A DNA stretch of 32,873 bases from a virus. Each line of letters opens with the position of its first letter. Position 1 is the first letter of the stretch. Both the position numbers and the translations under genes were made by a program. Positions 1-32,873 of the stretch are shown here, one piece after another. Where the stretch lies: positions 1-32,873 of IMG/VR virus record IMGVR_UViG_3300032242_001164; one strand, written 5' to 3'. The notes below the pieces were generated by a model. That model was not told the DNA's origin, ran no database searches, and was given only the letters and a program-made list of their open reading frames with translations.

Positions 1-129
1 GCTACGCTAATATGTCTCTGTTTCGTAGATTTATTTGTGCTCTTCGCCGTACTTAGCGTACTCCAAACCGAACAAAGCGTTCAAGCCTGGGAGCAATTCC
101 TTGAGCAGTTGTGCGCGTGAAATAGCCAT
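1..129 (-). CDS. Major capsid protein N-terminus, interrupted by two in-frame stops, cut by window edge
   Basis: The frame starts at ATG 127-129 with GGAG upstream (GGAGCTAAATC). It reads MAISRAQLLKELLPGLNALF, then GLEYAKYGEEHK, and hits TAA at codon 33 (31-33). The frame resumes as IYETETY, meets TAG at codon 41 (7-9), then RS to the edge. The opening matches, from memory, the N-terminus of major capsid proteins of P22-portal-type environmental phages, which continue with an acidic EIYxTE-like stretch. Both stops are one G-to-T change from the expected Glu codons (GAA, GAG). Its position after portal, scaffold and decoration genes fits a capsid gene. It may be an intact gene damaged by errors at a contig end, a real pseudogene, or a 32-aa fragment gene. 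The capsid identity is fairly secure; the cause of the stops is unknown. Confidence 0.65.
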
Positions 130-140
130 GATTTAGCTCC

Positions 141-755
141 TTAGATACCGGTAGTACTGTTGTACTGGGCGGTGTTGAACTTCACGAGGAACTCGTAGTA
201 CGTAGTAGCAGCAACGCTGGCAGAACCAGTAGCTGTATCAGGCACAACGTCAACCACGCGGACGGGCAGGGTGTTGGTGGTGTTGGCGGAAGAACCGTCA
301 ATACCGTAGTACGAGTCACCAGTGGTGGTCGAACCAACGTTTGCAACCAAAGCCACGTTAGCACCAACAATCGAACGGCTGTAAGCTGTAGGAGTGGTGG
401 AACCAGCGACTGTAGCGCAGACCTTGAACACTGCACTTGGGTCATCCACAACATAACCAAAAGCCATAGCTGTCGATGTAGACTGGTTTGCGGGGTAGTA
501 TTGACCCGAGACTGGCTGGCCAGACGAGTTAATGTACGCGCAACCAACCAACACGCCAACGATAGCGCCGGAGTCAGTTGTGTTAGCAGCCACGAGGTAG
601 CCGCTGGTGTTAACGGAAACAGTGTCGCCGTTCAGGATCGCAGTAGCGTAAGCAGGTGCGACGGGGATTTGACGGATCGCTCCGGCGTAAGGCAAACCAT
701 CCAAACGATTGAGTGGTTTAAAGCCGTACGTCTTGTCAATGGTAGGATATGCCAT
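141..755 (-). CDS. Capsid decoration / head-stabilising-like protein (204 aa)
   Basis: The protein starts MAYPTIDKTYGFKPLNRLDG followed by LPYAG, a start resembling small head proteins found just upstream of the capsid gene in related phages (GFKPxRHxxGxPYxG type, from memory). The rest is rich in Gly, Ser, Thr and Val with short beta-like segments (VVDVVPDTATG, YYEFLVKFNTAQYN), as in virion-surface or capsid-stabilising proteins. There is no signal peptide or membrane segment. GGAG lies 8 nt before the ATG. It lies 11 nt upstream of the capsid start, so the two are probably co-transcribed and made in similar amounts. The decoration role is inferred from position and composition; a minor structural role is an alternative. 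Confidence 0.6.
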   Translation of the reverse strand: MAYPTIDKTYGFKPLNRLDGLPYAGAIRQIPVAPAYATAILNGDTVSVNTSGYLVAANTTDSGAIVGVLVGCAYINSSGQPVSGQYYPANQSTSTAMAFGYVVDDPSAVFKVCATVAGSTTPTAYSRSIVGANVALVANVGSTTTGDSYYGIDGSSANTTNTLPVRVVDVVPDTATGSASVAATTYYEFLVKFNTAQYNSTTGI

Positions 756-772
756 TATCAGACTCCAAAAGA

Positions 773-1231
773 TTAAATACCTTTACCGAAAGTCACCTTA
801 GAGCTACGTTCTTTGAACATAGGCATCCGAGGATCGTTCTCGCGCATGAAGGTGTTATCCACTGATTGCATCTGCGCATCTGCCTGTTGGCGGTAATACG
901 CGTCACGCTGTTCAGCAAACTCCACCGGGGTTTTGCAAAGCAACAAACCACCTACCTCGATACTGTCTGGAAATTTGTTTTGCGCAGTGGCAAACAGACG
1001 GATCTCGGGGTGGTCGGAAGCCTTAACGGGTTCCCAGCCTTCGGCAAGCTTTGAGGAATAGTTCGTGGCATCATCTTTCCCCAGGGACGCGATACGAATC
1101 CATCGAAATGCGTAGCCTTCTTCCGGATTGGGATCAGGCAACAGCTTTGGGGGCATCCATTGTTTTGGTCGCTCCAAAGTTTCGCGGGTTTGCAGTTCGC
1201 GTGTTGGACGTGCAGATTTATCCATTTTCAT
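773..1231 (-). CDS. Conserved phage head-module protein (about 150 aa)
   Basis: This is a soluble, charged protein with an Arg/Lys-rich start (TRELQTRETLERPKQWMPP), a central YAFRWIRI segment and a C-terminal pattern VDNTFMRENDPRMPMFKE ending VTFGKG. I recognise this pattern from proteins placed before capsid genes in many environmental phages, usually annotated hypothetical. Two start codons are possible: ATG 1231 overlaps the scaffold stop (ATGA), and ATG 1225 has the better spacing from AGGA (7 nt), giving 150 aa. The coupling to the scaffold-like gene and the position suggest a role in head assembly or completion. No catalytic motif is visible. Confidence 0.7.
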   Translation of the reverse strand: MKMDKSARPTRELQTRETLERPKQWMPPKLLPDPNPEEGYAFRWIRIASLGKDDATNYSSKLAEGWEPVKASDHPEIRLFATAQNKFPDSIEVGGLLLCKTPVEFAEQRDAYYRQQADAQMQSVDNTFMRENDPRMPMFKERSSKVTFGKGI

Positions 1232-2178
1232 TTCCTCATTTCTTCAGCAACCTTACGAGCATAGAGTTCCAATGGAACACCCAGCCGCTTGGCGATATTC
1301 ACCTGTGTCTGCGTCAGCACGATCTTTTTAGGCGCTGTGCTACGTGTAGCAGGTGCTACGTTGTTGGATTTAGTGCGTTGAGGTTTAGCATCAACGGACT
1401 CATCGGCTCCAAACTGATCCGAGAATCTGGCCCGCATGTCAGCGTCGATACGTCGATAGTACTCGTCGCTGCCAGCAGGAATTCCTTCGCCTACCAAGTC
1501 TTCATGAACGCCTAAAGCATAAGCAGTCATGCGCTTGTTGTTGCCAAACCACTGATTGTTTTCTTGCCATGCAAGCAGTTTGTCATCAACGGGAGCCGGC
1601 CTGGTGGGCTGCGACTCAATTTGTACAGGAGTTTCTCGGGCCTGTAAAGGGGTCGGCTTAAAATTATTTACCTTATCGGCTCTAATTTTTGCGTTTGTAA
1701 GTGCTTCTTGTGCTTCTACCAACTGGTCAGAGTCGCCAGATTCGTACGCTTCTTTGTACTTACGCTTGGCCTCTTCGACCTCATTGCTCACCACGCGCTT
1801 GGCCTGCTCCAACAACGCAGCTTGGTTTTGGTTCACCGAACCTTTGAGCTGGTTGTTCTCGGCCAACACTGCTTGAGCCAGGCGAAGTGCTTCGTCTTTC
1901 TCACGCTGTGCAGCTTCTTTGGCGCGGCGCTCCTCGTGGTAGCCCTTGGTAAAGTGCTTGATGCGCTTTTGAACGCTCTCGTCGTATTTGGTCAACTCGT
2001 CATCGTTAAATTCCTTGGGTGGCTCCACCATCGGTTTGCGATTACGGTCTTCAGGAGGGGTGTCATCCACCACCTCAATGTCTGGGGTTTCCTCTGCTTC
2101 AATAACCCGGCCACCCTTGCGTGGGTTTTCCAGTTCTTCGTCAGGGAAAGTAAATTCGGTTTTTTCAATATCAGCCAT
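1228..2178 (-). CDS. Head scaffolding-like protein (316 aa)
   Basis: The N-terminal 60 residues are strongly acidic (FPDEELENPRKGG, TPDIEVVDDTPPEDRN). Residues 70-170 form a long charged helical or coiled-coil stretch (EERRAKEAAQREKDEALRLA; EVEEAKRKYKEAYESGDSDQ). The C-terminus is basic and helical (VNIAKRLGVPLELYARKVAE). This acidic-coil-helical layout and the place between portal and capsid genes are typical of phage scaffolding proteins, whose C-terminal helices usually bind the capsid protein. There is no protease motif. The start is supported by AAGGAGG 6-7 nt upstream. The end overlaps the next gene by 4 nt. The scaffold call rests on architecture and context, not on a diagnostic motif. 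Confidence 0.65.
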   Translation of the reverse strand: MADIEKTEFTFPDEELENPRKGGRVIEAEETPDIEVVDDTPPEDRNRKPMVEPPKEFNDDELTKYDESVQKRIKHFTKGYHEERRAKEAAQREKDEALRLAQAVLAENNQLKGSVNQNQAALLEQAKRVVSNEVEEAKRKYKEAYESGDSDQLVEAQEALTNAKIRADKVNNFKPTPLQARETPVQIESQPTRPAPVDDKLLAWQENNQWFGNNKRMTAYALGVHEDLVGEGIPAGSDEYYRRIDADMRARFSDQFGADESVDAKPQRTKSNNVAPATRSTAPKKIVLTQTQVNIAKRLGVPLELYARKVAEEMRK

Positions 2179-2187
2179 GATGCCTCC

Positions 2188-2592
2188 TTATGGACGTTGG
2201 ATGCCGCGAGGATCTTGCACAACGGCTTGTACAGAATCATCGTTGATCAAGCGCCATTCAGTGCCGTGGATTTTCATCCGGGTACCGGTATTGGGGCGGG
2301 TGATGATGAAGTCGCCAACTTTGCAAGACGGACCGGAAGGAAACCGCTCTTTGTCTGCAAATGCATCGGGACCAATTTTTGCCACAAACAACACGGGGGA
2401 GAGAAGCTCCTCGTGCAGCATGGTTTGGCTGGCTTTCAGTAAGCCGCCTTCGTACTCTTCTTCTGCCTGGGGGAGCATGCACAAGAGGTGGTATGTCGCT
2501 GGATCGGGAACTTGCTTGGCTTTTTCTTCAACCGGCTGGTTAAGAATGCCCGACAGGTCCACGGCCTGAACATCGAATTTATTCATCGTCAT
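2188..2592 (-). CDS. GroES-like co-chaperonin (Cpn10 fold, 134 aa)
   Basis: After a roughly 30-residue extension the protein follows the GroES layout. YHLLCMLPQAEEEYEGG and LLKAS correspond to the first strand and mobile loop. LSPVLFVAKIGPDAF matches the GEVLAVGNG strand. CKVGDFIITRPNTGTRMKIH matches VKVGDIVIFNDGYG, and EWRLINDDSVQAVV matches the last strand. GroES-like phage proteins such as T4 gp31 replace host GroES on GroEL so that the capsid protein can fold, and the gene sits between portal and scaffold here. Starts at 2592 and 2586 are both possible; both overlap the preceding gene (8 or 14 nt), implying coupling. The match to the Cpn10 family is made by eye. Confidence 0.75.
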   Translation of the reverse strand: MTMNKFDVQAVDLSGILNQPVEEKAKQVPDPATYHLLCMLPQAEEEYEGGLLKASQTMLHEELLSPVLFVAKIGPDAFADKERFPSGPSCKVGDFIITRPNTGTRMKIHGTEWRLINDDSVQAVVQDPRGIQRP

Positions 2593-2779
2593 AGTCTTTC
2601 AGTTTTCGCACGAGGTCAGCGATTTCACGTTGAGCGGTTCGCAGACCCCGGATAACTCCGCTCAACTCTTTGTAGTGATCGTAGGTATTAGCTCCACCAT
2701 CACACAAAACTTGTACTACGCTTCTGACTTCCTCTTCCAGTTTGCCGTTGAGGACTTCAAAGATTTTTGTTTCCATCAT
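2579..2779 (-). CDS. Small coiled-coil protein between portal and co-chaperonin (65-66 aa)
   Basis: The protein is almost entirely helical and charged (FEVLNGKLEEEVRSVVQVL; YKELSGVIRGLRTAQREIAD), ending in KLKDYDDE. It has two tandem ATGs, 2779 and 2776. AAGGAG, located in the end of the portal gene, is spaced better from the second (6 nt). The gene overlaps the portal stop and the co-chaperonin start, so it is translationally coupled on both sides. A small coiled-coil protein here could be an assembly factor, but I do not recognise the family. Confidence 0.7.
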   Translation of the reverse strand: MMETKIFEVLNGKLEEEVRSVVQVLCDGGANTYDHYKELSGVIRGLRTAQREIADLVRKLKDYDDE

Positions 2780-5235
2780 TCACTCCTTGTTATTTGCTGC
2801 GCTTTAGCAGCAGCTACTTGGTCGGCCTGGTTGAGTTTTTGTTGATGCGCTTGTTGCGACTGCATCAACTCCATCTGATGACGTTGAACTTGCTGTTGCA
2901 TCTCCTGATTGTGACGAGCAGCAATCATTTCAGGAGTTTCGCCGTTCTTCATCATCATCTCTTGCTGCTTCATCTGCAGCTCTTGCGCCTTCAGTTGCAA
3001 TTCGCCTTGCACCTTTTGCGCCTTGATCTGGGTTTCCTGTTGCTTGATCTGCAGCTCAGCTTGTTGCATCTGCACAATAGGATCTTGCAGTTGCTGCTGG
3101 GCTTGCTGTTGCGCAGCCTGTCCTTTGTTCAGCTGAGTCAGTTGCGTAGCAGCCTGGGCCACAAGCTTGGACAGCTGAACTTCCACTTCCTTGGACAGCT
3201 CGGCATTTGGCTCGGGCAGTGTGGCGCCCAGCTGTTGTTGAACGCCGTTGCGATACTGGAATGCCACGTGCTCGGCAATGTGCGCCATGATGGCCGCTTG
3301 CATTTGCTGAGCCATAGGGTTTTGGCCAATCTGGCCCATGACCTTGGGGTCTTGCATCATCGAAGTGTGAGTTGCGATGTGTGCGTCGTGGTCTTGGTAG
3401 ATAAAAGCCTTTTGTGGCTTGCCGGTCAAGAAGCCCATGTTCTCGCTGATCGGGTCGTGCGGCAGTTGGTCGTCATCAACCGGTACCAACTTGTCGGCGT
3501 TCTTGATGCCCAGCACTTCAATCATCTGGCGGTGCAGTTGAGGCAAGTTGTAAATCTGCGGAGCGCCCTGGGCCAACTGAATGACCGCCTGGTACTGCAT
3601 GATCCGCTGCGCCATGGTCGAGCTGTTGGGATCGGACACGGGGATTACGTCCACCATGTCGTAATCTTTGCGCTTGGCCTTGCGTGAACCTTCGGCTGGG
3701 TTGTATGAGTACTCGCCCGGGGTGTGGTCACGGATGATGTCGCGCAGCAGCTTGAATTCTTGCTTCATCGAGAAGTGAACTCGTGCCTGCACAGCCGACA
3801 TGTTCTTCAGTTGGCGCTCAAGCAAAGCCAACGTGGTCCCGACGGGTGCGTTGGCGCTCATGTCGCTGATGTTCATGTCAGCAATCGAGCCCAGGCGGCG
3901 GCCTTCTTCGGTGATCTGGTTGAGCAGACCCATCAGGACTTGGCTTGGCTCCTTATAGGGGAGCATCATGATGTTGTCGCGCACCGTACCGGAAGGCACG
4001 TCCACATCCCTGAATTCGCCCGGGGCGATGGGTGTATCGTCTCCCTTAACGCGCAAACCTCGGGCTTTCAACCCGCCTGGCAGGTTAGAAAGCGTGCCGG
4101 CATCCACCAATTGGCGAATAATGCTGGTTCCAGCGCGCGCATAACCACCAATCAGGTGGATCAGGCCCAAACCATAGGCGCCAAACCCGGGGATATAGGT
4201 GTACTGGACAAAATGTTCGCGTTTTACCTTGCGGTCGTCGCTTTCTTCCCAGTTTCTACGTACAGCCAGCACTTCATTCGTGCCGCGGTCAATCGTAATG
4301 ACGTAGGGCAGGGCAATACCATCTTCATCTTCGTAGCCGGGCAGGTCATAGTCGATGTGGACTTCCAAAATCTGGTAGCGGTCGTCATCGGTCAGGCTGT
4401 AACCCTGGTCTTCGGCCTTCTTTTTTTCTACATCGGTGTGAATGGTGACCGGCTCACCCAAATCGACGTCGCGGTAGAAGCCCGAAACCTGTAATTTCTT
4501 GATTTCGTTCTTGGTTTTGCGCATTACATGGGTAACACGCTCGGCATTGAACAAACTGGAGGCGCCGTACGGGATGATGATGTCTTCGGCGGGGATAAAT
4601 GTGGCGATCTGGCGGTCGTAACCCGGGTCAAAGTAGATTTTCTTGAACGCAGCGCCGGCCAGACCCAAGGAATACAAGAGCCGCTCATGCTCTGGGCGGT
4701 ATTCGGGCATCGCTTCTGTCAATTGGTAGTTCATGTCATCACGAACTCGCTCGGCAGCGTCTTCTTTGAGCTTGTCAATCGCTCCGATGATCTCAGTTTT
4801 AACTGGACCAGCGGCGGGGAACGTCTCTAAAATCGTCTCACTCTGAAAACGGATGGCAGCTTCGGTCAGAATTGTGGAATACACACCACATGCGCCCATC
4901 CAAGGCTCGGTGCGCTCCTCATATTTCATGCCCAGGACTTCCAAGCCCTTGACATACATCTCAACCCAGTCTTTGCGGCTGTTAATATCCGCGTCCACCA
5001 TCTCGACAATGTCGCTGGCCACCTTTTGGAGCTCGCCTGGAGACATTTCTTCGGCCAAGTTGCCGTCAAAATCGCCTTCTTCGACGTCTGGCATTAAGTC
5101 AATCATCATGCCGTCGATCCCAATCGTTACATCGTCGGGATTTTCGATTTGAATTTCAATTCCGGGGCCTTCTTCCTGCGGCAAAAGACTGTCCAAACCC
5201 ATGGGTGCCTGGCTGATTGATTGCTCGATGCTCAT
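2776..5235 (-). CDS. Portal protein, P22-like (819 aa)
   Basis: The portal is the dodecameric ring at the capsid vertex through which DNA is packaged and ejected. The N-terminal 75 residues are acidic. The core has signatures I recognise from P22-type portals of environmental podoviruses: RKDWVEMYVKGLEVLGMKYE near 85-105, EPWMGACGVYSTILTEAAIR, and a conserved central part (GLGLIHLIGGYARAG, LSNLPGGLKARG, MSANAPVGTTLALLE). From about residue 660 to the end it becomes a Gln-rich coiled coil (QQAQQQLQDPIVQMQQAELQ and similar), which probably forms the helical barrel reaching into the capsid. P22 portal is 725 aa, so the length is reasonable. AAGGA precedes the ATG and the large terminase ends 8 nt upstream. 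Confidence 0.9.
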   Translation of the reverse strand: MSIEQSISQAPMGLDSLLPQEEGPGIEIQIENPDDVTIGIDGMMIDLMPDVEEGDFDGNLAEEMSPGELQKVASDIVEMVDADINSRKDWVEMYVKGLEVLGMKYEERTEPWMGACGVYSTILTEAAIRFQSETILETFPAAGPVKTEIIGAIDKLKEDAAERVRDDMNYQLTEAMPEYRPEHERLLYSLGLAGAAFKKIYFDPGYDRQIATFIPAEDIIIPYGASSLFNAERVTHVMRKTKNEIKKLQVSGFYRDVDLGEPVTIHTDVEKKKAEDQGYSLTDDDRYQILEVHIDYDLPGYEDEDGIALPYVITIDRGTNEVLAVRRNWEESDDRKVKREHFVQYTYIPGFGAYGLGLIHLIGGYARAGTSIIRQLVDAGTLSNLPGGLKARGLRVKGDDTPIAPGEFRDVDVPSGTVRDNIMMLPYKEPSQVLMGLLNQITEEGRRLGSIADMNISDMSANAPVGTTLALLERQLKNMSAVQARVHFSMKQEFKLLRDIIRDHTPGEYSYNPAEGSRKAKRKDYDMVDVIPVSDPNSSTMAQRIMQYQAVIQLAQGAPQIYNLPQLHRQMIEVLGIKNADKLVPVDDDQLPHDPISENMGFLTGKPQKAFIYQDHDAHIATHTSMMQDPKVMGQIGQNPMAQQMQAAIMAHIAEHVAFQYRNGVQQQLGATLPEPNAELSKEVEVQLSKLVAQAATQLTQLNKGQAAQQQAQQQLQDPIVQMQQAELQIKQQETQIKAQKVQGELQLKAQELQMKQQEMMMKNGETPEMIAARHNQEMQQQVQRHQMELMQSQQAHQQKLNQADQVAAAKAQQITRSE

Positions 5236-5243
5236 ATTGGTCC

Positions 5244-6743
5244 TTAATAGTAAGAGGCTTTACGGCGAAAATTTGGCAGCTCATCCCGTTCATCGGATTC
5301 TAGACGAAGGAACCCTCCCTTGCGGAAACGGATCAATGCCTGGGTGCTTGAGTCCACCAAGTCATCGTGATCGGAATTGGGAAAAGCCGCCATCTCTTCC
5401 ATCAGTTCATCTGCCCACCGCGTCTCCGGCGCCCAGACTTTACCGCTGGCAAACAAATCGGAGACTGAGTTAATTCGGACCATCTTATCATTGCCGCGGC
5501 TTGGTGTAAATTCGCTCACCGGGATGCCCATGGATCTCAACTCAAAGATCAACGGCGCACCCGAGGCCTTGGCTTCCACAATAAACGCGTCAGGCTCCCA
5601 ATCTTTGTAGTGGTTGTACGCCTTCTCCTTGAGTTCCGGAAATTCCATCCTCTTCTTGAACGCGTCCAGCAAAATCACGTGGGGGTCGTTTTCGTTCTCG
5701 TTCATGTAGAACACACCCCAGGTCGTACAGGCCGAATAGTCGGACCGCTCGCTTTTGGTAAACGCCGTATCCCAGGACTGGATCACAAACGCGCACTTGG
5801 GTGGATCGGGGTTTTTCCAAATCTTCCACCACTCCCTCTTTACAATCGCCCCTTCTTCAGAGGTCGGTGTTTGTTGGTACTGGGCGTTCCACTTACTGGC
5901 CGGCAGTTCTAACTGAAGGGCCTGCAGTTCATCAAGGCTCCAGAACTCTGGCCACAGGGGATTTCCGCTCGGCAAGATTGCAGGAAACTCAATGACGTCC
6001 CAGCTTTCCCCATCTTTGTCCACCATCGACTGAAGGATCCGGCCCGTCAGATCTCTTTTGGACCAGCGTGTCATCACAACAACAATCGCACCACCAGGCT
6101 GCAGACGCTGGCGGGGCCCAGAGGTGTACCACTCGTAGACTTGGTCAAACACTTCAGAGTTCGACTGGGCCAGTTTGGCTTCTTGTTCAGAGTGTGGGTC
6201 GTCGATGATCAACAGATCGGCGCCCTTACCCGTGACCGTACCTCCGACACCAATCGCAAAATATTCTCCGTTCGCATTCGTGGCCCAACGGCCCGCAGCT
6301 TTGGAGTCGGCCCTCAAGGACACATTGGGGAAAATCTCGGCGTAAGCTTCACTGTCTACCAAGTTCCTGACCTTACGGCCAAAGCCCACCGCCAGTTCAG
6401 AGGTATTGGACGACTGGATAATTTTCTTGTTGGGGTACTTCCCCAAAAACCAACTCGGAAGAAGAAACGAAGCAAACTCAGACTTCGTGTGCCGGGGTGG
6501 CATATTGATGATCAACCTCTTCAACTTCCCGCTGGCGATCTCTTCAAACTTTTTGGCCATCACCTTATGGTGGCGCCCGTCAATAAACCCAGGCCACATC
6601 GCTTTGACAAACTTAGCAAACGACGCCTGCGCCTCCTCCCTCTTCTTCGCCTTCTTCAGTTCAAACAAATCCTCAAACACCTGCTCCTGCACATTGACCG
6701 GCAGCTTAGAGATCCCCTGAACAATCGCATCAATATTCTTCAT
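5244..6743 (-). CDS. terL: Terminase large subunit (TerL, 499 aa)
   Basis: This is the packaging motor ATPase and nuclease. The ATPase domain has a Walker A motif MPPRHTKSE at about residues 81-89, Walker B LLIIDD at 177-182, and VVVMTRWSKRD near 221-231. The RuvC-like nuclease domain shows IQSWDTAFTK (Asp near 325), DAFIVEAKASG (Glu near 390) and NSDHDDLVDSSTQAL (Asp cluster near 458-464), so all catalytic positions appear intact. The length is typical. ATG 6743 overlaps the upstream stop as TGATG; GTG 6746 would add one codon. Translation is therefore coupled to the LexA-type protein gene. The portal follows after 8 nt in the usual terminase-portal order. Confidence 0.95.
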   Translation of the reverse strand: MKNIDAIVQGISKLPVNVQEQVFEDLFELKKAKKREEAQASFAKFVKAMWPGFIDGRHHKVMAKKFEEIASGKLKRLIINMPPRHTKSEFASFLLPSWFLGKYPNKKIIQSSNTSELAVGFGRKVRNLVDSEAYAEIFPNVSLRADSKAAGRWATNANGEYFAIGVGGTVTGKGADLLIIDDPHSEQEAKLAQSNSEVFDQVYEWYTSGPRQRLQPGGAIVVVMTRWSKRDLTGRILQSMVDKDGESWDVIEFPAILPSGNPLWPEFWSLDELQALQLELPASKWNAQYQQTPTSEEGAIVKREWWKIWKNPDPPKCAFVIQSWDTAFTKSERSDYSACTTWGVFYMNENENDPHVILLDAFKKRMEFPELKEKAYNHYKDWEPDAFIVEAKASGAPLIFELRSMGIPVSEFTPSRGNDKMVRINSVSDLFASGKVWAPETRWADELMEEMAAFPNSDHDDLVDSSTQALIRFRKGGFLRLESDERDELPNFRRKASYY

Positions 6744-7009
6744 CACTCAATTTTTCTAAAATTTATATACACAGGCCTCACAGACCGGGCCGTGTTCGGG
6801 ATCCTCTTACACACCCCCAACACACACAGCTTCTTGAGCACCCTGTTCACATTCCCCCTCCCCCGGTCCCCCGTCAACATCATGATGTCATCAATCGACG
6901 GCCCATAACCAAACTTCTTCCAGAACTCGTCAACACACAAAAATATCATCTTCTGCTTCGGCGTCATCAATCTCTCCAGCCCACTGGCCACATCCCTTAC
7001 TCGCTCCAT
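6743..7009 (-). CDS. LexA-type winged-helix DNA-binding protein (88 aa)
   Basis: Residues 14-80 follow the LexA DNA-binding domain. MTPKQKMIFLCVDEFW is helix 1, KFGYGPSIDDIMMLTG matches GYSPSIREIADALG, GNVNRVLKKLCVLGVCKR matches the recognition helix and the start of the wing, and VRPVYINF closes the wing. There is no autoproteolytic or dimerisation domain, so it is not a full repressor. It lies between the small and large terminase genes and overlaps both neighbours (13 nt and about 1 nt). It could regulate the late genes, compete at SOS boxes, or help DNA recognition during packaging; none of these can be separated from sequence. Confidence 0.7.
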   Translation of the reverse strand: MERVRDVASGLERLMTPKQKMIFLCVDEFWKKFGYGPSIDDIMMLTGDRGRGNVNRVLKKLCVLGVCKRIPNTARSVRPVYINFRKIE

Positions 7010-7248
7010 GGCTCTTCATCCCACATATCCTGCGGCCACACCAAGATAGGCGTCCCAGGCCCCATATACGCAGACTCAATATTGAACTCAATGAACTCCC
7101 GAGCCTCATCAACCTCCATACCAAACCTCTCCATTAAGATTACCCTGATGATTTCAGCGTTGTAAACCAACACCTCAACCTTCTGACTAGCAACCCAAAT
7201 CATCGCAGGGCCAATAATTGCTTCATCATATTCATTTAATTTGATCAT
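6997..7248 (-). CDS. Conserved phage protein upstream of TerL (83 aa)
   Basis: This is an acidic protein with EYDEAIIGPAMIWVASQKVE, a helical EIIRVILMERFGMEVDEARE, then FIEFNIESAYMGPGTPILVW. I recall the combination of EEAREFIEFNIExAYxG and a terminal proline-tryptophan segment from many environmental phages, always without known function. CGGAG sits 6-7 nt before the ATG. It is the first gene leftward of an intergenic gap carrying a repeated palindrome element. The end overlaps the LexA-type gene by 13 nt. Confidence 0.7.
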   Translation of the reverse strand: MIKLNEYDEAIIGPAMIWVASQKVEVLVYNAEIIRVILMERFGMEVDEAREFIEFNIESAYMGPGTPILVWPQDMWDEEPWSE

Positions 7249-7264
7249 AAAATTCTCCGTTATG

Positions 7265-7298
7265 AATACTAATTTTCTACGAATGTAACTAGTTACAC
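7265..7298. repeat. 34-bp intergenic repeat, copy A, containing palindrome TGTAACTAGTTACA
   Basis: This element matches 20772-20805 at 31 of 34 positions in the same plus-strand orientation. The first 16 bases (AATACTAATTTTCTAC) are identical. Its right half holds a perfect 14-bp palindrome at 7284-7297. It lies in the 90-bp gap between the small terminase and the 83-aa gene. The same palindrome core also occurs at 15162-15175. Protein-binding sites of this form are operators or partition-type sites. Confidence 0.8.
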
Positions 7299-7338
7299 TT
7301 GTAATGCTTTTTTACGCAAAAATATATATTGGCACTTT

Positions 7339-8127
7339 TCATTTGGCGAGTGAAGGGGGGGGTTCCGATATTTCATGGGATTGAGTGAGTGGAATAGTAT
7401 GCGTAGTCACACCCATGGGCCCATCGGCCTCAAGTGGGGGTGCCCCTCCGGTGGGGTCTGCGGCAGGCGCATTTGCGGAGTGCGTGCTGGCTTGGCTGAT
7501 CTCCTCGAGCAGGCTGAGCCCATCATCCAGAGCTGAGACGTCAGTCACATCCTTGAGTGTCTCCATGATGCGCGCGCGGATGTCACCAGATCGGTTGATG
7601 GTCGTCACTTGCTTGTGCTCAACGAAGGCGCCGACCTCGAACAACTGGCCAAGTAGCTTCAAGCACTGGACCCGCTGAGCAGGCGGGAAGTCCTCATCCA
7701 ACGTGTGCTGCACGAGCTGTTGTACTAACAAGGACTTCAATTGAGCAGGGGTTCGATGTTTCTCAGCCTCTATTGCCAACTTATACGCTTCGACCTCGAG
7801 CTGGATTCGCGCATTGTTGGCTAGCTTGTACGGGGCCGTGATGATTGTGGACGGTGCAGGCTTACCTTCCCTACTGTCTCTGTATGCCTGAGCCTTTGTC
7901 TTTCCCATGGCCAGACCGCGAGCAAACTCTTTCTGCTTTGTGGTCAACTGGGCTTGTTTGCCTTTACCGCTACTCAGTAACACCTCTACGGGAAACTGTT
8001 CTAGTCCCTGTGTGATCTGCTGTCTGGTGAGCTTCTTCATGGGCTTAGCCTTTGCGGGCTTTACGGTCTGGTTCGGTTCGGTCATGGTCTGGTTTGCATG
8101 GGTACACAATGAGTATCCACGATACAT
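7339..8127 (-). CDS. terS: Terminase small subunit (TerS, up to 262 aa)
   Basis: TerS recognises phage DNA and loads the large terminase. After a Lys/Pro-rich N-terminus, residues 65-110 form a helix-turn-helix (LTTKQKEFARGLAMGKTKAQ, AYRDS). A helical oligomerisation stretch follows (IQLEVEAYKLAIEAEKHRTP), then AQRVQCLKLLGQLFEVGAFV and TTINRSGDIRARIMETL, a segment seen in TerS of related phages. The last 60 residues are Pro/Ser/Ala-rich and probably disordered. Starts at 8127, 8085 (MTEPNQTVK) and 8040 are possible. None has a strong ribosome binding site, and 8085 removes an unlikely Cys-containing leader. It is the first gene of the leftward head module. Confidence 0.8.
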   Translation of the reverse strand: MYRGYSLCTHANQTMTEPNQTVKPAKAKPMKKLTRQQITQGLEQFPVEVLLSSGKGKQAQLTTKQKEFARGLAMGKTKAQAYRDSREGKPAPSTIITAPYKLANNARIQLEVEAYKLAIEAEKHRTPAQLKSLLVQQLVQHTLDEDFPPAQRVQCLKLLGQLFEVGAFVEHKQVTTINRSGDIRARIMETLKDVTDVSALDDGLSLLEEISQASTHSANAPAADPTGGAPPLEADGPMGVTTHTIPLTQSHEISEPPPSLAK

Positions 8128-8216
8128 GATCCCGAGCTGCGATGCAATCCCCCCAGACCGCGCACTTGTCCTGGCGGATCCGACCGCTGCCGATCACTAA
8201 AAAAATCTTTAAGAAT

Positions 8217-8247
8217 TTGCGCACAAGCCAGGAATCTGTGCTGTAAT
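8217..8247 (+). promoter_or_regulatory. Candidate extended -10 promoter for the rightward accessory operon
   Basis: TTGCGC at 8217-8222 and TGTAAT at 8242-8247 are separated by 19 bp. A TG dinucleotide one base before the -10 box gives an extended -10 (TGCTGTAAT), which can compensate for a weak -35. The predicted start near 8254 falls inside the inverted repeat 8251-8273. No better promoter is visible in the 172-bp divergent gap. Confidence 0.45.
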
Positions 8248-8250
8248 GCC

Positions 8251-8273
8251 ATACATGGGAATCACCCATGTAT
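8251..8273. promoter_or_regulatory. Perfect inverted repeat at the predicted transcription start
   Basis: ATACATGGG (8251-8259) and CCCATGTAT (8265-8273) are perfect 9-bp arms around a 5-base centre. The element overlaps the predicted start site and ends 27 bp before the first ATG, so it could be a repressor operator or a 5' stem-loop of the mRNA. There is no U-tract, so it is not a terminator. Confidence 0.55.
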
Positions 8274-8299
8274 TGCAAACCAACCGAAAGGACCGAGAG

Positions 8300-8683
8300 A
8301 TGAAGACATTCCAACTGATTGAACAAGATGGCCGCCTACACTTTCCCCATGGCGGATCCAACTGGGACGTTAGCCCTATGCAACACGATTGCCCTGAGCT
8401 GCCCTCTATGCTTGTCAAACGCTACGAAGGCGGAGACATTGATACCTGCCCTTGGCCAATGGTCGCTGAGTACACGAACGACACGGTCTGGGACCTGCGC
8501 GCGCGACTGGCCTCTGCCCTGTATGACGAACGTGAGAGCAATGCCTGCTGGCCAAACGAACCCGTCACGATCCTGCTGCCAGATGGTGAGCCCTTTGACC
8601 TTGATGATGAAATGGCTGCAGCGTACGACTCTTACGAAGGTCATCAGCGCGAGTACAACCCCGACAACTATCGGGGGTTTTGA
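8300..8683 (+). CDS. Unrecognised acidic phage protein (127 aa)
   Basis: The start MKTFQLIEQDGRLHFPHGG is preferred over an earlier in-frame ATG at 8246 because GAAAGGA lies 7 nt before it and the upstream codons overlap the inverted repeat. The protein is acidic with a beta-like ending (PVTILLPDGEPFDLDDEMAA, YDSYEGHQREYN). No domain is recognised. It is the first gene of the rightward accessory run, so it is probably expressed early and strongly. Confidence 0.7.
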   Translation: MKTFQLIEQDGRLHFPHGGSNWDVSPMQHDCPELPSMLVKRYEGGDIDTCPWPMVAEYTNDTVWDLRARLASALYDERESNACWPNEPVTILLPDGEPFDLDDEMAAAYDSYEGHQREYNPDNYRGF

Positions 8684-8684
8684 G

Positions 8685-8906
8685 ATGGTCCAAGTAACCG
8701 CAATCTTTAACGGGACCGAGCTGGCCTACGGTGAAGGCGATACGTTCCAGTACGCTGCCGAAGAGTGCATGAGCGCGATTGATCCCCAGTACACCGCTGA
8801 CTACGACACGGTCCGGTCCATCGACCTACTGCAACTGGGAGACAAGAATCTTCCCAAGTTTGTCGAGCTGAGCACTGTGTTCTACCAACCCCGCCAATAT
8901 TTCTAA
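8685..8906 (+). CDS. Unrecognised small phage protein (73 aa)
   Basis: It starts at ATG 8685, one base after the previous stop, with GGGGG and GAG upstream. The sequence MVQVTAIFNGTELAYGEGDT is followed by a helical YAAEECMSAIDPQY and a hydrophobic, aromatic end (VELSTVFYQPRQYF). The Met start follows directly from coupling to the previous gene; a longer version from 8319 would overlap that gene in another frame and is unlikely. Function unknown. Confidence 0.65.
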   Translation: MVQVTAIFNGTELAYGEGDTFQYAAEECMSAIDPQYTADYDTVRSIDLLQLGDKNLPKFVELSTVFYQPRQYF

Positions 8907-8916
8907 GGAGCAAACC

Positions 8917-9114
8917 ATGATGACCACACAACGCGAGCTGCGTGCCCAGTTCTGGGCCACTTTCCCCGAGCTGCCCCGCAAACGTATTCAAGACCATTCA
9001 GGCCATGGCCTGATGTATCCCACCGATACCCGCGTGACATGGGTTGACTGGATTGACGAGTTAGAGCGGGACGGAGAGATTAGCCCCGCATTGGCCGACC
9101 GCGCCACACTGTGA
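8917..9114 (+). CDS. Unrecognised small phage protein (65 aa)
   Basis: AAGGAG lies 7 nt before tandem ATGs. The protein is soluble: MMTTQRELRAQFWATFPELP, then a basic segment and a Trp-rich TRVTWVDWIDELERDGEISP. The end, SPALADRATL, looks helical. No family is recognised. Confidence 0.65.
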   Translation: MMTTQRELRAQFWATFPELPRKRIQDHSGHGLMYPTDTRVTWVDWIDELERDGEISPALADRATL

Positions 9115-9123
9115 AAGACCAAC

Positions 9124-9264
9124 ATGAAAATCTACCACTTCTACTGCATCAAGGCCCCGCTGCTGTTCGCGGGTTACGTGTTCGGGACCATGGATCCTGC
9201 TTTCCTGTACGCGGGAATGCTGAGCCTGTTCGCAATCCCGTTCTTTGTCTGGGCGGACCAATGA
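9124..9264 (+). CDS. Tiny membrane protein (46 aa)
   Basis: The frame begins MKIYHFYCIKAPLLFAGYVF and continues GTMDPAFLYAGMLSLFAIPF to FVWADQ. Two hydrophobic stretches separated by GTMDP suggest a short helical hairpin in the membrane. GAAAGA lies 7 nt upstream, and the stop overlaps the next start (ATGA). Small phage membrane proteins of this type often act in superinfection exclusion or lysis control, but nothing here is specific. Confidence 0.5.
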   Translation: MKIYHFYCIKAPLLFAGYVFGTMDPAFLYAGMLSLFAIPFFVWADQ

Positions 9265-9350
9265 CCACGAAAATGCGCGCCTTGATCGCGCGCGCCAGAC
9301 TCATCCTCATCATCGAAGAAATGCGCCAACAACAAAGGACTAAACCATGA
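9261..9350 (+). CDS. Very small amphipathic peptide (29 aa)
   Basis: The peptide is MTTKMRALIARARLILIIEE followed by MRQQQRTKP: a single amphipathic helix with a basic tail. GGCGGA lies close to the ATG. It is coupled on both sides by 4-nt overlaps, which is the main support. Function unknown. Confidence 0.4.
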   Translation: MTTKMRALIARARLILIIEEMRQQQRTKP

Positions 9351-9508
9351 AACACCACAATCACACCCAGTACGCACGCGAGATCAACCGCAGAATTTTT
9401 ACCAGTGGCCTTAACCGCAGGGCCGAAGCTGTGGTGGACTTTTTAATCACCGTAGCGTGCCTATTCACGTTCGGGTTCATTGGCCTGCTGCTGGCTTGGA
9501 GGGGTTGA
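9347..9508 (+). CDS. Small single-span membrane protein (53 aa)
   Basis: A basic, His/Arg-rich N-terminal half (MKHHNHTQYAREINRRIFTS, GLNRRAEAVV) is followed by one clear membrane helix (DFLITVACLFTFGFIGLLLA) and ends WRG. The positive N-terminus suggests it stays in the cytoplasm. AAAGGA lies upstream of the ATG. It forms a tandem with the 46-aa membrane protein. Confidence 0.55.
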   Translation: MKHHNHTQYAREINRRIFTSGLNRRAEAVVDFLITVACLFTFGFIGLLLAWRG

Positions 9509-9510
9509 CC

Positions 9511-9777
9511 ATGGAACGCGTGAAGACCGAGACATTCATGGTGAACGAGCATTTTTTGTCGTACGCAATCAATGGGGACGCTACTGGCCTTGAGGACAAC
9601 GAAGAACTAGAGTTCGATGCGTTCTCCTTGGCGCCCTACACCAACCCACCAGCTGGGTATCGGTTTAGCCACTGGGACACCGAAGACAACCGCGAAGAGT
9701 TTGCCCTGTGCGAAGTGACCGGACTGCGCGGTGCGTGCCAACCGTTGATCGCGGTCTACTTCCACAAGAACGCGTGA
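9511..9777 (+). CDS. Unrecognised acidic phage protein (88 aa)
   Basis: ATG 9511 follows the previous stop by 2 nt with GGAGGGG upstream. The protein is beta-rich: VKTETFMVNEHFLSYAINGD, an acidic patch (LEDNEELEFDAFSL), then YRFSHWDTEDNREEFALCEV and QPLIAVYFHKNA. No domain is recognised. Confidence 0.65.
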   Translation: MERVKTETFMVNEHFLSYAINGDATGLEDNEELEFDAFSLAPYTNPPAGYRFSHWDTEDNREEFALCEVTGLRGACQPLIAVYFHKNA

Positions 9778-9787
9778 GATTGACTTC

Positions 9788-9822
9788 AAGCCTTGCGTGC
9801 AGGGCTTGGGGGGAATCTTCCC
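9788..9822 (+). other. Tandem hairpins in an intergenic gap
   Basis: AAGCCTTG (9788-9795) pairs with CAGGGCTT (9800-9807) around CGTG: 8 bp with one G-U. GGGAA (9811-9815) then pairs with TTCCC (9818-9822). They fill most of the 63-nt gap between two genes and have no U-tract, so they may mark an mRNA processing or stability element. Confidence 0.4.
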
Positions 9823-9840
9823 AGTTACGGAGCAAACACC

Positions 9841-10203
9841 ATGACACCAAACGATATGACCATCTTTGCGCAATCCCTTGCGCGCATGACGCCACGACTA
9901 ATGGATTCAGGGGACTACACCCTGCCGACCAAGGCGCCAAGCCTAAAGATCATGTACTACACCGACTCTGGCCACGGGTGGGCCGCGTGCAAGATCGACA
10001 CGCTGCGCGACCTTGGGATCGCCAACAAGATCAGCACCTACTCCTACATGAGGGGCAAAACTGCCTACCTTGAGGAGGACTGCGACTTCTCGTTGCTGAT
10101 CGCGGCACTGCAGCGTGCGGGTAGGGACTACACGATTGTCGAGAAGCACACAAACAAACGTCACCCCATCCGGTCCTACGCTACTTATCGGGGGGCTGCA
10201 TGA
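9841..10203 (+). CDS. Conserved phage hypothetical protein (120 aa)
   Basis: The start at 9841 has GGAG 9 nt upstream; an earlier Met at 9793 would run through the hairpins. The central part, SGHGWAACKIDTLRDLGIAN then KISTYSYMRGKTAYLEEDCD, and the end KRHPIRSYATYRGAA, follow a pattern I know from many phage proteins of unknown function (HGW...kIS.YSY...YLEEDCD...pIRsy). It is 4-nt coupled to the next gene. The conserved acidic EEDCD patch and IRSY motif may mark a binding site, but that is not established. Confidence 0.65.
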   Translation: MTPNDMTIFAQSLARMTPRLMDSGDYTLPTKAPSLKIMYYTDSGHGWAACKIDTLRDLGIANKISTYSYMRGKTAYLEEDCDFSLLIAALQRAGRDYTIVEKHTNKRHPIRSYATYRGAA

Positions 10204-10883
10204 GATACCTCTTCATTCGCACCAGTGGCAACCGCAAGACCGGAGCTATCCCGCAGACGTACAACTCGGAATCCACTTGCGCACCGAGCTGCAAACACTA
10301 CCGGACCACTTGCTACGCTGAAACTTTTCACACCCGCCTTGCATGGAATCGGGTTGACGAGCAGGGCATCGAACTGGACCAACTAACACGGTCCATCGAG
10401 CTGCTGCCGGACAACCAACTATGGCGTTTTGGTGTGGCCGGAGACTTGCCAGGCCGCGGGGAAACTGTGGACGCGTACGCACTTGGCCAGATCGTCAAGG
10501 CCAACAAAGGCCGCAGGGGGTTTGCATACACCCACAAGCACAACGCTCAAGCCATCAAGTGGGCACGACACGCAACTGCTTGGGGCTTTACCGTTAACCT
10601 CTCAGCTGACGATGCAGGCCACGCTGACCAACTGGCCAAGCATGGGCTGCCAGTGGCCGTGATGGTGCCCATGGATACGCCTAAGCATTCCATGACACCC
10701 GAAGGCCGCTACATCCTAGTGTGCCCCGCGCAGACCACGGACAACATCACGTGTGCAACGTGTGGCCTGTGCCAACGTGCCGACCGGACCTCAATTATCG
10801 GGTTCCGCGCCCATGGTATGCGTGCCAACCAAGCCGACCGGATCGCACGCAAAGTCATTCCCATCGAAAGGATCGCAGTATGA
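10200..10883 (+). CDS. Cysteine-rich DUF7227-like phage protein (227 aa)
   Basis: The N-terminus has a Cys cluster STCAPSCKHYRTTCYAE (C-x3-C-x6-C-Y-A). The C-terminus has a second one, VCPAQTTDNITCATCGLCQR, then IIGFRAHGMRANQADRI. The middle looks like an alpha/beta fold (LWRFGVAGDLPG, FAYTHKHNAQAIKWARH, FTVNLSADDAGHADQLAKH, PVAVMVP). This matches, from memory, phage proteins carrying CPxxCPxxxxGCYA grouped as DUF7227, possibly related to the Gp37/Gp68 radical-SAM-like family. Two clusters suggest Fe-S or zinc binding. It is 4-nt coupled on both sides. The biochemical role is unknown. Confidence 0.6.
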   Translation: MRYLFIRTSGNRKTGAIPQTYNSESTCAPSCKHYRTTCYAETFHTRLAWNRVDEQGIELDQLTRSIELLPDNQLWRFGVAGDLPGRGETVDAYALGQIVKANKGRRGFAYTHKHNAQAIKWARHATAWGFTVNLSADDAGHADQLAKHGLPVAVMVPMDTPKHSMTPEGRYILVCPAQTTDNITCATCGLCQRADRTSIIGFRAHGMRANQADRIARKVIPIERIAV

Positions 10884-11074
10884 GAGTAGATAACTGGGTA
10901 TTGGTCCACGCTGACACGGGAGTGCCAGTGGTGGAGGGAGAGAAGATCGAGGACTTCACCGTCAAAGGTGGACGCCCACCACACAAGCCGTCAAGCACTG
11001 GCCGTGTGTGGGTAAACGAATATTCGCAAGAGTATTTCCCGACCGTGTTTAACTTGAAATGGATTGAGCAATGA
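10880..11074 (+). CDS. Conserved small phage protein (64 aa)
   Basis: ATG 10880 overlaps the previous stop. VLVHADTGVPVVEGEKIEDF, then RPPHKPSSTGRVWVNEYSQE and FPTVFNLKWIEQ, match a recurrent phage pattern (tG.pV..Ge...pPhKPSSTGrV.V...yfP.VfnLkW). It is probably a small beta-barrel protein. Function unknown. Confidence 0.7.
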   Translation: MRVDNWVLVHADTGVPVVEGEKIEDFTVKGGRPPHKPSSTGRVWVNEYSQEYFPTVFNLKWIEQ

Positions 11075-11253
11075 CTGACTGCAAACGACACAATTCTGAA
11101 GATGGATCATGGTGGGTACATGATGCGCAGGGCATTCCCCTGTGCCGAGTGTGCGACAAATGCGAGGACGACAAACTAAGCAAATATGCCCCGCACGTTC
11201 TGAACGGATACACACAAGCAGACATTGACGACCGCATCGAAGAGGACTATTGA
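11071..11253 (+). CDS. Small CxxC phage protein (60 aa)
   Basis: The protein carries CKRHNSEDGSWWVHDAQGIP followed by LCRVCDKCEDDKLSKYAPHV. The pairs VCDKC and LCRVC make it a likely zinc-ribbon-like protein. The HNSEDGSW..DA.GIPLCRVCDKC pattern is familiar from many phages as a protein of unknown function. It overlaps the previous gene by 4 nt and is followed directly by the next ATG. Confidence 0.7.
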   Translation: MTDCKRHNSEDGSWWVHDAQGIPLCRVCDKCEDDKLSKYAPHVLNGYTQADIDDRIEEDY

Positions 11254-11472
11254 ATGACCATACTGACTGACGCTGACCAGATCCTGAACTTTCGGCTGCT
11301 GACGCTATTGTCGGGCCTGAAACTGGAAGTGAGGGGGTTGAGAATCAAGGGCCGCAGCTGCTACCAGATCATTAAAGCCGAGACGGGACTGAAGGGCACC
11401 AGACGCCAAGTACTGGAGCAATTTGAGAAACAACTTATCGAACAAGGAATCAAACGTGAAACACACAACTGA
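11254..11472 (+). CDS. Conserved small basic phage protein (72 aa)
   Basis: The sequence ADQILNFRLLTLLSGLKLEV, then RIKGRSCYQIIKAETGLKGT and a helical end, is all-helical with a basic middle. The GlklEv.GlrikGrS.Y.iiK.E pattern recurs in phage small proteins. The start follows the previous stop directly. Nucleic-acid binding is possible from the charge but not shown. Confidence 0.65.
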   Translation: MTILTDADQILNFRLLTLLSGLKLEVRGLRIKGRSCYQIIKAETGLKGTRRQVLEQFEKQLIEQGIKRETHN

Positions 11473-11632
11473 AGACATCAACGCATACCTTTACGGTTTG
11501 CGCGACTCGGGCATCACCAATATGTTTGGGGCCGTACCCTACCTTGAAGACACATTCGACATGACGCGGGCCGAAGCAAAGGCTGCGCTGTTTGCTTGGA
11601 TGGAAGAATGCCGCAAAGGAGCTACATCATGA
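11456..11632 (+). CDS. Conserved small phage protein with GTG start (58 aa)
   Basis: GTG 11456 has AAGGA 8 nt upstream, which decides the start over a TTG at 11423. The product (MKHTTEDINAYLYGLRDSGI, then TNMFGAVPYLEDTFDMTRAE) resembles a recurrent phage protein pattern, YL.GLRdSGitNMfGA..YL. It overlaps the end of the previous gene by 17 nt. Likely helical; function unknown. Confidence 0.65.
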   Translation: MKHTTEDINAYLYGLRDSGITNMFGAVPYLEDTFDMTRAEAKAALFAWMEECRKGATS

Positions 11633-11808
11633 CCGAAGGACAAGAACACGAATGGCACATCGAGCTGGACCACATGAGGGCGCAGCTGCGTTTTGTATTG
11701 GACAACCTTCACGATGTTGGCAATCTCAAATATCTCACCAGTAAGATTGAGAACGTGTATTTCACACTTGATGAACTGTGCGAACAAACAAAAGGAGAAA
11801 GAAAATGA
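11629..11808 (+). CDS. Small helical phage protein (59 aa)
   Basis: AAAGGAG precedes ATG 11629, which overlaps the previous stop. The protein is helical throughout (EWHIELDHMRAQLRFVLDNL; LTSKIENVYFTLDELCEQTK). No family is recognised. Confidence 0.6.
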   Translation: MTEGQEHEWHIELDHMRAQLRFVLDNLHDVGNLKYLTSKIENVYFTLDELCEQTKGERK

Positions 11809-11975
11809 AAACGTATCAATTTGAACTGCAACGTACAAGTTACGTCACGGTCACATTGGAGGCTACGAATAGGGACCATGCTGAGGCCCTGGCATGGCAA
11901 AAACTTGAACGCAACCAAGTTGATATTGAGGATTCAAATTGGGATTTAATTTTGATTGAGGAGATAGATGCATGA
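11805..11975 (+). CDS. Small beta-type phage protein (56 aa)
   Basis: AAAGGAG lies 8-9 nt before ATG 11805, which overlaps the previous stop. MKTYQFELQRTSYVTVTLEA then NRDHAEALAWQKLERNQVDI is a strand-helix pattern seen in small phage proteins with a DpnD/PcfM-like layout (beta-strand, then alanine-containing helix, then a Trp-containing strand). That resemblance is tentative. Confidence 0.55.
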   Translation: MKTYQFELQRTSYVTVTLEATNRDHAEALAWQKLERNQVDIEDSNWDLILIEEIDA

Positions 11976-12169
11976 AAGCAACTGAATTGACCTACGACCA
12001 ACTGCACAAGGCCGCGCAACGCATGGAGAGAATCGGAGGACACTTTGCGAGCGCAATTGCACAAGCATTCTTCCATGCCGACTCTGACAATGCCGAGAGA
12101 CTGGTTGACGCCTTTGGGCACCTCTTCGTGAAGTTCCACGATTGGCCGTCAGAAGAATTGACGAAGTAG
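11972..12169 (+). CDS. Small helical phage protein, last gene of the rightward run (65 aa)
   Basis: The protein MKATELTYDQLHKAAQRMER continues through a helical, Ala/Phe-rich middle to HLFVKFHDWPSEELTK. GAGGAGA precedes the ATG and the start overlaps the previous stop. Its last 21 nt, including the stop, overlap the end of the convergent primase-like gene, so the two operons meet tail to tail without a spacer. No family recognised. Confidence 0.6.
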   Translation: MKATELTYDQLHKAAQRMERIGGHFASAIAQAFFHADSDNAERLVDAFGHLFVKFHDWPSEELTK

Positions 12170-12943
12170 ATCCGCAGCTGCCGAAGTACCTAACCGTATC
12201 TCGGCATCGTTGAAATCCTCCCCCACTTGGCCAAGCCAGATGCGGGAGGATATTTTTTTGGCTGCACCTTGACCGACTCCACTGACATCGTTATCGGCCA
12301 CAACCAACGGATCCACCATGCCCCGAGCCACTTCTGCCATGTTCCCTGCCGAGAAGCAAACGTGAATCCGGTACCGCTGCCGAATGGACTTGAGCGCCCT
12401 GCGCACCGACAAGCCCGTTGCAAACCCCTCCACCAACACATCCGGTCCCTTGTTGTCGATCACCAGACTGGCGCCTTTGGTGACCTGGCCGGACAAAAAT
12501 CGCTTGGTGCCATCCGGACCAATCAGCTGGCAGCCAACTATTTTTCCATTAATGCGCATCGGCAGCACCAGACTACCCTGCCACACGATCCCTTCCTGCT
12601 CGGGGAATCCTTTGCGGTCGAGATACGGATGGTGGCCACGCACCGCAGCCTTCACAATGCCAGCCGCTCTGCCGGCAGCTTGCTGTTGTCTGGCATGACG
12701 CTCTTTCTCTGCCCGCTCGCGCTTAGCCCGCATCAGTGGGTCTGGCTTGTACGGCTCATCGGACTTGTAGATGATGTGCTTTTCGTGCATGGCAAAGTTG
12801 ATCACGGCACCGGACTGGCCGTCAAAGATGTAGGCGCCATTGAGTTTTTTCGGGTGGTCCAAGGTCGGCACACGCACCCATTTGTCCAGCATGAGGCTAC
12901 GAATCAGTAACCCATGCATCTCCGCAAACTGCTCAAAATTCAT
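12149..12943 (-). CDS. Toprim domain primase-like protein (264 aa)
   Basis: The C-terminal half is a Toprim domain. DVLVEGFATGLSVRRAL holds the catalytic Glu (about 172), HVCFSAGNMAEVA forms the middle strand, and PLVVADNDVSGVGQ holds the DxD metal-binding motif (217-219). The N-terminal half has HHPYLDRKGFPEQEG and LVLPMRINGKIVGCQLIG, as in the primase core of phage and plasmid primases. No zinc-binding motif is visible, so it may act with another partner. ATG 12943 directly follows the helicase stop with GAGA upstream; ATG 12970 would overlap the helicase gene. Following a helicase gene, it likely primes phage replication. Confidence 0.75.
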   Translation of the reverse strand: MNFEQFAEMHGLLIRSLMLDKWVRVPTLDHPKKLNGAYIFDGQSGAVINFAMHEKHIIYKSDEPYKPDPLMRAKRERAEKERHARQQQAAGRAAGIVKAAVRGHHPYLDRKGFPEQEGIVWQGSLVLPMRINGKIVGCQLIGPDGTKRFLSGQVTKGASLVIDNKGPDVLVEGFATGLSVRRALKSIRQRYRIHVCFSAGNMAEVARGMVDPLVVADNDVSGVGQGAAKKISSRIWLGQVGEDFNDAEIRLGTSAAADLLRQFF

Positions 12944-12945
12944 TC

Positions 12946-14415
12946 TCACGCTCTCTTGGATTTTGCCCACGCGATATTACGCGAACGGATCCAGCTCAAT
13001 GTTTTGTTCGATGTTGTGGCCACGCTTGCGGTCAAGCCGCGGGGGAATGCGCCATACTTTTCCTTGTACTTGTGCGCTGCCCACCCATCTTTGAACCCAC
13101 GCGATTTGGCATAGAACAACAATTCCGAATAGAAGCTCTGCTGTGCGGCCCGCATTCTATCGCCGCTACCTTCCAGCTCATGCAGCTCACCAGGCACCGA
13201 GCTAACGGCCTTGATGGGCTTGGCATACCCGCATGATCCGCAGATATTGCTGCTGAACGTCCAAAGACACCCGCACGCTGGGCACTTGGCTTCTTTCTTC
13301 TCTTTCTCGGTGGGCTCCTTCTTGGCCTTCTCGCCTTCCTTGGTCAGCTCGGTCACGCCTTCCTCGAAAAGCTTTTCCCAGTCAGCCCTGAACCGCAGAT
13401 AGTTACCCGAGTGATCCAGCCAGACGCCATACTGCTTGCCATCAAACGGGCGCATGACGCGGCCCATCTGCTGCACGTGTGAGCTGAAGGACTTTGAGAA
13501 CGGCCTGGCCGATACCCCGATCATCACATCAGGAACGTCAAAGCCTCGCGTCAGGATGTCGGTAGCAATCAGGCCATGGATGTCGGTGTCTGGCTTGGCA
13601 AACTCCTCGATGGTGGCTCGCTTGAACTCGTCGTCCTCCTTGTAAGAGATGGACACAAAGTTATAACCCTGCTCCTTGAACTGACGCGCCAAGTCCTGGC
13701 CGTGCGCTACACCCGCAGAGAACACAACGGTCTTCATGGGCTTGCCAAAGATGCGGTTGGTCTGCTTGATCCACTCGGCCACGATGTCGCCTGTGATCTT
13801 CATGCCGCGCTCACTCACCTCGTCTTGCGACCACTCGCCGGCCACCTTCTTGGCGCCCGTCATGTCGATCTCTTTGGCGATAAAGATCCGCAGCGGAGTC
13901 AGCCAACCATCCTTGATCAGCTCGCCTGTAGACTTGGCGCCTACCACGTGGGTGTACAGATCGCCCAGGCCCTTCGTGAAAGGTGTGGCCGTCAAGCCGA
14001 TCACCTTCATCTGTGGGTTGGCCTTGATCATTTCCACCGTGCTCTTGCGGTTGATGTGGCACTCGTCGATGATGAGCAGCTCGATGTCCAGCGTCTGCTT
14101 GCGCCTCTCCAACGTGGCTGCGCTGCACACTTGGATGCGCTCATGCGGGCGATAGCGCCAGTGGCCGGCCATCATGACGCCGTGGTCTATCTTGTAGCGT
14201 GCCAGCCGCGTGCTGGTCTGGTCCACCAAGACGATACGGTCCAAGACCATGGCCGTCTTCTTGAAGTTGCGCGAAACTTCTTTCATGATGGCCATGGCTA
14301 CTTCGGTCTTGCCAAAGCCTGTGGGGGCGTAGAGCAATTGGCAGCGGTGCCCATCCGCAAAACCTTGGGTGATCTTTTCCACCACTTCAGACTGGTGGGG
14401 ACGCAATGAAAGCAT
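12946..14415 (-). CDS. SF2 DEAD/DEAH-type helicase with zinc ribbon (489 aa)
   Basis: All main SF2 motifs are present: APTGFGKT (30-37, motif I), LLIIDECH (113-120, motif II), LTATPF (141-146, motif III), LIATDILTRGFDVPDV (282-297, motif V) and QQMGRVMRP (315-323, motif VI). A Cys cluster KCPACGCLW...NICGSCG (378-395) follows, probably a zinc ribbon. AGGAG lies 7 nt before the ATG. This type of phage helicase is thought to open the origin or act in replication with the primase encoded next to it. The C-terminal 90 residues are basic and may bind DNA. Confidence 0.85.
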   Translation of the reverse strand: MLSLRPHQSEVVEKITQGFADGHRCQLLYAPTGFGKTEVAMAIMKEVSRNFKKTAMVLDRIVLVDQTSTRLARYKIDHGVMMAGHWRYRPHERIQVCSAATLERRKQTLDIELLIIDECHINRKSTVEMIKANPQMKVIGLTATPFTKGLGDLYTHVVGAKSTGELIKDGWLTPLRIFIAKEIDMTGAKKVAGEWSQDEVSERGMKITGDIVAEWIKQTNRIFGKPMKTVVFSAGVAHGQDLARQFKEQGYNFVSISYKEDDEFKRATIEEFAKPDTDIHGLIATDILTRGFDVPDVMIGVSARPFSKSFSSHVQQMGRVMRPFDGKQYGVWLDHSGNYLRFRADWEKLFEEGVTELTKEGEKAKKEPTEKEKKEAKCPACGCLWTFSSNICGSCGYAKPIKAVSSVPGELHELEGSGDRMRAAQQSFYSELLFYAKSRGFKDGWAAHKYKEKYGAFPRGLTASVATTSNKTLSWIRSRNIAWAKSKRA

Positions 14416-14454
14416 TTGATTCTCCTGCTGGGAAAGCGCCCAGCTTCGCTTGGA

Positions 14455-15249
14455 TTACTTGGCAGCCTTTTCAGCCCGCTTCTTCCAATAGTTAACTTGT
14501 TTGACGGCCTCTGCAAATTTGTTCTGGAAGTCGTTGCGTGAGATGGTCACGGCCTTGAGCTGTATCTCAAGATCTTTAACCTGGGCACGCAGCTCTTCGA
14601 TAGTTGCAGCGACTTGAATCTGGGCTTCGTCATCCTCATGCATGGTCATGACGGCCAGCTTGTCCTTGAGCTTGGCGTTCTCCTCTGCAATGAACTGCAT
14701 CTCTGACTTCATCTCATCGAGCTGATCGTCTTCGGTGTGCTCAACAGGCGCTTCGGATGGGGCTGCCTTGGCCGTCGGCTTGGCTGCGGGCGGTGGTGGC
14801 AGCTTGGCTTTCTTGTTAAGCTCAAGCGCCTTACGCACACGGCCAACGGTCATGGCGGAGACGCGGCAGATCTTGGCTATCTCACGGTCTGTGGCGTCTG
14901 CATACTCGATGTCTTCTAGCACAGAGATCACGATGTCGCGCTTCTCTTCGTTGGTGCGCTGCAGCCCGTGGTCTGCGTTGGCACTGCGCGAGAAAATCCA
15001 TGCGTCACGCTTGGTGCCCGTCTTGATGTCGCACTCGATGGTCTTGTAGCCGGCACGTTTGTGTGCGTGGTAACGGTGAAAGCCATCAGCCAGCCAGATG
15101 TTCTTGCCATCATCAAAGACGGTCACGCCCTTGAACTTGACACCCTCAAGCAGCAGCTCGGTGTAACTTGTTACAGTCTCTTCGTACACCTGCTTGCGTG
15201 ATTGGGTGCCGCCATCAATGCGGATCTTGTTGATGTCAATCTGGGTCAT
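14455..15249 (-). CDS. ParB-like DNA-binding protein with C-terminal coiled coil (264 aa)
   Basis: The N-terminal ParB/Srx-type domain contains VTVFDDGKNIWLADGFHRYH (ADGFHRYHA 54-62, the counterpart of the GERR-type motif) and ANADHGLQRTNEEKRDIV (90-107). A helix-turn-helix follows at 119-141 (ATDREIAKICRVSAMTVGRV). After a Pro/Ala linker comes a long coiled coil (175-262). ParB-family proteins bind palindromic sites and, in many cases, hydrolyse CTP at the GERR-like motif. Phage versions act in regulation, partition or as nucleases. Codons 25-30 contain the palindrome TGTAACAAGTTACA, which is also present at two intergenic sites, so this protein is a natural candidate to bind it. Start ATG overlaps the previous stop. 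Confidence 0.75.
   Translation of the reverse strand: MTQIDINKIRIDGGTQSRKQVYEETVTSYTELLLEGVKFKGVTVFDDGKNIWLADGFHRYHAHKRAGYKTIECDIKTGTKRDAWIFSRSANADHGLQRTNEEKRDIVISVLEDIEYADATDREIAKICRVSAMTVGRVRKALELNKKAKLPPPPAAKPTAKAAPSEAPVEHTEDDQLDEMKSEMQFIAEENAKLKDKLAVMTMHEDDEAQIQVAATIEELRAQVKDLEIQLKAVTISRNDFQNKFAEAVKQVNYWKKRAEKAAK
15162..15175. promoter_or_regulatory. Palindrome TGTAACTTGTTACA inside the ParB-like gene
   Basis: This 14-bp palindrome has the same 12 defined bases as those at 7284-7297 and 20791-20804. It covers codons 25-30 of the ParB-like gene. About 0.002 copies of a given 12-base pattern are expected by chance in a window this size. It may be an autoregulatory or partition-type site. 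Confidence 0.6.
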
Positions 15250-15437
15250 TGTTTTGCTTTCTTGGTAATCAATGTGTTATCGAGAGGGATTTTGGACAGA
15301 TGGCTGGTGCCAAACTGTTTGTACTTCAGCCCATCGTTGTCTTCAATGAGCCCAGCTTTGTATCGGCTGCGGAAGTGTGGATCCAACAAAAAAATGCTAG
15401 GCCGCTCTTCTTCATACCAGCGAAATGGAGATGTCAT
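15246..15437 (-). CDS. Unrecognised small phage protein (63 aa)
   Basis: ATG 15437 has AAAAGGA 5-6 nt upstream and is preferred to an in-frame ATG at 15458. The product MTSPFRWYEEERPSIFLLDP continues with LIEDNDGLKYKQFGTSHLSK and a lysine-rich end. It is coupled to the ParB-like gene by a 4-nt overlap. No family recognised. Confidence 0.6.
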   Translation of the reverse strand: MTSPFRWYEEERPSIFLLDPHFRSRYKAGLIEDNDGLKYKQFGTSHLSKIPLDNTLITKKAKQ

Positions 15438-15450
15438 GTTTTCCTTTTGT

Positions 15451-15639
15451 TTAATCAAGATTGAGCATCTTTACGCCACGGCGCACAGCATCCAACAACT
15501 CTTCTAATTCGCTATTGCATAAAATTAAATCAGAAGTAATGGACATGGTGCAGCAGTTGTTATCTACCATTTTCAAAGTAAACAATAATTTATTGCATGA
15601 ATCTACTGCTTGTACTTCGGTTGCGTATACGTCAATCAT
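15451..15639 (-). CDS. Unrecognised small phage protein (62 aa)
   Basis: ATG 15639 overlaps the upstream stop as ATGA. The sequence MIDVYATEVQAVDSCNKLLF leads to a Cys-containing beta stretch (DNNCCTMSITSDLIL) and a helical end (SELEELLDAVRRGVKMLNLD). No motif is recognised. Confidence 0.6.
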   Translation of the reverse strand: MIDVYATEVQAVDSCNKLLFTLKMVDNNCCTMSITSDLILCNSELEELLDAVRRGVKMLNLD

Positions 15640-15914
15640 GCTCGCTGCTCCGTTGGTTGCCAAATAGTTTTGGGTAGGTATCTCTCGGTCGGGTGCGGGG
15701 CGTGCGTTGGCACTTCTACGCACATGTACACGGCTGCAAACTGGCCCCTTTTGGGCACGGCCCAGCGGTCGATGTACACGCCCCAGATCACCTTAATTGT
15801 TTTTTGAATTGACTTGTATCCGCAGTCTAATTTGTCTGCAATTTGCTGAATGGTCATGCCGTCCTCGGATTCGAGTAGGACTTCGCGGATTGCCTGATGG
15901 CGTGAAAATTTCAT
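15636..15914 (-). CDS. Winged helix-turn-helix protein (92 aa)
   Basis: Residues 5-55 form a helix-turn-helix: RHQAIREVLLESEDGMTIQQ, IADKLDCGYKSIQKTIK, then VIWGVYIDRWAVPKRGQFAA as the wing. The GMTIqqIAdkL..~~Sv.K pattern is common in small phage DNA-binding proteins. The C-terminal 35 residues are Pro-rich. It is the only separate small regulator in this part of the operon and could control phage promoters such as those at 19296-19325 or 19764-19794; that is an inference. Confidence 0.65.
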   Translation of the reverse strand: MKFSRHQAIREVLLESEDGMTIQQIADKLDCGYKSIQKTIKVIWGVYIDRWAVPKRGQFAAVYMCVEVPTHAPHPTERYLPKTIWQPTEQRA

Positions 15915-16129
15915 GTGTATTCCAATTGTCTGGCCATGCGTTTGAACATGGCGATGTTGTTTTTGATTGCTCGTGGCTCAACGTGGTTTTCTGTTAAGAC
16001 TACACGTTCAGGGAACTCTGCAAAGTTCGCCTTGTAGTGTGACCCTGCAGCGCGTTCGAGATCAGTGAGATGGAACCCTGCCGCCTCGTACTTTTTGAGT
16101 TGTTTACGTAGCCGTTTTGGGATTTGCAT
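15911..16129 (-). CDS. Unrecognised basic phage protein (72 aa)
   Basis: ATG 16129 has AAGGA about 10 nt upstream and gives MQIPKRLRKQLKKYEAAGFH; a longer frame from 16174 adds a poor leader. The protein is basic (HYKANFAEFPERVVLTENHV; NIAMFKRMARQLEYT). The start overlaps the end of the upstream gene by 26 nt. Function unknown. Confidence 0.6.
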   Translation of the reverse strand: MQIPKRLRKQLKKYEAAGFHLTDLERAAGSHYKANFAEFPERVVLTENHVEPRAIKNNIAMFKRMARQLEYT

Positions 16130-16427
16130 TGGACTGCTTCCTTGGCTTTGCGCCTTTTGAATTTTTCCCAACATTCATCACAATTGATACGGCTTCATCT
16201 TTAATTCTGGCTTTGAGGTCACGGTTCTCTTGCATAACGTCTTGCAGCATCTTGATGTGCTCCTTGTGCCGCGCTTCCATGACGCTAACGACCTTGTCAA
16301 AGCGGTGCAAACTAGCCTCCAGAGCATTGCGGATCATGGCTGCCTCGTACCAGACAAAGTCGGCACTGATGCCCTCGGCCATGTGGCTCTCTTTGATGTG
16401 AAACTGTTGCATTTGTTCGGGGTTCAT
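16104..16427 (-). CDS. Coiled-coil phage protein (107 aa)
   Basis: A helical protein with FVWYEAAMIRNALEASLHRF, then a coiled coil (HKEHIKMLQDVMQENRDLKA), and a Lys/Asn-rich tail (KNSKGAKPRKQSNANPKTAT). The N-terminus is Met/Gln/Glu-rich. It overlaps the upstream stop as ATGA. No family recognised. Confidence 0.6.
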   Translation of the reverse strand: MNPEQMQQFHIKESHMAEGISADFVWYEAAMIRNALEASLHRFDKVVSVMEARHKEHIKMLQDVMQENRDLKARIKDEAVSIVMNVGKNSKGAKPRKQSNANPKTAT

Positions 16428-16642
16428 TCTTGGTCTTTCAAAAGTTGTTGATATTGCTCTTGGGTTATGAATGGTATGGCATCAGGCAGCAGTCGTGTTG
16501 TCAGGTTCTGAGCTGCGGCCCTGCTCATGCCATCACGTTCAAGCTGACGGGCTAGGTTGTATCGCACAGTCATCTTACGGGCTATAGCCTCGCGCTCGAT
16601 GCGGTTGAACTCGTCGTCTTCTTCAGGTGTGCTTGTGTTCAC
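16424..16642 (-). CDS. Small helical phage protein with GTG start (72 aa)
   Basis: GTG 16642 overlaps the upstream stop (GTGA) with AAAGGA 5-6 nt upstream, which decides the start. The sequence is acidic at first (NTSTPEEDDEFNRIEREAIA) and then helical and basic (RYNLARQLERDGMSRAAAQN). No family recognised. Confidence 0.6.
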   Translation of the reverse strand: MNTSTPEEDDEFNRIEREAIARKMTVRYNLARQLERDGMSRAAAQNLTTRLLPDAIPFITQEQYQQLLKDQE

Positions 16643-16860
16643 TGGTTTCCTTTCAGCTCATTGAGTTTTTTTGAGACCTCCCATTTGATGATCGCGTGTT
16701 TTCTTGTGACGCCATCTATCAAACTACGGTAGTCCCCTAAAAATTCTTCGACCTCTGGCGTGATGTCAATCCCGTGCTGGTGGGCTTGCGCTTCCAGCTT
16801 GTCCATGTGAAGATGCCCATCTGTAGTGGCGTAGGCTTCCATTGGTGTGATGGGGGTCAT
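16639..16860 (-). CDS. Unrecognised small phage protein (73 aa)
   Basis: AAGGAG lies 5-6 nt before the ATG, which overlaps the upstream stop. The sequence MTPITPMEAYATTDGHLHMD continues with QAHQHGIDITPEVEEFLGDY and a lysine-rich helix. No motif recognised. Confidence 0.6.
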   Translation of the reverse strand: MTPITPMEAYATTDGHLHMDKLEAQAHQHGIDITPEVEEFLGDYRSLIDGVTRKHAIIKWEVSKKLNELKGNQ

Positions 16861-17081
16861 TCTTTCTCCTTGCGAATTTGTTCTTTAACCATCTTGACGA
16901 TTGCCGCGTATTGCGCCGCGTTCATCTGCCATGTGGGTTTGCGGTTGCCCCACAAGTAACCAGCCAAAAAGATCGCCCGCTGTTTTTCTTTGCTGATGTC
17001 TGGGTAGGGCAGATCGCTTTCTTCGTCTGGGTCTGGCTCCCACCATGTGTTAAACGCTTCTTCAAAGTTGTCTGTGTTCAT
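16857..17081 (-). CDS. Unrecognised small phage protein (74 aa)
   Basis: Starts MNTDNFEEAFNTWWEPDPDE, with KEKQRAIFLAGYLWGNRKPT and a charged helical end (VKMVKEQIRKEKE). GAGGAAA lies upstream and the ATG overlaps the previous stop. The FxxWW..P-type start and A.FlAGylwG helix occur in other small phage proteins, function unknown. Confidence 0.6.
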   Translation of the reverse strand: MNTDNFEEAFNTWWEPDPDEESDLPYPDISKEKQRAIFLAGYLWGNRKPTWQMNAAQYAAIVKMVKEQIRKEKE

Positions 17082-17296
17082 GTGCTTTCCTCATGAGTAA
17101 TACATTGATGTAGTACGACCAGCTTTGCCAGTTCGTACATCCATACAGCGTGTTGGTTGTCTACGTGCGACGAAAGTGTTTTAATCTCATCGTCTTCATA
17201 AAAAAGCACAATGCAAGACTGATCTGGCGCTATGCGTTCTATTGCATGGGTGAGCATGGCAGTGGCATCCCAATCTTTAAGGTGATGTACTTTCAT
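17078..17296 (-). CDS. Unrecognised small phage protein (72 aa)
   Basis: An alpha/beta protein: MKVHHLKDWDATAMLTHAIE, RIAPDQSCIVLFYEDDEIKT, then a helical VWMYELAKLVVLHQC. AAGGAG lies 9 nt before the ATG, within the end of the upstream gene. No family recognised. Confidence 0.6.
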   Translation of the reverse strand: MKVHHLKDWDATAMLTHAIERIAPDQSCIVLFYEDDEIKTLSSHVDNQHAVWMYELAKLVVLHQCITHEEST

Positions 17297-17625
17297 CCGT
17301 TCTTACTCCTTAATTTGGCCTCAATGGCTCGGGCTATTGCCACTTCTATCTTGCATTTTGCACACGCGCCACACACCCCGCATGGGCTTGAACCGTCATC
17401 GGATTCATCATAAATTTCATACAACTCTTCTTCGGTCAGCCCTACCCAAGGGTGCTCAATGTAATCAAAGCAAGCTGACTTCTCGCGGTGAACCACATTC
17501 AATCGCCACGGCTCTCCGCACAGGCATGACGGTGTTGTAGTTACCCCTTGCAGTTCTGGAATGTCGTACTGGCGGCTGTAGTAGACCACCTTGTTGGGGT
17601 CGGTGGGGTGTGGTTTAAGCGGCAT
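17293..17625 (-). CDS. Cys-rich phage protein with a WVGLTEEEL motif (110 aa)
   Basis: ATG 17625 overlaps the upstream gene by 11 nt and starts MPLKPHPTDPNKVVYYSRQY. It has two Cys groups, SCLCGEPWRL and SSPCGVCGACAKCK, which may bind metal. Between them is HPWVGLTEEELYEIYDESDD, the same short motif as in the preceding gene (TWVGLTEEDLKIL). The motif is common in small phage proteins of unknown function; its presence in both neighbours may reflect a duplication of the segment. Confidence 0.6.
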   Translation of the reverse strand: MPLKPHPTDPNKVVYYSRQYDIPELQGVTTTPSCLCGEPWRLNVVHREKSACFDYIEHPWVGLTEEELYEIYDESDDGSSPCGVCGACAKCKIEVAIARAIEAKLRSKNG

Positions 17626-18094
17626 TGTTCTTGTCCTTGAGTCTGGTTTCAATGTCTCTAGCGAAGTCGTCCATCCATGCCCCATAAACAATTCGCCATT
17701 CAGTAGATAGTATTTTTAAATCTTCTTCTGTAAGCCCTACCCATGTGCGCTGTGGTGGGGTGGTGTAAAAATGCTCTGCAAGCGCACGCGCTTTATGTTT
17801 GTTAACGCCTTCGCGCACAAGGTTTGCCACGACCATTTCCATCCACCCCACAGGCTCCTGCACAGGTGCTGGCTGTGTGCGTTTGTCATTAAACAGTTTT
17901 TGTACTCCTTCGACAACGGCTTTGTAGTGGGCCTCGGTGTCCCGCACAGGTGCTGGCTGTGCCAAGGCATCTTCACGCACCAGCTTGGCAAAGGCTTCAA
18001 GGTGCGGGACAATTATTGTGTAGTTCCAATCGGCATCAATGAACCCTGATTCTTTAGCCATCTCCACAATGGTTCGTTTTCTCCAGCCGCTCAT
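17615..18094 (-). CDS. Conserved modular phage hypothetical protein (159 aa)
   Basis: The N-terminus (IVEMAKESGFIDADW, then HLEAFAKLVREDALAQPAPV) and the end (YTTPPQRTWVGLTEEDLKIL) match a widespread phage layout: a short AxEAGF module, a linker with QPAPV or EPVGWM, and a TPPQRxWVGLT motif. The QPAPV linker is repeated (AQPAPV and TQPAPV), coded by an 18-bp direct repeat at 17860-17877 and 17944-17961. The function of the family is unknown. The start overlaps the upstream stop with GGGAG upstream. Confidence 0.65.
   Translation of the reverse strand: MSGWRKRTIVEMAKESGFIDADWNYTIIVPHLEAFAKLVREDALAQPAPVRDTEAHYKAVVEGVQKLFNDKRTQPAPVQEPVGWMEMVVANLVREGVNKHKARALAEHFYTTPPQRTWVGLTEEDLKILSTEWRIVYGAWMDDFARDIETRLKDKNNAA
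17860..17961. repeat. 18-bp direct repeat pair (17860-17877 and 17944-17961)
   Basis: GCACAGGTGCTGGCTGTG occurs twice, 84 bp apart, inside the modular protein gene. Each copy encodes the QPAPV linker. It probably reflects tandem duplication of a linker module. Confidence 0.85.
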
Positions 18095-18285
18095 TGCTCC
18101 CTCGCTTTCAGCATGGTGTCTGCCATTTCGTATGCGTGTTTTGCGGTTTCGCTTGGATCAAGCCCTTCAAACAAAATACCCTGCATAGCCTTGGCCGCAA
18201 AGTAATCGCGCAGGGTCATGCCCTTAACCCAGTGCCCGTTGTCATTCATGGCTGGGAATGCGTGCCCACCTGTTTCTTTGTTCAT
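18091..18285 (-). CDS. Conserved small phage protein, GMTLRDYFAAKAM type (64 aa)
   Basis: The sequence GGHAFPAMNDNGHWVKGMTL then RDYFAAKAMQGILFEG, and AKHAYEMADTMLKAREQ, is the familiar phage pattern GG.AFP...GMTLRDYFAAkaM...AY..AD.ML.aR. It is found in very many phages and has no known function. GAGGAG precedes the ATG and the start overlaps the upstream stop. Confidence 0.75.
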   Translation of the reverse strand: MNKETGGHAFPAMNDNGHWVKGMTLRDYFAAKAMQGILFEGLDPSETAKHAYEMADTMLKAREQ

Positions 18286-18485
18286 TTTTTACTCCTCGCC
18301 TCGCGGCACAGTTGTTTAATCTCAATGCTCACATCAGGGCTGAACTCAGCCAGTGCGCAGTCCATCTTCTTGGCCTCCGTCATTGACGGATACATCCACG
18401 CGCAGAAGCTGATGAACAGCACGAACGTTATGACGATCAAGATGCTGATAGCGATCTCCAGCATTGTGTTTAATTCATCGGGCAT
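18282..18485 (-). CDS. Small membrane protein (67 aa)
   Basis: One strong membrane helix near residues 8-30 ([20 protein letters not shown]) follows a short acidic N-terminus (MPDELNTM). The rest is soluble ([20 protein letters not shown]). AAGGA lies 6-7 nt before the ATG, and the start overlaps the sigma-like gene by 11 nt. Topology is probably N-out by the acidic start and positive C-terminal tail. No family recognised. Confidence 0.6.
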
Positions 18486-19035
18486 TGCTTTCCTTTACTA
18501 GTTTGTCAATAAATTCCATCACATCTTTGATATCAGCAGCCAACTTCTCTTCGCGGGTTTCAACCCAGCGCTTGTGTATGCTTTGCAAATCATTCTTCTG
18601 TAGGTGTGTGGGCTTGTAGCAGTACTCAGGGAATGCCATGGGGCCCAGGTTCCTGGACGGATGTTTGAGCAGTCGTATGGCCGTGGCTTCAAGCTGCCGA
18701 ATGCGTTCGCGTGTTACATCGAACCGTACGCCCACTTCGTCTAAGGTGTAGTCGCAAGACAAGCCCACCCCATAGCGCATACGAAGCACCTTTGCCAGAC
18801 GTGGGCTGATGGTTTTCAACGCCTCTTCCACAAGGTCAACCAGCTGCTTTTGAAACACGGTTTCCTCAAGGCAGATTTCAGGCTCCAGCTCTGGCGGCAC
18901 ACATGGCAGCTCGGGCATGTCCTCGTCATGCATGTACCCATAGTAGTAATACACGCGGCGCACCTCTGGATCCGCGTTGCTGAACGTGCCGTAAGGGATC
19001 GCGTGCCCCTTGGATACTTGTCCTCGCTTAGGCAT
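18475..19035 (-). CDS. Sigma-70 region 4 protein (186 aa)
   Basis: Residues 71-128 match sigma-70 region 4: [60 protein letters not shown]. This includes the TLDEVG and RERIRQLE recognition helix that reads the -35 element. Regions 1-3 are absent. The N-terminal 65 residues are Tyr/Pro/Glu-rich and the C-terminal 55 are helical and charged. Such proteins either bind the RNA polymerase beta flap and redirect transcription, or act as regulators with a sigma-type helix-turn-helix. It is the second gene after a strong promoter, consistent with early or middle expression and control of later genes. Confidence 0.8.
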
Positions 19036-19267
19036 ACGCCTCGCCCAGCTGCTCCAGAGCTTGCTCCTCGATCTCGGTGATCACCCACTCGGCCAGCACT
19101 TCGTACATCTCCATGCCGTTGGCCTTGGCTGAGGTCAGCGTCATCTCTGCTGGGGAATCAGGTACCATCTGCAGGCCATCCTCAAGATAGCCCAGCTCTT
19201 CAGGCGTGTAGTCAAGCTCGCATTCCAGCGTGACTTCATCGTTCTTGTACGTGTATTTGTAGGTCAT
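19028..19267 (-). CDS. Unrecognised acidic phage protein, first gene of the leftward operon (79 aa)
   Basis: ATG 19267 has GAGGA 6 nt upstream and lies about 22 nt from the predicted transcription start; a longer frame would extend through the promoter. The sequence [20 protein letters not shown] then [20 protein letters not shown] is a beta-hairpin-like start with an acidic helical end ([20 protein letters not shown]). The protein is strongly acidic, as are many phage inhibitors or DNA mimics, but nothing more specific can be said. Confidence 0.65.
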
Positions 19268-19295
19268 GGCTTCCTCGTTCGTTGTTGGTCTGGAA

Positions 19296-19325
19296 AATAT
19301 ACCACATGTATTTCGCAAACGTCAA
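19296..19325 (-). promoter_or_regulatory. Sigma-70 promoter of the leftward operon, with overlapping dyad
   Basis: On the minus strand TTGACG (19320-19325) and TATATT (19296-19301) are 18 bp apart. Initiation near 19289 gives a leader of about 22 nt. An inverted repeat, ATATACCA (19297-19304) with TGGTATAT (19327-19334), brackets the whole promoter and is probably an operator. Confidence 0.75.
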
Positions 19326-19344
19326 CTGGTATATCCTATTTTTT

Positions 19345-19638
19345 AGCTACGCCGGGTGACTGGGGCCCCCCACCAAGGGGAGAGCATGTAGCCACCGTGC
19401 CCGGCCTAGGGGTTTGCCCTAAGCCCAGCAGCCGACCATCACTGGGCGACCCACCTGGGGTGATTGATTCATCGGGAAGAGTGCATTGGCTGTCACGTGT
19501 CACTCCTGCCTGCGCCAGTACCTCAATAAGTCTGGCACGCGCCGGTTGGTCGTTCCGGTACGGTTGTGTTTACTTCCGCGCCACCCATTCAGGTGCTTGC
19601 TATCGTGCGGAGTACGGCTGGAAGTGAAAGTACAGACG
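19345..19638. other. Non-coding GC-rich stretch without a recognised gene
   Basis: No frame here has a convincing start and ribosome binding site. The DNA is GC-rich with short dyads (CCCC-GGGG pairs around 19370-19385, a CACGTG at about 19494). It lies between the U-tract of the RNA candidate and the promoter of the leftward operon. I see no tRNA. Confidence 0.5.
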
Positions 19639-19757
19639 AAAAAAAAGCCGTTAGTGAAACCCCGGTGAGAGAACCACGCTTTGTGGGCGGGGCTACCCCA
19701 GTACGGGGTCGGGATTTCACTAACGACTCTTGCTTGCATCGGCTCTCACACCTAGCT
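19639..19757 (-). ncRNA. Candidate structured leftward RNA, about 119 nt
   Basis: The outer stem pairs CGTTAGTGAAA with TTTCACTAACG (plus-strand 19649-19659 and 19715-19725, 11 perfect bp). Inside are a stem CCCCG/CGGGG (19660-19664 with 19688-19692) capped by CCAC/GTGG, and a hairpin ACCCC/GGGGT (19695-19709). GTGAGAG (19665-19671) is also complementary to CTCTCAC (19743-19749) outside the outer stem, giving a pseudoknot or a switch. The outer stem is followed on the minus strand by GC and eight U. A promoter at 19764-19794 predicts initiation near 19757. The fold is by eye; no known RNA family is recognised. Confidence 0.6.
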
Positions 19758-19763
19758 GGGCAA

Positions 19764-19794
19764 ATTATAAACACACAATTTCAACGTGTGTCAA
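19764..19794 (-). promoter_or_regulatory. Consensus promoter for the RNA candidate, 19-bp spacer with dyad
   Basis: On the minus strand TTGACA (19789-19794) and TATAAT (19764-19769) are both perfect consensus but 19 bp apart, 2 bp longer than the optimum. The spacer contains ACACAC-N9-GTGTGT, an inverted repeat overlapping the -35 box. MerR-type activators use this layout, though a repressor would also fit. Confidence 0.7.
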
Positions 19795-19991
19795 GCAGTT
19801 TGAAAAAAATAGTTGGGCTCGATTTGGTCTTCGGCTAAGGCGCAGTGGAAAGCCAGAAAAATCTGCGCGTCAACATCCTCGAATGCTGGCTTAACACCCA
19901 ACACGACTGGGGACTTTGAAAGTGCCGCCCGTTGCTCTCAGCGACCCTTCCATCTGTAGCACCAGATAAATCCCCATGCGTGTTAGCCCTT

Positions 19992-20021
19992 GAAAAGAAC
20001 CCCCCAGCCAAAGCCGAGGGG
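19992..20021 (-). terminator. Intrinsic terminator after the RuvC-like gene
   Basis: On the minus strand CCCCTCGGC pairs with GCTGGGGGG (9 bp, two G-U pairs) around TTTG, followed by TTCTTTTC. It lies about 40 nt after the RuvC-like stop. Confidence 0.65.
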
Positions 20022-20061
20022 CAATCCCAACAAGGAGTGCGCCATGAAACGCACGCCAAAT

Positions 20062-20541
20062 TTAACACAGACTTTTCGTTCTGCCAAACTCTGCAATCAA
20101 ACACGCCTCCGCACGCCCGTCATCCTTGACCCGCTTGAATTCGCTCACCCGCTCTGGCCACATCTGAATCGCCTTGGCCCTGCTGCCGTCCTTGCCGGCG
20201 TTCAAGCCCATCGCCTTCTTCCAAGCGCCCGGTGTGACCAAGTTTGTGCTCATCCCGAGAGCAGCCAGCACGCCCTTGACGATGCCATACGATTCGCCAA
20301 ACGCAAACATCGAGCTGACCCCCTGGCCAGGCATGGCAGACACCTGCTCAAGGAACGCTACAGCCCCGATGTACGGGCGCAGCTCATGGGCCAACAGCTC
20401 AGGACTCACCCGGCGCTTCATGGCCTTGCCCACCTTCAGCTCAACCACGGGCATGTCAATGACGTTCACCAGCCGGCCATCCTCTTGCAGTACGCCAATG
20501 GCTCCAGAGGCACCAGGGTCAACCCCTAAAAAATATTTCAT
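20062..20541 (-). CDS. RuvC-like Holliday junction resolvase (159 aa)
   Basis: The RNase H-like fold is clear. LGVDPGASGAIG holds the first Asp (residue 8), AVAFLEQVSAMPGQG the Glu (65), and VKDDGRAEACLIAEFG the C-terminal acidic group (140-145). MFAFGESYGIVKGVLAALGM and TPGAWKKAMGL are typical of RuvC. It resolves recombination or replication branches before packaging. AAGGA lies 5 nt before the ATG. It is transcribed away from the recombination module, shares a 79-bp divergent promoter region with it, and is followed by its own terminator. Confidence 0.85.
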   Translation of the reverse strand: MKYFLGVDPGASGAIGVLQEDGRLVNVIDMPVVELKVGKAMKRRVSPELLAHELRPYIGAVAFLEQVSAMPGQGVSSMFAFGESYGIVKGVLAALGMSTNLVTPGAWKKAMGLNAGKDGSRAKAIQMWPERVSEFKRVKDDGRAEACLIAEFGRTKSLC

Positions 20542-20549
20542 AAAAGTCC

Positions 20550-20579
20550 TTGCAACACATGAAAGATGTAGGGTACAAT
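20550..20579 (+). promoter_or_regulatory. Candidate promoter for the rightward recombination module
   Basis: TTGCAA (20550-20555) and TACAAT (20574-20579) are 18 bp apart, giving a start near 20586 and a leader of about 35 nt to ATG 20621. Confidence 0.55.
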
Positions 20580-20620
20580 GTCAGTTCTCATTTTACCCCA
20601 GCCCACAAAAAGGAGCAACC

Positions 20621-20773
20621 ATGAAATTGATTTTTACCTTTGAAGAGATCCACCAGATCATCCGCGAATATGTGGAAGACAACATGCGCGTCAAGTTTGA
20701 TCAGATTGAATTTAACGTGAAGGACGATGACTTTTGCATTTTGACTCCGTCCGACAAAGAAGATAAGAAGTAA
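20621..20773 (+). CDS. Unrecognised small acidic phage protein (50 aa)
   Basis: AAAGGAG lies 6 nt before ATG 20621. The sequence MKLIFTFEEIHQIIREYVED continues NMRVKFDQIEFNVKDDDFCI and ends in an acidic, lysine-containing tail. It is the first gene after the candidate promoter. No family recognised. Confidence 0.65.
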   Translation: MKLIFTFEEIHQIIREYVEDNMRVKFDQIEFNVKDDDFCILTPSDKEDKK

Positions 20774-20805
20774 TACTAATTTTCTACAAGTGTAACTTGT
20801 TACAC
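20772..20805. repeat. 34-bp intergenic repeat, copy B, containing palindrome TGTAACTTGTTACA
   Basis: This matches 7265-7298 at 31 of 34 positions, with an identical 16-base left part. The palindrome occupies 20791-20804 and ends 7 nt before the nuclease ATG (20812), where a ribosome binding site would normally sit. It may control the nuclease gene. Confidence 0.8.
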
Positions 20806-20811
20806 CCAAAC

Positions 20812-21684
20812 ATGATCATCACCAATAAATTCAATCTGCCGCAGACGTTTGTGAACATCACAAGGCGTCCAACATACAGCAAGGGGCGGGCCAATCTGTC
20901 GGCCACCGAGCTGATCAACTCACCGCGCATCGTGCTGCTGCGCAAAGCCCACGAGGACAAGATCGAATCCGATGTGGTGGACCAAGTATGGTCTATCTTT
21001 GGAACGGCCATCCACGGGGTTCTGGAGCACGGCAAGGACGACAATCATCTGGTGGAGGAGCGCTTGCACGCTGTGGTCGGCGGCTGGTCTATATCGGGCG
21101 CCATTGACTTGCAGATCGTCAACGAAGACGGCACCATCACAGTCAACGATTACAAGACCTGCGGGGCCTGGTCGGTGATGAACGAGAAGATCGAGTGGGA
21201 ATACCAACTCAACATTTACGCATGGCTGGTCGAGCACGTGAAGAAGGTCAAAGTCTCCAAGCTGGAGATCGTGGCCATCATCCGTGATTGGTCGCGCCGT
21301 GATGCCAAGACCCGTGAAGGCTACCCTGATGCACCGATCAAGGTTATCCCGATCAAGGTCTGGGAACAAGATTTCCGCGAGCAGTTTATCCGCGACCGGA
21401 TCACCGAGCACTCCAACGCGCTGTTGTCTTCTGAGTTAGGCGAAGAGCTACCTCAATGCACGCCAGAACAGATGTGGGAAAAGCCCACGATGTATGCCGT
21501 GATGAAGGAAGGCGGCAAGCGCGCGAAAAGTGTACACGGTTCAATGACTGAAGCTGAACTGGCACTCCCGCCAAAAGGCTACTTCATTGAAACGCGACAA
21601 GGAGGCCGTACTCGTTGCGCTGAGTTTTGCCCAGTCAGCAGCTTTTGCAGCCAATACAAAGAGTATCTTTCAACAAAGGAATAG
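20812..21684 (+). CDS. PD-(D/E)XK nuclease, Cas4/RecB-like, with C-terminal cysteines (290 aa)
   Basis: The nuclease core has FGTAIHGVLEH (His 68), WSISGAIDLQI (Asp 99), TVNDYKTCGAW (Asp 113 and Lys 115, the D...DxK motif) and WEYQLNIYAWLV (Gln 132). The C-terminus has RCAEFCPVSSFCSQY, and together with an earlier Cys (LPQC) this could bind a 4Fe-4S cluster as in Cas4/AddB. The start MIITNKFNLPQTFVN matches the usual N-terminus of this phage family; a TTG at 20797 lies inside the palindrome. No ribosome binding site is visible. It probably resects ends for the ERF annealing protein encoded downstream. Confidence 0.8.
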   Translation: MIITNKFNLPQTFVNITRRPTYSKGRANLSATELINSPRIVLLRKAHEDKIESDVVDQVWSIFGTAIHGVLEHGKDDNHLVEERLHAVVGGWSISGAIDLQIVNEDGTITVNDYKTCGAWSVMNEKIEWEYQLNIYAWLVEHVKKVKVSKLEIVAIIRDWSRRDAKTREGYPDAPIKVIPIKVWEQDFREQFIRDRITEHSNALLSSELGEELPQCTPEQMWEKPTMYAVMKEGGKRAKSVHGSMTEAELALPPKGYFIETRQGGRTRCAEFCPVSSFCSQYKEYLSTKE

Positions 21685-21686
21685 CC

Positions 21687-21971
21687 ATGTTTATCTCAAA
21701 CTTTGAAAAGGCCCGCATCGAAGCACGCTTGAAGTTGCTTGAAGAAAAAGTCGAGCAGCTGGGCCGCAGCTTGAATGCGCTGCATGATGTTAAGACAATG
21801 GCTTCAAAGCCAATCGTGAAAACCGCCAAGCCGGGACGCCAAAAGAAAACCCAGGCCGAACGCCGCGCTCGTAAGAATGAATACGCACGCGCTTGGCACG
21901 CACGCAAGAAGGCCGAGAAGGCCGCAGCAGCTCAACAAACCGTACAACCCACACAACCAACCCAGGAATAA
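21687..21971 (+). CDS. Basic helical phage protein (94 aa)
   Basis: AAAGGA lies 7-8 nt before ATG 21687. A coiled-coil N-terminus (NFEKARIEARLKLLEEKVEQ) leads to a very basic stretch (GRQKKTQAERRARKNEYARA, WHARKKAEKAAA) and a Gln/Thr/Pro tail. The layout suggests nucleic-acid binding or a small scaffold; no family is recognised. Confidence 0.6.
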   Translation: MFISNFEKARIEARLKLLEEKVEQLGRSLNALHDVKTMASKPIVKTAKPGRQKKTQAERRARKNEYARAWHARKKAEKAAAAQQTVQPTQPTQE

Positions 21972-21973
21972 TC

Positions 21974-22189
21974 ATGGCTACACAACGCATCTACATCGTC
22001 ACAAACAACGTCACCGGCACGGCCCGCCTGATCAAGGCTACCGTGGTATCCCAGGCCATCGCGCACGCAGCCAAACAAGAGTTTGAAGCTCACGTCGCCA
22101 CGCAAGACGAGCTGGTGGACAGTTTGAGCGCCGGCATCACCGTGGAGAAAGCAGCCGTCAACGCGGGTAACCAAATGGAGCTGGTATGA
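21974..22189 (+). CDS. Conserved small phage protein (71 aa)
   Basis: CAGGA precedes ATG 21974. MATQRIYIVTNNVTGTARLI leads to a helical VVSQAIAHAAKQEFEAHVAT and SLSAGITVEKA. The pattern of a short beta start followed by ATQDELVxxLxxGixVE recurs in phages as a protein of unknown function. It overlaps the next start by 4 nt. Confidence 0.65.
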   Translation: MATQRIYIVTNNVTGTARLIKATVVSQAIAHAAKQEFEAHVATQDELVDSLSAGITVEKAAVNAGNQMELV

Positions 22190-22383
22190 GATTCAAAGAA
22201 CACATCGCAGACTTTGACCTGCACCCCATCAGCGACAACTTGCTGCATGGTCCTATCACCCAAGAGATGATTGACTTCATCCTTGAGCGCAACGAAGAAA
22301 AACGCCAGGCGTCCATCTCTTACCTTGGTGAGAAGTGGCTGCTGCACCCCACCAACATGGCTCAACGTAAAGGTCTTCAATGA
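22186..22383 (+). CDS. Small phage protein (65 aa)
   Basis: MRFKEHIADFDLHPISDNLL is followed by a helical EMIDFILERNEEKRQASISY and LGEKWLLHPTNMAQRKG. It is 4-nt coupled to both neighbours, in front of the ERF gene. No known domain. Confidence 0.6.
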   Translation: MRFKEHIADFDLHPISDNLLHGPITQEMIDFILERNEEKRQASISYLGEKWLLHPTNMAQRKGLQ

Positions 22384-23084
22384 GCGTCCACAAGAAACTG
22401 ATGCAGGCTCGCATCGAACTGCAAGGCACCGAGATCAAGAAGTCTGGCCTCAATAAGTTTGCAGGCTACAGCTACTTTGAGCTTGGCGACTTTCTGCCCA
22501 CCATTCAGTCGATCTTTTACCGTATCGGTCTGTGTGGCGTGGTGTCGTACACCAAAGACTATGCCGAACTCTCCATCGCTGATGTTGATGACGGAAGTTT
22601 TATCACAATCAGCAGCCCGATGGCCGAGGCCAACCTCAAGGGCACCCACCCCATCCAAAATTTGGGTGCCGTGGAGACGTACCAGCGCCGCTACCTGTGG
22701 ATGACTGCAATGGAGATCGTCGAGCACGATGTCCTCGATGCATCGACTGGGTTTGATGCACCAAAGGCCAAGCCCGAGTTTAAGCCTGAGCCCAAGACCG
22801 AACCTAAACCGGAAACGCCCAAGTCCACCAAGACTCAAACGACTGCCGGAAAACCTGGCGCTTGGCAGATTACTCTGCACGAACGCGAGGACAGCGACTG
22901 GGCCATGGCCATCTTAGATGCAACAGAGATTGCTCTGCAAGTGGCTGCATCAGCCGAAGACGTGCAAGCCATCTTCAAGGCCAACCGCGTCCACTACGAC
23001 CGACTGAAAGAAGAGACGCCCACGATTTATGATGATCTCTTGGCCATGCTCAAAAAAGCAAAATTACATTTAACGAAAGATTAA
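22380..23084 (+). CDS. ERF-family single-strand annealing protein (234 aa)
   Basis: The N-terminal 125 residues match the ERF superfamily: SGLNKFAGYSYFELGDFLPT, then PIQNLGAVETYQRRYLWMTA and MEIVEHDVLDA. After a Pro/Lys linker (EFKPEPKTEPKPETPKSTK) the C-terminal 80 residues are helical (ATEIALQVAASAEDVQAIFK; ILDAT). ERF proteins bind ssDNA and anneal complementary strands during phage recombination. The neighbouring nuclease, SSB-like protein and RuvC-like resolvase support this role. Coupled to the upstream gene by ATGA. Confidence 0.85.
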   Translation: MSVHKKLMQARIELQGTEIKKSGLNKFAGYSYFELGDFLPTIQSIFYRIGLCGVVSYTKDYAELSIADVDDGSFITISSPMAEANLKGTHPIQNLGAVETYQRRYLWMTAMEIVEHDVLDASTGFDAPKAKPEFKPEPKTEPKPETPKSTKTQTTAGKPGAWQITLHEREDSDWAMAILDATEIALQVAASAEDVQAIFKANRVHYDRLKEETPTIYDDLLAMLKKAKLHLTKD

Positions 23085-23086
23085 AA

Positions 23087-23347
23087 ATGGACTACCCCAA
23101 CCGCGGTACTTTGTGGACTAACAAGTTCAAGAAGAAAGATGCGCAGCCAGACATGACTGGCGACATCAAGATCGAGATCGACCTGATGAAGGAGCTGTTG
23201 AACAACGCTGAGTCCGATCACGTTGTCATCAAGCTGGACGCATGGTTGAGCAAGGACAAGGACGGCAACCGCAAGGTGGGCCTGAAGGTCAACACCTACA
23301 AGCCAGAAGCTCAATCCGCCCCAGGAAAGGATCCATGGGATGACTGA
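23087..23347 (+). CDS. Probable ssDNA-binding-like protein (86 aa)
   Basis: The start MDYPNRGTLWTNKFKKKDAQ then PDMTGDIKIE, the strand HVVIKLDAWLSKDKDGNRKV and GLKVNTYKP, and an acidic tail ending GKDPWDD resemble small phage ssDNA-binding proteins (NRG.L..N..K...PD.tG.i). The acidic aromatic C-terminus is like the SSB tip that recruits partners. It follows the ERF annealing gene, a usual SSB position. The family match is from memory and partly from context. Confidence 0.55.
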   Translation: MDYPNRGTLWTNKFKKKDAQPDMTGDIKIEIDLMKELLNNAESDHVVIKLDAWLSKDKDGNRKVGLKVNTYKPEAQSAPGKDPWDD

Positions 23348-23558
23348 AATTAAACGCCGAGCCCGTCCCTCGAAAAAGGACGTAACGACCGACTGGGAAA
23401 AGCTGGCCAAGCATCTGCAAGAAGCTTTGGAGAGCGCTCTGGTGGAGAATTCTCAGCTGGAGCGGGACAAAACGAAGTTGATCAACGACAACCTCAAGTT
23501 AATGGGCGTGGCCAGTTACTTGGAGAAGAAACTTGACCGAAGCCACTATTCAATTTGA
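23340..23558 (+). CDS. Coiled-coil phage protein (72 aa)
   Basis: A basic start (MTEIKRRARPSKKDVTTDWE) leads to a coiled coil (KLAKHLQEALESALVENSQL; LINDNLKLMGVASYLEKKLD). The overlap with the SSB-like gene (8 nt) and with the next gene (26 nt) supports coupled translation. No family recognised. Confidence 0.6.
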   Translation: MTEIKRRARPSKKDVTTDWEKLAKHLQEALESALVENSQLERDKTKLINDNLKLMGVASYLEKKLDRSHYSI

Positions 23559-23958
23559 AGCCATCAAGGCTGGGTTGAAGCAGTCCAAGGACGGGTACAT
23601 CCTGACCATGGCTGTTCACCCAGACGAGATCCCTGACGACCTGGTGCGCGACTTTGTTGGCTCTAGGTATGTCGTGGTGATGGTGCGTCTTAACGAACAC
23701 GAACAACCTATGAACCGTAGCAACGAGTTTCCGGGTGATGCCGCAGTCAAGATGGCTGGCATCCTGTGCAGAGATCCCGACTTCTGGGAATGGCTGCACG
23801 CAAAGGAATGGCTCATGGAAAAGAATGAGCTGGCCTGCACTGAGTGGCTGACCTCCTATCTGGATATTGAATCCCGCAAGGAGCTGAAGATGAATGAAGA
23901 AGCGCGGGAATTGTTCCTGCGTTTAAAAACGAGTTTTGATCGTTGGAGGAAACCTTGA
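23533..23958 (+). CDS. Conserved phage protein with TTG start (141 aa)
   Basis: TTG 23533 has GGAG 8 nt upstream, and the family-like start (EATIQFEAIKAGLKQSKDGY, then ILTMAVHPDEIPDDLVRDFV) fits it. VGSRYVVVMVRLNEHEQPMN is also typical (GxRYxxxxV). The C-terminal half contains a Trp-rich helical part (DPDFWEWLHAKEWL, EWLTSYLDIESRKELKMNEE) as in other phage proteins of unknown function placed near SSB or recombination genes. The role is unknown. Confidence 0.65.
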   Translation: MTEATIQFEAIKAGLKQSKDGYILTMAVHPDEIPDDLVRDFVGSRYVVVMVRLNEHEQPMNRSNEFPGDAAVKMAGILCRDPDFWEWLHAKEWLMEKNELACTEWLTSYLDIESRKELKMNEEARELFLRLKTSFDRWRKP

Positions 23959-24227
23959 AAAACCAAATCCCATACAGCGTGTACCTCCCTGTCGAGTACC
24001 ACGACAAGATCAAGGAGCTGGCCAAGAAGCGCCAGGCATCGAGCACCATCCGTGATGCGATCTGCATGATCTTGGACGGCAACGACAGCTATAAAGCCGG
24101 CTACAACAAAGCGATCAAGGACGCCTCGCGCGTCATCCGTTCGTGCAAGGAGATCGACGTCATTGCTGTGCGCGGTAAGTACCTCGATGTCCTGCTGGTT
24201 GAGTTGCTGGAGCAGCTGGAAGCATGA
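23955..24227 (+). CDS. Ribbon-helix-helix-like protein with TTG start (90 aa)
   Basis: GGAGGA lies 4-5 nt before TTG 23955, which overlaps the upstream stop (TTGA), so the start is well supported. The N-terminal part (IPYSVYLPVEYHDKIKELAK, KRQASSTIRDAICMILDG) has the strand-helix-helix layout of Arc/MetJ-type DNA-binding proteins. The rest is helical (YNKAIKDASRVIRSCKEIDV). It may regulate phage promoters by binding an inverted repeat. Confidence 0.6.
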   Translation: MKNQIPYSVYLPVEYHDKIKELAKKRQASSTIRDAICMILDGNDSYKAGYNKAIKDASRVIRSCKEIDVIAVRGKYLDVLLVELLEQLEA

Positions 24228-24439
24228 ACGATCATGAGGACAACCTGCGGGACTTAGCAGCCATGTTCGCCATGTGCGGGTTGGTCATGCGAGAGAAGCC
24301 TCCCAGCCACATTATGGCCTGTGCTTTTGAGTTGGCCGATATGTTTTTGGAAAAACGCAAGCAGATGGCAGAGGCCGATGTGCAAGACGGTGGGATCGCA
24401 GCCATCAAGCCTCGCAAGAAGCCAAAGGACGCGCAGTGA
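24224..24439 (+). CDS. Conserved small phage protein (71 aa)
   Basis: The sequence LRDLAAMFAMCGLVMREKPP, then MACAFELADMFLEKRKQMAE, is a helical phage pattern (DlAa.fam.Gll....a...y..AD.mL..R). It resembles the end of the protein at 18091-18285 (AYEMADTMLKAR). The C-terminus is basic. It overlaps both neighbours. Function unknown. Confidence 0.65.
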   Translation: MNDHEDNLRDLAAMFAMCGLVMREKPPSHIMACAFELADMFLEKRKQMAEADVQDGGIAAIKPRKKPKDAQ

Positions 24440-24729
24440 TGTACCGCAACCGCAAGCTATTGGACGCTGCCAGAGAGCTGCCTTGCCAGCATTGTGGCGT
24501 GTCCGATGGCACGGTGGTGGCTGCGCACTCCAACCAGCTGAGGGACGGCAAAGGCCGTGGCCTGAAAGCACATGACTACCGCATAGCAGCATTGTGTTTT
24601 ACGTGCCACGCCGAGCTGGACCAAGGCTCCAAGATGACCAAGCAAGAGCGCATCGAGATGTGGGAGGAGGCCCACCGCAAAACGATAGGCCTCTTCTTTG
24701 AAAACGGTGTTATTTCTCTGCAGCCCTGA
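24439..24729 (+). CDS. DUF1364 (YbcO-like) HNH-type nuclease (96 aa)
   Basis: The Cys/His layout CQHCGVSDGTVVAAHSNQLR, GKGRGLKAHDYRIAALCFTC then HAELDQG matches DUF1364, the family of the E. coli prophage endonuclease YbcO (C..C...T..aH.n....kG.g.K..d...~~~C..CH..lD). Two Cys pairs bind zinc and the AHSN/CHAELD residues form the HNH-like active site. It is expected to be a structure- or junction-specific nuclease. ATG 24439 overlaps the upstream stop; GTG 24436 is an alternative. The last 20 nt overlap the end of the opposing polyvalent gene. Confidence 0.75.
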   Translation: MYRNRKLLDAARELPCQHCGVSDGTVVAAHSNQLRDGKGRGLKAHDYRIAALCFTCHAELDQGSKMTKQERIEMWEEAHRKTIGLFFENGVISLQP

Positions 24730-27700
24730 ACCGGTCGTTAAAGTTCTTCATCATTCGGGCCTTCTGTTCGTCAATCCGTTTGATGCGGGCTTTAATGGCA
24801 TCGGTCTGTTCTTTTTCCAACAGTTCCTTCTTGGACTTATTGAGCTTGGAGATTTCATTCTCCAAGTTGTTGGCCACTGAAATCAACTTTGTCTCTGGGT
24901 TATCACGCTTGTACTCGTTGGTACTGACGTGGTCCTGTTTCATGCGTTTGATTTCATTCTCCAACTTGGCCAACTCATTGACATGCTGGTAGAACTGGTC
25001 GGTGATTGCCACGGGCGTGCCAATCTCTCCGTACGCCTTGCCAACCAATGGCACCTTGTACGAAGGGATGGGCTCATCGCCAAACAAGGCGCCAACAAAC
25101 CTGCCGGCACGAATCACTTCACGTGCAGCACCGCCTGCATACTGACCCGCCAAGTAATCAATGTCGTCACCGGTAGGGCTGAACTTGCCGATGCCGTGCT
25201 CACCGCCGCCACTGATGTAGTTGATGCCGTACGCAATCGCCTTGCCCAGGAATGACGCATTCTCACGCGAACGTGTCCAGCCTGGGGATGGTTGGCTTGG
25301 CCGATCTTCGCGGTGGATAGGGCGACCAAAGGCATCACGGTTGGTAGACAAGACTCCTACGATGGGGTCAAAGATCGTGGGTGCAATGGTTTGAGCAAAG
25401 TCGCTTGAGCCCAAGGGGTTGAGCGTATCAAACACAATGCCCGTAATCTGAGACAGCCGCTTGCCAGTATGCTCAAAACCAGAGAACGCATACTCACCCA
25501 GCACGCGGCCAATTGCTGGCAATGCAGCAAAGCCTGGGGGCATTGGGAAAGACAAGTACTTCTTGGTGCCAAAGATCGGGATGATGAGGTTCTTGTTCTT
25601 GATGTAGTCAGGGATGTCGTCATCCTCAAACCCACCGCCCATCAACGCAAAGGCCTGGAGCACGCCAAACAGCATGCCGCCCTTGATGATCTTCATGCCG
25701 AGCTTGGACAGGGTGCGCTCGCCTTTGTCGTTCAGCTCGGTCAAGGTTTCATAGTTACGATACTGACCTTGCACGCGGGCATTGAAGAACGCCCAGAACG
25801 CATTCAGGTTAGAAGTCCACGAGCCCTTGCGGTCAAAGTTAACTGTGATCTCTTTGGCCAAACGAGCTGCTTGCATCTCGCTCATGCCATTCTCAACCGC
25901 GGTTCTAAAGGCTGACAGGCGCACTGCGTTTTCAGCAGAGTCGTTAAAGTCTGACATCCAGCGCAAGGAAATGTCCAGCCCCTTGCGGATGCCTTTATTT
26001 TCCAACCGCTTCATCTCGCGGGCCAGGATGTCGTCACCTTCTTTGTTCTTGCGGAACTGCTCGCTGTAGCCAACTTGCCCGCCAACATCGGCAAACAGTT
26101 TGTACCACTCCATCCAGCGTTTCATCTCTGGGGTGGTGGCTTCCTTGCCGCGCAACGAACGGTAGATCGCACGCACTGCAGGCACCGAGTTGGCCACCAC
26201 TTCTTTGCGCTTGTCGGCAATAGGCGTGTTGGACAAGTTGACGCCCGCTTCGCCCACATCTCGCGCAAAGTTCCACATGCCGAATACCAAGTTGTACTGG
26301 GTATTCATGGATGCCATCTGCCGCGTTGCCTCAGCCAAGATGCTCAAGCCCTCAGACACGCTGTTGGCGTCCAGGTTCTTCAAGGCTGTGACCATGTGCA
26401 TAGCAACTGGATCGCCGGCATTGAAGATGATGTAGCGGTCTTTGCCGTTGATCCTGATGGGGAACACGTTCTTGGAATTGCGCAAGGCTGGGTTAATTTT
26501 GTAAACAAGCTTTCCAGTTTGCTTATCAAACGTAGCCGACTTGGGCTCCATCATGATGTTGTCGCGGTCTTCCTTAGTCAGGCCGAGACTGATCAGCTCT
26601 GCTTCCAGTTTTTTGGTGCTCTTGATGGCATCAGGCGAGATGGGCAGCCAGAACTCAGGGTTGGGGGCAATGATGGCCAGGCCATACATAGCGCGGCCAA
26701 CGCGGGCTTTTTCACCACGGACAATCGCCTTCTCCGCCTGCAAGATGACGTTGCCAATGATGTTATCCACGGTCTTCAAAGAGCCAGCAGACGCCTTGCT
26801 GAAGGCGCCCTTGGATGCAAACCCTTGGCCCAGCCCTGTGCCCACGCTTACGAAGTCCAGCTCATCCTCATCACGCTTGAGGGGCACGTAGTCTGGCATG
26901 TTCTCACGCCAGCTTTCAATGACCTCTTTGGTTTCCTGGCCAGTCTCAATCAAATGATCTTGCGTGTCTTTGATGATGGTGTCCACGCGATCAGCCAGCT
27001 TCTGCAGCTTGGCCAAGTGCTCGGGGTTTTTCTCCAACTCGCTCAAATACTTCTGGGCGTCTTCAGTAAAGATGCCAGATCCACCGTCAGCCATGCCGCC
27101 GCGCTCAGCGTTAATTCTGTTGCGGGTTTCAGCGTGACGGTTGTGCAAATAAGTATCCAGCTCTTCACGGCTGATCTTGAACTTGATCATCTCCTCCAGC
27201 AACGGGATGACGTGGGCTTTCACCATCGCATCTTTTTGCTCGCGGACCCGACCGTAGTACAAGGTTTCCATCAAGCGCGGATCATGGATGTCCGGTATCT
27301 CGCCCATCTCGCGGCGGATAGACTCGACCACTTTCTTGGTGTCAACGTGTTTATCCTGCAAGCGGCGCTGCCAGTCGCTGATGGTGTTGATCTCTGGCGA
27401 TGTCCAAGTGGACAACGGAGCCTCCTTGCCACGGTAGTTCAAGCGCGTGTTCTGGTTGTTCAGCAGCACCTTTTCGCTGGTAACGTAGTTCACCAGAGCT
27501 GCGTTGCCGATGCGCTTTTCCTTGCCCGACATGACTTCGTTAAAGGCCTTGTGGACGGCTGACTTGTTGTCAAACCCGAACAGGTTCTTCACGCTCTCGT
27601 ACAAGCGCTTGGCGCCCAGGACAAAGCGGTCCCAGCCCGAGCCCAGCTTACGTGCCATCAACGACTCAGCGTTGACCGCCCAGTACTCTGAGGGGTTCAT

Positions 27701-30700
27701 GTACTGGTAGTAATCGTAGGATGGCAAAGCATCCATGGCGATCTCGTAAGTCTCAAGCGTTGGGTGGTCGTAGAACGCCATCAGCTTGTCAAAGAACGCC
27801 TTACCCCGGGCAGTCTTATCCGACTTGATCTTGCGCTCAAGCTGCTTGTGCCATTCCTCGATGACCGCAACCGTAGCCTCTTCAGACATCATCTGCTCAA
27901 GGCTGTGGACCAGCTCGTGACGGATGGTGCTTGGGTCTTCCACGCCCGTTGTGCCCTTGTACAAGTACACAAAACGTTCTGCGGGACTGAATTGACCAGC
28001 GGCACTCAACGCGCCTGGCTGCTTACGCACGGACAGCTTCAGGCCTTCCAGTACAAATGGGTACTTGGAATGCACATCACGGATCACCTCGTAGACCGCA
28101 TCGCTCAAATTGCCTTCGTCCCACTGCTTGGTCGCATCAGCAAAGAAGTTACCAGCAGACCTGCGCTCGGGCTTTTCTTTGGCAATCGCAGCCTTGAGGC
28201 CATTGGCCACTTCATCCAGCTCAGTGATCTTGGCCTGCTCTGTCAGACCAGCTTCACCCTTGATAAACTTGCGCACGATGGCTGCCCGGCTTTGACGAGC
28301 AGACTGGAAGCGGCGGATTAAGTCTTCCCTGTCCACGTCCGAAGCCATGTAGGGGTTGAGCACCTTCTGGTTTTGGTCGGGCTCGATGTTGGCCAACGGT
28401 GGCTGGAAGGCAGCGCGTGCCTCGTCCTTGTTGGTCAATGCAACCAGTGACTCACCGCGGTCAGACAACAAATACTTGACTGCTTCGCGGACATCGTTCT
28501 GGCCGTAGACGGTAGCCGTCATCGTTGGGCCGCTCTTGTAGAAGTCGCCGGTAAGGTTGGTCAGGTCTTTGTCCAAGAAGAACGTACCGCCCTCGCGCTT
28601 GGCGCTGGAGGTGGTGAACTTGTACTGAGTGCCGCCAGAGAAGATGATCTTCAAAACGTTATCTGGAGTACCCACAATGGAGCGGGGGCCAAACTTGTCG
28701 AAGAAAGCCATCACAGCTTCGGCGTTGTTGAGCTTGACTGGAGCGTTCTTTTGCTCTTTCTCAAAGTCAAACGTGCGTGGCATCAGGACGCCCTGGGCAG
28801 TGGTGCCATCGTCCTTGGTATAGGTCATGATCTGACCCATGTTGTTGACCGCAGCGTAGCCCGCCAGGATGTTGCCAGTAACCATCCAGCGCTTCTCACG
28901 GCGGACGGTGGCACCCTTGTCAAACAACTCCATCAAAGGAATGCGGTCGTACCGTTCAGTTTCCTGATTGAACCAAGGCACCTCGTCTTCTTGCTTCAAG
29001 GTGTAGGCGCTGCCAATCTGGGAGAACGTCAGGGTGATGGACTTGGCATCGCCGTTGGCCAGAGCCAGCGTCATCTTGAGGTCTGAACCGGCCACTGGGT
29101 TCTTGGTCTTGCCCTTGGCTTCGATGTTGGTAACTACACCGTAGACGAACACGCCGTTGGTGTTCTTGATCGAAACAGGTGTGCCCACCGGAAACGTCTG
29201 ACCCACGGTTTTGGCGTGGTTAAACTGAGCGTTCAGCTGGCTCTTAAAGTTTTCAATCTTGACTGGATCGGGTTCTTTGGCCGACTCCATGGCCGACACT
29301 TGCTCTTTGCCAAAATTAGCTGTGCGCTCACGCAGCGCAGTCAACATTTGATTGGAAGCTTGGACAGTGCTCAGGCCTTTGAGGTTGTCTTTGATCTGCT
29401 CTTTGACGTCGTCCTGTGAGTAAGGCTTGACGGTGCGCTTAACGTCCACGCGCTCCATCATGGCCGGCTTGGCAAACACAGACTGTGAGCCAGATTCGTT
29501 TTGCTTGTCTTCAGTGATCTGCTTGGACTCAATAGTCTTGGCGTCCAGGTCTACCGCCTTGGACTCCAGCTTGTTGGTGCCCATGCTGTCTTCGCGCTCA
29601 ATCAAATCTTTGTAACGCTCGACCAAATCTTTGTAGATTTCTTCTTGCTGTTTGATTGGCAAGATCGGAATGTAGCCAGTTACCTTGCGGATGTCTTCTT
29701 CACTGGCTTCGCTGGGGTCATCGCTCAGGTCAATGACTTTTTTACCGCCCAAAGCTTGATACACCTCTGGGTTGTCGCGCAAGAACTCGGTGACCACTTG
29801 GCCGCCGTAGTCGTTCATGAAGTCAACGGCACCCTCAGCGGACACAGCAGACTTGCGTGAGCCTGTAGTGTTGGCGTTCAGCGATGCCATCTTCTTGAGC
29901 AGCACGGCGGCAGGGCGCATCTCAGCAGGGATGTCAGCCATCATCTGCGAGTAGGCAGGTGGAATCACCTGGCCGGTACGGTGAACACGGCCCAGCATCT
30001 GCATGTGGGTGTCAATGTTCTTCTCCGGCTGGATGATGATCATGTGACGCTTGCGCTTATCGTCAAACTTGCTGGACGCGTGCAATGACAAGCCAGTCGA
30101 GCCGGCTTGGTTCAAGATCATGACATCGGATGTACCGTTGTTGAAATTCTTCACCGCCTGCACACGTTTAGCAATGCTGGAGTTACGCGATGCCAACAAT
30201 GGTTTGCCGGTGGAATAGTTCACGGTGACCGTGCGGCCAGTGATCTCTTCGGTCTTATAGCCTGCCTTGTTCAGCTCGGCATGCAAGTAGTCGATAGGAC
30301 TGATGGGAGCAGAACCAAAGCCTGCGCCCTCAATGAATGCTTTGACGTCATTGAATTGTTGAACCAAGCCAGGGCCCAGATCAGCATCTGTCAGGCGGTA
30401 CTCATCCACCCTGCCGCCAGGGGACTTGATCTTGATGACGCGTTGTTTTTCCAAGTAACGCAGGTACATGTCTTTAAAAGACAGATCCACTTTGTCCCCG
30501 GCAACCAAGCCCATCTCATCGGCGTAATCTTTGAGGAACGAGCCCATGGTGTTGGACACGGTCATGACCACCTTCTCGCCAGCCTTCAGGCGCTCGATGG
30601 CGTGGTCGATAGAGCTTTGCACCTTGAGTGACAACAACATCTGGTCAATCAAGTTGTGCATGATCGAGCCAAAGTTGGCACTGGCCACCTGAGTTTTCTC

Positions 30701-32873
30701 GGCGGGGCCACCAGCAATCGCTGCACCACGTTTGTCCAGCTGCTTCTTGAGATCTTTGACAGCCACTTCTTTGGCGCGTGAGAAAGCCAAAATGTCGCGC
30801 ATGGACGAAGCCATGTTCTCAGCAGTCTGCTTGTCCACTTTCGTCTCTGTGGTGTCGTATGACACACCCGCAAAGGTACGTTCGCGGCGGATGTACTGCC
30901 CAGCCTGGGCCAGCATGTTCGCCACGGTTTGCTGCATAGGAATGCCGCCGTTCTTGATAGCGTCAGCCAGCTCATTCAAGTTTTTGACGGCCAGCTTCAT
31001 ATCAGTGCTGGAGTACAGGTCCATCACGTCAGGCTTTTTGGCGTACGTGGCTGACGAGAAGAATGTGCCGTACGCGTTTTGAACCAGGTTACGGACAAAG
31101 GCAGCCCGCCCAGTGGCCAAGCTCTGTCCTTCTTGGGCTTTCTCGCGTTGCTCTTTGGTACGAGCCTGGGTTTCACCCGCGCCACCAGCGTTGTGGCTCT
31201 CGTCAAAGATCATGTAGTTGCCGGCGCCAAACTGTTTAATCAACCGACGGCGTTCTGTATCTTTGCCCTTGACGGTTTGCAGCTGGTTGTACGTGGTGAA
31301 GATGACCTTGTAGTCGCCCAAACTTTCAGAATCTTGCATGCGCTTGAAAACCGCATCCAATTTGGCATCTTTTTGTGGCGCCTTGAGAGTCAAGTTGTTT
31401 TCAACAATTTCGCCATTCACATCACGCAGCAACGTGTATGGAATTTTTTCGTCATTGTTGGTGATCAAGATCTTGGGATTGGCAGTATCCAAACCCAGCT
31501 CTGAGGTCATTCCGATGTCGTCCAAGTCTCGGATCATGTCCGAGTACAAGTTGGGTTTTTCGGTGACGAAGATGGGCACCTTGCCGTTGACCAAGGCATA
31601 GCGGATCATGGCAGCCACAACGCGGCCTTTACCCACGCCGGTCTGGTCACCAATGATGAAGCCCTTGCCTGCTTCGGCGTTTCGGATAGAAAGCGCCAAG
31701 GCATCGACTTGTTCGGCAGAGAACAGCTCACGCACAGTCTCTGGATCCATTTCCAGGGCGGTAGCTACATACTCATCAATGGAGCCAACAGCCGCCTCAA
31801 GCGTTGCCAGAGCGTTGTTGATTGCCTCGGCCATGGCTTTAGGCACCAGCGTACCGACCGAGTTGGCGTTGGAAAATGGGGCATAGCCCACCTGGCCTTC
31901 GGTTTCTTGCTCTTGCCCAGCCCGGTTAGTTAAGCCAGATCCGACACGTTCTCCTGAGACAACGCTAACTCCACCCAGCTTTGCAGGTCCACGCTCTTCA
32001 GCAGCTCGCTCACCCCGCTTTGCAGTTTCACTTGTGCCGGCCACTGGTTGTTGTCCGCCACGCTCAGTTGCGTTCTCAGATCCAGGTTGTGCGTTACCAG
32101 CGCGTCCCCCAGCTGGTTCACGTCGTCCACCAGTGGCAGGTTCATTGCCCTGCACGCTTGTTCCGCCGCCTTCAGTGGTTCCTCTTCCTGCAGTGCCAGG
32201 TCCGTTACCCTGTACGCCAGCGCCGAGATCCACGTTTTCTCGTCCAGCGGTCCCGGCTTCACCAACACCGCGGTCAGTTCTGCTGGTGCCGCGATTTTCT
32301 CCGGATACCATGCGATCATTTAATTTCTCCTTGAGTTGGTCGTAAGACTTAATGACTTGTGGCAAGTCTGCGGCAGGCAAGTTACGTTGCGATTGGCCTT
32401 TGCCATCAATGACGATGACATCCACAGGGTAGGAAGCGCCCTGCTTGGCATACATGTTTCCGGCCACCGTGAAGTGGTCCACTACGTTGTAGTCTTGGTA
32501 CAGGTTGTAGTAGAACTCGCGCTTGGCCTTGCTGCGATAGCCTTCGCGGCGAGCGTCTTCTGTAGTCTCGTTCACACCGCCCACAATCAACACAGCTTTG
32601 CCGTCTGACTGCATTCTGGACAAGGCGGTGTAGGAGATAGCGTGATCAATCTCACGAGTCTTCTTACCACCCACTTCAACTTCTTCGCCAATAGCTCCAA
32701 ATGGGGGATTTGCAATGACAACTTCTACCAAGTCAGGCTGGAAGTTAATTGCATTTTTATTGACAACTTCAGCCCCGTCCATGATGCGCTTGAGCATGTC
32801 AAAGCGGTCTTGGTTCAGCTCATTGGCCACCACGTTGGATGGGTTGGCGGCAATCAACAGCATACCGTTACCA
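24710..32873 (-). CDS. Giant DarB-like polyvalent protein: N6 methyltransferase, helicase, HExxH peptidase, LPD38-like (over 2720 aa, 5' end outside)
   Basis: The frame is open to the window edge. Its first visible residues GNGMLLIAANP are methyltransferase motif I, so the true start is outside and the ATG at 32863 is internal. Numbering from that Met: NPPFG (52-56) is motif IV; residues 185-325 are a Gly/Glu/Arg/Thr-rich linker; GDQTGVGKGR (405-414), DESH (554-557), SSATYAKK (603-610) and QMLGRVHRTGQ (955-965) are helicase motifs of the Strawberry-notch type. STIRHELVHSLEQMM near 1649 is an HExxH metallopeptidase site. About 2180-2550 (LVFGMWNFARDVGEAG; WAFFNARVQGQYRNYE) resembles LPD38, and the C-terminus is a basic coiled coil. 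Such proteins (P1 DarB, polyvalent proteins) are injected with DNA and protect it. Confidence 0.85.
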   Translation of the reverse strand, partial: GNGMLLIAANPSNVVANELNQDRFDMLKRIMDGAEVVNKNAINFQPDLVEVVIANPPFGAIGEEVEVGGKKTREIDHAISYTALSRMQSDGKAVLIVGGVNETTEDARREGYRSKAKREFYYNLYQDYNVVDHFTVAGNMYAKQGASYPVDVIVIDGKGQSQRNLPAADLPQVIKSYDQLKEKLNDRMVSGENRGTSRTDRGVGEAGTAGRENVDLGAGVQGNGPGTAGRGTTEGGGTSVQGNEPATGGRREPAGGRAGNAQPGSENATERGGQQPVAGTSETAKRGERAAEERGPAKLGGVSVVSGERVGSGLTNRAGQEQETEGQVGYAPFSNANSVGTLVPKAMAEAINNALATLEAAVGSIDEYVATALEMDPETVRELFSAEQVDALALSIRNAEAGKGFIIGDQTGVGKGRVVAAMIRYALVNGKVPIFVTEKPNLYSDMIRDLDDIGMTSELGLDTANPKILITNNDEKIPYTLLRDVNGEIVENNLTLKAPQKDAKLDAVFKRMQDSESLGDYKVIFTTYNQLQTVKGKDTERRRLIKQFGAGNYMIFDESHNAGGAGETQARTKEQREKAQEGQSLATGRAAFVRNLVQNAYGTFFSSATYAKKPDVMDLYSSTDMKLAVKNLNELADAIKNGGIPMQQTVANMLAQAGQYIRRERTFAGVSYDTTETKVDKQTAENMASSMRDILAFSRAKEVAVKDLKKQLDKRGAAIAGGPAEKTQVASANFGSIMHNLIDQMLLSLKVQSSIDHAIERLKAGEKVVMTVSNTMGSFLKDYADEMGLVAGDKVDLSFKDMYLRYLEKQRVIKIKSPGGRVDEYRLTDADLGPGLVQQFNDVKAFIEGAGFGSAPISPIDYLHAELNKAGYKTEEITGRTVTVNYSTGKPLLASRNSSIAKRVQAVKNFNNGTSDVMILNQAGSTGLSLHASSKFDDKRKRHMIIIQPEKNIDTHMQMLGRVHRTGQVIPPAYSQMMADIPAEMRPAAVLLKKMASLNANTTGSRKSAVSAEGAVDFMNDYGGQVVTEFLRDNPEVYQALGGKKVIDLSDDPSEASEEDIRKVTGYIPILPIKQQEEIYKDLVERYKDLIEREDSMGTNKLESKAVDLDAKTIESKQITEDKQNESGSQSVFAKPAMMERVDVKRTVKPYSQDDVKEQIKDNLKGLSTVQASNQMLTALRERTANFGKEQVSAMESAKEPDPVKIENFKSQLNAQFNHAKTVGQTFPVGTPVSIKNTNGVFVYGVVTNIEAKGKTKNPVAGSDLKMTLALANGDAKSITLTFSQIGSAYTLKQEDEVPWFNQETERYDRIPLMELFDKGATVRREKRWMVTGNILAGYAAVNNMGQIMTYTKDDGTTAQGVLMPRTFDFEKEQKNAPVKLNNAEAVMAFFDKFGPRSIVGTPDNVLKIIFSGGTQYKFTTSSAKREGGTFFLDKDLTNLTGDFYKSGPTMTATVYGQNDVREAVKYLLSDRGESLVALTNKDEARAAFQPPLANIEPDQNQKVLNPYMASDVDREDLIRRFQSARQSRAAIVRKFIKGEAGLTEQAKITELDEVANGLKAAIAKEKPERRSAGNFFADATKQWDEGNLSDAVYEVIRDVHSKYPFVLEGLKLSVRKQPGALSAAGQFSPAERFVYLYKGTTGVEDPSTIRHELVHSLEQMMSEEATVAVIEEWHKQLERKIKSDKTARGKAFFDKLMAFYDHPTLETYEIAMDALPSYDYYQYMNPSEYWAVNAESLMARKLGSGWDRFVLGAKRLYESVKNLFGFDNKSAVHKAFNEVMSGKEKRIGNAALVNYVTSEKVLLNNQNTRLNYRGKEAPLSTWTSPEINTISDWQRRLQDKHVDTKKVVESIRREMGEIPDIHDPRLMETLYYGRVREQKDAMVKAHVIPLLEEMIKFKISREELDTYLHNRHAETRNRINAERGGMADGGSGIFTEDAQKYLSELEKNPEHLAKLQKLADRVDTIIKDTQDHLIETGQETKEVIESWRENMPDYVPLKRDEDELDFVSVGTGLGQGFASKGAFSKASAGSLKTVDNIIGNVILQAEKAIVRGEKARVGRAMYGLAIIAPNPEFWLPISPDAIKSTKKLEAELISLGLTKEDRDNIMMEPKSATFDKQTGKLVYKINPALRNSKNVFPIRINGKDRYIIFNAGDPVAMHMVTALKNLDANSVSEGLSILAEATRQMASMNTQYNLVFGMWNFARDVGEAGVNLSNTPIADKRKEVVANSVPAVRAIYRSLRGKEATTPEMKRWMEWYKLFADVGGQVGYSEQFRKNKEGDDILAREMKRLENKGIRKGLDISLRWMSDFNDSAENAVRLSAFRTAVENGMSEMQAARLAKEITVNFDRKGSWTSNLNAFWAFFNARVQGQYRNYETLTELNDKGERTLSKLGMKIIKGGMLFGVLQAFALMGGGFEDDDIPDYIKNKNLIIPIFGTKKYLSFPMPPGFAALPAIGRVLGEYAFSGFEHTGKRLSQITGIVFDTLNPLGSSDFAQTIAPTIFDPIVGVLSTNRDAFGRPIHREDRPSQPSPGWTRSRENASFLGKAIAYGINYISGGGEHGIGKFSPTGDDIDYLAGQYAGGAAREVIRAGRFVGALFGDEPIPSYKVPLVGKAYGEIGTPVAITDQFYQHVNELAKLENEIKRMKQDHVSTNEYKRDNPETKLISVANNLENEISKLNKSKKELLEKEQTDAIKARIKRIDEQKARMMKNFNDRFRAAEK
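31930..32319 (-). CDS. Candidate overprinted gene nested in the polyvalent linker (129 aa)
   Basis: This frame starts at ATG 32319 with AAGGAG 7 nt upstream and ends at TAA 31930-31932. It is read in a different frame from the polyvalent gene, across its low-complexity linker (about residues 182-311). The product looks like a normal folded helical protein: MIAWYPEKIAAPAELTAVLV, WISALAYRVTDLALQEEEPL, KAAEQACRAMNLPLVDDVNQ and ELLKSVDLQSWVELALSQEN, with four Trp and ordered hydrophobic spacing. Other antisense or shifted frames in this gene are Cys/Arg/Ser/Pro-rich. Gly codons of the main frame here are often GGA, unlike GGC elsewhere, which could reflect constraint from the second frame. No family is recognised. 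The region is poor in stops in other frames too, so chance remains possible. Confidence 0.4.
   Translation of the reverse strand: MIAWYPEKIAAPAELTAVLVKPGPLDEKTWISALAYRVTDLALQEEEPLKAAEQACRAMNLPLVDDVNQLGDALVTHNLDLRTQLSVADNNQWPAQVKLQSGVSELLKSVDLQSWVELALSQENVSDLA

Follow-up and report, generated by a model that had tools for sequence, protein, structure and literature searches.

A conserved candidate overlapping gene in the methyltransferase-helicase linker of a giant phage polyvalent protein

Polyvalent proteins which carry a DNA methylase-helicase dyad of the type found in DarB of phage P1 have been described previously (Iyer et al., 2017, PMC5512222). The archetypal methylase-helicase protein, P1 DarB, is a component of the virion head and protects the phage DNA from EcoKI-like type I restriction (PMC5512222). 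The word "overlap" does not occur in the full text of this main paper on polyvalent proteins, and no report joining the terms "large polyvalent protein" and "overlapping gene" was found among papers available without subscription. Hidden ORFs within phage methylase genes have been reported for mycobacteriophages, namely the ShiLan domain and the insertion in Pacc40 gp60, which are hidden HNH endonucleases (Arsenault et al., 2025, PMC11855218). In both cases a separate out-of-frame ORF lies within the DNA methylase gene, with the main frame being open and predicted to be disordered, and the hidden ORFs have a GTG start, an undetectable Shine-Dalgarno (SD) sequence and a patchy distribution which suggests homing (PMC11855218). 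Overprinted genes in general show same-strand overlap, separate initiation, an orphan protein product and purifying selection in the second frame (PMC8227390; OLGenie, PMC7531306).

The window, meaning the whole stretch of DNA that was analysed, is an IMG/VR virus record complete at 32,873 bases and derives from a tailed phage, with genes for a terminase (5244-6746) and a portal protein (2776-5235) on the minus strand. At its right end, also on the minus strand, lies a gene for a giant polyvalent protein of at least 2,720 amino acids (24710-32872), the 5' end of which is cut by the end of the record. Its predicted product joins an N6-methyltransferase (MTase), a SWI2/SNF2-like helicase of the Strawberry-notch type and an LPD38 domain in one polypeptide, a composition which places it in the DarB-type dyad class. 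The MTase part (32315-32872), which contains an NPPFG motif, matched phrog_3820 (E 1.4e-7) and was modelled confidently by AlphaFold2, and the helicase part (29576-31675) was identified by the Pfam domains AAA_34 and Helicase_C_4 (residues 400-684 and 875-1099). Between them the main frame encodes a Gly/Glu/Arg-rich linker (31931-32314) which is predicted to be disordered.

The DNA of this linker is shared with a hidden ORF, here designated X, which is predicted to encode an acidic protein of 129 amino acids (31930-32319, minus strand). Relative to the polyvalent gene X is read in the +1 frame, and it lies between the MTase and the Strawberry-notch helicase, with an ATG at 32319 and a TAA stop at 31930-31932. 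An AAGGAG SD sequence (32327-32332, minus strand) is located 7 nt upstream of the ATG, within a main-frame AAG-GAG (Lys-Glu) codon pair. X had been proposed in a first-pass annotation of the window, the particulars of which (129 codons, the position of AAGGAG before the ATG, four Trp residues and a reading frame shifted by +1 from that of the main ORF of 2,720 codons) were all verified. Its observation of a shift to GGA glycine codons also held, with GGA used for 14 of the 33 linker glycines compared with 8 of 192 in the rest of the ORF, as did the near-exact match between X and the linker: in the AlphaFold2 model of MTase, linker and helicase, pLDDT falls below 50 at residues 187-314, corresponding to positions 32314-31931 and agreeing with the bounds of X within a few bases. 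The layout is that of ShiLan and of Pacc40 gp60, which likewise has a helicase domain (PMC11855218). The arrangement had been put forward as new; its closest precedent is the hidden HNH ORFs of mycobacteriophage methylases, which differ clearly from X.

Taken by itself, the open frame in the window is not significant. When the amino acids of the main frame were held fixed and synonymous codons were resampled from the flanks, 52% of the draws for the window left the +1 frame open (P = 0.52), as did a median of 21% for 45 homologues. Chance openness is frequent because Leu, Ile and Met are almost lacking from the linker, which for this reason yields few +1 stops, and ORF length is therefore a weak hint. 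One antisense frame over the X region is likewise open in 60% of relatives. Two antisense ORFs on the plus strand (31981-32334 and 32034-32345) were rejected as candidates, antisense frames being broken in 40-91% of relatives. The significance of X rests on its conservation among relatives and not on the window by itself.

When viral contigs were scanned with the MTase-linker-helicase protein as query, 61 loci were obtained, and the three without X are contigs which begin within the linker or a short way before the helicase. All of the remaining loci (59 including the window, 45 of them distinct) possess an ATG-started +1 ORF of 128-149 codons with an AGGA-type SD upstream. A broken frame or the loss of the ATG or SD in related phages had been named in advance as evidence against a gene; all three were kept in every relative of the window's clade that spans the region. 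The start and ribosome-binding site are thus conserved, as is looked for in an overlapping gene. Codon choice at the SD site is strongly biased, with AAGGAG being used by 43 of 43 Lys-Glu pairs compared with 12.5% elsewhere in the same ORFs, and where Lys-Glu has changed to Lys-Gly (L026) an AAAGGA motif is still present. The relatives gathered here include no cultured isolate from the close clade to which the window belongs.

Codon-position conservation was examined in an alignment guided by the main frame, which hence carries no bias toward X. Among these sequences, which are mostly metagenomic contigs and are not independent of one another, pairwise diversity at main-frame positions 1, 2 and 3 was 0.45, 0.38 and 0.31 in the X region, against 0.29, 0.23 and 0.61 in the MTase, 0.28, 0.25 and 0.63 just downstream of the X stop and 0.25, 0.17 and 0.57 in the helicase. 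Across 3,082 aligned polyvalent codons, third-position diversity dropped below 0.45 only over X (0.31-0.37 vs. 0.45-0.72 elsewhere). Strong third-position constraint was accordingly found exactly over X and nowhere else, where a lack of excess synonymous constraint in the main frame would have spoken against the proposal.

The frame on which selection acts was assessed with substitution classes in 12 independent gapless close pairs, using raw counts which include multiple hits uncorrected. Changes that are nonsynonymous in the main frame and synonymous in X were the most frequent (rate 0.178), compared with 0.084 for changes nonsynonymous in both frames and 0.076 for those synonymous in the main frame and nonsynonymous in X. 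In close pairs the dN/dS of X was 0.46-0.47, and that of the main frame over X was 1.10 given an X change, compared with a main-frame ratio of 0.20 in the flanks of such pairs (six flank comparisons which were not gapless being skipped). Purifying selection on the second frame was found beyond what the first frame explains. X distances also track flank distances (Spearman 0.715, 0/999 permutations). With the amino acids of X fixed, a median of approximately 9.5 main-frame stops per sequence would be expected, and none was observed in 45 of 45. The linker contains no Phe, Trp, Tyr or Cys, though some would be expected even with stops forbidden. The main frame is therefore seen to be held only open and hydrophilic while its sequence drifts, and the amino-acid constraint sits on the hidden frame. 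Two alternatives had been offered at the outset, that a second gene arose where the host protein tolerates change or that selection on the second frame gave the linker its composition, and it is the latter which fits best.

The predicted product of X is acidic, with a median pI of 4.4 and a net charge of -10 among members of the window's clade. AlphaFold2, supplied with a 42-sequence alignment, predicted a globular and mostly helical protein (pLDDT 88.2, pTM 0.82). Invariant Trp, Pro, Asn, Leu and Ala residues are kept across deep divergence. No conserved catalytic His/Cys set was found in the X alignment, and because the invariant residues come without such a set, the residue pattern suggests a protein that binds rather than an enzyme. 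Searches of Pfam, PHROGs, NCBIfam, PADLOC-DB and PDB sequences gave nothing credible, with only sporadic weak matches on one to three members, and a fold search in BFVD and PDB returned no match.

Viral contigs, GTDB genomes and plasmids supplied more distant MTase-helicase genes. When the flanks were placed in a quick tree, 43 rows formed a clade (SH-aLRT 99) which includes cyanobacterial plasmids and alphaproteobacterial elements and in which every row has X. A profile of the window's clade matched X in L241, L116 (a cyanobacterium), L246, L253, L254, L242 and others (E 7e-10 to 9e-4 at Z=1000), where shuffled decoys reached 0.25 at best; iteration added Picosynechococcus plasmids and a Desulfobacteraceae contig, with a best decoy of 0.01. 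Picosynechococcus sp. PCC 7003 and PCC 7117 are cultured carriers of the plasmid form. A six-frame search of approximately 1,070 genomes with the X alignment (A4) identified 11 places, seven of them not in the alignment, and X was nested in the +1 frame between MTase and helicase in all 11 and stand-alone in none. Searches with single X proteins by tblastn in phages and plasmids gave nothing convincing. Bacteroides phage BS-TP4, the host of which is in culture, and its relatives have a conserved ORF in the same place and frame as X; hhalign assigned homology between the two a probability of 6%, and this ORF is an unaligned, positional counterpart only. Several other phages have ORFs of 92-111 codons at the X site, which are positional only, except for those of L240 and L258. 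X is absent from Bacteroidota chromosomal homologues, from a set of proteobacterial plasmids and from one Acinetobacter phage. By the boundaries used here, X-positive linkers are approximately 144-240 amino acids and mostly longer than those of the X-negative Bacteroidota chromosomal homologues (mostly 82-108). P1 DarB was too distant for the MTase and helicase profiles, and the profile search for X in it was negative.

Over the more than 100 relatives compared, conservation shows that natural selection maintains the hidden frame, in plasmids as well as phages and across several bacterial phyla. X shares the general features of overprinted genes listed above (PMC8227390; PMC7531306), but is unusually widespread for an overlap in dsDNA elements, and here it is the hidden frame which is conserved while the frame of the large gene drifts. 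Fused MTase-helicase genes without X also occur, and so the fusion does not need X. The quick tree requires at least two changes in the presence of X, be they gains or losses; X may have originated by de novo overprinting of the linker, or an ORF-bearing segment may have been inserted and later fixed.

On this evidence X is very probably a real overlapping gene within the polyvalent gene, with a predicted product. It is suggested that a ribosome would initiate at the SD and ATG of X inside the polyvalent mRNA and, by reading approximately 130 codons in the +1 frame, produce a small, acidic and folded protein separate from the polyvalent one. Ribosomes in the main frame would translate these bases into the flexible, disordered stretch that spaces the MTase from the helicase. 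Selection would hold the amino-acid sequence of X, and the main frame would merely be kept open and hydrophilic. As neither phages nor plasmids were found to have X at any other site, it probably acts with the MTase-helicase encoded on the same mRNA, and might be a partner, regulator or chaperone of an anti-restriction enzyme; we put the chance that it is a partner of the MTase-helicase at about even. Somewhat more tentatively, the MTase-Strawberry-notch anti-restriction enzymes that occur in phages and plasmids from several bacterial phyla could have in X an ancient, obligatory small subunit or regulator, whose coding sequence exists nowhere but in the second reading frame of their own linker.

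Small acidic phage inhibitors are known, Ocr being an example, and X could be an acidic, DNA-mimic-like inhibitor of restriction or of another host defence for which nesting merely provides co-expression. Being small, strongly acidic and predicted to fold, and being encoded with a module of anti-restriction type, X has the general character of such proteins. However, these inhibitors are usually patchy and quickly swapped, whereas X is never found away from the polyvalent gene and persists in phages and plasmids alike, and neither PADLOC-DB nor the fold search in PDB and BFVD gave a match, which leaves this role on the unlikely side, with perhaps a minor share of the probability.

A second alternative is a homing insertion of the ShiLan type, domesticated or still active, in which a mobile out-of-frame ORF entered the linker and the main frame was kept open. 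The common layout, an out-of-frame hidden ORF in a phage methylase gene with a stop-free and predicted disordered main frame (PMC11855218), is as this would have it, and so is the greater length of most X-positive linkers relative to the X-negative Bacteroidota chromosomal ones. Unlike ShiLan, X has no HNH or zinc motif (no endonuclease match in Pfam, NCBIfam or PHROGs, and no zinc-binding Cys pairs) and no conserved His or Cys pair, has a strong SD and an ATG, and lies exactly between two enzyme domains. Nor is its presence patchy, as there are no X-negative members in the clade of 43, and such an even distribution argues against present activity; X is inherited with its flanks and evolves with the host gene. 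This reading as a whole is considered improbable. Production of X solely as a +1 frameshift extension, i.e., as an MTase-X fusion without use of its own start, is consistent with its position directly after the MTase in the +1 frame, but an ATG with a well-placed SD is present in every case, codon usage at that site favours retention of the SD, and this mode is judged very improbable. That X is a chance ORF, left open without function by the Gly/Glu/Arg composition of the linker, agrees with the openness seen in the resampling (52% in the window) and in one antisense frame (60% of relatives), but the codon-position and substitution-class tests refute it, and it is given next to no weight in view of the third-position conservation, the X dN/dS of approximately 0.46, the SD bias (43/43), the invariant Trp, Pro and Asn residues of a protein conserved across deep divergence, and the confident fold prediction.

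Annotation pipelines systematically omit fully nested same-strand genes, and X would be a previously unannotated gene whose product has a confidently predicted orphan fold. Its conservation extends over Cyanobacteria, Alphaproteobacteria and Thermodesulfobacteriota, in their phages and plasmids, and Bacteroidota phages have a positional counterpart. X is a candidate component of an anti-restriction type system. The disordered linkers of giant phage proteins can, it seems, double as coding space for a second protein, and a linker of low complexity can be the reflection of a gene hidden in another frame, which makes possible a general scan for dips in third-position conservation within the disordered linkers of polyvalent proteins. 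If X is indeed an obligatory subunit, a single stretch of DNA would provide both a flexible tether and a protein partner acting on the tethered domains.

The linker between the methyltransferase and Strawberry-notch helicase of the polyvalent protein, which in the window also encodes the 129-codon ORF X (31930-32319, minus strand), was found to carry a conserved +1 ORF of its own in the homologous loci of Bacteroidota phages (L101, L103-L111, and L117). This ORF is 104-129 codons long, has the conserved pattern M..KYY...LT..PG.LTE and is located at 10044-10388 in Bacteroides phage BS-TP4 (L101). The SD is weak or absent in most of these ORFs, which fits the expectation for Bacteroidota hosts. 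They are possibly very diverged forms of X. In the tree, locus L118 (JAMPFD010000007), whose record title is Bacillota bacterium, is near-identical to L107, a Bacteroidota-type phage contig; the host given for L118 may stem from an error in binning.

Shorter nested +1 ORFs of 92-111 codons, without the N-terminal AWxP part, occur at the position of X in ten loci (L240, L248, L251, L252, L255, L244, L247, L257, L113, and L249), of which only L240 is taken in by the sequence profile built from X proteins.

In the window, many long ORFs (up to 495 codons) lie antisense to the polyvalent gene at 24929-32345 on the plus strand. The frame is not conserved in the two of them overlying X (31981-32334 and 32034-32345).

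In Pseudomonas aeruginosa plasmid pIHMA87 (NZ_CP041355, L271), an unbroken Strawberry-notch ORF of 1,698 codons contains a nested 167-aa ORF in the +1 frame (3302-3805), with no detectable homology to X. The annotation lists this ORF under WP_034080252.1, a hypothetical protein, and places the start of the large gene further downstream, past it; apparently the nested ORF was picked and its host gene cut short.
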